Assembly (NCBI GenBank): GCA_016618085.1
Contig: JABLTG010000022.1
Location: 93,477-157,476 of the forward strand
DNA: 64,000 bases
Origin: Neovahlkampfia damariscottae
Taxonomy: Eukaryota > Heterolobosea > Selenaionea > Neovahlkampfiida > Neovahlkampfiidae
Direction: 5' to 3'
A model generated the notes under the pieces. That model saw only the letters and a list, made by a program, of their open reading frames with translations. It did not search any database and was not told where the DNA came from. Shown here in pieces: positions 1-64,000 of this stretch (the stretch's first letter is position 1; each line of letters opens with the position of its first letter). A program made the position numbers and the translations under genes.

Positions 1-786
1 ATTAAATTTCTCATATTAGCACTCCAATCTAAAGTTTTGTCTGATTCAAGAATTGGTTTTTCACCTTTTCTATAAAGATTTCTATAAATAAGAGCAGCAA
101 TTTTTGGTAAACGAGCAACTAAGTTTAAAGTATCTTCTAAAACTGGTTCCCAGTATTTAGCTTTATGAATTCCTTCATCATATGCTTTTGCAAAAACTGA
201 TTCTTGTTGAAGTGCTAAAACAGCCATTGAAAATTGAGTCATTGGATGAATTCTTTTTTATAAATTTTTTAGTTAAAATTAATACTTACTTTGGTGATAA
301 GTTCAAAATAGTTTGAACAACGTTTTCTGGAATATCACTTCTTGAGTGTAAATCTTGTGTTAAATCGTCAACTTGTTGTTTTGTTGGTAATTCACCTGTT
401 AAAAGAAGCCACAACATACCTTCTGCTAAAGGTTCTTCAATTCTATTTGGAAGTAATTCTTGACACTGTGGAATTGAATATCCTCTTTAAAAAGTTAGGT
501 TAAAAAAAAAAAAACTACTTTTTTACCTGAATCTAATACCTTCTTCTGCGTCAAGTAATGAAGTTTCTGTTACAAGACCTTTAATTCCACGCATTCCTTT
601 GAATGCCATATCAACTGTTGATTCAGTAATTACAACATTTCCATATTTCTCACGAAGTTCTTTTGCTTCTTGTTGTTTAACTGGAATCTTATCAGATAAA
701 ATTTTTTTCAATTCAGTTGTGTAATACTTTGGTTTTTGTACTTGTTGGAATTTAGCAACTCTCTTTATACTTTTCACTGAAAACAT
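1..786 (-). CDS. CS: Citrate synthase, mitochondrial (C-terminus beyond window)
   Basis: First enzyme of the TCA cycle, condensing acetyl-CoA with oxaloacetate. Exons read 527-786, 290-484 and 1-252 on the minus strand, joined by two 37-42 nt GT-AG introns at 485-526 and 253-289. The spliced protein shows family blocks such as [20 protein letters not shown] and [14 protein letters not shown]. The ATG at 784-786 begins a basic, Ser-rich, acid-poor leader ([13 protein letters not shown]) typical of a mitochondrial presequence. The open frame continues upstream to a TTG at 852 but has no ATG there. CCAATTA and CCAATAA elements lie just upstream of the chosen start. The active-site His and Asp blocks lie in the missing C-terminal half, so catalysis cannot be judged here. 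Confidence 0.9.
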
Positions 787-982
787 TTGAAGAAGTAATG
801 TTATTGGTTCACGAAAATGAATGAAAATAATTGGTTTATTTTGACTCAACAATTTTTTTGAAGTAAACTTCCTATTTTAAAAAACTCCTGAGTGGACCCC
901 TTATAGAATTACTGACTCGGATAATCTAAAATGGTTAATTTGAACAAGATGAAACTTAAAAAAATGGAATAAAAAAATTTCT

Positions 983-1767
983 TTATAAAAGATCAGTATT
1001 GGACTTCATCCACTCTTTCATAGGATCCATTTCTTTGGCAGGAACTAAATCAAAGTTGACAGCAAACTTTTTTGAAAAATTTAAAAAAAAATGCGAAAAA
1101 TTTACATAAACAAAATGTTTGAAGTTTGAGTTAATATGAGCTTCAATACCATTTGCTTCAATTTCTTTCCAGTGATTCTTCATCATATGAGCATAAATTC
1201 TGAACATCCTTTAAAAAAGTGAAAAAATTAAATTTTCGAACCACTTGAACATTTTTTTAACATTTTTTGAATAATCTTTTGGATAAGGAGTATTGACATC
1301 TGAAGGAAATGTATCAACAAAAGAACCAATTTTTTCTAAAGAAAGTAAAATGTAAGTATCAGCAGGAAGTTCTTTCGCAGTTTTGAATTCTTTTTTTGAT
1401 TCATCTTTCCATAAATAAGTAAAGTCTTTTCCACAACTCATAATAGGACAACTTTTTAAAAAAACTAAAAAAAAAAAAAAACCGTTACGTGTCTTTGTTA
1501 CATTTTTGAATACAAGAAAAAAGACGATTGACAATATTATAAAAATCAATAGTATGAACAGCAATCCATTCATCCTTGTTTTCACCTTTTGGTAATTTTA
1601 CAAGTTTTGCATAATCAGCAGAAATACCAAGTGATTGTTGTGAAGCTAAATGAAGTTTGTATCTAATTGTATTTTCTTTATGTTTTTTGATAGGTTTGAT
1701 TGTACTCACTTGTCTTTAAAGAATTTAACTCTTTTTTTTTTTTTGTCGGTTACTTGAATAAATTCAT
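983..1767 (-). CDS. MOB1: MOB kinase activator-like protein
   Basis: MOB proteins bind and activate NDR/LATS kinases in Hippo and mitotic-exit signalling. Five exons (1754-1767, 1489-1713, 1245-1451, 1106-1208, 983-1066) join in frame to about 210 residues, the normal MOB1 length. The first exon is only 14 nt and supplies the ATG; the long second exon otherwise starts at a GTG. The zinc site is visible: Cys-x4-Cys (CNKDTC) and His-x4-His (YAHMMKNHW). Further family blocks are EWIAVHTIDF, FPSDVNTPYPKDY and NFDLVPAKEMDPMKEW. Two CCAATC elements lie 27-49 bp upstream of the ATG. Exact MOB subfamily is inferred. Confidence 0.92.
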
Positions 1768-1793
1768 TTTGGTGGCAGAGAGTATCGATTTCT

Positions 1794-1816
1794 GATTGGT
1801 GATAATTTCTGATTGG
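1794..1816 (-). promoter_or_regulatory. Paired CCAATCA elements upstream of MOB gene
   Basis: Two GATTGG hexamers (CCAATC on the minus strand) at 1794-1799 and 1811-1816. They lie about 27 and 44 bp upstream of the minus-strand ATG at 1767, the spacing seen before most genes here. Confidence 0.55.
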
Positions 1817-1853
1817 ATCGAAGTGAAAGGTAAAATAAAAATAAAATAAATTT

Positions 1854-2989
1854 TTATTTTGGAAGTGTTGACTGTTTATCTTTTATAGCTTTATTATTTT
1901 CTTGTTGTTTTAAACTTCCATATAAAAAACTACCACCAATACATAAAATAATACCAAAAACTTTCATAAAAGTAGATGCTTCATTTAAAAACATAATAGC
2001 TAATAAAGTTTGTGTACATGCTTTCGCGGTCCCTGAAATACTATTGGTCAATGGACTTGTATATTTAATTTGAAGATAGACAGCGATATTAATCAACCAA
2101 CCTAAAAATGCTGTAATAGACATGTTCATAATAAAAGTTGGATTGAAAAGAAAATCAACTTTTTTTACACCATCATATTCAAAAAATAAAGCTAATGGTC
2201 CTAAAATAAATAATGATAAAACATTGTTATAAAGAGAAAGTAACCATTGATCTCCATTCAAAACATCTTTTAAATATTTTTTGACATAAATTGAATTCAA
2301 AGCAACAAAAGCAGATGCTAATAAACCAAAAATCACACCAATTAAGAATTGTGCATTTACATCAATCACTTGAACTTCACCAATATTTCCTAAAACATAT
2401 CCAAGAATAACAACACCACATGCTCCAATACATTGTAATGAAGTTGGAACACCCATAATTATATAACTAAATATGATACTAAAAACAATAGTAAGTGATC
2501 TTGCGACTTGATAAAATGAAATTCCGACAAATTTAAGAGTAACATTATTGAAGCCGACCATACCAACAAAAATTAAAGAAAGTGGAAGTAATCTAACTGC
2601 TTTTTCAATTGAAAATTCTAAATCAGGTAAAAATGAAAGGTATTGTGTTTTTCTGAAGTTTAAAAAAAAAAAACTCGTACTTGTTCATAGGGTATATTAA
2701 AACACAGCATAATGTTGCAACTAAAAGCTGGTACCATGTCATTGTTAACGGGTATGGAAATTTATGTTTTTCATTAGACATTAAAAATTTGTTCATAAAA
2801 ACGATCGCAATTGATATAACAAAATAAAATGAAACAACACCAAGAATTATCCTTTTTTTTTTGTTAATATGAGAAAACAGAATTTTACATATTCTCTTTA
2901 GTTATCATTGTTTTTTCTTTTTGGTTGTCATCAAAAGCTTCAAGTTCAATTTTAATTTCTTTGTCTTCAGGTTTGGTTGTGTCGGACAT
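1854..2989 (-). CDS. SLC35C1: GDP-fucose-type nucleotide-sugar transporter (SLC35C family)
   Basis: Golgi/ER nucleotide-sugar antiporter of the drug/metabolite superfamily. Exons 2889-2989, 2681-2851 and 1854-2652 join to about 356 residues, close to the usual 364. Diagnostic stretches match SLC35C1: MVGFNNVTLKFVGISFYQV, ARSLTIVFSIIFSY, QIKYTSPLTNSISGTAKAC. About ten hydrophobic segments are visible, after an acidic cytosolic N-terminus beginning MSDTTKPEDKE. The start has a CCAAT-type element (3004-3008) about 15 bp upstream. GDP-fucose specificity is inferred from family resemblance and is not directly proven. Confidence 0.88.
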
Positions 2990-3058
2990 TTTTTTTTTGT
3001 TGACCAATAAAACGACAGATGTGTAAAATTGAACGTTGAAAAAGATAAATTTTTTTTT

Positions 3059-4426
3059 TTATTTGAATTTTTTTTTCATTGCACATTTTTGAATATTGCT
3101 ATAACAATTAGTTGATGAGAAATATTCAGGTTTGGTGCATCTTTGTCTTTTTTGGGATTCTTCGAAATTATGCATCCACTTTGATCCTTCATTATGATAC
3201 ACTTTTTTATTTTCAAGTTTAATCAATAAACTTTGTAAGTCTTGAATTAAGAGTTTTGAAAATTCATCATTTTTTGAATTTGAACATTCGATTTTTGCAA
3301 TCATTTTTTTCAAAGTAAATCTTGCTTCATCAAGAGATCCCTTATCCGCCAATCCTCTGGATATCTCTAATGCCTTTGTTGTTTCAATTCTATTTCTTTG
3401 TTGGTCTAATAATCGATTTGGTTCATTTGGAATTGAACATTTAATTGGTCTCTTAATAAAACCTTCAATTTGAACTTTTTGCAATGTTCTATCAATTACA
3501 TTGTAATAAGATAGTACTAGTTCTATGACTTGAAAGTTAAAATCTTGGAAAAATGATCTTGGTATTTTTATAATGAAAATTAAATCCCTTGTTTCTTCTG
3601 AATAGATATCACCAAGCTGCAATAGACAATATCTGTTATCATCACTTATTTTTGATTTATATGATGAAAGACTTGATAGAATTTGAAAACTTTCTCTTAC
3701 TTTAATGCTAACTTTAATATTTTGTGCCACAATTGATAATAAACCTCCTAAGCAATCAGCGAATGATGTTGGAATTTCATCTTCTTTTCCAACGTAATAA
3801 TAAAGACCTGATGATGCTTTGGATATCTTTTGAAGCATATCTGGATCATGATCAACTCCAAAACCGAATGTATAGATTGGAACTTCATTTTTGAAACTTT
3901 GGCCAAAACTTTCAACAGATGAAACCAATTCAGTTGTTTTTGTGACACCATGATTTGCTAATCCATCTGTAAAAAGTAAAATAGATGAAACTTCTGATGG
4001 ATTCTTTCTGTTTTGAAGAATATCATACGCTTCAAAAAGACCACCTGATAAATTTGTAGCTGTGCCAGGTTCAATAGATTGTATAACTTTTTTAGCTATT
4101 TTTTTTCCTGTTTCATCCATTGAACAAATTTCTAAATCAGTTGAAACAAAGGTATCAAAAGTAATAATGGAGAGCTTGTCGTTTGAATTTAATTGCTCAA
4201 CCATGAAGTTTAAAGATGATTTTACAAGTTTTAATTTTTCTCCTTCCATTGATCCTGACTTATCAATGACGCAAACTAGGTCAATAGCTGCCCTTTTTTG
4301 TTCAGTGTTGTATGTGGGTGCTTTTAGTGTTGTCATGACGAATAAATCCATACTTTCATTCATCTGTACTTGGTCATATTCAAATGTTATAGTTGGTGAT
4401 ATTTCGTTTTGCACTTTTATCTTCAT
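3059..4426 (-). CDS. von Willebrand factor A domain protein with C-terminal Vwaint-like region
   Basis: About 455 residues from a single exon. The vWA domain spans roughly residues 50-230, with a perfect MIDAS motif DKSGSM, a Thr in the second loop (GTATNLSGGL) and the LLFTDGLANHG strand, so metal-dependent ligand binding is likely. Downstream, LLQLGDIYSEETRDL resembles the region after vWA in plant WAV3-type and animal inter-alpha-inhibitor-like proteins. The C-terminus is Lys- and Asn-rich. No signal peptide or RING finger is visible, so it is probably intracellular. The open frame extends to a TTG at 4445; the ATG at 4424-4426 is the first in-frame one. Exact role unknown. Confidence 0.8.
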   Translation of the reverse strand: MKIKVQNEISPTITFEYDQVQMNESMDLFVMTTLKAPTYNTEQKRAAIDLVCVIDKSGSMEGEKLKLVKSSLNFMVEQLNSNDKLSIITFDTFVSTDLEICSMDETGKKIAKKVIQSIEPGTATNLSGGLFEAYDILQNRKNPSEVSSILLFTDGLANHGVTKTTELVSSVESFGQSFKNEVPIYTFGFGVDHDPDMLQKISKASSGLYYYVGKEDEIPTSFADCLGGLLSIVAQNIKVSIKVRESFQILSSLSSYKSKISDDNRYCLLQLGDIYSEETRDLIFIIKIPRSFFQDFNFQVIELVLSYYNVIDRTLQKVQIEGFIKRPIKCSIPNEPNRLLDQQRNRIETTKALEISRGLADKGSLDEARFTLKKMIAKIECSNSKNDEFSKLLIQDLQSLLIKLENKKVYHNEGSKWMHNFEESQKRQRCTKPEYFSSTNCYSNIQKCAMKKKFK

Positions 4427-4565
4427 GTTGTTTTGTTGGAAATACAATTTTCATTGGTGGTTAAAAAAAGAAAAAGTCTAAAAATAACACCCTCAGGAAT
4501 TGGATTATTCTGTTATATAATAAATTTAAGTTGTATTCTTAATAGTCTAGAAATTGTCCAATGAA

Positions 4566-6193
4566 ATGAAGTTTATGAAGAGGATAAAACAGCTTCAAAC
4601 GAAGCAGAGTTTTCAAAAGTTTTCCACTATTTTTCCAGAGTTCCGAAATCAAATCAAAAAAATTGAAGAAATTGAAAAAAATCATCATGAATTCCATCCT
4701 TCATTGATAAAACCACTCATGGATCAATCATACTATTTGAATAACGTTGAAAACCCAAACCAAGTAAAATATTATTTAGAATGGGCAATAAAAATATTTG
4801 AAAAAAATGAAATCAAAATAGAAGGAGGACATTCTATTGAATATTGTCTTCAATCTTTGAGTCTCATTGAAGGACAATTGAATAATATACAAGGATGTCT
4901 TGCTTTAATAAAATATACACAAAGACTCATAGATGAAAATGAAAATAGATATCATGAACATTATAAAATCATTGCTTTAAAAAATCACATTGGAATGTTC
5001 AAATATTGTCAAAATGTACATGATTTAGTTGTTCACATAAAAAAAAATATTTTCAAAAAAGACATCAAATTATTTCGTTTAGAGGATGAAAATCTATTTG
5101 ATTTCTTTTTAGGTTTGTTAAAATTCAATTAAATCTGTTTTAACAAGGTGAATTACTTTTCAAATGTTTGACCATTTTGTATTGTGGATATTTGATTGAA
5201 TCTCATGATTTAATTCAAAGAATATTGAATAGATTTAAATATTTAACACAAAAAGAGAATGTTGAATTGATTGAAATTTCTAATTTCTATATATCTGGTT
5301 GGTTTTTTTATTATCAAGGTATTTGGAATGAAAGTTTACTTCAATTTAATTCAATGCTTCAAAAACAAAATATTGATTGTTATATGATGATTGAATCATT
5401 ACACTTGATACATGATATTTATTATCAAAGAGATTCGTTGAATTTATTTCTTGAAAAAATTCAACAATGGAAACAAGATACAAAATCGAATGACAAATTT
5501 AGACTCTCAATTTTTACACTTTTTCAAGTTTTTTTGAATCCAAATGAGTTATTAGATAATAATTCAGAAATGAAATTGTACAAAGATCATTTTGAAAAAT
5601 TGAAAAATGAAGGTTATTCACCAAGAATTCAATATGAAACTTTTATGTTTGAAAATATTTCAAAAATGTTTTATGCAATTGAATTGTTAAATAATTTTGA
5701 GGAAGAATTTAATTTTTCAAAATCTTGGGAAATCTTTTCAAAATTGATTGATGAATTTCATAAAAATGGATTTTATTTCTTTGCAGGAAAACTTTTAATC
5801 ATGTTAACACAAAAGATATTCATGCCCAATAGAATGTTTTTGTTGGCACAAGAAACAATAAATCAATCAGTAAATACTGTTAATGAATATAATCAAGCAG
5901 AAATTCCAGAAAATCATTTTTTCAATGCTTATGCTTATTTCTTGGAAGGTATGATGTATAAACAAAAAAATGATTTAGATAGAGCATTTGTATCATTTAT
6001 AGAAGCTGAAGGACATGCTAGAAAAGTATCTCATTCAAATCCAATTTTAATTCACATCTATTCAAATTGGATTCCAATTTTGAATGAATCAAAAGTTGAA
6101 ATTGAATCAAAGAAGAAATTTCAAAAAAAATTAAAAGAATTAACAAAAATTTTAGAAATCAAAACGTTAAAAAAACCATCAATTATGTTATAA
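4566..6193 (+). CDS. Hypothetical helical-repeat (TPR-like) protein
   Basis: Two exons, 4566-5112 and 5148-6193, joined across a 35-nt intron, give about 530 residues. Without the intron the frame stops at once. The sequence is almost entirely amphipathic helix with many Leu, Phe and Tyr, and pieces such as AYFLEGMMYKQKNDLDRAFV resemble TPR helices. I do not recognise a family. The reading frame opens at a TTG (4554); the ATG at 4566 lies a few bases after a CCAAT. Its stop faces the stop of the BPI-like gene only 12 bp away. Confidence 0.7.
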
Positions 6194-6205
6194 AAAAATA
6201 TACAA

Positions 6206-7798
6206 TTAATTTTTAGTATTGATTTTTTTTAAAACTTCTTTGATTGCATGTTCATAATTGAATTCAATTTTTGATGCTATTTTTTTGATCATGTATGAAA
6301 AATCAACATGTTTTGGTTCTTCAAAGAATTGTAATATATATTCAATTGAATCTTGATTTTCAAAAATTGCATCAGCTGAAGCAGCAAGATATTGAGGACG
6401 ATATTCAATTAAGATATTTTTTAATCCAAATGTTTCAGGTACTTCTGGCATTTCAACAGTATATCCATCTTTTAATTGTCTATTTGCTGATGCAATCATT
6501 CCTCTTACAATAACAATATTTAAAAATCTTTCCATTCTTGATAAATCTAAATCTCCCATGAATGATTCTTTCAATTTCATTCCAACAATAACTTTTTTTA
6601 TTTCACCAGTGATATTGTAATTTCTACCACCTGCAGGTTTTACTCCGAGTAAAGCACCACCATCAAATGAAAAATCTGCATTAAAAGCTTTAACAAAACC
6701 ATTGGCTGTTTTGACGTTCATTTCAAAGAATGATGAAAGTTTAACAAAAAGACCTTCTTCTGATATTTCAAACGTTGGAACTTTTTGAACATCAATTTTA
6801 ACTTGTAAATCATGATCAGGAAATTTTGAATATAATTCTGGAATATAATTGGATAAACTTTTTGTGTTCAATTTTAATGGTGATTCATCTGGTACATCTT
6901 CAGCATTGATTGTAGCTTTAAGCATTCCTGATTTAACAAATGTTTCAGCGCCTGATTTAAATAAATTTGGTGAAACATAAACTTGTCCAGTTCTGTTATT
7001 CAATGGTCTTGTTGGTAAAGGTGCCATTAATTGTTTTGAAAATTTTCCTTTTGGTTCATAAAATTCACCAAATACAGCTCCATGAATATATTCTTCTGTG
7101 ATGAATCCAATTTCTTTCATTCCTAAATTAAGAGCAACTTTATCACCAAATGGAATAATGTGTGGAGTATTTTGAATGATTTCATTTAAATCTTTGTCTA
7201 TAGCCTCAATTAATGCTTCTTTCATTGCTTTTTGAATTGATTCTTGAATTCTTGTTTTGAATAAACTGACCATCATGTTGATTAACCATCCAGCGAATCC
7301 ACCACCAGATACTTTGACATCAATTTTACCTAAATGAATCATAACAACTTTTGATTTAAAATGAAGTTTGTCATTCTTTTTTGTGACACTTGCTTCAAGT
7401 ACAAGATTAAATTCTTTTGATTTTGCTGTAATTTTTCCTTTAGCGCTCATTCTTGGAAAACTTCTTTGTTTGGCTTCAAACTTAACAGTTGCTCCAAAAT
7501 TTGCATTTAAAACAGCAGTTGAGATATGGTCTGGATTTTTGATACTTAATTGAAAATCTCCAGCAGATAAATCAGCTATTTTTATATCTTTCACATGATA
7601 GTCTACAGTTCCAATAACTGGTACTTTTGTATCTCCTTTGACATCTTCAATTTCTAATGATTTAAGAAAAGCAAAAAGTCCTGGTAAGGATTTTTTGATA
7701 GCATCATGCAAAGATTTTTTTAGGACAAATCCTCTTGCATTTTGTGAAGCAACAAGTGAAAGTAAAAGAGCAAAACAAATAATAAAAATTACTCTCAT
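6206..7798 (-). CDS. Secreted BPI/LBP/PLUNC-family lipid-binding protein
   Basis: About 530 residues, one exon. The ATG at 7796-7798 starts a clear signal peptide (MRVIFIICFALLLSLVAS) followed by the family's N-terminal barrel pattern. That pattern includes FVLKKSLHDAIKKSLPGLFAF, the VDYHVKDIKIADLSAGDFQL strands, a SGGGFAGWLINMMVSLFKTRIQESIQKAM helix region and IIPFGDKVAL near the centre. Two-barrel BPI proteins bind lipids or lipopolysaccharide; a role in feeding or defence against bacteria is plausible but inferred. The open frame runs back to a TTG at 7846, overlapping a promoter element, so the internal ATG is preferred. Confidence 0.83.
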   Translation of the reverse strand: MRVIFIICFALLLSLVASQNARGFVLKKSLHDAIKKSLPGLFAFLKSLEIEDVKGDTKVPVIGTVDYHVKDIKIADLSAGDFQLSIKNPDHISTAVLNANFGATVKFEAKQRSFPRMSAKGKITAKSKEFNLVLEASVTKKNDKLHFKSKVVMIHLGKIDVKVSGGGFAGWLINMMVSLFKTRIQESIQKAMKEALIEAIDKDLNEIIQNTPHIIPFGDKVALNLGMKEIGFITEEYIHGAVFGEFYEPKGKFSKQLMAPLPTRPLNNRTGQVYVSPNLFKSGAETFVKSGMLKATINAEDVPDESPLKLNTKSLSNYIPELYSKFPDHDLQVKIDVQKVPTFEISEEGLFVKLSSFFEMNVKTANGFVKAFNADFSFDGGALLGVKPAGGRNYNITGEIKKVIVGMKLKESFMGDLDLSRMERFLNIVIVRGMIASANRQLKDGYTVEMPEVPETFGLKNILIEYRPQYLAASADAIFENQDSIEYILQFFEEPKHVDFSYMIKKIASKIEFNYEHAIKEVLKKINTKN

Positions 7799-7842
7799 GT
7801 TTATCCGATAAAATCGACCAATGAATTTCTTGGAACTTTTGA

Positions 7843-7849
7843 CCAATCA
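7843..7849 (-). promoter_or_regulatory. CCAATCA element upstream of BPI-like gene
   Basis: CCAATCA read on the plus strand, 45 bp upstream of the minus-strand ATG at 7798. A second CCAAT lies nearer the start, around 7820. Confidence 0.45.
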
Positions 7850-7898
7850 TTTTTTAAAAAGAGTCGAATTCATTTCCACGTTTGAATAAAAAAACCAA

Positions 7899-10182
7899 AT
7901 GGAAATTGCAAAAAAAGAAATATTCAAAGCTCTTTTAGTAGTTTCAAAAAAACATTATGAAGCAGATATTCTTTCTCAAGAAACTGTTTTAATGAAACAA
8001 TTTTCTGAAGTTGATTTTGGTTGGATTAAAAAAAAAAAACAATTAACATTTTTCAAAAGCACATGATGAAAGTTATAAAGGACAATCTTTTTCAGTTCCA
8101 ACTTTTTTATTGATAAAACCTTTAATCAAAAAAGTTGATAAAAAAGCAATGAAAGAAAACGGTGTTAAACTTGCAATTGATCTCTCAAAGTTATTACTCG
8201 AAGAATTTAAAGATTCACAAATTGTTGAAAATATTGAACCTTCATATTCAGAAAACAATGGAGAAAAGACATATACACCTTATATCAACGTATTTTTAAA
8301 AGTTTCATTCATCGCAAATATAATTTCTGATATCAAAACTGGAGACTATTTGAAATTAATTAACAAGAAAACAGACAAGATTATGATTGAATATTCACAA
8401 CCAAATACTCATAAATTATTTCATGTTGGACATATGCGTAATGCTTCTCTTGGAAACTCATTGGTTAAATTATTTAAATTTCAAGGATATGAAGTTACAG
8501 CTGTTAATTATATTGGTGATGTTGGTACTCATATTGCAAAATGTTTATGGTACTACCTTTATCATTTTGAAAAAAAATCCAAAAAAATTGAAGAAAATAT
8601 TCCAGAAGGAAAAGGAAGAGTTGAATTTTTAGGTGAATGTTACCAAAATGCATGTATTGAATTAGATTTTTCATATTGGACAAAATTTGTATTTCCAGGT
8701 TATTTTACTGCTCAAATTACATCCATTAAAGATCATCCAAAAAATCCGAAATGGAAAGTTTTAGAAATTGATAATAAGACAACAGTAAAAAAAAAAAAAA
8801 ATTTAAAAAAAAAAAAGGTTGTATGTGGTGGTACTGGTTATCAACTCAATGATATTGTTGCATATGCTCCTGTTGGAAGTAAAAAAGGACCAAAAATTAT
8901 TACAGAAACTGATAAACAAGGTGTAATCTCACATGGATTTATTTTATCAGAAACTGAATTAAATATTTCAAAAAAGAAAGATCAAATTTATATTTTTCCA
9001 AAAGGAACTGAACCTGGTATTGAATTAACAGAATATGAAAGATTAAAAGATTGTCCAGATGTTAAATCAGTTTCAGAAGAAATGAAATTAAGAAATGGAC
9101 AAGTACGTAGTTTATTAAAGTCAATGGAAGAAAAAGAAAAAGAAATTACTGAATTATGGGAATTAACAAGAAAATGGTCAATTGAAGATTTCAAAGAAAT
9201 TTATGAATGGACAGATTCCGAATTTGATTTTGATTTTCATGAATCTGATGTTGGTGATGAAAGTAAAGAAATTATAAAACAAGCATATGATGAAGGAAAA
9301 TTAAAAAAATCTGATGGAGCTATTGGCTTAGATTGTGGAAAATTAGGATTTTGTGTTTTATTAACTTCTGATGGAACAGGATTATATGCTACAAAAGATA
9401 TTGCTTTGGCAAAAAGAAAATTTGAAGAATTCAAAATTGATAGATCCATTTATGTTGTTGATGCTGCTCAAACATTACATTTTCAACAAGTTTTCAAAGT
9501 TTTAAATCATTTAGGATTTAAACAATCATCTAAATGTTTTCATTTGGCATATGGTATTGTAACTTTACCAAATGGTAAAATGTCATCAAGAAAAGGAACT
9601 GTCATCACATTTTCACAATTGAAAGATCAATTATTGGACAATATCAACAAAGAATTTTTAGAAAAATATAAAGGTGATGAAAATTGGTCAGATCAACAAA
9701 TTAAAGATGCAGCAAGAATCATTTCTGTTGCAACCATAAAATATGGAATGTTAAAACAAGATCCTGCTAAAGATATTATCTTTTCTTTAAATGAGTGGAT
9801 TGCTAAAACTGGAAATACAGGTCCTTATTTGTTATACGCATACGCACGTATTAAATCGATTTTAAGAGAAGTTGAAAGAGATGAAACAGTTAAACCTGAT
9901 TTTTCATTATTAGTTCATGAAAAAGAAAAGAGAATTTTATTATTACTTCATCAATTTCTTACAATCACATCTGCATCATGTGAACAATACAAACCATCAA
10001 ATTTGTGTAATTATCTTTACACTTTGGCAAAATCATTTTCAAGTATGTATGAAGCAGTTTCAATTAAAAAAGCTGAATCTGAACAATTAAAAGTGACAAG
10101 ACTCGAATTCGTTTTATCAATTTCTATCATTTTGAAAACTGGTTTAAATTTATTAGGAATTGAAACCCTTGAAAGAATGTAA
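7899..10182 (+). CDS. ArgRS: Arginyl-tRNA synthetase with inserted tRNA-binding (OB-fold) domain
   Basis: Charges tRNA-Arg. Exons 7899-8019, 8060-8784 and 8818-10182 give about 736 residues. The second intron (8785-8817, 33 nt) keeps the frame either way; if retained it would add a poly-Lys stretch. Catalytic signatures are KLFHVGHMRN (HIGH), NYIGDVGTH, YATKDIALA, DAAQTLHFQQVF and GKMSSRKGTV (KMSKS), then a C-terminal anticodon-binding domain with NTGPYLLYAYARI. Between the HIGH block and the CP helix LWELTRKWSIEDF, about 110 residues (nt 8670-9040) resemble an EMAPII/PheT-B2 OB fold, e.g. VVCGGTGYQLND and IYIFPKGTEPGIELTEYE. The body resembles bacterial, including candidate-phyla, ArgRS more than animal cytosolic enzymes; that comparison is from memory. 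Confidence 0.9.
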
Positions 10183-10281
10183 ATAAAAATTCATTCTTTA
10201 GAAAATTGACTTTCCGACAAAGATATTCGTTCAAAATAAATCTGATTTGATTGGATAAGAAGAAAATTCGAAGTTGAGGTG

Positions 10282-12197
10282 ATGTTGATGTATCTGATTT
10301 CGATTTTTCTTGGGACATTTTTGTTTTATAGATTTCTCAAATATTATTTTGCCAGAGTGAAGTTTCCTTTTGTAAAGAAGGATATAAAAATACCAGAAAA
10401 ACCAAAAGAAGGCTGGAGCAAACAAATCTACAGTTCAAAGCCTGGTGTTGTACCTGATGATTTAGATGTAATTGTTATCGGTTCTGGAATTGGTGGTTTG
10501 ACTATCGCTGGTTTATTAGCAAAACAAGGTTCGAAAAAATAAATTTAAAAAAAACTAGGAAGAAGAGTTCTTGTTTTAGAACAACATGATGTTGGTAAGT
10601 ATATATATCATTAATTCAAATATAAAAGCTGGAGGATGCTGTAAATCAACAAAAAATTAAAAAAATATTTTTTAGGTCACGTTTTTGAAGAAGAAGGTTT
10701 TGAATTTGATACTGGAATTCATTATGTCGGAAATATGAATCCTAAGGATCCTAATTCCACATTTATTACATTATGGCATCTTACTGATGGAAAACTTAAA
10801 TGGGAATCTATGGGAGATGTTTATGATATTTCAGTTATTGCTGGTGATAAAACTGAATGGAATCAAGATTTAGAAATTACAATTAAAAACTTGGTCAAAT
10901 TATTTCCAAAAGAAGAAGAAAAAATAAGGAAATATTTTAAAATCACAAATGAAGGTAAACAAACAGTCTAAATTAAAAAAAATAGTGTATAATTTTTCAA
11001 CACTTCACTTTTTGTATAAAATTTTCCCTTGGTATGTTGCATCATTTATGGCATGGTGGTATGGGTCAACCTATTCTCAATATGAACATAAAACATGTGA
11101 AGAGGTGATGTGTGGTGAATTAGGAATGTCACAAGAATTAATGTTTACTTTATGTTATCTCAGTGGTGATCATGGTAGTCTTCCAACCGATAAAGATTCT
11201 TTCATAATTCAATGTATGGTTTCTAAACATTACACAAGGTTTTATTGATTAATTTTATTTAATTTCATTTAGAAATGGTGGTTGGTATCCTATTGGAGGA
11301 CCTGGTGAAATTGCTGAAACTATAATTCCAATAATTGAATCAACAGGTGGAAAATGTCTTGTAAAAGCTAAAGTTGAAAAAATTTTGGTAAAAAATAATA
11401 AAGCCTATGGTGTTGTTACTTCAAAGGGACAAGAAATCAAAGCTAATTTAGTCATTAGTGATGCAGGTGTTTTTAACACTTATGAAAAATTATTAGATCA
11501 AAAAATCACTAAAAAATTAAATTTACCATTGGATAAAATTGAACCTGGAATGACTCATTTTTATCTTTTTGTTGGATTTGATAAAAGTGCAGAAGAGTTA
11601 AAATTACCAACAGCAAATTATTGGATTCACAATTCTTATGACCATCGTGATATTTCAAAATATCGAGATGGTGATGCAGATGATATTCAATGGGAACATT
11701 CAGGTTATTTTATTTCATTTCCTTCTTCAAAAGATCCAACTTATAAACACAGATATCCAAATAAATCAACTTGTGTTGTTGTAGCAGAAGCTAATTATGA
11801 ATGGGTCAAAGAATGGTCAGATAGGAGAGTTAAACAAAGAGGAGGTGATTATGAAAAATTTAAAGAAGAAGTTCAAAAAAATTTACTTGAAACTCTTTTG
11901 AAATATTTTCCACAAGTCAAAGATAATATTAAATTTATGAATGTCGGAACACCACTCACAAATGAATTTTATTTGAATTCACATCACGGATCATCCTATG
12001 GTTTAAAATATTCATCACAAAATGATTATTTCAAACCAAAAACTCCAATTGATGGTTTGTACCTCACAGGTCAAGATATTGTTTCAATGGGATTTTCTGG
12101 TGCTGTAGGAGGTGCAATGTTATGTCATGCTGCATTGACAGGTGATGATATTGGAAGTAAGTTGAAAAAGAAGTATCTTGAAGAGTTGAAAATGTAA
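10282..12197 (+). CDS. RETSAT: Retinol saturase / carotenoid isomerase-like FAD oxidoreductase
   Basis: Six exons: 10282-10528, 10559-10594, 10629-10640, 10676-10954, 10986-11238 and 11273-12197, totalling about 583 residues, like RETSAT. The N-terminus is a membrane anchor (MLMYLISIFLGTFLFYRFL). The dinucleotide fold is VIVIGSGIGGLTIAGLLAKQG; RRVLVLEQHDVAGGCC follows after splicing, then FDTGIHYVGN and a C-terminal GLYLTGQDIVSMGFSGAVGG FAD block. These proteins reduce or isomerise polyene lipids in the ER. Exon 3 is only 12 nt and carries part of the Gly-Gly-Cys-Cys motif. Five introns are 30-35 nt. Substrate unknown. Confidence 0.9.
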
Positions 12198-12208
12198 AAC
12201 TTTCTTTA

Positions 12209-12751
12209 TTACCAATCGTTTTTCCCAATTTGAGTCGGTTTGAGTTTAAGGTACAAGAAACAACCAATAGAAGCAAGGACACATAATACGAATCCCATAA
12301 GAGTCATTCCTGCAATGATACCCATCGCAATATAAATTTGTTCTGCAGTTGATAGACCAATATTTTCCGTAGCACCAAACTGTTCTGATATAACCCATGT
12401 ATTCATCGGATCTGTAGCTTGTTTATTTTTAATCACAAGAGAAAGTCCATTTTTAATGAATGATGTATCAGTATAAGAAGCTGATGTTGTCAATTGTGAA
12501 TAAATTGATACATAAGGTTCATCGTTTTTAATTTTGTTTACTTCAGTATTGTTTACCAAATTGACACTACATGGGTCAGAGCAATTTACAAAAAAACGGA
12601 CAATTACAGCCGCTGTTGAATACGGAAATACTTTTGTGACTTGTGCATTTAAAACGAAATCTGTTTTTGTTGTTTGCCAACTTGCGCTCGTCAGTTGTAC
12701 AAAAACAAAAAAAATTAATAACACTAATGTTGTTGGTGTTGTCAACTTCAT
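12209..12751 (-). CDS. Type I membrane protein of unknown function
   Basis: About 180 residues. The ATG at 12749-12751 begins a signal peptide (MKLTTPTTLVLLIFFVFVQLTSA). A roughly 120-residue extracytosolic region contains a Cys pair (NCSDPCSVN) and Asn-glycosylation sites. It is followed by one transmembrane helix (YIAMGIIAGMTLMGFVLCVL) and a short basic tail ending GKNDW. No family recognised. A CCAATCA element at 12766-12772 lies about 15 bp upstream. Its stop is 11 bp from the stop of the convergent oxidoreductase gene. Confidence 0.75.
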   Translation of the reverse strand: MKLTTPTTLVLLIFFVFVQLTSASWQTTKTDFVLNAQVTKVFPYSTAAVIVRFFVNCSDPCSVNLVNNTEVNKIKNDEPYVSIYSQLTTSASYTDTSFIKNGLSLVIKNKQATDPMNTWVISEQFGATENIGLSTAEQIYIAMGIIAGMTLMGFVLCVLASIGCFLYLKLKPTQIGKNDW

Positions 12752-12881
12752 AAAAAAATGTTTATCCAATCAAATCGTTCGGTTTTTATAGAATGATTTT
12801 TTAAAAAATTTATGTTTATTGTGAAGTTTTATTAACATCCATTTTTGGAGCTGCACTATCTCTAACATGGTGTTTTTTTAT

Positions 12882-12888
12882 CCAATCA
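12882..12888 (+). promoter_or_regulatory. CCAATCA element upstream of first RGS gene
   Basis: CCAATCA ends 25 bp before the ATG at 12914. Confidence 0.5.
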
Positions 12889-12913
12889 TAACCACACGTT
12901 CTTCGTTTATCGC

Positions 12914-13507
12914 ATGTTTAAAAGTACATCAAATTCAACTGAAGAGACAGAATACCTTCAAACTAGGTTTAAACTTTCGCAAATGAAAAGTAGTCCAAGT
13001 CTCAAAGGATTCAAGTCTTCTGATGACTTGAAAACTTTGGCGCCACTTTCGAACGAAGAAAAAAAACAAAAACTAATGACAAAAAGAAATAGCGCAAGGA
13101 CATTATCACAAGTTTTAAAGGATAAAAAAATTAAAGATGCCTTCGCAAAATATACCATCAAAGAACAGTTCGAGAATTTTTTTTTTTATTTCTTTTTTCA
13201 AAGCTCATCAGAGAATATGTTATTTTTTGAATACTCCTTAAGATATAATAAAATAACAGACATCAATAGAAAATTCATCGCACTTCAAAAAATCTACGAC
13301 AAGTTTTTATCAAAAGACGCTACACATCCTTTGAACACCAGAGACGAAAATATAAAAATAATTAAAAAGATAATTGAAGAACAAGAAGAAATTCCTGAAG
13401 ATGTGTTTGATGCAATATTAGTGGACATAAAATTCATGATGCAAGACACATTTTCGAGATTCAAAGATTCCAATGAATTCTGGATTTGTTTGGAAGAAGA
13501 TAAATGA
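12914..13507 (+). CDS. RGS-domain protein A
   Basis: Regulator of G-protein signalling: the RGS fold speeds GTP hydrolysis by G-alpha subunits. About 185 residues if the 36-nt intron at 13168-13203 is removed (197 if kept, since it is frame-neutral and open). Splicing gives KEHSSENMLFFEYSL, which aligns exactly with the paralogue's KEFSSENILFLENAL across an intron in the same position and phase, so I favour splicing. The N-terminal 60 residues are Ser/Lys-rich. The domain ends with QDTFSRFKDSNEFW. Tandem duplicate of the next gene. Confidence 0.85.
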   Translation: MFKSTSNSTEETEYLQTRFKLSQMKSSPSLKGFKSSDDLKTLAPLSNEEKKQKLMTKRNSARTLSQVLKDKKIKDAFAKYTIKEQFENFFFYFFFQSSSENMLFFEYSLRYNKITDINRKFIALQKIYDKFLSKDATHPLNTRDENIKIIKKIIEEQEEIPEDVFDAILVDIKFMMQDTFSRFKDSNEFWICLEEDK

Positions 13508-13619
13508 TATTTGTAATATATGATGTAACCGTTGTTTTGTAATTTTTCGGATTTTATGTTTCCCTTTTTGGGAGAGCTGATAACGTTTTGGAAGGTGAAT
13601 TCTCCTCTTTTGATAAGAA

Positions 13620-13650
13620 CCAATCAAGATAATTAGCCCTTCTAATTGGT
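13620..13650 (+). promoter_or_regulatory. CCAATCA and AATTGGT elements upstream of second RGS gene
   Basis: CCAATCA at 13620-13626 and an inverted AATTGGT at about 13644-13650, 34-64 bp before the ATG at 13684. Confidence 0.5.
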
Positions 13651-13683
13651 TGATAAAATCAAACTAAAATCTCTCTAACCTAA

Positions 13684-14253
13684 ATGTTCCTCAGCTCAAC
13701 ATCCGTGTCAGTGCAGGAAGAGAACATGGCATTTGCTAATAAAATCAAATCAAGAAGAACATTCATGACAATAAAGCAAGAAAGTGAATTGACGTCAGAA
13801 ATGAGTCCAGAAAAAAGAGAAATGGTGAGAAGATACAAAAATATGAAACTCTCAGAAATTTTAAGCGACAAAAAAAAGAAAGAAGTTTTCAAAAATTTTT
13901 CAGAAAAAGAATTGTAAGGCAAAAAAAAAAAAAAAAAATTAATTTCTTTTTTTTCACACAGTTCCTCGGAGAATATTTTGTTTTTAGAAAACGCACTAAG
14001 GTTCAGAATCTTTAAGGATGAAAACCAAAGATATTTAGAACTTGAAAAAATCTACCACAAATTTTTGTCTCCAGATTCAGAGTTACAATTGAACATTAGA
14101 ATTGAAAATGTCCACAGAATAGGAGAAATAGTAAAGGATAAATCAGAAATCCCGGAAGATGTACTTGAAGATATTGTCAGAGAAGTAAAAGAGACATTAA
14201 AAGATACCTATGCAAGATTCAAAGAATCAAAAGAATTTGAAGATTTGTTGTAA
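13684..14253 (+). CDS. RGS-domain protein B
   Basis: Exons 13684-13913 and 13962-14253 across a 48-nt intron give about 173 residues. The intron is required because the frame otherwise stops at once. The RGS core reads LSEILSDKKKKEVFKNFSEKE, FSSENILFLENALRF, LELEKIYHKFLSPD and LKDTYARFKESKEFEDLL. It matches protein A throughout in order and intron position, so the pair arose by tandem duplication. Both have short, charged N-termini without DEP, GGL or kinase domains. The target G protein is unknown. Confidence 0.88.
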
Positions 14254-14296
14254 AAAGAGATACATGTATAACATTTATAAAGTTTTTTTTTTTTTT

Positions 14297-14890
14297 TTAA
14301 AATGAATTCTTTGGATCTTTTAAAAATTCAATTTCTTCTTCTGTTGATTCTCTTTTGAGAATTTCATTACGATGTGGATACCTTCCAAATCGTTTAATTA
14401 TATCAAAATGAGCCACAGCATATTGATGAGCTTGGTCATAAATTGGGTGATTCATTTCTTTTTTTAATTCCATGAATTTTGTTAAACTTTTTTCTTGGTA
14501 TTCCATAGTTTCAGCATGTTCATAAGGTAAATATAAAAACATTCTTTGAATAGGTTCTAATTTTACATCAAATTTATTTTCTATCGCAAAATCTGCTAAT
14601 TCTCTTGCAATGTTGTCATAATTCCATGATTCTGATGATCCTCTGAACATATTTCTTGTAAATTGATCTACTATGAGAACTGATGCTAATACACCTTCAG
14701 GTGTTTGTTTCCAATCTTCGTATTCTCCAGTTGTCAAAGAGATTAAATCTTGTTTGAAGTTCTTGATTATAAACTCATCAGTTTCAGTTGATTTTTCAAA
14801 CCAAATTCTGTTAAAATTTTGGTTGTTTATTTCTTTTCCAAACCAAAAGTTAAAAATTTTGCCAATTCTTTCAACTGAATTCTTTTTCAT
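14297..14890 (-). CDS. DUF924 family protein
   Basis: About 197 residues, one exon. Family hallmarks visible: FNFWFGKE near the N-terminus, then VLIVDQFTRNMFRGS, MFLYLPYEHAETMEYQEKSL and IKRFGRYPHRNEILKRESTEEE at the C-terminus. DUF924 proteins are compact helical, TPR-like proteins found in bacteria and eukaryotes; their biochemical role is not established. The ATG at 14890 is 48 bp from the ATG of the divergent KH gene and shares one CCAATCA element with it. Confidence 0.9.
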   Translation of the reverse strand: MKKNSVERIGKIFNFWFGKEINNQNFNRIWFEKSTETDEFIIKNFKQDLISLTTGEYEDWKQTPEGVLASVLIVDQFTRNMFRGSSESWNYDNIARELADFAIENKFDVKLEPIQRMFLYLPYEHAETMEYQEKSLTKFMELKKEMNHPIYDQAHQYAVAHFDIIKRFGRYPHRNEILKRESTEEEIEFLKDPKNSF

Positions 14891-14905
14891 TTCGGAGTTG
14901 AATAT

Positions 14906-14912
14906 CCAATCA
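14906..14912. promoter_or_regulatory. Shared CCAATCA element of a 48-bp bidirectional promoter
   Basis: The only such element between the divergent starts at 14890 (minus) and 14939 (plus), 15 and 26 bp away. It must serve one or both genes. Confidence 0.5.
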
Positions 14913-14938
14913 TATCACAGAAATCTTCAACTTAAAAA

Positions 14939-15199
14939 ATGTCAACAGAAGTGGAGATGAAAATATTTCTGCCAGTGGATGAGTATCCAGATGTGAATTT
15001 TATTGGATTGCTCATTGGTCCGAGAGGAAAAACACAAATGGAATTGGAAAAAAAAACAAACACAAAAATGAGAATACGTGGAGCTACTTCAGAAAAAAAC
15101 AATAGTTCGAATGAAAAACTCCATGTATTAATAACAGCAAAAACAGCTGATGAATTGGAAAATGCTTCAAATGCTGTCTACCAATTATTAAATTTATAA
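14939..15199 (+). CDS. Stand-alone KH domain protein (SF1/BBP-like KH)
   Basis: Only 86 residues, essentially one KH domain. The block IFLPVDEYPDVNFIGLLIGP followed by RGKT carries the GxxG RNA-binding loop and matches the branch-point-binding KH of splicing factor 1, which in full-length proteins is flanked by helix-hairpin, QUA2 and zinc-knuckle parts. None of those are present. It ends YQLLNL at a TAA. It could be a mini RNA-binding protein. A decayed copy of its 3' end lies just downstream. Confidence 0.85.
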   Translation: MSTEVEMKIFLPVDEYPDVNFIGLLIGPRGKTQMELEKKTNTKMRIRGATSEKNNSSNEKLHVLITAKTADELENASNAVYQLLNL

Positions 15200-15289
15200 A
15201 AAATAGCAACAATGATTTTGTTCAAGTTTTTTAATTTTTTTTCCATTGCAATCAAAAAATACTCAAGAAAACAATTCTCAGTCTTAACA

Positions 15290-15405
15290 ATCTTCTTCAG
15301 GAATAAAGAATAATTCTAATCAAAATATCCACATATTAATAAGCAAAAATAACTGATGAATTGGAAAATACTTCAAACGTCATTTACCAATTATCAAATT
15401 TAAAA
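15290..15405 (+). pseudogene. Decayed duplicate of the 3' end of the KH gene
   Basis: This stretch aligns base by base with 15098-15205 in the intact gene. It shares blocks such as ATATTAATAA/GTATTAATAA, CTGATGAATTGGAAAATRCTT and TACCAATTATYAAATTTA, with scattered substitutions and small indels. No start or GxxG region remains. A local tandem duplication followed by decay explains it best. Confidence 0.75.
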
Positions 15406-15415
15406 AAAAAATCAT

Positions 15416-15838
15416 TTAATACTTATTCAACCAATTTCCGCTCTCAAAAAACAAACAATCATCTGAATGAATTGAATTTTGATAATATATATAACATTTC
15501 ATCTTTTCATTTCCTTCTTTTGTGAAGCATTCAACGATTTCTCTTTCGTACCAATTATCTTTTGCTTTTTCATCATATCCTTCAATTTCATCCATCAATT
15601 TTAGTTTTTTTTTGAAAATTTGAATATCTTTCCAAGTTATTATTATTCCATAAATTCTTTCATTGTTGTTAGATTTCACTGCAAATGGATAAAATTCTGT
15701 TTTATTTTGAAAGATTGTGAAATTTGTAGTATGTGCATATTTCCAAATGCAATCTTTGTCAATGATACCCCAATGATCACCTTTTGTTGTATAATCAGGT
15801 CTTAAAGTTCCATACACAAACACTCCTTCAACGTTCAT
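15416..15838 (-). CDS. AIG2-like / gamma-glutamylcyclotransferase-fold protein
   Basis: About 140 residues, one exon. The fold signature VFVYGTLRPD forms the ligand loop, and the conserved acid lies in LMDEIEGYDEKAKDNWYERE, where the Glu of EGY corresponds to the catalytic Glu of GGCT enzymes. It ends with a short GNWLNKY tail. Typical products are 5-oxoproline from gamma-glutamyl peptides or amines, but AIG2-like members vary. The ATG at 15836-15838 is preferred over an upstream TTG inside the CCAATCA element. Confidence 0.85.
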   Translation of the reverse strand: MNVEGVFVYGTLRPDYTTKGDHWGIIDKDCIWKYAHTTNFTIFQNKTEFYPFAVKSNNNERIYGIIITWKDIQIFKKKLKLMDEIEGYDEKAKDNWYEREIVECFTKEGNEKMKCYIYYQNSIHSDDCLFFESGNWLNKY

Positions 15839-15910
15839 TTTTTTTTTGTCAACAAAAAAGAATTTGATTGGCAAATGTATGACAGTGAAAAAAAGTGTAA
15901 AATTTATTTA

Positions 15911-16205
15911 TCAACAAAAATTTGGCAATTTGCTTGTAAATCTTTGTTTCATTAAAAGAAATTTCAAAAGTTTGTTTTTAAATTTAGAAGTTTGATGATA
16001 GTCAGGCCAGTTGTCTTCTTTGTCTCTGTTCTGATTTTTGGTTTGAGTTTTCGTTCGTTTCTTGTTCATGTTCTTTTTCATTTTGTTTGTTTTTTGTTTC
16101 ACTTTTTGTGATTTGATTTTCTTCTGCTACAGTTTCTTTTTCTTCATAACATTCAGAAATTTTTGCAGCAACGTACACCACAGAGTTGATGATTAATCAC
16201 ACCAT
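15911..16205 (-). CDS. Possible small Lys-rich protein with start codon on its own exon
   Basis: An ATG at 16203-16205 sits 27 bp after a CCAATC element (16232-16237) but is followed by a stop. Splicing from the GTGTG immediately after the ATG to the TAG at 16127 opens exon 15911-16126, giving about 72 residues. The product is very basic and Gln/Asn-rich, ending DKEDNWPDYHQTSKFKNKLL and a helical tail. The 75-nt intron is longer than most here. No family recognised; this could instead be chance. Confidence 0.3.
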
Positions 16206-16239
16206 GATAATTTGCTGGATGTTTAAAATAACCAATCAA

Positions 16240-16613
16240 ACTACATTTTATATTTTTGAAAAAAACTTGGAGCTATAATTACGCTTAATTTGGGTTATGG
16301 TGGTTATAATGTTACAGAATAGTATACCTTCTAACTGAGGAAGAGCGAGACTACTGTCTCTTTCACAAGATTAACTGCGCATTGCATTGTTAATAATGTT
16401 TTGAAAAAACACCAAAAAAATCTGGATTATATTTTGAGTTTCTTTCGCAGGAGTTCTATACATACAACAAATTTCTGCTCTCAAAAAAACAGTGTACTTC
16501 GAAAATATGGATTGGAACAAATAAAAATCAGTGGATAAAAATAGTTTACCCACACAAAAACAGCTCCACCAACCAAATTGGTGTTTTTGTTGCGTACCGT
16601 TAGAAAATATGGT
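16240..16613. other. Intergenic stretch without recognisable gene
   Basis: About 370 bp of less AT-biased sequence between divergent genes. I checked both strands for coding frames and for tRNA A/B boxes and found none I can support. Confidence 0.5.
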
Positions 16614-16638
16614 GATTGGTTGAATGCTCTATAAATAG
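16614..16638 (+). promoter_or_regulatory. GATTGG plus TATA box upstream of EF-hand gene
   Basis: GATTGG at 16614-16619 is followed 10 bp later by TATAAATAG at 16630-16638, with the ATG at 16674. It is one of the few promoters in the window with a clear TATA box. Confidence 0.6.
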
Positions 16639-16673
16639 AGTGCAAATTACACAAACCACAAACAAACAAAAAC

Positions 16674-18308
16674 ATGTCAAACCAAACTAAACCAAAATTA
16701 CTCAACAAGAAATTCAAAGTATTAAATTACACAGGAGGAGATGAATCAAGAATTCAAAATATTCTTGAAGTTGATAATCCAAGTGCACACAATTCAAAAG
16801 AAGGGAAAAACTTTTCTCTTTCAATGAAATACCTTGGTGTTGAAGGGAAGTTCTCATTAACCAATTTTCATATCAGAGGTAGTGACAAAGATGATACAAA
16901 CGGTATTAAAACAGGATTATTATTTGTCAGTGATTATGAAATTAAAACTGATCATATGCTTCAATTCAAAGATTTCACGTATCAAGATTTTAAAAATATT
17001 GATTCTGATGCTCCAGATGCTCCTATTCTTTTTTTCACAACTGATCAAAAAAATACTTTTGAAAAAGAATTTAAACCAAAATGGTTAGAAGGAAAATACA
17101 TTGGCATTTTATTTATTAGTGGTGGTGAATTTATTGGTGTTCAACATATTATTCTTTATGGATTTGATGCAACCACGGAATATCAATATGAAGTTGGTTG
17201 TATACCAAAAAAAGCAATTCCGAGTGTCGAAGAACTTAAGGGAAATATTCTTAAATACAGTATTATGGAATTTGATAAAAATGGTGATGGATTGATTTCT
17301 GCTGAAGAATTGGCTCCTTTGTTAGACCAAATGGGTTTGGATAAATCTGTGGCAAAAAAAATGCTTGAAAAAATTGGAGATGGAGAACATGCTACCATTG
17401 ATCAAGTGGTAGATTTTTATGTTAGTGCTGTGAATCCATCTTCGAGTTTAGATTTCCTAATAAAATACTATGGGGCTGTTTTTGCTAGCTATGACACTGA
17501 TGAAGATGGTATTCTCAACAGAGAAGAATGCATTCAATTTTTGAAAAAATTGTCGTTCATCCAAGAGGATAGTCAAAGCGATCTCAAACATCTAGACCCA
17601 GAAGAAACTGGTGAAATTACTTTTGAAACATTCGAAGAATTTATTCGTAATGTTCAAATTCAGAGTGATCAAGAAGATTTATGCAAAGGAATAATTGAAG
17701 AAAGAGATACAGATAAGGATGGATATTTGTCTGTCAGACAATTCTCAAATTTGTATAATGATTCTTATTTTGAAAACAAACAAGTTGATGAAGGATTTTT
17801 ATCACTCTTAGCAAATGACCAAGGAAAAATTGAGAATGATTATGCTTTAGAATTGATTTTAAATCTAGAAATTAATGATGAAGTTCAAAAGAAAATAAAA
17901 AATCAAAAGAAAAGAAACAACTCAGATAAATATGTGATCTTTGATCTCTATCATTCAGTAGATTGGGGGAAATTCAAATATTGCATTGAAGCATCAAATG
18001 GATTTTACAACAATGATGCTTATCAACTCAAATCTATTTTAGAAAAACAATACTCAGTGAAAATGAGAAAAGATTTTTCACAAGAAATCAAGTTTGATTG
18101 CACTTCAAATTCATCATCTTTCAAAAAATTTGAAGCTCTTATATTAAATGGAATGGATACCATTGGATTTGATCTTGTTTCAACAAATTTTCATCCTGCA
18201 TTGAATGATTATTCTGAATCGAATTTCACCAAATTCTTCTTCAAAATTCAAAATGGAAAAAAAGATGAATTGGAAGTTGATATGGAAATTGCAATGAAAA
18301 GTGAATAA
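16674..18308 (+). CDS. EF-hand calcium-binding protein with novel flanking domains
   Basis: About 544 residues, one exon. Three canonical EF loops are visible: DKNGDGLISAEE (about residue 200), DTDEDGILNREE (about 274) and DTDKDGYLSVRQ (about 345); a fourth, around LDPEETGEITFETFEEF, is degenerate. The N-terminal 170 residues form a beta-rich region (FSLTNFHIRGS,  GILFISGGEFIGVQHIILYG) and the C-terminal 130 residues another beta-rich region; I recognise neither. No signal peptide, so a cytosolic Ca2+ sensor is likely. The start codon lies 36 bp after the TATA box. Confidence 0.82.
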   Translation: MSNQTKPKLLNKKFKVLNYTGGDESRIQNILEVDNPSAHNSKEGKNFSLSMKYLGVEGKFSLTNFHIRGSDKDDTNGIKTGLLFVSDYEIKTDHMLQFKDFTYQDFKNIDSDAPDAPILFFTTDQKNTFEKEFKPKWLEGKYIGILFISGGEFIGVQHIILYGFDATTEYQYEVGCIPKKAIPSVEELKGNILKYSIMEFDKNGDGLISAEELAPLLDQMGLDKSVAKKMLEKIGDGEHATIDQVVDFYVSAVNPSSSLDFLIKYYGAVFASYDTDEDGILNREECIQFLKKLSFIQEDSQSDLKHLDPEETGEITFETFEEFIRNVQIQSDQEDLCKGIIEERDTDKDGYLSVRQFSNLYNDSYFENKQVDEGFLSLLANDQGKIENDYALELILNLEINDEVQKKIKNQKKRNNSDKYVIFDLYHSVDWGKFKYCIEASNGFYNNDAYQLKSILEKQYSVKMRKDFSQEIKFDCTSNSSSFKKFEALILNGMDTIGFDLVSTNFHPALNDYSESNFTKFFFKIQNGKKDELEVDMEIAMKSE

Positions 18309-18366
18309 TAGAACTTATTAAATTATTTTTCAAAACTCAAATATTTCCCAAATTATTCAAATATTT

Positions 18367-19322
18367 TTAATTTGTAATTTTATTTAAAAAATTCATAGCA
18401 GTTTCAAATCCAAAGAAACAAGCAGCGTTAGCAGGGAATGACCTGAGAAATACAGGACCAATTCCTTTATAAAAAGCACCATAACCTTCCGTTTTAATGA
18501 GTTGTCTAACACAATCCATCATTCCAGAATACTTTCCTGCTTCAGCAGATTGAATTCTACTTTTAATTGTATCAGCTGGTAACATATAAATCCATCCAGT
18601 TAAACCTGCCATTCCACCAGCAAACAAAGTGTGGAATGAGTTCAAATCAGCCGCTGTGCCATCTTTTGGAATGAATCCACGTTTAACAATTTCATAAGCT
18701 GCAAAATAGATGCCACTACCTGGTACATCTCTTGCAAGTGTTGATACAGTCCCTTTATAAATTCCTTTAAGTCCAAGTTCTTTGTAAATTTTTTTTCCAC
18801 AGTCAAAAGCACCGTTGTATTTTTTTGAACCTTCTTTTTGTGTTTGTAATTGTACTTTGATAAGTTCCATAGGAGTCATAACAATAGTTGAAAATACACC
18901 AGAGAAACAACCAGCATTGAATAATTCAAAAGGAGTTTTGTCACCAAAGATTTTTTTACCTAAACCAAAACTTGCAAAACAAACAGCATATAATGCAGCA
19001 GAACCTAACATTGGTGATGTTACTCCTTTATATAAACCTAATGGACCTTTTTTTTTTTTGTGTGAAATTTTTTTTCTTCTTTACCTTCTTTTGCGATTGT
19101 TTTTTTTGCACAATCCATTGAACTGCTATAAAGTGGTGCTTCTCCAAGAGCTGGTTTTGGCATTGTTTGAAGCCTGACCTACAATTTTTTTGTTGTTATT
19201 TTTTAAAATCAAATTACTTTAATTGTATCAAGAGGATGACCAACAAGTGTTAATGACATACCTCCAACAGTACCAGCTGTTAAATTTTTCCAAAAAGGTG
19301 GCTTTTTGATTTCGTCTGACAT
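18367..19322 (-). CDS. SLC25A20: Mitochondrial carrier, carnitine/acylcarnitine type (SLC25A20-like)
   Basis: Exons 19218-19322, 19085-19178 and 18367-19046 join to about 292 residues, the standard SLC25 length. Three tandem repeats each carry the PxD/ExxK signature: [27 protein letters not shown] and [13 protein letters not shown]. These are followed by glycine-rich blocks such as [10 protein letters not shown] and [20 protein letters not shown]. The overall pattern is that of the carnitine/acylcarnitine branch, which imports acyl groups for beta-oxidation; substrate is inferred. Introns of 37 and 38 nt at 19047-19084 and 19179-19217. A CCAATTGG lies about 30 bp upstream. Confidence 0.9.
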
Positions 19323-19464
19323 AAACTTTAAAAGATTAACCGCAAAATTCCAATTGGTCAAAATGAACCAACAGAACGGAAAATAAAAAAATAGTCCGAA
19401 AATGAGGACATATTACTTGCGTTACCAAAAATGAAAAAAAAAAAATCAATTTTATTTTTTTTTT

Positions 19465-21240
19465 TCATATTTTTACAAGTTGATTTTTTTTTAATTTTTC
19501 TTGTATTTCTTCAAATTTATCAAAATCATTTGTGTTTCCAAATTCTATGTTACAAATTGTATTATTATTTAAAAGAGCATTTGAAATTGGATTCCAATTC
19601 GTTATATCATTATTACCTGCTAAATTTAAATGTTCAATTGATTTATTATTCTCAATTAGAGAACATAAATAACTCATTTGTTTATCTGAAATACCAGTTG
19701 ATTCTAAATTCAAATTCTTCACAAATTTATTATCTTTCAATGAAACACATAATTGAAATATTTCAATTGAAGATAATTTCTTATTAGACAGATCTAAATT
19801 CTCTTCTTTAATTCCTTTATAAAATTGTGTTAACAGTGTACTTTGATTAGTGACTCTTGGTGATTTTAAACTATTCTTAAATGATTCATTTGTTGATGAT
19901 AATGATTTTAATTGATCAGGTTCTGATTTCTTTCTTTCTAATTTCTTTTCTAATTCTTTAAATGAATTAAAACTTTCAATATTCATAGTTGGACCTATGA
20001 AATGAGAATGTGAACCTTTTCTAGGTGGTGTTGAAGATCCTTCTGTTGATGATGAAACTCTTGGTGTTGCTTTATTTTCATATAAATCACGTAATGTTGA
20101 AACATGTACTTTTGTGCTCACTTTAATAGTTGGAGAATTTGAACCATTTGAAGAAACTTCTGTTGATTTTGGTGATATAATAGTTGTACCAAATGATTCA
20201 TCAAGATTTGAATTAGGTTTTGGTGGACTTAAGGTCAAAGTTGAGTTTGTATTTGAATTTAAAATTGGTGAATTCTTCGTCGAATTCTCTTTTGAATCAT
20301 AAATTTTTGAGTTTTGACTTTGATTTGGTTTATAAGGTGGTTGAACAAATGATTTTGAAGTTTGATGTTTTGAAGGTGATGATACAACTTTTTTAGTGAA
20401 TTTACTCTCCAGTTCCATTTTTTCTTTATAATATTTTTCTTTCTCTAATTCAAACTCTTTTTCTTTTTTTAAAATTTCCATTTTTTCAAATTCAATTTCT
20501 TTTATTTTTTGTTGATAAACAAGTTCTCTAAATTCAAAATGTTCAACTAATTTTTGTCTTTCTTTTATAATTTCTTCTCTATGATTCATTATAATTTTCT
20601 CTCTATTTGATAAAGTTTCTTGAATATTTGAAATATATTTTTTAATTTCTTCTTCTTTATGGTTCAATTGTACATCTCTTTCTGTTTGTTTATTCTGTAA
20701 AGATTCAACCAGCTCACGAAGTTCAGAATTTTCTTTTGCCAAATAATTATTTTGAAGTTTGTTTACAGTATCCTGTAACTTTTCAATTTCAATTGTATTT
20801 TCTGATAATTTTGTTTGTTGTTGTATGCACTCTTTTTGTTTTTCATTTGCGAGTATTTGAAGAATTTGTACTTTTTCATTCAAGTAGTCATTTTGTTCCT
20901 GTATATTTTTCATTCTTAAAAACTCTTTTTGTTTTTTGATTTTTAATTCTTTTATTTGTTCATATAAATCATGAACTTGGTTTTCATGTTCGTCTTGAGA
21001 TTTTTGTCCATTTTTTTGGGCGAATAGTTTCAAACAACTACGGATGAAATCTTCTTGTTGATACTCATTTATCTGATAATTATTTAGTTTTTTGTTTTTT
21101 TTTTTTACGAAAATTAAAAATTCTTTTTGGAAAGTTTGGTTCGTTTCCAGAAAATCTTCGACATTATAAATATTTAAATTATTGGGTTCTAAGGTTTTTG
21201 AATGATTTAGCCCATTTCCATTCAGTTTGGGTGAATCCAT
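19465..21240 (-). CDS. Coiled-coil protein with C-terminal leucine-rich repeats
   Basis: About 591 residues. Residues 30-270 are an almost unbroken coiled coil. Residues 270-470 are Ser/Thr/Pro/Asn-rich and probably disordered. The last 120 residues hold ribonuclease-inhibitor-type LRRs: LDLSNKKLSSIEIFQLC, LNLESTGISDKQMSYLC and IEHLNLAGNNDITNW. Architecture suggests a scaffold. The ATG at 21238-21240 is chosen over an upstream TTG at 21264; two GATTGG elements lie upstream. No orthologue recognised. Confidence 0.78.
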   Translation of the reverse strand: MDSPKLNGNGLNHSKTLEPNNLNIYNVEDFLETNQTFQKEFLIFVKKKNKKLNNYQINEYQQEDFIRSCLKLFAQKNGQKSQDEHENQVHDLYEQIKELKIKKQKEFLRMKNIQEQNDYLNEKVQILQILANEKQKECIQQQTKLSENTIEIEKLQDTVNKLQNNYLAKENSELRELVESLQNKQTERDVQLNHKEEEIKKYISNIQETLSNREKIIMNHREEIIKERQKLVEHFEFRELVYQQKIKEIEFEKMEILKKEKEFELEKEKYYKEKMELESKFTKKVVSSPSKHQTSKSFVQPPYKPNQSQNSKIYDSKENSTKNSPILNSNTNSTLTLSPPKPNSNLDESFGTTIISPKSTEVSSNGSNSPTIKVSTKVHVSTLRDLYENKATPRVSSSTEGSSTPPRKGSHSHFIGPTMNIESFNSFKELEKKLERKKSEPDQLKSLSSTNESFKNSLKSPRVTNQSTLLTQFYKGIKEENLDLSNKKLSSIEIFQLCVSLKDNKFVKNLNLESTGISDKQMSYLCSLIENNKSIEHLNLAGNNDITNWNPISNALLNNNTICNIEFGNTNDFDKFEEIQEKLKKNQLVKI

Positions 21241-21486
21241 CGTTACAACAGACGAACAGCACAAATGATTGGTGTGTTTTTTGATTGGACAACAAAGCTA
21301 AACGACAATTTTAAAAAGTGGTTCTTTTTTTTCAAATTTGTTTTTTTCTAAAAAAAATTGAGATTTTTTTGATCCAATTAAAAAAATATCCGAAAAGGAA
21401 TTAGAGTCTAGTTTTTCAGAAAGACAAATACTTTTCTCGAAGAAATTGAAATTGAGTATTTAAAAACTCAATTTCTAACATTTCCA

Positions 21487-21493
21487 CCAATCA
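21487..21493 (+). promoter_or_regulatory. CCAATCA element upstream of papain-fold-like gene
   Basis: CCAATCA 21 bp before the ATG at 21515. Confidence 0.5.
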
Positions 21494-21514
21494 AAAAAAT
21501 AAAATAACTTTCTC

Positions 21515-23080
21515 ATGGGAAGTAGTCAATCAACAGTTGGCAGAATAAGTGGTATAAGTAGTTCTCATCATGCCAGAACCAATTCAAATCATGCTCCTTC
21601 TCCAGTCTCACTATTTGGTTCAAAATCACCTATTCAAAGTATAACAAATAAATTATCAAAAGCAAACCTTTCTTATGATATTGGTGATTTACAAGGATAT
21701 TATGAAATAGAGACTTTGACATATATAATTAAAGAATCCATTGAACATGATAAAAAGATTCAATTAACACAATTTTTAAAAACAGGTTCTTCCAACAAGG
21801 ACGTGTCAGATTTTAAGTATCAGTATAAACCTAAAATATTTATTACCGATATAAAAACATTGGATGTTGCTAAATTGATAGTTCCTTCAAAAGTAAACCC
21901 ATTTGGATTTGTACATACTTGCTTGAAAATTGGTCCTCTGGTTTGTTTTTATTTTTCAAAGTAACTTTTTTTTTAGTATTTTGAATGGAATAACTCATCT
22001 ATTATAAATGTATCTTTTTCAGTTTATGATTTAAAACAAGGTAATTCAATGTTGAAATTTGAAACTTTTTTTTCAGCAATTTTGGTAATTGATTTAGAAG
22101 ATGAAAATATTGAATCAACAAAAATCGATAAAACAGAAGATAAAATGATCAGTGATATTTCGAAAATAGTCTCTGAATGGAATGTAAATTATGAATATGA
22201 TCCATTAACAAAGAATTGTCAAAAATTTGTTGAAGCAATGATGAAAGATGGTTTTGGTTTAATAATCAAGAAATATCCAGATTATATACAAAATATATTT
22301 GATAATCTTCATAAACTTGGAAAATATAAAATTGAAAACATCTTCAAAAATACAATTTTCAAAGATGTAAAAACTCATGCAGATTTAGACTATATTTCTC
22401 ACATAAAAGAAATTCATGCTGACTTTAACACTGATAATTATGCATTGGGAAAATCACTAGACCGAGCATTTTGGTTCAATTATTTTTCTTTAATTCAATA
22501 TCAACAATTATTCAATAAAACAAAAAAAGATTTTGAAAAAGCAACAAAATTTCTTGACGTTTATGAACCAGTTCAATTGTTACAATGTTTAGATTATGTT
22601 TTAGAATTGAAATATCTTGAAGGAAAATTTCCAGAAAAAATTGAAGATTTACATTTGATAAAAATGATTTTGACTAAAGAACCTAATTCATTCATTAAAG
22701 AAGAAGAAGGTTTGAAGAGAAAATTGAAAGAAATATATGATTCTTTTATTTCTATTGCAGAAGAAAAGGATACTGATTTAATTCAACAAATTGAAATGAA
22801 TCAACCAATTCATGGAAAAGAATTCATAAGAAGATTTTATGAAGAAATGTTAACTGGTGATGCAAAGAATGAGTTTTTAAAATGTTATGAAAAAGAGAAT
22901 GGATTCCATGATATTGGATATTATCCAAAAAAACAGAAACTAAAAGCGTTGTCGGAAAAATTTAAAGAACATATTATTGTGACAACAAATATTTCAATAA
23001 TGTGGGATAAATATGATGAAGAAACATGTTATTGTAGAAATCCACATGATACACATTCAATACGAAAGAATTATAAATGA
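21515..23080 (+). CDS. N-myristoylatable protein with LRAT/PPPDE-like papain fold
   Basis: Exons 21515-21940, 21977-22040 and 22077-23080 give about 497 residues. The N-terminus MGSSQSTV fits an N-myristoylation signal. A Ser-rich leader precedes a domain with His in FGFVHTCLKIG, strand YFEWNNSSIINVSF, and Cys in YDPLTKNCQKFVEAM. The His-before-Cys order and the NC-x-F-V helix are typical of permuted papain-like folds (LRAT, PPPDE, NlpC-related), so a thiol hydrolase or acyltransferase role is plausible. The C-terminal 280 residues are helical and unrecognised. Both introns are 36 nt. Confidence 0.72.
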
Positions 23081-23395
23081 TCAAATTTGAATTTATTACA
23101 AGTTACATATTATTTTAAGATTTAGTTGGTGATTTGTTTTACAGTAAATAAAAAATCATTTACACCAAATTTCACCATTCTATTTTTTCATTTCATTAAT
23201 TTATTTTGGTTTTTACATTCAATATTTTCCTTTGTAATCGCTTAACTTAAGAGCCAGAAGCATTCAATATCAAATCATCATTTACTCCAACAGAATTAAT
23301 TGTATTCATCTTCATGGAATTTGAAAATGGTTTTATTTCCAGTATTTGAAGCAATACATATTGTCCAATCAAATAGAGTTTTTCCTAAAATCGAC

Positions 23396-26300
23396 ATGGA
23401 TTTGGAAACAGAACTATCTCACGTGAAAAATCACCCTGGAACTTTTTTAATCATCTCACCTGTAAGTTCATCTCAGGAAGTGGTGGTACAAAACACTTCT
23501 GGTACTCTTGAACAGTTTCTCTCTTTTTTTCGTGAAGATTTAAATTTAATCGGATTTTACCACGTAACAAAACTAAAACTCAACTTTTTTCAGATAAACA
23601 AAGATTTTACAGAAAAGTTTATTTTAAAAATTGATTTCACAGGTGAAAAAGTCAAAGAAGAAGATTTTTTCATTTTAGAAAGTTACTTGGACAGAAATAC
23701 AGAATTAATCAACGAAAAATTTGATGAATATCTGAATATAAAGCAATATACAACCATTGATATTTCAAAAATCAAACAACAAATCAAAGATTATCAAACA
23801 TTCAAAAATGAAACAGAAGAAGATGGTGTTTCGAATTATCACATTATTTCTCTAGAACTAAAAGAAAAATTAGATCAAATGAGTAAATTTTCAAAAAGGA
23901 AATCTTTGAAAATACTTGGTGGTCTTGATAAATCATCAAAAAGAAAATCATTAAAACTTACACAGTCACTAGAAGACAAAAGTACAAACAATGATAAATC
24001 TTCAAAAAGAAAATCATTAAAGATATTTGATACTTTGAGTTTTATGAAACCAAAAAGAAAATCATTATTTGAACATGAAGGTATTTCATCTGAAAAAAGT
24101 TTAGAAATTATTTCAGAATCTTATACTTCTGAAAAAATGTTGAATAGAGTTTCAAATACATCAGATGAAATTATTGAATTTGCAAAACAAATCAATTCAG
24201 TTGAAAATAATTTATCACCAAAAGATAAAAAAAAAGCAACATCTGAATTGTTGAAGATTATTGATTTTCATGAAAAAAATCCAAATGCATCTCCAAGAGA
24301 ACTAAATGTTAGAAAATGTTCAGTTCAATTTATTTTAAAAAAAACAAAAGAAATGAAAAATTTCGACACTTTTTTACAGCAAATTTATTCATGTTTAGTT
24401 CAAAATGATCATCCATTCATGTACTTATCATCAGAAGAAAAGAAAGAACTGGAAATGAAAGCAGATGAAACAAGAGCATGGCTTCAACAAACTCTTGATG
24501 TAAGTTATGCTATTGTAACTCAACGCTTCAATGAAATTCAAAAAATGTATGATGATTATTTGGACAAATCAAAATTCAGATCAAAAACTATTCTTGAAGT
24601 TGAAGAATTAAGAATCAAATCAAATCAAATCTCTCAAAATCTTGGTAAAGAAAATAAAGAAATCATTCAACAAAATTTCATTTTTATTGATCAATGGATC
24701 AAAAAAAATGAAAAATTTAATAAATCAAGCATGACAGAAGAATTTGTTTCAAAATTAGATGAAATATTAAAATTGATAAATTTAGGTGAAAAAAAAAAGA
24801 TCTTAGAAGAAACTTTGAAAAATTTAAAAATGAATATCGAAGATGAAGTTGTATTAGGTCAATTCATGACAAAAGAAGAAAAACAAAAGTTACTTGATTT
24901 ATTTTCAAAATTAATGATTGATGAAGATAATTTTGATTTTCAAAAACAAAAATTTGAAAATGATATTTTTCCAATATTGAACTTACCACAACAAAAATAT
25001 GCACTAGAAAAGTACTGTTATCAATTGAAAACTCTTTTATATAAAAATGATTCAGAATTTCTTTCTTTTCTTTCTGAAAAAGATATTAACGTTTTTTGTG
25101 AAACTATTGATTCAGCATTACATTGGTTGACACTTAAAGATTCAAAGAATGTTGAACTGAAGAAAAAGGAAATGTTTGAGATTGTAAATCCAATAATTTT
25201 AAAAGGAAAAACATTGATTCAAGTTTCTCGTGATATTGAAAATTTCAAGAAATTGAAAACAAAAATTGAAAAGAAAAACTTGAAAGATATCATTTTGACA
25301 AGTGAAGATGAAGAGTTTATTGAAACCAATATTAGTAAAATGTCTGGTTCAGTATTTCAACAAGATTTAAATCTCAAAGATTTAGAACAAAAAATCAATG
25401 AATATGATACACTAATTTCACCATTAATTAAAAATGCCATGGTAAGAATTGATTTAGATGATTTGAGTAATGATGCTTTGGAGTATTTGTTATTTAATGA
25501 TTCATCTTCTAAACTGACAAAATATCAAAGAAAATTGATAGAAACTGAAGTCTCTGCTTTGTTAGATTGGATTCAATATCAAAAATATCCAACAATTGAA
25601 CAAATCAATGAAAAAAGATCAAATTTTGAAGAAGTTTATTTACCACTGAAAAATAGAGCTGAAGAACATTACAAACTTGATTTATTCTTGACTTCAATAA
25701 AAGATAATATGAGTTCCAATGCTGAGTGGAAAAATTTATTACCAAAAAATGAAAAGAAAAATCTAAAGCACTTGGTGGAAGACACAATTGACTTTTTTAA
25801 TAAGAATGAAGATCCTTCGATTTTTGATATGAACAAAAAATACTTGGCATTGGAGAATATTGTTTCACCGTTATTGATTAGAATTGAAAGAACTCATCAT
25901 TTTACTGATTATTCAAATCAAATCAAAGGTATACTTGCTTCAAATTTATCAGATTTTATATCAATCAAACAAAAAAAAATGATCAATTCTTTATTGATTG
26001 AATCAATCAAATGGTGTGAAACCTTTGAAGATTTTAATGAATTGGATTATATAAATATAAAAAATAAGACAAAAAGAACAATTGATGATGCCATTGAAAC
26101 TGGAAGAATCCTACAAGAATTAAAAATTTATAGTGATTCTTTGTTGAATGATAAAAATCGTTGGGAAGAAGAACAAATCTCAAATGATTTGTTGGTGATC
26201 ATTTTACAAAATGCAAAAGATATCTCAGTGTGGATTGAAGACTGTGGTTTAGATTCAACAAAAACAGAAATCATTGAAAAAAAGAAAAACTTAGAAACAT

Positions 26301-27736
26301 CTGTTGATGAAATACTAAAAATATCAAATAAGAAATTGAATGAATTACAAATCTTGCAAAATAGAATCGAAGAGATTTTGAATTTCTTACCAACATCTGA
26401 TCTTCCAAAACCAAATCAACAAAGAATTCAAAAAATAATTTTGAATACAAGAAAATGGATTGATGAAAATGGAAAAACAGCTTCAAATCAAAAAATTATT
26501 GAACAGAGAAAAGTATTCAATTATTTGATTGAAGATGTTAAAAATGATAAAACAATTAGGACTATTGACATTATTCCAGTTGAAGAAGTTATTAAACCAA
26601 GTGTTAAATTAGTTAATGAAGCAATTATAAGAAGACAATCAAGTGGACTCCCAAGTAAGCTTGCTTCTTTAATCGATGCTCCTTTACACAAAAATCCTGA
26701 TAGAAAAATGAGTTTTTTTGAAATACGTAAAATGAGCATGATTGAAGAAAGAGTTTCTAGATCTGAAGATTTTTTGAATTTGAAAATAAAAGCTGTTGAT
26801 GATGATTCAGATAGTGACATTGAAGTTCATGGTGCTGATAATTTCATAAATGATGAAAATTCAAGATTACAAAAGAAACAACTTGTGGATTCCATTTTAA
26901 AATTTCATTATTTAGTCTCTGAAGGAAAACCGATTCAGAATATTGAAGAATTCAAAAAATTCTTCATTGATTTGAAAAATTTAGTTGTGGATGCTTCTGA
27001 CTTTCAAATTAAAGAAATTGGAATTATTGATGACAATATCAAGAAATTCCTTTTTGCATTGAATTACATGGAAGATGAAACTGATGAAATTGCAATTAAA
27101 TCTCATTTAAGTGCTTTATTCAAATCTGTTGGTCCTATTTTTATGACAACCATTCAACAAGAATTATTCAAAAAAAAATTAGAGACTGAATTGGAAATTA
27201 TCCATAAAGATTTAAAAGATTACCTTTTTGTTAATGACAGGGAAAAGGTACTAAAATTGTACTATGAAACATCAATTTGGGCAAATGATGAAAATCAAAT
27301 TGATATTAATTTAATTCACGAAAAAGAAGATCATCTTGATGATATGTGTGGAAATATTTTGAAAAATGCAAAATTAAAAAAGAAAATTGATGATTTGATC
27401 ATTCAAAAATTACAAAAACTTCAAAACTCTCGTCAAATTGTGAAGATATTTATTCAAAAATCACTAGAATTTATCAAACACTTTGATGATAGTTGCTTGA
27501 ATGAATTACCTGATAGAATAGAAGAATTGAAAAAAATGGATCAAAAACTAGGAAAAGTAGAGATTCAAGACATCAAAGAATTTGAATATTTTGTGTTAAA
27601 CTTTGAGAAGAGAAGTAAAAATGAAAAAATGAAATCAAGAAAAAAGTTAAATGAATTTTTAGATTGGATTGAAGATGAAATGGAAATATCCACTGAAGTT
27701 TTACTCGAAAAAAAGAATCAAATTGAAAAACTGTAA
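23396..27736 (+). CDS. Giant protein of tandem Hsp70-lid-like repeats
   Basis: About 1,436 residues if the frame-neutral 30-nt intron at 23564-23593 is spliced. The frame is open further upstream (ATG at 23327, TTG at 23300), but CCAATCA at 23365-23371 sits 25 bp before the ATG at 23396, the usual promoter spacing here, so I prefer that start. The first 150 residues are an unrecognised beta-rich region. Four KRKSL phosphosite-like motifs follow (nt 23895-24070). From about nt 24160 onward, some 14 units of about 72 residues resemble the Hsp70 C-terminal helical lid, e.g. LEKYCYQLKTLLYKND then TIDSALHWL and EMFEIVNPI. No ATPase domain is present. Confidence 0.75.
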   Translation: MDLETELSHVKNHPGTFLIISPVSSSQEVVVQNTSGTLEQFLSFFREDLNLIGFYHVTKLKLNFFQINKDFTEKFILKIDFTGEKVKEEDFFILESYLDRNTELINEKFDEYLNIKQYTTIDISKIKQQIKDYQTFKNETEEDGVSNYHIISLELKEKLDQMSKFSKRKSLKILGGLDKSSKRKSLKLTQSLEDKSTNNDKSSKRKSLKIFDTLSFMKPKRKSLFEHEGISSEKSLEIISESYTSEKMLNRVSNTSDEIIEFAKQINSVENNLSPKDKKKATSELLKIIDFHEKNPNASPRELNVRKCSVQFILKKTKEMKNFDTFLQQIYSCLVQNDHPFMYLSSEEKKELEMKADETRAWLQQTLDVSYAIVTQRFNEIQKMYDDYLDKSKFRSKTILEVEELRIKSNQISQNLGKENKEIIQQNFIFIDQWIKKNEKFNKSSMTEEFVSKLDEILKLINLGEKKKILEETLKNLKMNIEDEVVLGQFMTKEEKQKLLDLFSKLMIDEDNFDFQKQKFENDIFPILNLPQQKYALEKYCYQLKTLLYKNDSEFLSFLSEKDINVFCETIDSALHWLTLKDSKNVELKKKEMFEIVNPIILKGKTLIQVSRDIENFKKLKTKIEKKNLKDIILTSEDEEFIETNISKMSGSVFQQDLNLKDLEQKINEYDTLISPLIKNAMVRIDLDDLSNDALEYLLFNDSSSKLTKYQRKLIETEVSALLDWIQYQKYPTIEQINEKRSNFEEVYLPLKNRAEEHYKLDLFLTSIKDNMSSNAEWKNLLPKNEKKNLKHLVEDTIDFFNKNEDPSIFDMNKKYLALENIVSPLLIRIERTHHFTDYSNQIKGILASNLSDFISIKQKKMINSLLIESIKWCETFEDFNELDYINIKNKTKRTIDDAIETGRILQELKIYSDSLLNDKNRWEEEQISNDLLVIILQNAKDISVWIEDCGLDSTKTEIIEKKKNLETSVDEILKISNKKLNELQILQNRIEEILNFLPTSDLPKPNQQRIQKIILNTRKWIDENGKTASNQKIIEQRKVFNYLIEDVKNDKTIRTIDIIPVEEVIKPSVKLVNEAIIRRQSSGLPSKLASLIDAPLHKNPDRKMSFFEIRKMSMIEERVSRSEDFLNLKIKAVDDDSDSDIEVHGADNFINDENSRLQKKQLVDSILKFHYLVSEGKPIQNIEEFKKFFIDLKNLVVDASDFQIKEIGIIDDNIKKFLFALNYMEDETDEIAIKSHLSALFKSVGPIFMTTIQQELFKKKLETELEIIHKDLKDYLFVNDREKVLKLYYETSIWANDENQIDINLIHEKEDHLDDMCGNILKNAKLKKKIDDLIIQKLQKLQNSRQIVKIFIQKSLEFIKHFDDSCLNELPDRIEELKKMDQKLGKVEIQDIKEFEYFVLNFEKRSKNEKMKSRKKLNEFLDWIEDEMEISTEVLLEKKNQIEKL
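23890..24075 (+). repeat. Four-copy KRKSL motif array
   Basis: Protein-level repeat: SKRKSLKI, SKRKSLKL, SKRKSLKI and PKRKSLFE, spaced 15-25 residues apart. Each matches a basophilic (PKA/AGC-type) phosphorylation site, inferred from motif only. Confidence 0.7.
24160..27736 (+). repeat. About 14 tandem Hsp70-lid-like units (protein level)
   Basis: Units of 65-80 residues follow one plan: helix with L-x-x-Y/L; a charged EKK/K-x-x-x segment; a helix ending W-[LIF]; a loop; and a helix ending in P-[IL]. Clear examples end in RAWLQQ, DQWIKK, LHWLTL, LDWIQY, IKWCET, SVWIED, RKWIDE, SIWAND and LDWIED. DNA identity between units is low, so the expansion is old. Confidence 0.7.
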
Positions 27737-27761
27737 TAAAGTTATTAATAAAATGTGTTAA

Positions 27762-27785
27762 CCAATCAAACGTTGTGACCAATTA
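27762..27785 (+). promoter_or_regulatory. CCAATCA and CCAATTA elements upstream of ACBP
   Basis: CCAATCA at 27762-27768 and CCAATTA at 27779-27785, 38 and 21 bp before the ATG at 27807. Confidence 0.5.
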
Positions 27786-27806
27786 TTTTCTTCCAACACA
27801 GAAAAC

Positions 27807-28307
27807 ATGCCAACAGAATCAAAAGAACCTCAAGACCAATACTCAACAGAAACTTTATTCAACCTTGCAGTAGCATTTGTTCAAGAATCAATGGGTAAAA
27901 GATATTACGAAGGAAATTCAAGAGAACTTACAAATGACGAAAAACTCAAAGTTTACGCTTTCGTAATTTTTTTTTTTTTTTGGACCAAACTAACATATTT
28001 TCAAGTATAAACAAGCTACTATTGGAACTTGTAAAGAAAATGGTGGTGAACGTCCTGGATTTTTTTCATTGACTGCAAAATATAAATGGTTCGTTTTTTT
28101 TTCAAGTTTACAATTTTTTAAGGGATGCATGGGATGCTTTAGGTACCTCATCATGATGATTATTTTAATTTTTAAGGTGATATGTCAAAAGAAGACGCAA
28201 TGTTGGGTTATGTAAAAACTATCAATGGATTAAGTGAACAAGAAGATAAACATTGGTTTGATTGTCCTGAACTTGATGCTCATAAAACAAAACATGGAAA
28301 AAAATAA
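27807..28307 (+). CDS. ACBP: Acyl-CoA-binding protein
   Basis: Four exons (27807-27962, 28006-28088, 28123-28142, 28177-28307) give about 129 residues. The acyl-CoA-binding bundle is clear: LFNLAVAFVQ, YKQATIGTCKENGGERPGFF, then KWDAWDALGDMSKEDAMLGY, matching the KWDAW-x-LKGMSKE core that contacts CoA. Residues about 100-129 form a short extra tail ending in basic KHGKK. Exon 3 is just 20 nt and codes for the DAWDAL segment. It buffers and transports long-chain acyl-CoA in the cytosol, which fits the nearby carnitine-type carrier. Confidence 0.92.
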
Positions 28308-28387
28308 TTAACTTTATTAAAATCTTTAACTTATATAACACTTACAATTTACTTCATCTCCAAACTTCTTGTTTCATTGGTTGAAAG

Positions 28388-31022
28388 ATGGAAAACTGGT
28401 TAGAGTACTTACTTAAACCAGAGCAACTTGATGAATTAGTATCTACTTTTTATTTAATTTAACTTCTATCAGATTAATAATTTGAATCAAAAAACTATAA
28501 ATGAACCAACACCAAGTGAAATAGTTACAACTTTTTTAGAAAAATCAATTTCTCATTCAACAAAGCCATCTAGTCATAGAAAAGAATTCTTAATATCAAC
28601 AGCGGAAAAAGTTGCTGATAAATTACATTTTTCAATTCAAGATATCCAAGAAATACCTTTGAAATATCAAAAGAATATAATTCTGGCTTTAATAAAAATA
28701 TCAAAAGAAAAACAAAAAGATATAAAGTAAAACTATATCAAGACTAACATTTAATTAAGTTATAGAGAAATTCTATACCATCATTGGATTTTAAAATGTC
28801 ATTTAAAAAAAATTTCTTTTGACGAAATTTTCATAAAAGAAGGTGAAAATTTTGAAGAAACAGCAGAAGAAATCATCAAAAAATCAGTTATTTGTTTAGA
28901 AAATGGAATCAAAAAATCAAATTATTTACCCGAAACTTTTCAATTAAAAGAAGAAAATGAAGTTGAATTTGATTTAGGAAAATACTTTTTTATTAATGAA
29001 AATTTTGAAAAAGCTAAATACTATTTATCAAAAGTAAACACAAAAGAATCAAGAAATATGTTCAATGCATGTGAATCTGTTCTTCATAAACAAAAAACAG
29101 AAATTGAAAAAATGAAAACAAAAATATTAAATAATGTATCATCAAAAGAGTTTAATCTATTACCTGGATTAAAATCAAACTCAAATGAACCTATTTTAAA
29201 TCAAAATTTGTTAAATGAATTTTTCAATTTATTGATTAAAGATAATGTACAACAAAATTTTACCTATCAAGAAAGATTCAATTTAGTACATGATTTTTAT
29301 TTATTTCAAAATGTTCAAATTCAAATTTTAGCTTTAAATTTCATAAAATTATTATTTCTTCATTCAAAAGATAATAGTTTTGTTCCTTATTTTTATCAAG
29401 AAAATTTTATTAAAAATTTTATTAAATTCTCTCAAAAGACATTTGATTTATTAAAGAAAAATGAAATGGAAGAAAAGTTTGATTTTATCAAAGACAATAT
29501 AATAGAGAATATATTAAAAATGTTAAATTTTAAAAATGATTCAAATTTATGGAACTATTTGAAAGAAAATGGAAAAAGTTTTTTAATGAATGAATTGGTA
29601 AAAACATTATTTTTTAAACATTCTATTTTTAGGATCATTCATCCAATAAGAAGAGAAAATATGAAGATATTTCATTGGATGAACCATATGAGTTGTTAAA
29701 TGATGAATTATTAAATCCAAAGAAATTTAAAATACAAGATGTTAGTTATTTAATCAAGAAATCATTTGACTTTTTGGTTAAAAAAGAATTTAAACAATCT
29801 TTGAAATTATTAAATTTTGTGAAACAATCACCTGTTAAATCAAAACAAATATCAATTGATATCAAATATATATCTTTATTAAATGAATTAAATCAATTAA
29901 AAAATAAAGAAAATTTGAAAAATTTAATGAAATTAATTGAAGAAAAGGAGTATTGTGAAATTCCAATTTTAATTGAAATTTTTAATTTTTTGATAAATCA
30001 AAATGAAATTAGTTTTATCATTCAATATTTTGAAAAATTGAAACAAGAGAATATTTCAGTACAAAGTAAAATAAATGATAAATTTTCTAAACCAAAATTT
30101 AGTCAATTTGATAAGTTCATTCTTTGTAGATTTTACTAAATTGAATGGTAAATTATTAAAATTTATTAAATTTTAAATAGCTAATGATATTGATTCATGG
30201 TATAAATTTCTCTTTAAAATTTGTAAAAAAGAAAATGATGATTTTGTATCTAAAATGAATGATGAATTTTTTTTTATTTTAATTTCAAATGAAAATTATT
30301 CAGAAATGATAAAATTTTCATCTTTTCTTGGATATAGTTTATATTCACTTTTGATCTTTCAAAAAGATTCAATTGAAAATTTCACAAATTTTAAGAATTT
30401 AGCATCTTTTACATTTAATGAAAATTCATTAATTGCTCCATCACCAAATTTAAGTTGGGTTTCATCTGATGATATTAATGAAGGAAAGAAGAATTTAATG
30501 TTTATGTTGAAAGAGACTTTATTGAAATTGAATAATTTAGTTTTGGTTAATTCAATTAAAAATCTTTCAAAAGAACAAATTTCAATTTTACTTTTTTCTT
30601 TAGGTGATTTATTCTTTTTTGAAAATGATTTTAAATCATGTTTAAAATTTTATTTGAAATCAATCAATTTTTTGAAAATTGAAAATTTAAAACAGTATGA
30701 TTTAATTTTGAAAAGAGTTTATCATTGTTTGAATGCATTGAATTTATACACTGCTGGAGCTGTTGTTTATCAATTTTTGAATTTAAACTATGATCAAAAT
30801 TTATTAATGAATTTGAAAAGTCTTGATAGAATTTGGTTACCTTATTTTTATGATTTGAATTATTTGGAAATATTTTTGTATTTTGAGTCTCAAAAAGATT
30901 TAATTTTGAAATTAATGTCAAGAGTTGAAATTAATAAAAATAATTCAAATTCAAAATATAAAGAATATTTAAAAAATTTGAAAGATAAATTCTTTAAAAG
31001 ATTAGAAATTTATTTGAATTAA
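28388..31022 (+). CDS. INTS8: Integrator complex subunit 8
   Basis: Six exons (28388-28438, 28473-28726, 28760-29597, 29633-30065, 30103-30147, 30181-31022) give about 820 residues; animal INTS8 is near 995. The N-terminus MENWLEYLLKPEQLDELI matches the INTS8 opening W-x-E-F-L-L block. TAEKVADKLHFSIQDIQEIP matches its second block, and the C-terminal TPR segment LGDLFFFENDFKSCLKFYLK the repeat near its end. INTS8 is in the PP2A-binding shoulder of Integrator, which attenuates RNA polymerase II and processes snRNA ends. Recognition is by pattern from memory; similarity is low but collinear. The start follows ATTGGTTGAAAG by 1 bp. Confidence 0.7.
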
Positions 31023-31037
31023 AAAGAAATTTATTTT

Positions 31038-33215
31038 TTAAAATTCTTTTGAATATTCATATTGTAATTTATTTTGTCTTTCTTTTTCAATTTGAAGTAA
31101 TTCTGATATTTCATTTATTCTTTTTGGAATTGCATTTGATTCTAATTTATATAATGAATTATAAGTTTCAAATTGAATTTTTAAATTTTCAATTTCTTCA
31201 ATTTCATTCTTAATTTCTTTTTCAATCTTTTCTGTTCTTTTTAATAAACCACCTGTCAATATTTTCAATTTTGTTTCTAATTTTGATGTTTTTATTTCTT
31301 CTTGTTTCAAATAATTCAAAATTTCATGTTTATTAAAATATTCATCACTTTGATAATTCTTTTCCCAAAATTTTGTATATTCTTCTAATGAAGGTATTTT
31401 GAATTTTGAAAGTTCACTCTTTAAAATTGAATTAGAATGACTCAATTCTGATAATTTAAAATCTTCAATTTTTGGTAAATTTTTATCTTGATTTTCATCA
31501 TAAAACATCAATAATAACATTTCATTTAAAATCAATTCTTCTGGTGTATTATCTTCTTCTTGTAAATCCATTTCAATTTCATTTACTCTTGTTGGAATTG
31601 GTAATTTTCTTTGAATAACTTTTGTCTTTTTTTTTAATTCAATTTTTTTTTTTTCTTCTTTTGATAATTTTTTTTTAAGTAATAAATCTTCTGCATCTTC
31701 TTCAAATTCTTCATTTTCAACATTTGTTTTTGCATTTACTCTGAAATAATAATCTTCACTTTTTGGTTTTGGTAAAGAAGAAAATGATTGTTTTAATTGT
31801 TCTTTTAAACTTTGTTGTCTTTTTTTTTCATTAAATTCATTAAAAGCAGCAGTATCTTCAAATCCACCTGTATTTATACTTAAACCATCTCTTAAAGGTG
31901 TTTTGGAAACAGTTGAAGAAGAAGTTACTTTTGGACTTTGTATCAATAAATTTGGTGTTGCAACTGAATTTCTTGAAGGTGTAGCTCCTTTAAAATCTGA
32001 AAACTTTTCATTTAAATTTACATTTTCTCCTCCATGTAAAGGTGTTTGTTGTTGTGATAATTTAGCTAAATTTTCAGCTTCTAATCTTACAGTATCAACA
32101 TAAACTGAAGGTGTTCTTGAAACTTGAGGAGTCATTCCACTTGAAACTTTTGGAGTTTGTTGATAATTTGTTAATAACTTTGAAGTTGCTTCTTTTGATT
32201 CAAATTCATTTTCACTTTGACCTTCTTTTGATGTAATCTTTCCAATTTCTTCAATTTGTTCATCATCAATTTGTGGAGCAGGTAAAGATATTTTAACTCT
32301 TTTTCCAGCTGGATTTATTTCATTAAATTTTGATTCAACAATAGAAGGTATATCTTTTCTTTTCTTTGATTTATCTTCTTTTCTTTTTTGAGCTTCTTCA
32401 TCTTTTCTTCTCTTTCCTTCCATATCTTCAGTTGTTTTACCAATTTGTTGACCACCAATTTGTTTTGCAATTGAAATAGATTTCTCTTCAGTTGTATCAT
32501 AAAAACCTGCAGATGGTTTCTTTTGAAATGGTATTTCTTTATTATAATTTATTGGTACATCTCCTTTAACTTTTTTTTTTCTATCAAGATCAACATGGAT
32601 TCCAGCTGATTTCATTTCTCTTCTTTTTTGTAATGCAGATGCTCTTCTTGCTTCTTCTAATTGTTTTTCTCTTGCTTTTCTTTTTGCTTTTTTTCCTTTT
32701 GTATTTGCAAGTCTCGCTCTTGCTTCACTTAACATTTCTTTTTCATCTTCATCTAAATCAACTGCATCAGGTTTTGGTGGTTTGGATTCAGGATGTAAAT
32801 CTATTTCTCCTGCTCTTAATTTTCTTGGATCTTCTGAAGGATCATAATCTTTGTCTCTTCCTTGTGCTTCATCTAATAATTTTTCATAATGTTCTAAACA
32901 TTGTGATGCTGTTCTTCCTACAATAGGTGCTATTGTTCTCCATTGTGTCGGAAATAACTTAGCTAAATGTAATAACTTTTCTTCTTCTTCTCTAGTCCAT
33001 TCGGTTTTTTTTATAGATGGATCAATCCAATCGTACCAACGTGCTTTACACTGTTTTGGTGATTTTCTGTTCAATAAACTTGCAACTCTCGCCCATTGAT
33101 TTTTTCCGTACTTCATTACAGCTGCTTTAAGGACCTAAATTTGTTAGGTATGTAAAATGTCTCTTACTTCATCTTCTGTATTCTTCCATGGTCCTCCTTT
33201 GACCAATACTCTCAT
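31038..33215 (-). CDS. CDC5: CDC5-like pre-mRNA splicing factor (NineTeen complex)
   Basis: Exons 33168-33215 and 31038-33134 give about 714 residues. Two Myb repeats open the protein: [20 protein letters not shown], then NQWARVASLLNRKSPKQCKA with RWYDWIDPSIKK, and TEWTREEEEKLLHLAKLFPT. Next comes the CDC5 hallmark GRTASQCLEHYEKLLDEAQ and LRAGEIDLHPESKPPKPDAV. The middle is charged and Ser/Thr-Pro-rich, and the C-terminus is coiled coil, as needed for PRP19 contact. It acts in the active spliceosome, apt for such an intron-rich genome. Its stop lies 15 bp from the INTS8 stop. Confidence 0.95.
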
Positions 33216-33306
33216 TGTTGATGTTTTGTATTTGTTGGAGGTAGGTTGAAGAATGAAACGATTTGATTGGATTTATTATTTGATTGGTTAACTGTTTTTT
33301 TCATGG

Positions 33307-33420
33307 ATGAACAAAAGAGACTGGTTTCTTCATAATTTTGTTTTCGACATCGGTTCAAAACAAACAATAAAAGCAGATTTTCATTTTAACAGTCAGGAAT
33401 ATGTAAAATGGGTGAATTGA
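33307..33420 (+). CDS. Possible small gene (37 codons, perhaps spliced further)
   Basis: ATG at 33307 lies about 18 bp after GATTGG elements and opens a 37-residue frame, MNKRDWFLHNFVFDIGSK onwards, with protein-like composition. Splicing at a GTAAAA donor after ...SQEY to the TAG near 33459 would instead add HLTFKFSRLDF and a stop. The GATTGG pair may belong only to the divergent CDC5 gene, so this is tentative. Confidence 0.25.
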   Translation: MNKRDWFLHNFVFDIGSKQTIKADFHFNSQEYVKWVN

Positions 33421-33812
33421 TGGTTTCAACCAATTACGCGAACATTAATGAAGAAATAGCACCTAACATTTAAGTTTTCACGACTTGACTTTGATCATTT
33501 TTAGTTTGATATTCATACTACTTATATAACGAAAAATATGGAAACAAACATTTTGGAACAAACAAAATTACATTGACATTTGCTTTAAATTCATATTTTA
33601 AAATACGCTTACAAAGAAAAAAAAGAAAAGAATTGTACACTAGTCCAAATGAAAGTGAAGGAATTTTTTCAAAGATTAAAGCTCAGGTAAACTGTAAATC
33701 AAGTTGGTTACTTTCCAACTTCCAAATTAATCCATTTTCTCATTATTTCTTAATTATTTCACATCTTTCTCAAAAAAAAAAAAAAAAATATATTTTCTCC
33801 AATCGTAAAACT
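33421..33812. other. Intergenic stretch without supportable gene
   Basis: A plus-strand frame at 33573-33824 is open but begins at TTG, ends in poly-Lys and lacks an ATG or recognisable domain. I see nothing else. Confidence 0.5.
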
Positions 33813-35188
33813 TTATTTTCCTAAAAATTCTAACCAACTCGAATTTACTTGATGATAAATATTCATTTCTTTTCCTTGTATGTAATTGATTGTATTTAAA
33901 TTTGAAGTAAAAGGTGAAATATCTAAATGATTATCCAACTCCATTAAATCTTTCCAATGGTCTTGATCCAATTTCAAAGAACAATTTAAATTTTCATCTT
34001 GATTTACAAACTTTTTTAAAGCAGAAACTTGTGGAATATTTAAAGGTTTTTCAGTGAAAACTTCTTTTGAAATTCTCATCACTTGTAAATTTGTCATGTA
34101 TTGATTTGTTGTATCTAAAAATATATGTTTAGAATAAAAAACTAATAAAACTCACTTTTTAATGATTTCAAGACTTGTTTGCTTGTTGTGTCCCAAATTA
34201 TACATGCACCATCTTTTGCAGATGAAAGTAATTGACTATTGTCTTCATTAATTGTTATATCTGTTATTGAGTCTGAATGTCCTTTAAAAATTTGATTTTT
34301 ATCATAATCAATTGAAAAATTTCTTGTTCCACCTGATGAGTCAATAAATTGTGGAGTCATTGGATACAAGTCGGTTTCATAGATTTTTCCATTTGAAGCT
34401 CCTGCATATAAAATATGTTCTGAGTAATTTAAAATTGCTTTTTCGATGGCTGATGGAAATCCAATACTACATAATTCAATTCCGGATGATAAATGAAAAA
34501 TCTGTGTGAAATTTCTTTTTTAGTGAGATTGATTTATTTACCTTGACCGTTCTATCATGTGAAGAAGAAATTATTTTTGTATGTGAACCTAATGAACAAC
34601 TAAGACTTGTAATTCCAAGAGAATGATTTGAAAAGGTTTTTAAAGTTGAAATCTTTCTTTCATTTTTTGTTTTAACATCTAAGATACTTTATAAGTGTTT
34701 AAGTTTTTTTTTTTTTAATTTTGTTACTCTGCTACACTCCAAACATGTATTAAAGTGTCTGAACCACCTGAAATTAAAATAGACGAGTCTGGTGTCAAAC
34801 ATAAAGCAGTAACTGATTTTAAGTGAGCTGAAAATATTTTTATCAATTGTCCTGTACAAATTTTCCAAACATAAATTAAACCACTTTCACTTCCAGCAAA
34901 GAGATAATTTCCGTCACTTGAATTTTGAATACAAGTTAATTTTTCTGATAAAGAACATTGAAAAACTGGTTGCTCTTTTTTTAAACTATAAACATGTACA
35001 GCTGGTTTATCATTTTGACTTGAAAATATATGGTAATTGCTGAAACAAGTTGAATTTTGGTTTGTTTTATTTTTGTAATAAGTTCCAATAATATCACCTG
35101 TTTTTATGTCCCAAATCAAAGAAGTTCCATTTGAGCTTGTACCTAAACAAACTTCTGTATGTTGTTTTTCTTCAATTTTATTAGACAT
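33813..35188 (-). CDS. WDR18: WD40 protein, WDR18/IPI3-like (rRNA processing)
   Basis: Exons 34728-35188, 34542-34686, 34156-34501 and 33813-34114 join to about 417 residues, near WDR18's 432. WD repeats include TSLIWDIKTGDIIGTY, GLIYVWKICTGQLIKIFSAH, SVTALCLTPDSSILISGGSD with TLIHVWSV, DRTVKIFHLSSG and GACIIWDTTSKQVLKSL. The LISGGSDTLIHVW block followed by a long insertion and SCSLGSHTKIISSSHDRTVK is the IPI3/WDR18 pattern, a Rix1/PELP1 complex member in 60S maturation. Introns are 40-41 nt. Family-level call is firm; orthology is inferred. Confidence 0.75.
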
Positions 35189-35332
35189 CGAGAACAAGAT
35201 TCTATTGGTGGAGTTTAATTTTCCTTTCTTTTTTAATTCTGAAAACGATGAAAATTGATTATTTTTTTCTAGATTTTTGAAAAATTGAATAAATTTTTTT
35301 TTTTAAAAAAATCTTTTTTTTTTAAGCCCACT

Positions 35333-35359
35333 GATTGGTCAAAAGTTCTTCGCCAATCA
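35333..35359 (+). promoter_or_regulatory. GATTGG and CCAATCA pair upstream of eS7
   Basis: Inverted pair, GATTGG at 35333-35338 and CCAATCA at 35353-35359, 64-90 bp before the ATG at 35423. Confidence 0.5.
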
Positions 35360-35422
35360 TCAAAGACCAAAACCAGAAAACAACAGAGTAAGAAGAATTA
35401 TAATTAAAAATTATCAAGAAGC

Positions 35423-35995
35423 ATGACTGACGTTAATCTCACTTCTCTTCGTAAAATCCATAAACAAAAAGACCAAAAGGTTACTGAATTAGAACAAAAA
35501 GTTGCTCAAGCAGTTTTCGACTTAGAAGTTCACTCAAAAGAACTTAAAGTTGATTTACAACCTTTAAATTTTGTAAAAGCTACAGAAGTTAGTGTTTCAA
35601 AATCAAAAAAAGCTATTGTTATTTTTGTACCTGAAAGACAAGTTAACTCATGGAAAAGAATTCAAATCAGATTAGTAAGAGAATTGGAAAAAAAATTTGC
35701 AGGATATCACGTCATTCTTGTTGCTGATCGTAAAGCTTTAAAAAAACCAACTGGATTAGCGCCAAGACCAAGAAAAAGAGCTCTTGCATCAGTTCACCAA
35801 GATCTTTTACAAGATGTTTGTTATCCAATTGATATTACTGGACAAAGAAAAAGAGTTAAAGTTGATGGATCAACACAATATAAAATTCAACTTGATGCAA
35901 AAGAAAAAAATAACTACGACCAAAAAACACAAACATTTTCCGTTGTTTACAGAATGTTAACAGGAAAACATGCTAAATATTCATTTGACGCATAA
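35423..35995 (+). CDS. RPS7: 40S ribosomal protein eS7 (RPS7)
   Basis: 190 residues, exactly the usual length, one exon. Matches eS7 throughout: AIVIFVPERQVNSWKRIQIR, LVRELEKKFAGYHVILVADR, RPRKRALASVHQDLLQDVCY and YRMLTGKHAKYSFD. Component of the small ribosomal subunit body near the platform, needed for pre-18S rRNA processing. Codon use is less AT-biased than neighbours, as expected for a highly expressed gene. Confidence 0.98.
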   Translation: MTDVNLTSLRKIHKQKDQKVTELEQKVAQAVFDLEVHSKELKVDLQPLNFVKATEVSVSKSKKAIVIFVPERQVNSWKRIQIRLVRELEKKFAGYHVILVADRKALKKPTGLAPRPRKRALASVHQDLLQDVCYPIDITGQRKRVKVDGSTQYKIQLDAKEKNNYDQKTQTFSVVYRMLTGKHAKYSFDA

Positions 35996-36066
35996 ATTAA
36001 AATTTTTTCCCTAGTAATTTTTTTTTTTATTTCACTCATTATTCCGGACTTATTTCATTGGTCAAC

Positions 36067-37786
36067 ATGGCTGTGTCACTACCACAATTAATGGTTATTG
36101 TTTGTGTGTTCAAACTAGTTTCCACTTGGTCAGTGACTAATTTTGTGAACCCAACATCTGCCACTTTTGATAAAATTGGAAACTTTACTGGAGCCACAAC
36201 AATCCATGATTTGAACATCGCAGTAATCAACAGAGAAACTAACAAGTTTAGTGGTTCAGTACTTTGGGTGTACAATTTGATTTGGAGTCTGCCAACAAGG
36301 AGAACTACATTGCATTTGCACCAACTACTCACAAACTAGGAGCTGATGTTTGTAATTCACAGTTATTTCAACGTGTATTCAACAAAACACTGAACTTGTC
36401 AAATCCAAATATGTGCGAGGATTTGTACTGTAATGATAGTGTCTTTAAATTGAAGAACATTTCAAGCTGGAGATCACAGTGGATATTTTTTGTAAGTCCA
36501 CATTCCCCACTGATATTTTAATTTTAAACAGCACTGTCATTTGTGTCTCACAAGATACAATGAACGGTTTGTTCAGAGGGTTAAAAATGGGAGTTGTTCA
36601 ATATCCGACACTTTTTTTGAACCATGGAAAAAATGTGGAAAGTTAATGGAAAATGAAGGAGATATCGTTCCACATTTTGATTTTTTATGTTACTCTAAAT
36701 CAGAAAATAGGTTATTTTATTCCAATACTATAATAAACAGATACTTGATGCCTTTCAGAGAGTTCATTGGTCAATCTATAGTACTGGTGTCGTTTTCAAT
36801 ACTATCAGTTTTGATAGTTACACTCACTTTAGTTTCCTTTTTACCAGATTTGCTAGAGTTCAAGAAGAAGAAAACATGGACTCTAAAACTCAAATTTTTA
36901 TGCTCATTGAAAAATCAAATTATATTTTTGGCGGTTTGTGCGACCTTTATACCACTTGTTTGTTCTTTTATCTCAATGTTTATTGAATTGCCGCTGGAAA
37001 CTTATGGTTGCGTTATTTCTCAGTTTCTGGTTTCTATTCAATTTGTTCAAATAGCTACCATTTGGTAAGAATTTACTATTAATTCCCAAAGGTCTTTTGT
37101 TTTGTCAAAATCGAAGAAATTTAAGTTAAAAGGATTTACCAAAGGTCACCTGTAAGCATTAAGCATTTCTTTCTTATCCGTTTCCCAGCGCATTTTTATT
37201 TGGTTCAATAGTTGTGTTGTTTATTTTTGCTGTTTTTGGAATTGCAATATTCGGATTTGAATATTTTACACTGATACAAATCCGTGCGCCACCTTTATTT
37301 GCTATTTTTTCTCTTGTTTTCAATATGCTAATCGGTATTTGGGTAATGATGGCAGAAATATGTATGATTTATTTTCTTCTAAACTTATCAGCATATTTTT
37401 TCATTTCTGTTGTTTTATGGATTTACACAATCAGAATGTTCAAAATTCTGTCTGTCACTAAATCAACTTTCAAAGAAAAATTGAAATTCTTTTTTCAATT
37501 GAGGTTTTCTCAATTAACTTTGATTCTCAATATTTCAAATTTTTTTACAATGGGATATGTTATTTGGTACATTATAGCAAGGGCGTTCCCAGGGACATTT
37601 ACTTGGGAATTGACTTTTATTGCCCCATACTTATTATATATTGGATTATCAACAAACATTCTTGTAATACTATTTGGTATGACAAATTGGAAGAATATTC
37701 TAAAGATTTATTGCTTTGCATGCAAGAAAAACATCAATGATGATGATACTGAAGATGAAGATGATAAAGATGAAAAAAACAATTGA
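36067..37786 (+). CDS. Putative seven-transmembrane receptor with Cys-containing ectodomain
   Basis: Exons 36067-36222, 36252-36491, 36532-37064 and 37189-37786 join to about 508 residues. A hydrophobic N-terminus (MAVSLPQLMVIVCVFKLVS) looks like a signal peptide. A roughly 220-residue ectodomain follows with several Cys and N-glycosylation sites (NPNMCEDLYCNDS, KNGSCSISD). About seven hydrophobic helices come next, e.g. IVLVSFSILSVLIVTLTLV, IIFLAVCATFIPLVCSFISM and VVLFIFAVFGIAIFGF, then an acidic tail. Overall it resembles frizzled/smoothened-like or other protist GPCRs; no signature settles which. The last intron is 124 nt, long for this window. The nearby RGS genes could act on its G protein. 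Confidence 0.65.
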
Positions 37787-37858
37787 CAGGATAATAATGA
37801 ACAACTAAGTCAAAAAGAGATTAGATTTTATTTACAATGAATTTAATTTTTACAATAT

Positions 37859-39469
37859 TTACATGAGAAAAACATAGATGGATGAAATAAAAAACATCAA
37901 GTTCAATCCAATTGAAATAATATTTCCTCCATTGTTATTTGGTTCATAAATTCCAAAAATTTTGATTTTTTCTGAATATTTTGATTGTTGACTTCCTTCA
38001 ACTGGATCTACTTCTGCTTGAAGAGTTTTCAAATCCAAAATTGAAAATGAAGCATCAGAAAAAGTTGTTTCAGTTTGTCCATCAATAGATTGATATTTGA
38101 CTTCTAATAAAGCACTAACTTTGAAATCGGCATTTGAATCTTCAGCAATATTCATATATTCCTTTTCTAAGTCGAATTTGAATGCAGCATCATTTGATCC
38201 AGTTGATCCAAGAACAAACTTTTCAGTTGTACCATCATTTGTAAGTGCAAAATTGTCATACAAGACTTTAGTTAAATTACCTTGTTCCCATTGAACTCTC
38301 ACAATTTTAGTTTCTTTCAATGTTGCTTTTGGCGATGTAACTTCTGCTTTGAAAAATGAAGTTTGTCCTAATAAGAATGCATCTTTTCTAATAGTATGAG
38401 ATACATCTTGATATGCTTTTAAAGTTCCTGAAAGATTGATATTTACATTTACAACTGAACAAAAATTCTCCGAGTTTGCAGAAATTTCAATTGTAACTTC
38501 TCTGTTTGCATCTAAAGGACAATCAGCAGCATTTGTAATTGAAGGATGACATTTGAGTTGATATTTCATTTTATAAGTACCTGTAAATGAACATGCTCCT
38601 TTGACATCTAAATCTATTGCAAATTTTTGTGTACAAGGTTGATTTGGTTTGCATTCACCTGAAATGTCTCTAAGAGTTGGTACAAGTCCAACTGGATATT
38701 CATACACATTTAAATTTGTTGTATCTAGTTGAAATGGATATTGCAATGATGTAATGAATTCAAAAAGACCAGATTTTGGTGGTCCTTCAATATATTCTTG
38801 TTTTGTTACAGCTGTGAACATTGCTACAGGAGCAAATACTTTGATATCAGTTGAAACAGAAACTCTTGTTTGAAATTTGACACTTAAAGGAATAACTCTT
38901 TTGATATATCTTTGAATTGATTGACCTCTAATTAATCCAATATTTTCTTTTTGTTCAATGTACATATTTCCGTTGTATATTCTTTGATCTTCAGTGTTTT
39001 GGGTTTCCCATCCACAATTCTTTCCTGTTGACCATGGAAGTGAATAATTAAATCTATTATAACACTTTCCAGATTCATCAAGTTCATTGACTACATAATT
39101 TCCAGGATAAGCGCATTGAGAGTATGAAGCATTTTGAATGAAGATATTTGTTTCCAATCTATCAGTAACTAATGGAGCTTTGATACTCATTTCAAGTTTA
39201 TCATTTTTAAAATCAATTGAGTCTGAATCAGCAGTTGGATAAAAATCTGTTTTGGTCATGGTGTTTGTGTTCCATGTGCAAGTCGATATAGCTTTATGTT
39301 GACATTGATTTCCATCATACCCTGAGAAGCAAGAGCATTTGTCATCACCAACGCAAATACCAGATCCACTACAAACACTACCTTCTGTTTTCCCAACTCC
39401 AAAGCATATTTGAGCATAAATTTGTAAAGTTGCAAGTAATAGGATGAGCAAAATTCTTGAACTGATCAT
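37859..39469 (-). CDS. GPI-type cell-surface protein with EGF-like module
   Basis: About 536 residues, one exon. Signal peptide MISSRILLILLLATLQIYAQ, then one EGF-like module with six Cys (CFGVGKTEGSVCSGSGICVG, then CSCFSGYDGNQC). A long beta-rich ectodomain with paired Cys follows. The C-terminus is a small-residue site (NNNGGN) followed by a hydrophobic tail without basic residues, typical of GPI attachment. A role in adhesion or recognition is inferred. No family recognised for the main ectodomain. Confidence 0.72.
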   Translation of the reverse strand: MISSRILLILLLATLQIYAQICFGVGKTEGSVCSGSGICVGDDKCSCFSGYDGNQCQHKAISTCTWNTNTMTKTDFYPTADSDSIDFKNDKLEMSIKAPLVTDRLETNIFIQNASYSQCAYPGNYVVNELDESGKCYNRFNYSLPWSTGKNCGWETQNTEDQRIYNGNMYIEQKENIGLIRGQSIQRYIKRVIPLSVKFQTRVSVSTDIKVFAPVAMFTAVTKQEYIEGPPKSGLFEFITSLQYPFQLDTTNLNVYEYPVGLVPTLRDISGECKPNQPCTQKFAIDLDVKGACSFTGTYKMKYQLKCHPSITNAADCPLDANREVTIEISANSENFCSVVNVNINLSGTLKAYQDVSHTIRKDAFLLGQTSFFKAEVTSPKATLKETKIVRVQWEQGNLTKVLYDNFALTNDGTTEKFVLGSTGSNDAAFKFDLEKEYMNIAEDSNADFKVSALLEVKYQSIDGQTETTFSDASFSILDLKTLQAEVDPVEGSQQSKYSEKIKIFGIYEPNNNGGNIISIGLNLMFFISSIYVFLM

Positions 39470-39841
39470 ATTTGTTGTTGTTTAGTTTTTTTTAGTGAGC
39501 AATGAAAGTTTTTGCAGCTATTTATTGGTGCTTCGGAGATTATTGCATTGCCCAATTTGTTGTATGGATGACAAAAAAAAATGGAAAAATCTCCATTTGG
39601 AACTTTGTATTTCCCAAAATGGTGAAATACAAATGTTTTGTTTGAATTCGGTGAAAGAAATGCTTCGACGGTTGTGTTCGGAATTTTGATCAAATTTAGA
39701 CAAATTTAACACCCCTTTACTTTTAAGAAACTCCAATTTAAAGAATCATGATGAATATTTTAATAAATACGTTTCAAATTGCTAATTGATTTCTTACTTT
39801 CAAAAATACAATTGAAATACAAATAAAATATGTTTTACTTT
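39470..39841. other. Intergenic stretch; overlapping open frames but no gene
   Basis: Three 60-75 codon frames overlap on both strands at 39466-39736, none with a plausible ATG start or domain. A CCAATAA on the minus strand near 39525 probably serves the surface-protein gene. Confidence 0.5.
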
Positions 39842-42800
39842 TTATTTTTGATTGAATTCTTTGATATATTTTTGTAACTTTTTAATATGTCCCAATTTTT
39901 CAACTTTCAAATAAGTAGTAAATTCATCATTTGTAGTTAACTCCAGAAGTGATTCACCATCAATTTCATTGACTCTAAAACTCATTTGATAATCTGACAT
40001 TGATATATTTTCTAACCAATTTGAGACATCATCAAAAGACCATTTTAATACTTCATCTCTTGTTAATGTTGAATAATCAATTTTAGATTTTGATACAATT
40101 GAAGGAGAATCAACATTAGAAGTAATTGAAATTTCTTGATCAAAATTTCTGATTTCAACATTATCATCTTCTGAATTAAGTTTATCTGAAATTTGTTCAA
40201 TAGTTAATCTTTTTGATGGATCAATTTCTAAACAATTTCTTAAAATTGAAAAATAAATAGGATTATAGATCTTGATATCTTCAAACTCTTTAAAATAATC
40301 AAATGACTTTTTAATATATTGGACATATTGAAATGATTTTCTTGTTAATAATTCAAATATAATAATACCAAGTGCCCAAATATCAGCTGAATATGAATAT
40401 GGTTGTTCTTCTCTCTTTGATTATTAAATGATTAGATTTCTAATTAATACTTACAATTTCTGGTGCCATGTATGTAAATGTACCAACCAAAGTATCTGCA
40501 TTATTTTCTTTGTTTAATTCTCTTGAAAGTCCTAAATCACCCAATTTAACATTATAAGAATTTTTCATGATGAATATATTTTGTGGTTTCAAATCCCTTA
40601 ATGAAAAATTACTCAAATTGTAATTTCAATTTACCTATGAATAATATTTTTTGAATGAATGAACTTTATTGCATCAACTAATTGATTAATTATATTTTTA
40701 ACAATTTCAGTTGGAAGTGCATCAACTTTACTTTTCTTAATTAAAGTTGATAAATCACCACCATCACAAAAATCCATAACTAAATTCATTTGACAAGCAC
40801 TTGAAGAATCCAAAAATTCAATGAAAAAATCAACTGCATTGACAATATTTGGATGACTAATTTTAACATATGAACGAATCTATTAAAAAGTTTAAATTTG
40901 AAGAAATACTTACTTCTTGAAAATCTTCGTTTATATCTTCCAAAGGTCTTTCATTGAATTTTTTCAAAGCATAAGTTTTACCTGTTATTTTCTCTTTCAC
41001 TAAAAATACAAGACTTTGACCTCCTGATCCAATTTTTTTAACAATTTCATACTTTTGCAATTTAGTTGAATCTTTTTTCTTTTCTGTTGAAGTAAATAAT
41101 CCAATATTAATTAATTCTTTTAATGATTTAATGATTGAATCCAAAGTTGATCTTTGAAAAGGATTAAATATTAAACAAGATTCCATAATTTGTAAATATT
41201 TCAATTTTTCATCTTTTTCATTTTTTTTTAATTTTTCAATTTCATCTTTTTCAAATGGTAATTGTCCACTTGATATTTTTTCTTTCAAAACATTTTGACT
41301 TTTTTCATTGACGTATGGTTTTTTATTTGAATAAAGTAACCACATTATTAACCCAAAACTATAAATATCAGATTTCTTATCTACTGATTTTCCATTCAAT
41401 AATTCAGGTGCTGAATAATTACATTCTTTTGAAATTTTTTCATGAATTAAATGACCAATTTTAACATGATTATCTTTTGTTAAGAATAAATTCTCATCAT
41501 TAATCATTCCATGTATAAAAGGTATTTCCAAACTATGTAAATATAATAAACCTCTTGCAATATCAAAACACATTGATATTTTATCAACAAAAGATATATT
41601 TGTCAAAGAATTCAATTTTAAATTCCCCTTTTCAACTCTTTCTGTAATTACACATGCTTTCTTATCTGATGTGATACAACGAAATCCAATAACACTTGGA
41701 TGTTTAATTTTTCTTATAATTTTCATTTCACTTGAATATTTTGATAAAATATAATCTTTATCTTTGTTTATCATATGAATAGTAACTGGTTCTCTTCTCC
41801 AAACACCATTGTATGTTGTAGTATCTAACCTTTCATTTAATTGAATTTCAGAGAATGGAACATTCATTGTATTATTCATTTCATCTAAATTGGAAGAATG
41901 AATTTCAATTAACATATTTGAATTTTGATCACCTCCAATTAAAATCTTCTATTAACTCTAATTAATGAAACTTACTATATTTCCTTCATGAAAGAATGTT
42001 ACATAATTTAACTTCTTATTTATACAATCTGTCACCATTATAGGTTGGAATTTTAATATTTTTTCATTTAATTTCAAAACAAACATTTCCTTTGGAAGAA
42101 TGATTAATTTTTCTTTGTTCAATTACATGATAAGAATGATCCAAATTATTCTTTCCACCATAAATAATACATGTACCACCTCTCACAATACCTGATGATA
42201 AATATCTTTTTGATGGTGTCATTATTGTTTTTTGAAGTGTCCAACTGTAAATATCTAAATTAAATGTATACAAATCATTTTGAACTCCTTTTTGATCTTT
42301 TCCACCAAATATACAAAAATATTGACCAAACATGAAATTAGCTGTTGAAATTCTTGGTGAAGGAATGTTTGATGTTGATTTTTGATTATATTTAATTTCA
42401 CTCCATGTCAGAGTATCTAAATTTAAAATGAATGTATCATTTAAATAACCACCTGAACCACCTCTTTCTCCTCCAAATATAATCATCATATTTCTATAAA
42501 TTTGACATGCATGAGAACTTCTAGCTGATGGTGAAATACCTGCGCAAGATACTTTTGTTGATTCATAAGTTTGTAAATTAATTGCATAAAGATCATCTAA
42601 TTTTGAGCCTGATGAGTTTTCACCTCCAAAAATAAACATGTGTTCATGGTATAAAACACAACTAAAGAGTTAGATTATTTTTTTTACGAGTGGTCAAATC
42701 TTGGTGTTGGTGGACTTCCTTTAAGTTTAATATCACCATCTGAACTTTTAAATTTTAAATTATCAATATCCAATTCATAAAGATTTCCATCATAACCAGG

Positions 42801-42962
42801 AAAACCTAATTCTTTTTAATTTTTTTTAAACATACCTCCAAATATAACAACAGATTTGTTAAAAGGGTGAGCTATGGCAGAATATCCACGACTTGTTTTG
42901 GGTCCAATTTTTTGGTTTTCTAATTTTTTACTGTCGAAATTAACACTGCTACTTTGACCCAT
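39842..42962 (-). CDS. Kelch - pseudokinase - protein kinase - SAM signalling protein
   Basis: Eight exons: 42836-42962, 42688-42805, 42127-42661, 41976-42089, 40914-41945, 40635-40879, 40455-40596 and 39842-40414, about 961 residues. MGQSSS is a possible N-myristoylation site. Residues 25-300 hold six Kelch repeats (e.g. MFIFGGENSSGSKLDDLYAI, MIIFGGERGG, FCIFGGKDQKG). A TKL-like kinase fold follows whose HRD is HGM, DFG is GHL and VAIK lacks Lys, so it should be inactive. The second kinase is intact: IGSGGQSLVF, ALKKF, HRDLKPQN, GDLG, YMAPEI. A C-terminal SAM domain reads WSFDDVSNWLENISMSDYQM. Introns are 26-40 nt. Confidence 0.85.
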
Positions 42963-42973
42963 TAAAATGATTT

Positions 42974-42979
42974 GATTGG
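42974..42979 (-). promoter_or_regulatory. GATTGG (CCAATC) element upstream of Kelch-kinase gene
   Basis: Located 12 bp upstream of the minus-strand ATG at 42962. Confidence 0.5.
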
Positions 42980-42982
42980 ATC

Positions 42983-43255
42983 ATGAAACCTGAAGAAAGA
43001 TTATTGAAAAAGCTTCCTTCTGATCAAAATAGTTCAAATTTAGCAGAAGATATTTAAAAAAACTAAACTATTTTTTGAAAACCTAAAAGTGTGCAAATAA
43101 CAATTGAAAAATTAATTCAATCAACAAAAGATAATTTTTTTCATTCTTCAAAAAGTTTTATTTTTTAGAGGCGCCTTCAAATAGAAGTTGAATATATGTA
43201 AACCGTTGGATTTGATGAAATATTGTTGGGCAGACTTCATCCACTCTATTTTTGA
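42983..43255 (+). other. Possible decayed short gene
   Basis: ATG at 42983 opens MKPEERLLKKLPSDQNSS and stops after 24 codons. Another open piece, VQITIEKLIQSTKDNFFHSS, begins at 43092. No GT-AG pair joins them in frame, so this may be a broken gene or chance. Confidence 0.2.
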
Positions 43256-43262
43256 CCAATCA
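43256..43262 (+). promoter_or_regulatory. CCAATCA element upstream of coiled-coil phosphoprotein
   Basis: CCAATCA 26 bp before the ATG at 43289. Confidence 0.5.
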
Positions 43263-43288
43263 AACACCCACAAATTCGTCCACTAAAA

Positions 43289-45532
43289 ATGTCCAGAAAG
43301 AAAAACAAAGAAAAAGAAACTCAGCCATTTTCAGGAAATTTATTTGCAATTTTAGCTGATACTGATGGTGAAACCACACCAAAAAATACAAAAACAAAAA
43401 AAAAAAACAAATTAAAAAAAAATAAAAGTAAAACCAAATATAATCATAACTTTTTTTAGACTCAGAACAAGATTTATGGAGTTTAGGTACACCAACATTG
43501 AAACAGCAGAGTAATGGATCCACTATAGATACTTCTCTGCCGACAAATCAAGTGACAAATTCAAACGAAAATTCTTTTGAAACACCACTGTTATATTCTC
43601 CAAAAGGAAATAATTCACGAAAAAATTCAAGAACAGCTTCACCTTTGACGTAAAAAAAAACAATTTTAATTTTTTTTTTTTCAAAATAGAGTGATGCGAA
43701 GTAACTCAAAATCTGATATGTTTGTTTCAATAAAACTAAATTCAACACCAAGAAGTTCACAATCACCAACTCCTAGAAGTGTTTTAGAATCACCAAAAAG
43801 ACGAACTAAATCTATTAGTGATTCTTTGTCAAATGGAACACCAAAAACACCAAAAACACCAAGTTTTTCAACTATATCAACTTCAGCTAGTCTATATTCA
43901 TATTTAGAAAATTCGTCTCTAAAATGGGATATTGATTTTCGAACCAATGTTTGGAAGGAGTGGAGTATCGCATTGAAACAATCTGAATCATCAAGTTCAA
44001 ATAAATTCATTGACGAAAATTTACAATTTTGGACTTTTAAGCAAATATTTTTGATGAGTAAAGCTTTTGAAAATATTATTATGTCAGTATTAGTTTCATT
44101 GACATCAATAACAACAGAAGAAGAATTAATTTTATGGGAAATTTTTAATGATTGTACATTTGGAGAAGAATCTGAAAAATATCAAATTTTTAGTCAAATT
44201 ACAAATATAAGTGAATTATTGAAAGGAAAAACAAAAAATTCATTTGATTTAATTCAAGGAATGATTTCAATTGTATCAAAATTAAAATTATCAAAAATGA
44301 ATGATTCAAATAATGAAAAAATTATTAATTCTTTAACTTCATTGGATAATGAATTAATTGAAATTAAAAAAAATCCATTTTCGACTTTGAACCTTATCAA
44401 TATTCATAAAAAGAAAATTGAATTATTAAAATTAAGTATAACAAAAGACGAAGAATTATATTCAGATATTTTATTTAAAGAGACATCAAAAAGTTTAAAA
44501 GAAAGATTTAAAGTTATGAATGATCCAAATATTCAAATTTTTGAACAAAATGAAAAAGAAGCGAAAGAAATTGTCGAAAAATATCAAGAAATTATTGATA
44601 ATTTTGATGACCAATTAGAAAAGTTTGAATTAGAAGAAACTTCGTTATTAGAAAAAAAAGATGAATTAGAAGAACAATTAAAAGAAATTAATAAGAAATT
44701 ATTGGAAAATCGAATGAAATTAGAAAAATTAGATTCAGATAAAAAAGAAACGGAAAATCAAATGGAACAAACTAAAACTAAATTTAAATATCAATCTATT
44801 CAATTATCAAACTCATTTCAACAATCAGATTATAGAGCTTTTAAAAAAATTGAAGAATTTATTTCAACAACGGAAGAATTTTTATTCAATGAAATTGAAA
44901 AAAGAAATATAACTCTAACGTCTGTTTTACATCAATCTTCAAAACAATTTTTAAATCAAATTGAAAAACATTTAGAAAATCAAAATGAAATTTTAACTGA
45001 ATTGTTAAAAAATATAGTTTCAGTTACAACAGAATTGACTGATATTTATCAAAGACAATTGAATGAACCTTTAGATTTGAAAGATAAATCTCAAGTTAAA
45101 ACGTTATTCTCTCAAATTGAAATTTATTTTCAAGAAATTGATATTATTTTAATTGAAGCACAAGAAATTAATAATGAAAATATTTTATATAGAAATAAAT
45201 CAGAATTTGTAAATTTGTTTAATAAAAATCAATTTCAATTAGAAACTATGAATAATATTCAAAATACTGCTTATAAATGTAAAGAAAATGTTCAAACGAT
45301 GAAGGAGAATTTTAATTTTAAAATATCAGATGAAATTATATCTCAAGACGAAATGTTTTCAGTTCCAATTAAAAATTCAAAAACAAATGATCTGATAAAA
45401 GATTCAAATGGTAGTACTTCTTCGTCAATTACAAATCAAGATTTTTTTACTGCTCCACCTCAAAAAAAATCAAAAAGTTTTAAAAAAAAAAAGAAAAAAT
45501 TTTCTAAAAATATTGATATACTAACTGAATAA
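43289..45532 (+). CDS. Ser/Pro-rich coiled-coil protein of unknown function
   Basis: Exons 43289-43427, 43460-43649 and 43690-45532 give about 723 residues. The N-terminal 200 residues are Lys-, Ser- and Thr/Pro-rich, with many proline-directed phosphosite patterns (TPRSSQSPTPRSVLESPKRR, TPKTPKTPS). The centre and C-terminus are helical with a strong coiled coil around EEQLKEINKKLLENRMKLEK. It ends in a Lys-rich stretch. No orthologue recognised. The promoter element fixes the ATG on the first exon, which the long reading frame alone would miss. Confidence 0.72.
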
Positions 45533-45595
45533 AATGATGAAAAATTGAATAAAAATTTTTTAAATGAATCTGATTAGACGATTTTACTTCAATTT

Positions 45596-45601
45596 GATTG
45601 G
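45596..45601 (+). promoter_or_regulatory. GATTGG element upstream of degenerate kinesin
   Basis: GATTGG 20 bp before the ATG at 45622. Confidence 0.5.
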
Positions 45602-45621
45602 TCTATTTGATAAGAAAGAAA

Positions 45622-48600
45622 ATGTCTTCAGTAAAAAACTACTGTCGTTTTCGTCCCTTTTCTGATGATGAAGATTCATCAACTCCAAATATGGAGTATA
45701 AATCCGAGAAACAATTAACTCTGCCTGTAAATATTATCCATTTTTTTTAAGTTTTTTTTTAGAAAGCATCGGCTAATTACTCTTTTGACAAAGTTTTCAA
45801 AGAAACCTCAACTCAAGAGGAACTTTACAACGAATTTCTTCCTAATATTAATGGTAAGTTTTATTTCAAAAATTAAAACAGACTTTCAGTAATTTTGGAA
45901 GGAAAAAATCTTTCAGTTTTGTGCTTTGGTACAACAAATTCTGGAGCGACATATACTGCATTTGGTGGTACTCTAGAGTGGAATGTATGTTATAAATTTT
46001 TAATTCTTTTTTTTTTTAGGAAGATCCTGAAGAAGGAATGTTTCCAAGACTTGTCAGAAGTCTTTTTGATAGGGTTTTAGAAATTGGAGAAGCAGATGAT
46101 TCAGTTGAATTTCAAATCAAAATTGCTTGTTTTGAAGCTGATGAAGAAGGAGAAAAATTAAACGATATTATGTCTCGTAAGTTTCTAATAGTTTTTTTTC
46201 TAAAAATAAAAAAGTTGAACCAAAAACGATAAATGTGAGCATAAAGAATGGAAAACCACATTTAGATGATGTTTTAGAAGAATTTGTTGAAAGTGACGCT
46301 GAAATATTTCAAATTATTGCAGACTGTCTCCAAAATAAACAATTTGATGGATGTACTTTTGCCAGTGTAACTTTACAACAAACTGTACTTGAAACTGATG
46401 AAAAGAAAGAAGGAACATTGTTAATTGGTGATGTAAAAGATTGTAATGATGCTCTTCTTGAAATTATTGATGACTTAAATCATAACAAAGTAAAAATACA
46501 AAAATATGTTTAACCTTTAATTTATTAGCCATATAAGGAAAACAATCATTTAAGTGCTGCTCTTTATTCATGTTTTTTTGATAATCGTACTACAATTGCC
46601 ATTTCTTGTTGTCAACCTGGTGAAAGTGATATCAACTCAGTTAAAGAAACTCTTGATATTTCTGATATGTTTAAAGATGTTAAAATTGAAACAAGTGTTG
46701 TAACTGCTACAAATACACCAACACCATCCACTGGAGGAAGTGGTGTTGATTCTGCTGCACTTGTTGAACTTCAAAATGAATTAGTTCAATTAAAACAAGT
46801 CAATGAAGATTTGAAAAAACAAGCAGAAGAATTCAAACAAGCTTTTGAACAAGAAAAAAAAGTGAACGAAACAAATTCAAAAGAATCAACGGAATTGGTG
46901 AAAAAGATTCAAGCTGCTGAAACTAAATTGACAAAGGTAAAGAAACTTCAAAAAATGAAAGCAGATACACTTATTTCAAAATTAGATGCATTAAAGTCAC
47001 GTTCACAAACTTTACAACAACAACAAAAACAACTTTTAGATGCTTCAAATAATATTAAAAGTGAAATTTCTTTTAAAGATATTTCAAAACAAATTGTTGA
47101 TAAAATTCAAAGTATTTCATCAAATCAAGAATCAAATTTCACTTCAAAATTATCAAAATTACAAGAAGAAAAAGATCAATTGGAAGGAAAAATTACAGAA
47201 ATTGAAAATAAATTACAAAAAGAAAGTGATGATAACAAAGCATTTGAAAAACAAATTCAAACTTTGAAAAAAGAAATTAAAGATAAAACTGAAAAGATTT
47301 CAGTGACTGAAAGTGAATTGTCGTCAGCAAAAGAAACATTAGAAGTTGAAAAAGTTCACACAGAATCACAAAAAGAAATCATTGCAGAAAAAGAAGAAAA
47401 AATAGATTCTTTAATGAATGATTTACAAGAAAAAGAAACAGTATATAAAAAAGATTTACAAGAAGCAAAACAAAAATTGATAAAAGAACAAAGTGCACTT
47501 TCAACACTTAATTTAACTTTAATTTCTGAAAAATCACAACTTGATGTAACAAGAAAATTATTAGTTGATAAAGATACAAAAATTAAAACTTTGACAACAG
47601 ATATGATTTCAAAACAATCAGAAATTAAAAAACTTAAAGATCAAATTGAAAGTAGAAATGCAGAATTAGAATCAGTTGTTTCAAAAGGTAGTGAAAGTGA
47701 AGGTCAAAATGCTGCTTTGCAACAAAAAATTTCTGATGCTGAATCAAAAGTTGAAAAATTAACACAAGAAGTTTCAAATTTAAAAACAAAATTGATCAAT
47801 GAAAAAGAACGTCAAAATGAAGAAATAAAACAAGTTCAAGAATCAAATAAAGATAAAATTGAAGAATATGAATCAAAAGTTGAAAATTTAAAAAAAGAAA
47901 TTGAAGATATTACAGAAGAGAATTCACAATTATCATCATCTATTAAGAAATTGAAACAAGATTTTGCAAAAGAACAAAGTAAACTTGAAAAAGATAAAGA
48001 AACAGCAGAAAAAGAAACAAAAGAAACAAAAAGTTTACTTGATGAACAAATCAAAAATGTAAAATCAGCTGAAAAAAAGATTTCAAAAAAAGAAGTTGAA
48101 ATTTCAACTTTAGGAGAAGAAAAGAAAATTGCAGAAAGAAAATTGAATAATTTACAAGAAGAACATGATAAAATTAAAGAAGAAATTTCTAAAAAAGTAC
48201 AAGAATTTAAGCAAACACAATATGATTTAGAAAATCAATTAAACTCAGAAAAAGATAATTTAGCAAAAGAATTACAAATTCAACAACAAATAAAGACTGA
48301 ATTAAGTTCAAAAGAAAAAGAAGTGAAACGTTTAAATACCAAATTATCAACAATGATTGAAGAACAAGGAAATTTAGAAACTAAATTTAATGAAAAAATG
48401 ACTGAACTTGAAAAAGAGAAATATAAAATTATCGATTTTGAAAGACAAATACAAATATCAACAGATGAAATTATTCAATACAAAGAACAAGTAAATGATT
48501 TAAAAAATCAAATTACGAAATTAAATAAAGATCAAAAGGATCAAAAAGATGAAATTACTGGTAGTCGTTTACAAATTGAAGAATTGAATTCAAGTTTAGA

Positions 48601-51600
48601 ACAACTTCAACAAAGAGCAGAATCATCAGAAAAATCAATTTCAGAACAAAGAGATAAACAAAAAGAATTAAAAGAATCTTTAGATTTTTCACAAAAAGAG
48701 AATGAATCCTTAATTTTATTAAAAAATCAAAATGAAAATAAAATTAATCAATTAACTGAAAATATTCAAAAATTTGAAAAAATTGAAATTAATTTACAAG
48801 AAAAGATAAATGAATTAAATTCAAAAATAAATGAATTTGAACAAAATATTATATCAAAAGAACAAAAAATTAAACAATTAACAAATTTAGTTGAATCATC
48901 TTCAAATGAATCAAGTACAAAAAATGATGAAGTTTCAAATTTATTATCAAAAATTGATACATTAAATAATGATATTTCAAATGAAAAGCTTGAACAATTA
49001 AAATTAAAAAATGAACATTCAAAAATTATTGAAGAAATAAAAAAAGAAAATTCAAATTTTGTTAAAATGAATTCAGAAAAAACATTTGAAATTACTGAAT
49101 TAAAGAATCAAATTACAACATTAAAACAAACTATTGAAGAAAATGATGAAGAAATTTCAGCATCAAAAGATGAAATGCATTCAATTGAAGGTGTTAAAAA
49201 ACAATTAGAAAGAGATTTAGAAAATCTAAATTTAGATAATGAATTACTTCAAAATCGTTTAAAAGAATTAGATCATTTAAGAATAAAAGAATCAGAAGAA
49301 TCAGAAGAATTGATTAAAAAATTATCCGATTCTGAAAAAGAATTTGATTTGATAAATTCAGAATTGAAAAAACAAAATGAAAAAGTATCTCAATTACAAA
49401 GTGAAAAAGAAAAATCTCAAAAAAGTTTGAATGAATTAAATGATAAATATTCAAAATTATCAACTGAATTAAAACAAAAAGAAGAAGAATTATTTTCAAT
49501 TTCGTCCAATAATAAAGAATTGAACGAAAAATATTTGAAAAAAGAAGATGATTTGTTGATATTAACCAATGAAATCAAAGAATTAAAGAATGAAAATAAA
49601 TCAATGAAAGAGAAAATATTTGAATTAGAATCAAATTTAGAATCATCAAAATTAAAATTAGAAGAACAATTATCAAAATATTCAAATGATATCCAATTAA
49701 ATGAATCATCAAAAATAGATTTTGAGAATGAAAAGAATGAGTTGATTTCTGAAAATGAAGAAAAATTAAAAAAACAAAATGAAGAATTTTCAACAAAAAT
49801 AACCAAAATATCAGAAGAAAATGAAAATAAAATTGAAGAAATGAAGTCAAAAATGGAAAAGAAAATTAATGATCTTGAAGAAGAAATTAAATTTCAAGAA
49901 CAAGATTCAAAAAAGAAATTATTAAAATCAGAAAAACAATTAGATAAGATTAAAGTTGAATTGAAATCAAAAGAAGAACAATTTGAAGTTAAAATATCAG
50001 AATTAAAAAGAAAAATTGAACAACAACAAGAAGCATTAACATCTCAAGAACCTGATTTAGATCAAACATCAGAATATTTAGATTTGATTTCTCAATTAGA
50101 AAATGAGAAATTAATATTAACTGCTTCTTCAAGAGATGTTCAAATTCAACTTCAATCTGAAATTGATTCATTAAAACAACAATTATTAGATGAACAATCT
50201 ACTATTGAAGATTTAAATTCAACAATTTCTTCTTCAAAAAATAAAATTACATTAATGGAATCATTGGTTATCAAACAAAAATCAGAAATTAAATTACAAA
50301 AAGGACTTGTTGAGAATAACTCAAAATTAGTTCAAGAATTACGTGAGAAATTATCAGTTGCAGAATTAAAAGCAGGTTCTGTTAATGATGAAATGATTGA
50401 AAATAATGAAGTAATGAAAAAGAAATTAGAAGAATCAGAACAAGATGTTGTTTCTTTAAAAAGTGAAGTATCAAAATTAAAATTAGAAAAGAATAAATTA
50501 AAAGATACAGAAAAATTAAATCAATCAAAATCTAAAATACAATTGGATGAAAAAATGAATGAAATTGAAGAATTAAAGAAATCTCATTCAAGTGAAATTG
50601 AAAAATTAAAAAAAGATTTTGAAAATGTAATGTTGAAATTATCACAAAAAGATGAAGAAATGAATAATCAAAAAATGAAATATGAAAATGAAATTGAAGA
50701 AGCAAGAAATACTATAAATGAAAATCATCCATTATTAGAATCATCAAAATTAACAATTGCTAAATTAGAATTAAAAATACAAAAAGATGAAATTGAAATG
50801 AAATCAAAAGAAATTGAAAATTTAAAAATTGTTACACAAATTCGTCAAGAAAAAACAGATTTAGAAAAACAACATGAAGAAGAAATAAAAAAATTAAAAG
50901 AACAAGAAGTTTCATCTGATAAAGTAGTTGAATTAGAATCTGAATTAAAAGAATTACGTGAAATGATAATGTCTTCAATTGAAAAAAGAAAACAACAAAA
51001 AGAAAAAATGGAAAAAGATTATTTTGCAAAAAGAGAAATTGTTTCTTGGAATGGAAGAAGAGTTGAATCAAAATTACCAACTACTATTCCTTATGATAAA
51101 AAATTACAACAAGAAATTATTGAACACAATATTGAAATTAATGTTGAAACAACAAATGTGAGAGCATCAAAAGATTTAACACCAAAATCTCAATCCACTT
51201 CAACATTAAATACTGGAAGTACAGAAAAGAAAACAAGAGGTGGTTCAATACTTGGTTTAAGTTTCAATAATAAAAGAACACTTAAAAAATCAGACTCAGA
51301 AAATGGTCTTCTCTCTGGTTATTTATCAATGGAAGGTGATAAATTTAAAACTTGGAAAAAGAGATGGTTTAAATTACATGATCATTATCTGTCCTATTTT
51401 GCAAATGCAGGTGAAGGAAAACCAATTAAAGGAATTAATCTAAAACATGGAAGAGTTGAATCATGTCCAAATAAGACAAGTTCATCAAGAAAATATCCAT
51501 TCCAAGTTATTGTTGGAAAGAAAACTTATTATTTAAATGCGGAAACAAAAAAAGAAATGGATTCTTGGATTTCAAATATTAGTAAATTAATCAATACTGC

Positions 51601-51646
51601 AAATAAAGATCCATCAATCAAAGAAGGTGTTGATCTTACTAATTAA
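45622..51646 (+). CDS. Degenerate kinesin motor - giant coiled coil - PH domain protein
   Basis: Six exons (45622-45726, 45763-45853, 45890-45984, 46020-46176, 46215-46489, 46529-51646) give about 1,946 residues. The first 330 follow kinesin order: VKNYCRFRPF, YSFDKVFKETSTQEELYNEF, CFGTTNSGATYTAFGG at the P-loop position, then IPYKENNHLSAALYSCF and ETLDISDMFKDVK at the end of the motor. The P-loop Lys is Ala, and the SSRSH and DLAGSE switch motifs are missing, so ATPase activity is unlikely. Residues about 360-1,790 are an almost continuous coiled coil. A PH domain closes the protein: LLSGYLSMEGDKFKTWKKRW through SWISNISKL. Confidence 0.88.
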
Positions 51647-51662
51647 AATTATAATAAATTTT

Positions 51663-53399
51663 TTATTTATGATTTGGGGAATTTGTTTGTGAATTATTTT
51701 CCATTGTTGTAATTGAATTTAATGTTACTCTTAATTTATCTTCTAAATTTGAAAGGGTATTTTGATTCTTTGCTTTGTGTTCAGTCATCAATTCTAAAGT
51801 TTTGTACAGTAAATCTGACATTAATTTTTCTTCATTTGATATTTTCATTTGTAATTTATCTAAATCATTTGTCAATGATTCCATGTGTCTGAATGACATT
51901 TTCAAATCAACATCTTGTTGTTCTAATAATTTTAATGATTGATTTTCTTGTTCTAATGATTCTAATTGAAATGATGTTTGTTGTAATTCACTTCTCCATT
52001 GTTCTTTTTCTTTCTTAAAATTCTCTTCAAATTTTTTAATTTTTGATGATAATTGATTTGTTGAATCAATCAAACTCTCTTTTTCCCATTCAAGTTTATC
52101 CGATTCATTTTTCAATTTTAAGTTAATTTCTTGTTCATGATGAAGTTTTGATGTATTTTCTTGTTGAAATGTTCTTAAATTTGAATCAATATTCTTTAAT
52201 TTCATATCTTGTGAATCAACTAAAACATTCAAATGTTGTGGTAATCTTGTTGCTTTCTTGTTAAACATTTGAACAGTTTTTTGAATTTCTTCATTTGCAC
52301 TTCTCAAATCTTTTTCTAAATTCCAATCATGTTCTTTAAGTTCTTGATATTGTTTTGTTAAATTTAATTGAGTTGTTTCAAGATAATTCAATTCATTGTA
52401 CATTCTTTTTACTTCATCAGGTGTAATTTCTTGTTGATCAATTTGTTTTTTTAGAATATCCCTTTCAAATTTAAATTTAGAAATTATATTTCTAATTTGA
52501 TTTAATTCTTTATCAAGTGATTCATTTTTTGATTCTAAATTTTCTCTATTATTTGATTTAACAATGATTAATTGTTTCAATTTTTCAATATCAGTTTCAT
52601 GTAATTTTTTATTCTTTTCCAATGAAATTAATGGTGATTCTTTATAATCATCACATTCTTTTTGTAATTCTGAAATTAAACTGAGATATTTTTCAATTTG
52701 TGAAATAATTTCTTTATCTTTTTCTGAAAATAATTTTCTAATTTCATCTTCCATTAAAACATAATCTGAACTTTCACAATGAAGATAACTTTGATATGAT
52801 TTACTTAAATAAATAAAAAATTGATTTGCTTCTTCATCTCTATCTAAACAACTTCTTTGATCATTTGTTGAATCTTTATATTTATTTAGTTCAACTAACC
52901 AATGTAATGCTGCCAATAATGATGGCCATGCATGTGGTGCTCCAATTGATGTTAAATTTCTTTTTGAAAGTGGAAATGGATATCCAAAAAATTCAAAAAT
53001 TGAAATGACAACTTCATAGTCAAATTGTGATGCTGACATTTTTCCTTTTGATTTGGTTGATGGAATTTGTATTGTTTTGAAACTTTTATCAAGTTTATGA
53101 ATCAAATGTTCCAAAAGGTGAACAAAGTCTTTTGTCATTGGGTTACGAAGGATTTTTTGATTGATTTCTAAATCATAATTTGGTTGTACGTATACTAATA
53201 TATCTTTTACAGCTTTTGAAATGAATTCTTTTTGTGCTAAGTTTCTTTGGTCAACTTTTTTTTGTTGTCCAGTAATTGTGTTGGTTCCGAATGAGCTCAT
53301 TCTACTTGACATGGATAGTTTGGCATTTTTAGCACTAAGACTTTGTCTTGAATCATTATGGTGGATGTTTTGTATGTTGCCAAGTGTTTGTCGATGCAT
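51663..53399 (-). CDS. NDC80: Kinetochore protein NDC80 (HEC1)
   Basis: About 578 residues. The calponin-homology region carries the NDC80 signature: FEFFGYPFPLSKRNLTSIGA then PHAWPSLLAALHWLVEL, preceded by DFVHLLEHLIHKLD. The rest is coiled coil, as in the rod pairing with NUF2. The basic, Ser-rich N-terminal tail (residues 1-65) is where Aurora kinases normally act. The ATG at 53397-53399 is preferred over an upstream TTG; CCAATCA at 53429-53435 sits 29 bp upstream. Its stop faces the degenerate kinesin's stop 16 bp away. Confidence 0.95.
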   Translation of the reverse strand: MHRQTLGNIQNIHHNDSRQSLSAKNAKLSMSSRMSSFGTNTITGQQKKVDQRNLAQKEFISKAVKDILVYVQPNYDLEINQKILRNPMTKDFVHLLEHLIHKLDKSFKTIQIPSTKSKGKMSASQFDYEVVISIFEFFGYPFPLSKRNLTSIGAPHAWPSLLAALHWLVELNKYKDSTNDQRSCLDRDEEANQFFIYLSKSYQSYLHCESSDYVLMEDEIRKLFSEKDKEIISQIEKYLSLISELQKECDDYKESPLISLEKNKKLHETDIEKLKQLIIVKSNNRENLESKNESLDKELNQIRNIISKFKFERDILKKQIDQQEITPDEVKRMYNELNYLETTQLNLTKQYQELKEHDWNLEKDLRSANEEIQKTVQMFNKKATRLPQHLNVLVDSQDMKLKNIDSNLRTFQQENTSKLHHEQEINLKLKNESDKLEWEKESLIDSTNQLSSKIKKFEENFKKEKEQWRSELQQTSFQLESLEQENQSLKLLEQQDVDLKMSFRHMESLTNDLDKLQMKISNEEKLMSDLLYKTLELMTEHKAKNQNTLSNLEDKLRVTLNSITTMENNSQTNSPNHK

Positions 53400-53428
53400 C
53401 AAGAATTTAGGCGCGAAAACAAATTTGA

Positions 53429-53435
53429 CCAATCA
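53429..53435 (-). promoter_or_regulatory. CCAATCA element upstream of NDC80
   Basis: Located 29 bp upstream of the minus-strand ATG at 53399. Confidence 0.5.
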
Positions 53436-53536
53436 ACTTTACCCAACACTTTTATCAAATCAAAACTTGTAACGGTCAAATTTGTACATTTGAATAATGA
53501 CGGGAATACAATATAATTTGAAACAAAAACTTTCAT

Positions 53537-54426
53537 TTAACAGAATTTTCCTCTTAATCTTTCTTGTATCCATGGTCTTGGATCTTCTAACTCTTTCGGT
53601 TTTGTGTTCAAATATTGTCTTGCACATTTATCTGGATTACCTGATCTTTGTCCTGAAGGTGGGTGCCATCTTGAATTTGCTGTTCTACTTCCTGAATAAA
53701 TTTCAAAATGTAACATTCCACAATAACTTGCAATACCAATTAATTGACCTCTTTTAATAGTTTGACCTCTTTTTACATTTACTTTATTTCCATCTACTTC
53801 TCCATAATTAATAGTTTTTCCTAATTTTGGATGATAAACCATCACAGCAACTGTTTGACAATTACCACCTCTACATCCCCTTTTTAAAGTTTTATCAGAA
53901 TTTCTTAGAAATATTTACCATCCTGAAAGAAGTTAATACACTATTGATATTTTAATTTACCATTTTTGCAAGTCAAAAAGTTGAAAATGTTTGTAACTGT
54001 ACCATCTTCAACAGCAAGTACGTGACCTGGTGATTTTGTATAAATGTCAATACCAGCATGGCATCTAGCTCCACCACCTCTTTCACCACCCCAATTTACA
54101 GAAACTCTACTGAAAGAACTTTGTTTTACTGGAAAGCATAAACCTGAAGGAGTTTGTCTTGTTTTTAAATAATTTGAAGCAACCCATGCGTTTCCAAATG
54201 ATGCTTTTACTTTCCACCAGGTATATCCACATCCTGTTTGTTCTTGTCCTAAACTTGTTACTGTTGTTCCAATGTTAAGTTGTCCAACAACTCTTTGGTT
54301 TGTACAAGGACCAGCTCTGGCATTGACATTTGAACCAGTACATTCTAAAATTGTTCCTGATGGTGGTGGTTTTGATAAACAAGTTTGAATTACAAAGAAG
54401 ACTACAAACAAAGTCAACCACTTCAT
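53537..54426 (-). CDS. Secreted SH3b - peptidase M23 (LytM-like) protein
   Basis: Exons 53961-54426, 53919-53922 (4 nt) and 53537-53879 give about 270 residues. Signal peptide MKWLTLFVVFFVIQTCLS. A bacterial-type SH3 domain spans about residues 24-90 (NVNARAGPCTNQRVVGQL). An M23 domain follows with zinc ligands H123 and D127 (HAGID) and the His of MLHFEIYSG. In active LytM enzymes the last block is HLHFE; here the first His is Met, so the catalytic base may be absent, as in LECT2. Possibly binds or cuts bacterial peptidoglycan during feeding. The middle exon is needed to keep the frame and yields CKNGWGCRGGN. Confidence 0.78.
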
Positions 54427-54520
54427 TTTTTGTTGAGTTTATTTGACCAATAAAATGAGATCGAGTCAACTTTTGTTGATAGTAATTTCAATAAATATAT
54501 CATATATGAAATGAAACACT

Positions 54521-55390
54521 TCAATATTTAAATTTGAATGTTTCTTCAATTGTTGAAACAAATTCTCTTTTCAAATCAAAATCTTTTTCGTCAACTGTCA
54601 ATAACACTGAATAAAATATTGAAGTTTTCTTTTTGGATTGAAATTTATTACAAAATCCAAATAATTGAATTTCTAAATGATTATGTTCTTCTTTTAAATT
54701 TCCAAAATCATTAGGAATGAGATTTAGTTGTTCCATTTTTTTGACATCAGAGCAAACAACAAAATATTGATCAAACTTTATCAAATATAACATTTCCATC
54801 AAATTTTTCATTGAATAATCTGATAATAATCTCTTTTTTATGTTATCAATAATTTTAGCATGAAATAAGTATTTGATATTCACTGGATTTTGTGGTATGA
54901 AATCATTTCGTATCAATCCCATTGTTTTAAAACTAGAAATTATCTTTTTTGAATACTTATAATCACCAATTAATAAATAAAATGAATTGTTAATTTCAAT
55001 GAAGAAATAATCATCTCCATCTTTGAATAAATTAAAAAGAGACATTGAATCAAAGTAGAAATGTTTTAAAGGTATAACTCTTGAAAATTGATCTTTAAAT
55101 GAAAATTTTGAATATAACTTTTCTTCTTTGTTTTTTAAACAAGTTCCAAATCGTTTTCTTGCAAGACACTCTATTTTCCAATCCACTTTATAAGGTTCTT
55201 TGTGGAATTTCAATGGTTTTGGAGTGATATATTTTTTCATTATTTGTTTCCATAAAATATTCTTTTTTGAGACTTGATTGAAGAGTTTACAAGTAACACC
55301 GATATATAAAATTTCTTCAACATTTAAAAATAGAAAAACTTCAAATGTTTCATCTTGATTTAACAAAAAATTTTGTTGATCCAGCTCCAT
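54521..55390 (-). CDS. F-box protein
   Basis: About 289 residues, one exon. Residues 10-52 form an F-box: ETFEVFLFLNVEEILYIGVT then CKLFNQVSKKNILWKQIMKK, matching the L-x-x-F-L-s-V-x-D-L-x-x-x-s-x-V-C-K-x-w pattern. The remainder is mixed and contains no WD, LRR or Kelch repeats that I can see. F-box proteins recruit substrates to SCF ubiquitin ligases; the substrate here is unknown. Confidence 0.7.
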   Translation of the reverse strand: MELDQQNFLLNQDETFEVFLFLNVEEILYIGVTCKLFNQVSKKNILWKQIMKKYITPKPLKFHKEPYKVDWKIECLARKRFGTCLKNKEEKLYSKFSFKDQFSRVIPLKHFYFDSMSLFNLFKDGDDYFFIEINNSFYLLIGDYKYSKKIISSFKTMGLIRNDFIPQNPVNIKYLFHAKIIDNIKKRLLSDYSMKNLMEMLYLIKFDQYFVVCSDVKKMEQLNLIPNDFGNLKEEHNHLEIQLFGFCNKFQSKKKTSIFYSVLLTVDEKDFDLKREFVSTIEETFKFKY

Positions 55391-55425
55391 AGTTAAAAAA
55401 ATGAATTTGATTGGAGAAATGTTTT

Positions 55426-56925
55426 TTATTGTTCATCTTTTATTATCCACATTTCATCTGTATATTTTGAATCTCTAACACGAAGGAATTGAAACTTCAA
55501 ATGAGTTGCATTATAAACTGTCATTCTTCCAAAACCATAATGAGTATCATCTGAAAAAGCAAACATTGGACGTTCTAACAATTCTTTTCCACAATATTTT
55601 TCAACACCAACACCCGCACCTCCTGATCCAACCATCAAATGAACAGGTCCTTGAGGATTTCTGTAAATATTTCCTGATGTTTGAAATGGTCTTCCATTAA
55701 AAACAGGATATGATCTATAATAACAATGATAATGACCCCAATGAGCAAGGTCTACTTTATACTTCATTAATAAAGGTTCAATATTTTTTCTGATATCATT
55801 ATCACCTGGACGTAAATCATACATTGGTCTATGACCTTGAATCATAATCCATGGAACACTTGCTCTATTTGCATGTGCTCTTTGTAAATCACGTTCAATC
55901 CATTGATATTGTGGACTTCCTACTTCAAATGAGTCATATTTTGCTTCAGTGTTCATGCTAATCATATGTATTCCACCAAAGTCATGTGAAAAAAACATAT
56001 TTTGTTTTCCATTTTCTGGCATTGACCATCTATTATTATAAGCTGTGTAGTTATGATATTGTTCATGATTTCCAGATGTTACCATGTATGGAATTCTTGA
56101 TGCATAAGGTTCTACTTGTCTTTGAAATAAATCCCAAAGTCTTTGAAATTCAAATTTTCCATTTGAACCTAAATCTGCATAAACAATATCTCCTACATGT
56201 GTCACTAAATCAAATGGTTCATTTTTATAATGATATTCAATTTCTTTTGAAACAAGAAAGCCCATTGGAATAATACCCATATCACCAAACATAACCATAC
56301 GTAATGGAAATTTATCTTTTAAAGTGTTGAAGATACGTACTTTACTCCATTCATTTGAAACTTTATCACCAACTTGATACTTGTAAATAGTACCTGGTTT
56401 TAAACCTTTCAATAAAACTTTGTGCATATATTTATCTGTATGATATGGTACAGGTGTTTTATATGTCCATTGTACTCCAGTTACTTCTTGATCTAAATTT
56501 TCAACACCAAATTTTACAACAGTTGATTTTTTTTCACCTGAAAAAATAGATTAAAAAAAATTAGATTTACCAGCAGTAGCCCACATAATTTTCATTTCAT
56601 CTGCGTTTTGAGTGACAGCTAAATGAATTTGTTCTGGTAAACCATCGTCTGCTTTGATTAATGAACCATATGTTTTTTCAAATTGACTCCATGTCATATG
56701 TGGTCGATTTTCTAAAAATCTTTTTGCAAAATTTGCTGATTTTTCTTCATCTGCTTTTGTTCTTTCTGTGTATCCAAGAAAATAATGACCAAACTCTTTT
56801 TCATCTATGACACCATCTTTATTTGAATCTAAATAGTCAAAGTAAGTTTTTAGTTCAACATTGCCAAATACATTTGAAAATAAAGCAAAGAGAATAAACA
56901 CTCCAAACGTCAACTTTCCAAACAT
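55426..56925 (-). CDS. Secreted purple acid phosphatase with N-terminal EF-hand
   Basis: Exons 56571-56925 and 55426-56537 give about 488 residues. Signal peptide (MFGKLTFGVFILFALFSNVFG) is followed by an EF loop, DSNKDGVIDEKE (residues 33-44). A fibronectin-like domain comes next (QIHLAVTQNADEMKIMWATA), then the metallophosphatase. All five metal motifs are present: FGDMG, VGDIVYADL, SGNHEQ, IQGHRP and GHYHCY. The last is GHVHxY in most plant and animal enzymes. It probably acts extracellularly or in lysosomes on phosphomonoesters. An EF-hand fused to this enzyme is unusual. Confidence 0.92.
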
Positions 56926-57052
56926 TACTAAATTGACCAATAGATTTGATGTTTGGAAACTCCAAATTTGGATATTTACTTGGTATTCAGCCGAATTTAC
57001 AATTTTTGATGAGTTGTTTCAAAAAGATGAAAATTGAATTTTTTATTTTCCA

Positions 57053-57862
57053 TTAATTTTGAAACAAAAACTTCATTAAAATTGGATTATGATCTGAAAT
57101 TTCATCTTCATCAATTTTTTCAATTGATTTCACCTTTATGTCTTTCAAACTAGTTTTGTTCACAAAAATATAATCAATTCTTGTATTGTATCTGCAAGTT
57201 GGTGTTACTTTTTCAAATTGACTCCAAATATCAACAAAATCTTCTTCAATCAAATGAATCAGTTTTGTTTTTGGTTTCTCCCAAAATCCATCTCTCCTAA
57301 CTTTTTCAATTTTCTTCCATTCTGTTTTTGAATAATCATCAATCCTCAAAGCATTGAAATCACCAAATAATATATTACATGAATTCAATTCCAATTCATT
57401 TTTTATTTGATTATACTGTTCAATTCTGTGTTCTTCCAGTTCAACGTCGAGATGAGTAACACCCAAATGCAAATCATCAAATTTGACCACCATAAAACCT
57501 CTTGTTTCTACTTGTTCAATTTTTAATTCTTTTTGAATGGTTTCTGTAATTTTGTATTTACTAAATATTGCATTTCCAAAATATCCCTCATAAACAGGAT
57601 GAAAAAAAAAATTCATCTTCAAGTGTTTTGCCAAATAATATAACTCTTCACCATCAAGTACTTCCTTACTTATTTAATTTTTTTGTTGAAATACTTGTAA
57701 ACCTAAGAAATCTAAATCAAAGTCTGCTAAGAATTCAGTCAACTTTTTTATGCTTGGATAAAAGTCTTTTGTTTTCCACTCATGTATGTTATAAGTCATG
57801 ATTTTATACTCTTTTTTAACTTCTTTTTTGAACAAAACATCAGAAAATTCGTTGTGTATCAT
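57053..57862 (-). CDS. Endonuclease/exonuclease/phosphatase (EEP) family protein
   Basis: Exons 57695-57862 and 57053-57664 across a 30-nt intron give about 259 residues. EEP motifs are in order: MTYNIHEW (Asn), LGLQEV (metal Glu, formed at the splice junction), THLDVELEEHRIEQ (His), LFGDFNAL (Asp/Asn), TRIDYIFV and ISDHNPI (Asp/His). All catalytic residues of the DNase I-like fold are present. No signal peptide, so a nucleic-acid, nucleotide or phosphoinositide substrate inside the cell is possible. GATTGG lies 22 bp upstream of the ATG. Confidence 0.9.
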
Positions 57863-57884
57863 AAGAGATTTTCTACAGAAATTT

Positions 57885-57890
57885 GATTGG
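57885..57890 (-). promoter_or_regulatory. GATTGG (CCAATC) element upstream of EEP gene
   Basis: Located 22 bp upstream of the minus-strand ATG at 57862. Confidence 0.5.
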
Positions 57891-58043
57891 TCAAAAATTG
57901 AAGCTTTATTTGTGATCAAACTACAGAATTTCTTTGCACAATAATGTAATCAGAACACCATCCAGTTTTCATTTCCATTTTCAAGTGAATGGAGTTTTTC
58001 GAAAATATCGAATTTGTTTGTTTTCTTAGGATAACTCCAACAA

Positions 58044-58341
58044 TTATTGATGCAGAATGACGAATAGTAACGAAATAAGCACAAACACAAGAGCAATGAA
58101 TATCATAAAAAAGTGAAAATACAAATAGAAAGTCATCACTTCATTTGCGGCTTGAATGTTTGCTTCGAACTCTTGTAGTTCTTCACCAGATAATTTTTCA
58201 GTTGTGAGTAGTAGTGGGGCTATGCTTGAAACCAGAGAGTAATTTTTACAGAAACAAAGAGTAACAAACTATATCAAAAATTCCGCCCAAATTTTTTCAA
58301 GTCCAAACCAACCACCCAACATCTGAGATCAAGAAACCCAT
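58044..58341 (-). CDS. Small predicted membrane protein (85 residues)
   Basis: The exon 58044-58268 is an open frame without an ATG. Joined to 58309-58341 across a 40-nt GT-AG intron it gives MGFLISDVGWLFVTLCF and so on, ending in a strong transmembrane helix (FMIFIALVFVLISLLFVILH) at the stop. A second hydrophobic stretch lies near the N-terminus, with an acidic loop (EKLSGEELQEFEANIQAA) between. An ATTGGC element is about 105 bp upstream, farther than usual, so a 5' leader intron is possible. No family recognised. Confidence 0.45.
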
Positions 58342-58735
58342 AAAACTAACATCTGTAAAACAATAAAATTTTTTGTTTTGTAGATACATGATTCATTGTT
58401 TCCTTTACTTGTAAATAAACCAAAAAAATAATTGTAAAAATTAGCCAATGAACGGGAAAATAAAAAAAATAATAAAACAAGCAGCTGAGGAGCTTTGGAA
58501 TTTGAACTGGTGAAGAGGATTGTATTGATGGTTACTATGTGCAGTTGGCGTTTTAAAATTAATTGGATGTTGATGATGGAACTAAGTGAAATGGAATTAA
58601 TGGAGGTATGTCGATTTTGGTGACTGGATTGAAGAAAAAAAAATTAAATAATTGATTTAATGGATTAATCATTATATTTAGGTGGAAGTTGGTAACTGAA
58701 TATGGATGAAGTGCCAAAAAAATTTCTTTCTTGAT
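58342..58735. other. Intergenic stretch without supportable gene
   Basis: Contains an AATTGGATG with a tiny spliced frame (about 18 codons) that I do not trust, and nothing else recognisable. Confidence 0.4.
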
Positions 58736-60035
58736 TTATTTATTTGAGCGCAATGTTTGATCACCAACCTGCAAAGAGTAAATGCCATTATTGTCTTTAT
58801 CCTCACTAACAATTCCTTTTTCTGAATAAAGTTCTATTTTTCCAGGGTTCAAGAGGAAAAATTCGAAGGCATCTGGGGTTTGCAACTTATTTTGATAAAT
58901 CATTACCTCCGCAAGTTGAGGGCCTCCTGTTAAAACACCGTAATTCACTGCCGTTTGAGCAATCCAATCAAATGTCATGGCATGATTCGCATAATTTGTT
59001 TTTTGCCTTTCCTTTTTTTCCTCATACTTTTCTATTTGTTCCTTTGCCATCTTTTCTGCTGTCTCTTCTTCCCCAGAATCAAGAAAATTTTGTTTTACTA
59101 GCGCTTTATCACGAAACTTGTACTCAACAAAAAGTTCGTTGTAGGTTTCTTCATTTGCAGTATTTGTGATTACAATATCTTTCTCTGCCACTTTCATAAT
59201 AATTCTTTTTTCCGTTGTGCCATCATAATATTTGGAGATATTTTGTTGAAAATCCAGAACAAAAATCGTCGGCGCGGATTTATCATGAACAGATCCTAAA
59301 TAATAGTGTGTCGCAAGAGTTGCGTTGGTATTAGTGGTGCCAGATTTTTTGGTGTCCAAACCGAATTCAAAAATATTTTTCAAGTTTTCTATCATGATTC
59401 TGTAAGTCCCTTGACTCCAACACAATGAAAAAGGAAATCGTTTCCAGCAAATTTTTCTTTCAAATACTCTATTTTTTCTATTCCTTCCAACTTTTTCTTT
59501 GGAGGATCTTTTTCAAACAAATAAAATTGAGAAAGGTCAAAGGAAATTGATTCTAATTTCTTGTCTATCAAACTTTTCCGACTGATTAATCTTTGGTTCA
59601 ATCAATTCTGTTTGGTTTTTTAGTGGTGTTGTTCTTAAACTGAAGCCTCCATTTGTTGATAAAACATGAAAATCAAGCATTTTAAAATACCCAATTAAAT
59701 TCTCAATAGCTGATAAACTATCGTAACTTGGAGTATCTCTCACCATCTGATAATCATTCCATTGCGTGGAATTACATTTGCTTCTTCTAATTCTGATTTT
59801 TCCATGTTATATTCTTTCAATTTTTCAATTTTTGTTTTTGTAACGTAGGTTGTAATGTTATGTTTTCTGATAACTCTGAAATCAGTATTGTTGAGTGTTT
59901 CATAACATACACAGATTTATCTTTTGTTCCTTCTTCAGCAGCAAAAGTGTAAAGAGTGAAATTTACTTTTTGTTTTTCTCCTAAACATTCTTCAATTGCT
60001 TCAATGTAGTCTTCTTTTTCGATTATCCAAAATCT
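58736..60035 (-). pseudogene. Frameshifted, startless gene remnant of unknown family
   Basis: Reading on the minus strand, about 420 codons of coherent protein are spread over several frames that switch with no room for an intron. Segments in order: IEKEDYIEAIEECLGEKQKV; FRVIRKHNITTYVTKTKIEK; RDTPSYDSLSAIENLIGYFK; DLSQFYLFEKDPPKKKLEGI; then a 690-bp open piece from HCWSQGTYRIMIENL to the stop at 58736. At least four frame changes occur (near 59905, 59745, 59590 and 59410), and no ATG follows the promoter element at 60040. GC content is higher than in neighbours (e.g. around 59270). I do not recognise the family. Sequencing error in the assembly is the alternative. Confidence 0.65.
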
Positions 60036-60039
60036 TTAT

Positions 60040-60046
60040 CCAATCA
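60040..60046. promoter_or_regulatory. CCAATCA element between remnant and Crinkler-like gene
   Basis: Two bp before the plus-strand ATG at 60048 and just upstream of the minus-strand remnant, so it may once have been bidirectional. Confidence 0.4.
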
Positions 60047-60047
60047 A

Positions 60048-62354
60048 ATGTTATTTGAAAATGAAAACACCAAGTTGGTCAACAAAATTTGGAAAGATGA
60101 TTCTACGTTGGAAGAAATAGTAAAATATGAATATGAAAAGGTGAATAAAAGCAAGTACACCAAAGAAGACGTTGAGTTACTCAACAAAAACCGATTAATA
60201 AGTTTTGGAGATTGGAAGGAATTATGTACTCGTTTTAATGCCGTAGAAAGAAGCAAAAAATTGAATTATGGTTTGGTTATTTGCTTGGATAAAGTTGCTG
60301 GTATTCAACCAGAAAATGTAAGTTCACAAAAAAATTAAAAAAAATATGAAAAGGTATCAGAAAGTGCATCATTTGAAGAAGGTTAAAAAAAAAGAAAAAG
60401 AGAATTATTTGAACCTGAATCAAAAAAGTTCAAAAATTATAGGAAAGACGAAAAATATGAAATATTAAAAGAATTAACCACAATTCAATCTTTGAATCAT
60501 TTAAAACAATCTCCAAAAGAAATGAAATTTAATTTTTATCAAAGAGAAGAAGGTGAAAAAGTTGCTAAAAAATCAGCAATTGAGAATTTAGATTTAATTA
60601 AAAGATTTAAAAATGGAACATACGGCAAACAAGATATAAAATATTTATTACATATTGGAGGTTCAGGAATGGGTAAAACAAGATCTTTGTTGGAATTAAG
60701 AAATATTTTATTAAAAATTGATTCAAAAAAATATCCAGATTTTCAAAACACTTTACAAATTTATATTGATTTTTTTAATGGTGATAAAATTCTTAATAAA
60801 GAGCAAAGATCCTGATGATATACTTGGTGTTAGAATATTTAGTAGATTTTTTAGAAACGAAAAAATTGAAGAATTTCAAGTTGAAAATAATTTTAAAATT
60901 TATTCAAATTCTGGTATTTTTAATTTACGTATCGTATTAGATTTTTTAAATGATTATATGAATAAATATAACAATGCAAATAATATTAAAGGATACACAC
61001 CAATTATCATTAATTTAGATGAAATACAATATACTTTAAATCAATTTGAAGGTGAATGGAAAAACATTAGAAATAATATTGGATCATATATTTGGGGAAG
61101 AAAAGATAAAATTGAAAATTATAATTTAATTTTAATACCAAGTATTGGACGAACAAAAATTAATGATATTAAATTTGATCCAACTGAATATGGTTTTTAT
61201 GAATTCAATTAGATTCATTTAAAATTGAAACATTAAAAAAAATATTATCCGATGAAAAAATTGATCAATATGAAAATGAAAATATAAAAAGTGAATTTTA
61301 TAGATTTTGGATATTATGTTCTTTAATTCCAAGAGATTTGGAAAAAGGAATTAAAATTTTTACAGATAATTACAATAAACTTCAAGAAAGTACTCAAAAT
61401 GAAATTCAAATTGATATTGAATTTATGAATGAATGTTATAATGAAATGAATATCAAAGAATTAGATGATGAAACAAAAAAATATTCAAATGATTTACTTT
61501 TAATACTATTTTCAAATCTCCAATATACTGAACTAGAAAATAAACATATCCAATTAACATATAAATTTATTGAAAAAGGAATTTTACATCAATTGAATGG
61601 TAGAATATTTACATCTCATTTCATATTTAAAAAATTATGTGAATACAAAAAAATTTTACCTTTAGATTTATTACCAGATTTAAAAAGATCAATAACATGG
61701 CAATTATTTGAAAAATTAGATTTATTTAGATTATCATTATTATTTCATTATAGAAAAGATATTAATTTTGGAGAATTACATAAAATAACAAATATTTTTC
61801 CAGGTTATGCCAATGATGATGTTTTAGATCTCAAAATTAATTATAATGAAAGGGATTATGCATTAGAAACAAATGCTTTTATTGAATTGAAAAATAAGAA
61901 GTTAAAATATTTTTCAACAAAACCAATTGAAATAACGAAAAGAAAAAAACCATTAACAGAAGAATATTTTTTTAAATTTATATTTCAATTATCTCTAAAT
62001 CATCCAAAATTCGATGGAAGATTGTTTATTAAAAATCCAGATCAAAGTTGTATGGATTATTTAATATTTATTCAATATAAACATACAAGTGAAGAAGAAA
62101 CAGAAAAAAATCCAATTAACTGGTATAATGATATGATATTAAAAATGAATAATCATTTTACAGATTATGATAAAATTTATGTTTTCATTACAAATGGAAA
62201 AATTAATGAGGGTCAAAAAAAGAAAATTTTAGATTTGGAAGATTTAATTGTAATTGATAATAATAAACTTCAAGAATATATGAATCCAAATATATCTTCA
62301 TATTTTGGAGATTTAGATTTATTAATTGTTGATGAAGAATCAAATTCAGAATGA
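60048..62354 (+). CDS. Crinkler-like P-loop NTPase with nuclease-like C-terminus
   Basis: A fitting model is 60048-60317, 60354-60363, 60403-60780, 60809-61192 and 61213-62354 (about 727 residues), but the implied introns of 28 and 20 nt may be single-base frameshifts instead. Unspliced, YIDFFNGDK leads into SKDPDDILG, and EF(Q)LDSFKIE also reads sensibly if one base were lost. The core has Walker A HIGGSGMGKTRSLLEL and Walker B PIIINLDEIQ. Its C-terminus (FDGRLFIKNP, DYLIFIQYKH) resembles the restriction-endonuclease-like fold found after Crinkler NTPases. Such proteins are abundant in oomycetes, chytrids and amoebae and often vary between strains. It may be active or decaying. Confidence 0.6.
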
Positions 62355-63008
62355 TTTATAAAGTTTAATTTCACTGTATTCGTGATTTTTACGAGAAGAA
62401 TTTAAAAATTTGATGAATTTGAAATACTAAGTGAAACAAGAAAACTGACAATTTACAGGATTAAAACTTTCAAAATAGAATGCAATTTATGAATTCATAT
62501 TTTGGAATTTGTCTTTTGAATGAGACAGAGAAATAAAATATATTGAAATATCTGAAATGGATTGGTTTTTGTGATTACATGCTAGTAACATTATGATTTT
62601 TGTTGTGCATTATGATTTTTACAAAATTTTTGGTTATTGGTAATTGCTTTTTGGTATGTAAATTATTGTCTCGACAAAATTAAAAAAGAAAAATTCTTTT
62701 ATTATAATGCATCTGATTGCCAGTTTTTAGCAGCAAACGAAACCCAGGCTTCAAATAATTCTAATTTATTATCAATTTCTTAAGAACAGCTTTTATTACA
62801 TCAACCAAATGCAAATTTCTAACTCATTTAACTGCAAGTTTGATATCCAAACAGTAAATGTTCAACAATGTTTTTCCATGATGTTGCAAGAAAGTAACAG
62901 TTATTAATAAATCAACATCATTTTTGATATCAGATAACGAAACCCAGAGTTACTTCCAAATTTATGAGCATTTGGGATAATAAAATTTCTGTCCTACATT
63001 TTTTTCAG
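62355..63008. other. Long AT-rich intergenic stretch, possibly hidden first exons
   Basis: No coherent frame. A GATTGG at about 62563 and an ATG near 62579 might begin the following gene, whose first clear exon starts after a T-rich AG at 63008, but I could not build a consistent chain. Confidence 0.4.
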
Positions 63009-64000
63009 ATCTTTGGAATTTAAAACAATTTATGAACAAGAATTCAAGAGGTGGAAAAATTTAAGTATAACGTATGTGTCAGAAAAAAAAAGAAAAGAAA
63101 ATTTTGATCTCAATATGTATTTAATTAATGCAATAGAATTAAACAAAATCAGTGGGCTTGGATCTAGCTCCATTACAAAGGAGAATCTCAAAAATAATTA
63201 TCTATTATCATTGGGTTTGTTTATTTCTTTCAAACACAAAAATCATCCATTATATCAAACCTTTATGCATATTCGTCGGTTAAGTTATTTGCTACTCGAA
63301 GAACACAGTCTCATTTCAATCAATATTGATAAATTAGTTGAATTATTACACATTGAACTAATTCAATATTTAGTATCAGAATTTCATACATTTGGGAAGC
63401 ATCTAGATATCCTTCATCAAGATTTTTTTCAAAATGTTGTCATGGGACCAGATAATTCATTTTTGATGTTGAAAAAAATGAAAAGTTTAGATCCACAATT
63501 TCAAGAGTTAGTCATTCATGAATTTGTTGAAAATCAATTCAAAAACGATGAAAAAACAGAAGTTAAAAATTTGAAATATTTCTTCTATTTATTAATCCCT
63601 AAAATCAAGAATGATTTTCACACTTTTTTCGAATTGAAAAATGACACAAGTTCTGATTTTTATGTTGCTTCGGTTGATGAATCAAATGATTGTTGTAATT
63701 GCTATGTTATCTGTGAAAGTTTAGAAAACTTAAAAAAAACTTTAGAAAAGAAGAATAAATTATTAATTCAAATTGTAGGTTGTTCAAAGAAAGAAGGATT
63801 AAATCAAGAACATACATTAAAATACTTTTCAAAATTATTTGAATATTTAAAAGGAAAAGAAATTGAATTACAGTTAATTGGACCTGATTTACCCAATGAA
63901 TTAGATACTATTGTTTTGAATGATCAAAATATAATAATTAAATATTTTAAGAAATTCTATCATGAAATTAAATTTAATAATGATATTGATTTAATATTCT
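63009..64000 (+). CDS. MSS51 C-terminal-domain-like protein (truncated by window edge)
   Basis: An open frame of about 330 codons runs from the intron acceptor at 63008 to the window end with no stop. Its N-terminal part is helical (MHIRRLSYLLLEEHSLISIN). The distal part, LLIQIVGCSKKEGLNQEHTL followed by IELQLIGPDLPNELD, matches the I-H-I-V-G-A-S...L-x-L-I-G-P-E-L core of the MSS51 C-terminal domain, usually found after a MYND zinc finger. The 5' exons are not identified and the 3' end lies outside. In yeast MSS51 acts in COX1 expression; many protist MYND relatives have unknown roles. Confidence 0.6.

Follow-up and report, generated by a model that had tools for sequence, protein, structure and literature searches.

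The locus lies in a window of 64,000 nucleotides from contig JABLTG010000022.1 of the heterolobosean Neovahlkampfia damariscottae (assembly GCA_016618085.1), and all features given coordinates here are on its forward strand. An intronless reading frame of 1469 amino acids (23327-27736) extends from an ATG at position 23327 to a TAA stop codon at 27734-27736, with GC contents of 37, 21 and 19% at the three codon positions over the whole frame. The gene model is this reading frame alone, and we treat it as a candidate gene. The frame is already open from a TTG at 23300, upstream of the ATG; residues are numbered from the ATG, and the phmmer search of the PDB counted from the TTG, which adds nine to each residue number.

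The encoded protein begins with an N-terminal region (residues 1-170, 23327-23836) and a basic linker rich in serine and lysine (residues 171-278, 23837-24160), in which KRKSL occurs four times (residues 190, 205, 227 and 243). These are followed by 14 units of about 73 amino acids that resemble the C-terminal lid of Hsp70, eleven of them in a row (residues 279-1074, 24161-26548) and three more at the end (residues 1287-1469, 27185-27733). The two blocks are separated by a break of about 212 amino acids (residues 1075-1286, 26549-27184) that is unrecognisable as lids. It consists of a linker (residues 1075-1180, 26549-26866) with RRQS at residue 1102, RKMS at residues 1126 and 1134 and an acidic DDDSDSD stretch, and a segment (residues 1181-1286, 26867-27184) that looks helical by eye and in which six-frame and Pfam searches recognised no lid. 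A preliminary description of the locus had counted about 14 lid-like repeats in an array running from 24160 to 27736. The number and the repeated helical plan agree with our count and lid units do occupy this interval, but the array is not unbroken. No second lid array was found in the six-frame translation of the window, where the best other stretch had an E-value of 0.06. The window also encodes the conserved proteins ArgRS, CDC5 and ribosomal S7e.

The units differ considerably in how they are recognised. Those designated U2 (residues 346-419, 24362-24583), U3 (residues 420-492, 24584-24802) and U6 (residues 637-712, 25235-25462) were identified from the unit alignment, a leave-one-out test and their spacing; U1 (residues 279-345, 24161-24361) from the alignment and spacing; and U9 (residues 859-931, 25901-26119), U10 (residues 932-1003, 26120-26335) and U11 (residues 1004-1074, 26336-26548) from the leave-one-out test and spacing. 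U7 (residues 713-783, 25463-25675) and U8 (residues 784-858, 25676-25900) were recovered both by a profile of Hsp70 lids and in the leave-one-out test, and U8 also by a match to the lid of BiP. U4 (residues 493-559, 24803-25003) lacks the tryptophan column described below and was placed by a PDB lid match and by spacing, while U5 (residues 560-636, 25004-25234) is the most Hsp70-like. In the second block, U15, as it is numbered (residues 1287-1353, 27185-27385), and U17 (residues 1416-1469, 27572-27733), which forms the protein end without an EEVD tail, are supported by the unit alignment and the leave-one-out test, and the weak U16 (residues 1354-1415, 27386-27571) by the alignment. Mean identity between units is 16%, and nine of the 11 tryptophans of the protein share a single column when the units are aligned, and this column holds W or F in 13 of the 14 units.

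Several sequence comparisons point to the Hsp70 lid. A profile built from the array units alone retrieved Hsp70 lids as the top 15 of 35 matches in the PDB (best E 1.5e-8), the first non-Hsp70 match being GatC with an E-value of 0.0067. In the phmmer search of the PDB with the whole frame, all five matches up to E 10 were Hsp70 lids. Among these, the lid of BiP including its long helix aligned without gaps over 100 residues to residues 757-856 (E 0.0024; 766-865 in TTG numbering), and 1ud0 matched residues 492-573 (E 0.31; 501-582 in TTG numbering), which corresponds to U4. The array profile reached a profile-profile probability of 97.1% against seven eukaryote-type Hsp70 lids, 96.4% without U5 and 95.4% without U5, U7 and U8, compared with 0.65% for the best of 100 column permutations and 0.11% for the reversed profile. 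When the protein was searched with a profile of lids from other organisms, 11 consecutive matches were obtained at intervals of 67-76 amino acids, the longest chain in 200 shuffles being four. The highest score, 26.4 bits against the profile of the seven lids, was that of LEKYCYQLKTLLYKND...EMFEIVNPI (residues 560-625), whose resemblance to the Hsp70 tail had been remarked on in the preliminary description; the best control domains reached 5.7 bits in 200 shuffles of the protein and 5.1 bits in five other reading frames of the window.

The signal of individual units is more uneven. Only U5, U7 (11.9 bits), U8 (11.5 bits) and, narrowly, U4 (6.5 bits) exceeded the shuffle maximum by themselves, and the remaining units are conspicuous by their regular spacing rather than by their single scores. 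In the leave-one-out test, which used a rough realignment, nine of the 14 units scored above all 300 shuffles, U7 above all but one and U15 above all but four, whereas U4, U5 and U16 were not outstanding among their sister units (35, 173 and 13 of the 300 shuffles scored as high). Among 300 pieces of other reading frames from the same window, 41, 64 and 24 scored as high as U4, U5 and U16, respectively, and five as high as U1. None of the 14 single units matched an Hsp70 family in Pfam, because they are too diverged. Lid profiles dominated by DnaK-type sequences remained at noise level, with 8.2 bits for the core (shuffle maximum 6.7), 6.7 bits in a longer version (shuffle maximum 7.6) and negative whole-sequence scores.

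The predicted structures are consistent with these comparisons. AlphaFold2 folded U5, from an alignment of its sister units only, into a lid bundle (pLDDT 87.6, pTM 0.72), and Hsp70 lids occupied ranks 1-9 of the 84 Foldseek matches of this model in the PDB (best TM 0.75, 1.8 A). A model of U7 and U8 (pLDDT 85.0, pTM 0.74), built from an alignment of six rows of which the U5-U6 row was misaligned at the junction, contains one continuous helix of 39 residues (residues 757-795, 25595-25711) that would be common to helix D of U7 and helix B of U8. The gap-free alignment to BiP spans this same junction. Hsp70-family chains, judged by title, took ranks 1-37 of the 93 matches of the two-unit model, with a TM of 0.88 by target length and 1.5 A for 3lof_A; the Foldseek E-values of both models were all above 0.001. 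The lid fold that AlphaFold2 proposes may partly reflect Hsp70 structures that the program has memorised. The helix running through from one unit to its neighbour, a prediction for one junction, goes beyond the preliminary description, which had suggested that profile searches and a predicted structure be compared with the Hsp70 lid; the profiles matched Hsp70 lids and neither spectrin nor TPR, and the predicted unit superposed on the lid.

The other parts of an Hsp70 were not recovered. In agreement with the earlier suggestion that a nucleotide-binding domain is missing, Pfam searches up to E 10 gave no Hsp70 match and no N-terminal actin-like ATPase domain in the whole frame. A profile of 68 SBD-beta sequences found no peptide-binding beta-sandwich on the protein, by which we ruled out that the N-terminal region is a degenerate version of it, and the C-terminus reads QIEKL in place of the EEVD tail of cytosolic eukaryotic Hsp70. 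The N-terminal region was compared using Pfam, the PDB and hhalign. It resembles ADF-H/coactosin by eye only and not significantly: the hhalign probability was 0.17, with several of 60 shuffles higher, between 31 and 346 of 1000 shuffles, according to the setting, scored as high in the pairwise comparison, and there was no Pfam ADF match. Residues 1-274 had three matches in the PDB (best E 0.22), and we do not believe a sub-threshold Pfam match to Hemocyanin_M (E 0.0046).

No relatives were detected by back-translated peptides in viral_contigs and genome_contigs or by tblastn in plasmids and phages; these prokaryote, phage, plasmid and viral collections were searched in ways that diverged relatives escape. 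As controls for the peptide scan, a 100-aa BiP lid query also found nothing and a 211-aa piece of Hsc70 yielded 599 relatives among 600 candidates. For a pattern scan, the aligned units proved too divergent. No description of a lid array was found in the literature, as judged by title and abstract start among the matches listed.

Could the units be convergent three-helix bundles of the spectrin or another coiled-coil type, and the likeness to Hsp70 a coincidence of helix composition? Single units are indeed helices rich in charged residues, with little identity among them, and adjoining units have a helix in common in the model, as in spectrin. The spectrin repeat, which also has three helices, is about 106 amino acids long, and the period of 67-76 amino acids does not fit it. 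Spectrin was absent from the Pfam results and from the best 50 of 84 (U5) and best 50 of 93 (U7-U8) Foldseek matches. Since Hsp70 lids top the sequence searches, reversed and permuted controls fail and five other frames of the window reach at most 5.1 bits with the lid profile, convergence is already disfavoured and appears highly improbable.

Two other functions for an array of lids were considered. The lids might mimic those of Hsp70 itself and recruit or titrate its partners, such as Hsp70, CHIP-like ligases or ribosome sites, so that the protein would serve the chaperone network as a multivalent hub and act as a co-chaperone or decoy. Hsp70 lids do bind partners, PDB entry 4kbq is by its title a complex of the CHIP TPR domain with the Hsc70 lid-tail, some units keep eukaryote-type motifs, and the lid of yeast Ssb is reported to be needed for ribosome binding (PMC5123055). 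We nevertheless regard such a hub as unlikely: the EEVD tail is absent, no chaperone was found among the neighbouring frames scanned with Pfam, and common binding surfaces seem unlikely because the units are on average so dissimilar. The chaperone origin and the many units could also be taken to suggest an ATP-independent holdase that binds unfolded proteins in exposed hydrophobic grooves of the lid bundles. The peptide in Hsp70 sits in the beta-sandwich and not in the lid bundle, and with no beta-sandwich match in the protein a holdase seems quite improbable.

We hypothesize instead that the array is probably an elongated, ATP-independent scaffold or spacer, derived from a tandemly duplicated eukaryote-type Hsp70 lid without the ATPase domain and the beta-sandwich. 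By sequence comparison the units are homologous to this lid, and by prediction they have its fold; a chaperone-derived origin, as surmised in the preliminary description, is well supported by the similarity to eukaryote-type lids. The C-terminal alpha-helical lid (SBD-alpha) would have been duplicated in tandem long ago to produce the array, with every unit of about 73 amino acids folding into the three-helix bundle of the lid. Helix D would continue into helix B of the next unit, standing in for the initial half of the long helix B in Hsp70, and the array would therefore form a spectrin-like rod. The multiple lids would provide many binding faces, and kinases may tune the N-terminal and C-terminal attachments via RKxS-type sites in both linkers. 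We infer the rod shape beyond two units and the phosphoregulation, and a scaffold is the most likely role given the anatomy.

The units follow the same three-helix plan as the eukaryote-type lids of BiP (5e85), HSPA1A (2lmg, 4po2) and C. elegans Hsp70 (2p32), with their core of about 65-70 amino acids, an initial L-x-x-Y, a W that closes helix C and NPI at the end of helix D, the last being fully kept in U5 only. Unlike these chaperones, the protein has 14 tandem lids, no ATPase, beta-sandwich or EEVD, and a helix D that continues into the next unit. The lid bundle of the Hsp110 Sse1 also superposes (TM 0.73-0.74 by query length in three of the four chains listed, 0.65 in the fourth), but it is a single lid on a full chaperone. 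Spectrin likewise has three-helix units, one continuous joining helix and a rod-like shape, which for the array is predicted, and differs in unit length and sequence. Truncated Hsp70-like proteins such as HSPA13/STCH are another case of an Hsp70 piece used alone; in STCH the ATPase is retained and the peptide-binding part is missing, the opposite of the lid-array protein.

Few proteins are as well conserved as Hsp70, in which the lid serves as a switch in an ATP-driven machine. Our findings suggest that this part of a chaperone has been turned into a rod-like scaffold. More tentatively, the protein could represent a new class of repeat proteins, a lid-built, helix-sharing and spectrin-like rod that serves as a multivalent, kinase-tuned platform for organising chaperone or cytoskeletal partners. 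If our hypothesis is correct, binding by lid surfaces outside the chaperone cycle would become testable, the array would offer a template for the design of helical repeats, and the lid would be an autonomous, evolvable module, like the units of spectrin and TPR.

The lid array protein (23327-27736, +; ATG at 23327, TAA at 27734-27736, 1469 aa, residues numbered from this ATG) contains tandem units that are very probably homologous to the lid, the C-terminal alpha-helical subdomain of the chaperone Hsp70. When the whole, unsegmented frame was compared by phmmer with 177,635 distinct PDB sequences, five matches came up to E 10, at three places, and each of them was an Hsp70 lid. BiP scored best (E 0.0024), and 100 of its residues, taking in its long lid helix, align gap-free to residues 757-856. 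The fifth unit alone (U5, residues 560-636) gave 10 matches, of which nine fall on the lid of an Hsp70 (best E 0.027), and a profile of the 14 units gave 35, with Hsp70 lids at ranks 1-15 (E 1.5e-8 to 4.2e-6), GatC at rank 16 (0.0067), another Hsp70 at rank 17 (0.0073) and then calcium-channel and other sequences.

Alignment of the unit profile with seven eukaryote-type lids in hhalign yielded a probability of 97.1%, and since this was still 96.4% without U5 and 95.4% without U5, U7 and U8, the signal is not due to the best unit; controls reached at most 0.65% (100 column permutations) and 0.11% (reversed units). Against mostly DnaK-type lids, by contrast, the probability fell to 64%, and single-profile scoring with DnaK-type lids was at noise level, which suggests that the array most likely descends from a eukaryote-type lid. 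Furthermore, nine of the 11 Trp residues of the protein fall in one column of the unit alignment, corresponding to the W of the lid's WL; the column holds W or F in 13 of the 14 units and a gap in U4. That the likeness to the lid arose by convergence is highly improbable in our view.

The 14 units were first cut by eye, and the cut was then checked with an independent profile, built from seven Hsp70 lids of other organisms and containing nothing of the array protein. This profile placed lid starts at residues 276, 347, 419, 493, 560, 636, 710, 785, 858, 931 and 1006, giving ten intervals of 67-76 aa each. Singly, U5 (26.4 bits), U7 (11.9; residues 713-783), U8 (11.5; residues 784-858) and, narrowly, U4 (6.5) exceeded 5.7 bits, the best domain among 200 shuffles of the array protein. 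The remaining units gave weak matches, not above this value, and the lid-profile evidence for them lies in the regular spacing of the predicted starts. The longest regular chain was 4 in one shuffle, 3 in five and at most 2 in the rest; among five other ORFs in the window, two reached 3 and 4 and three reached 1, as did the reversed array protein. One stray match starts at residue 142, ahead of the array. Because the 11 regular starts are followed by a break of about 212 aa and then by three further units (residues 1287-1469; irregularly spaced in the scan, at 46 and 83 aa), we read the layout as 11 + 3 units. The preliminary description of about 14 lid-like repeats was thus right in number, but the array is not unbroken. 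Between the two parts, residues 1181-1286 (26867-27184, +) appear helical by eye, with no match to the lid profile or to Pfam; they may be decayed units.

Pairwise identity between units averages 16%, and Pfam named none of the 14 single units as Hsp70. In a leave-one-out test, based on a rough realignment and on 300 shuffles and 300 pieces of other window ORFs, U4, U5 and U16 did not stand out, being equalled by 35, 173 and 13 shuffles and by 41, 64 and 24 ORF pieces, respectively. U7 was equalled by one shuffle, U15 by four and U1 by five ORF pieces, and the other eight units scored above all shuffles and all pieces.

An AlphaFold2 model of U5, for which the alignment consisted of the other 13 units only, has a pLDDT of 87.6, a pTM of 0.72 and predicted helices at residues 561-572, 576-580, 584-602 and 606-635. 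Among the best 50 of its 84 Foldseek matches to E 10 in the PDB, Hsp70 lids occupy ranks 1-9, a cyclophilin follows at rank 10 (TM 0.50), Sse1 and DnaK lids appear again further down, and FAT domains from FAK and Pyk2 are found several times (TM 0.34-0.46). The superposition on one of the nine top-ranked lids, 4po2_A (71 columns at 1.8 A, TM 0.75 normalised to the query, probability 1.00), and the 15 Hsp70 lids leading the profile search both agree with the lid-like units proposed beforehand. A two-unit model of U7-U8 (six alignment rows, pLDDT 85.0, pTM 0.74) predicts a single helix at residues 757-795, which serves as helix D in U7 and as helix B in U8, and the gap-free BiP alignment, which crosses the same junction, lends this helix support from sequence alone. 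Here, ranks 1-37 of the best 50 of 93 matches are Hsp70-family chains by title (61-112 columns; 7n6g_6K is counted by its name in the unit-profile search), and the isolated lid 3lof_A superposes to within 1.5 A, with a TM of 0.88 normalised to the length of that lid. No Foldseek E-value was below 0.001 for either model, and spectrin was absent from the best 50 matches of both.

Pfam found no Hsp70 match and no nucleotide-binding domain in the array frame, and no Hsp70 match among the remaining proteins and fragments of the window to which it was applied; the array protein was found to contain neither a beta-sandwich nor an EEVD C-terminal end. Its N-terminal 170 residues look coactosin-like by eye; tests for this likeness were not significant, and a Hemocyanin_M match (E 0.0046) is under its Pfam cut-off. 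The linker at residues 171-278 (19.4% Ser, 18.5% Lys) carries KRKSL four times, and that at residues 1075-1180 carries RRQS once and RKMS twice, motifs which we take to resemble basophilic-kinase sites.

The frame is open already from TTG 23300, an intron-free reading suffices, and its GC content by codon position (37/21/19%; gene GC 25.5%) has the pattern of a coding frame. The window is eukaryotic DNA, since its frames match the Pfam families CDC5-type Myb_Cef, HEC/Ndc80, RGS, ribosomal S7e and INTS8. Upstream, two frames at 21515-23080 (+) become one gene if a 36-nt intron near 21941-21976, seen by eye, is removed; its match to the PPPDE peptidases is weak (Peptidase_C97, E 0.0061, under the Pfam cut-off), and 246 bases separate its stop from the array ATG. 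Directly downstream, a small gene at 27807-28308 (+) resembles acyl-CoA-binding protein by eye and seems to have three introns, each about 35-45 nt long; its first exon, the part scanned, has no Pfam match. Next comes a gene for Integrator subunit 8, spread over several frames at 28390-31022 (+; extent and short introns by eye), with a TPR_INTS8 match for 30255-31019 (E 6.5e-10) and none for 29058-29696. The window also encodes an LBP/BPI/CETP family protein with both domains (6206-7846, -; E 6.3e-19 and 1.6e-11), an arginyl-tRNA synthetase (8110-10182, +) with an additional weak tRNA_bind match N-terminal to the catalytic domain (residues 200-304, E 0.00026, under cut-off), and a 1659-aa protein (46667-51646, +) that looks like coiled-coil by eye, carries a PH domain at its C-terminus (E 4.7e-18) and has no lid-like score.

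We know of no Hsp70-lid array, and none is described in the titles and abstract openings of the literature matches listed. Relatives were sought in viral contigs, prokaryote genomes, plasmids and phages, protist proteomes not being among these collections, and none was found; the peptide scan, applied to the first two of these, also missed BiP-lid relatives.

Lids are known to act as docking parts, as in yeast Ssb, which depends on its lid for binding to the ribosome (PMC5123055). The array could serve as a chaperone-network hub, which we consider unlikely, or a holdase, which seems less likely still. We favor, with some reservation, a role as scaffold, drawing on the repeated lid homology in the sequence and on a lid fold and a helix shared at one junction, both predicted. 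The lid units would then form an elongated, ATP-independent scaffold or spacer, the faces of which may bind partners and the linkers of which may be phosphorylated.
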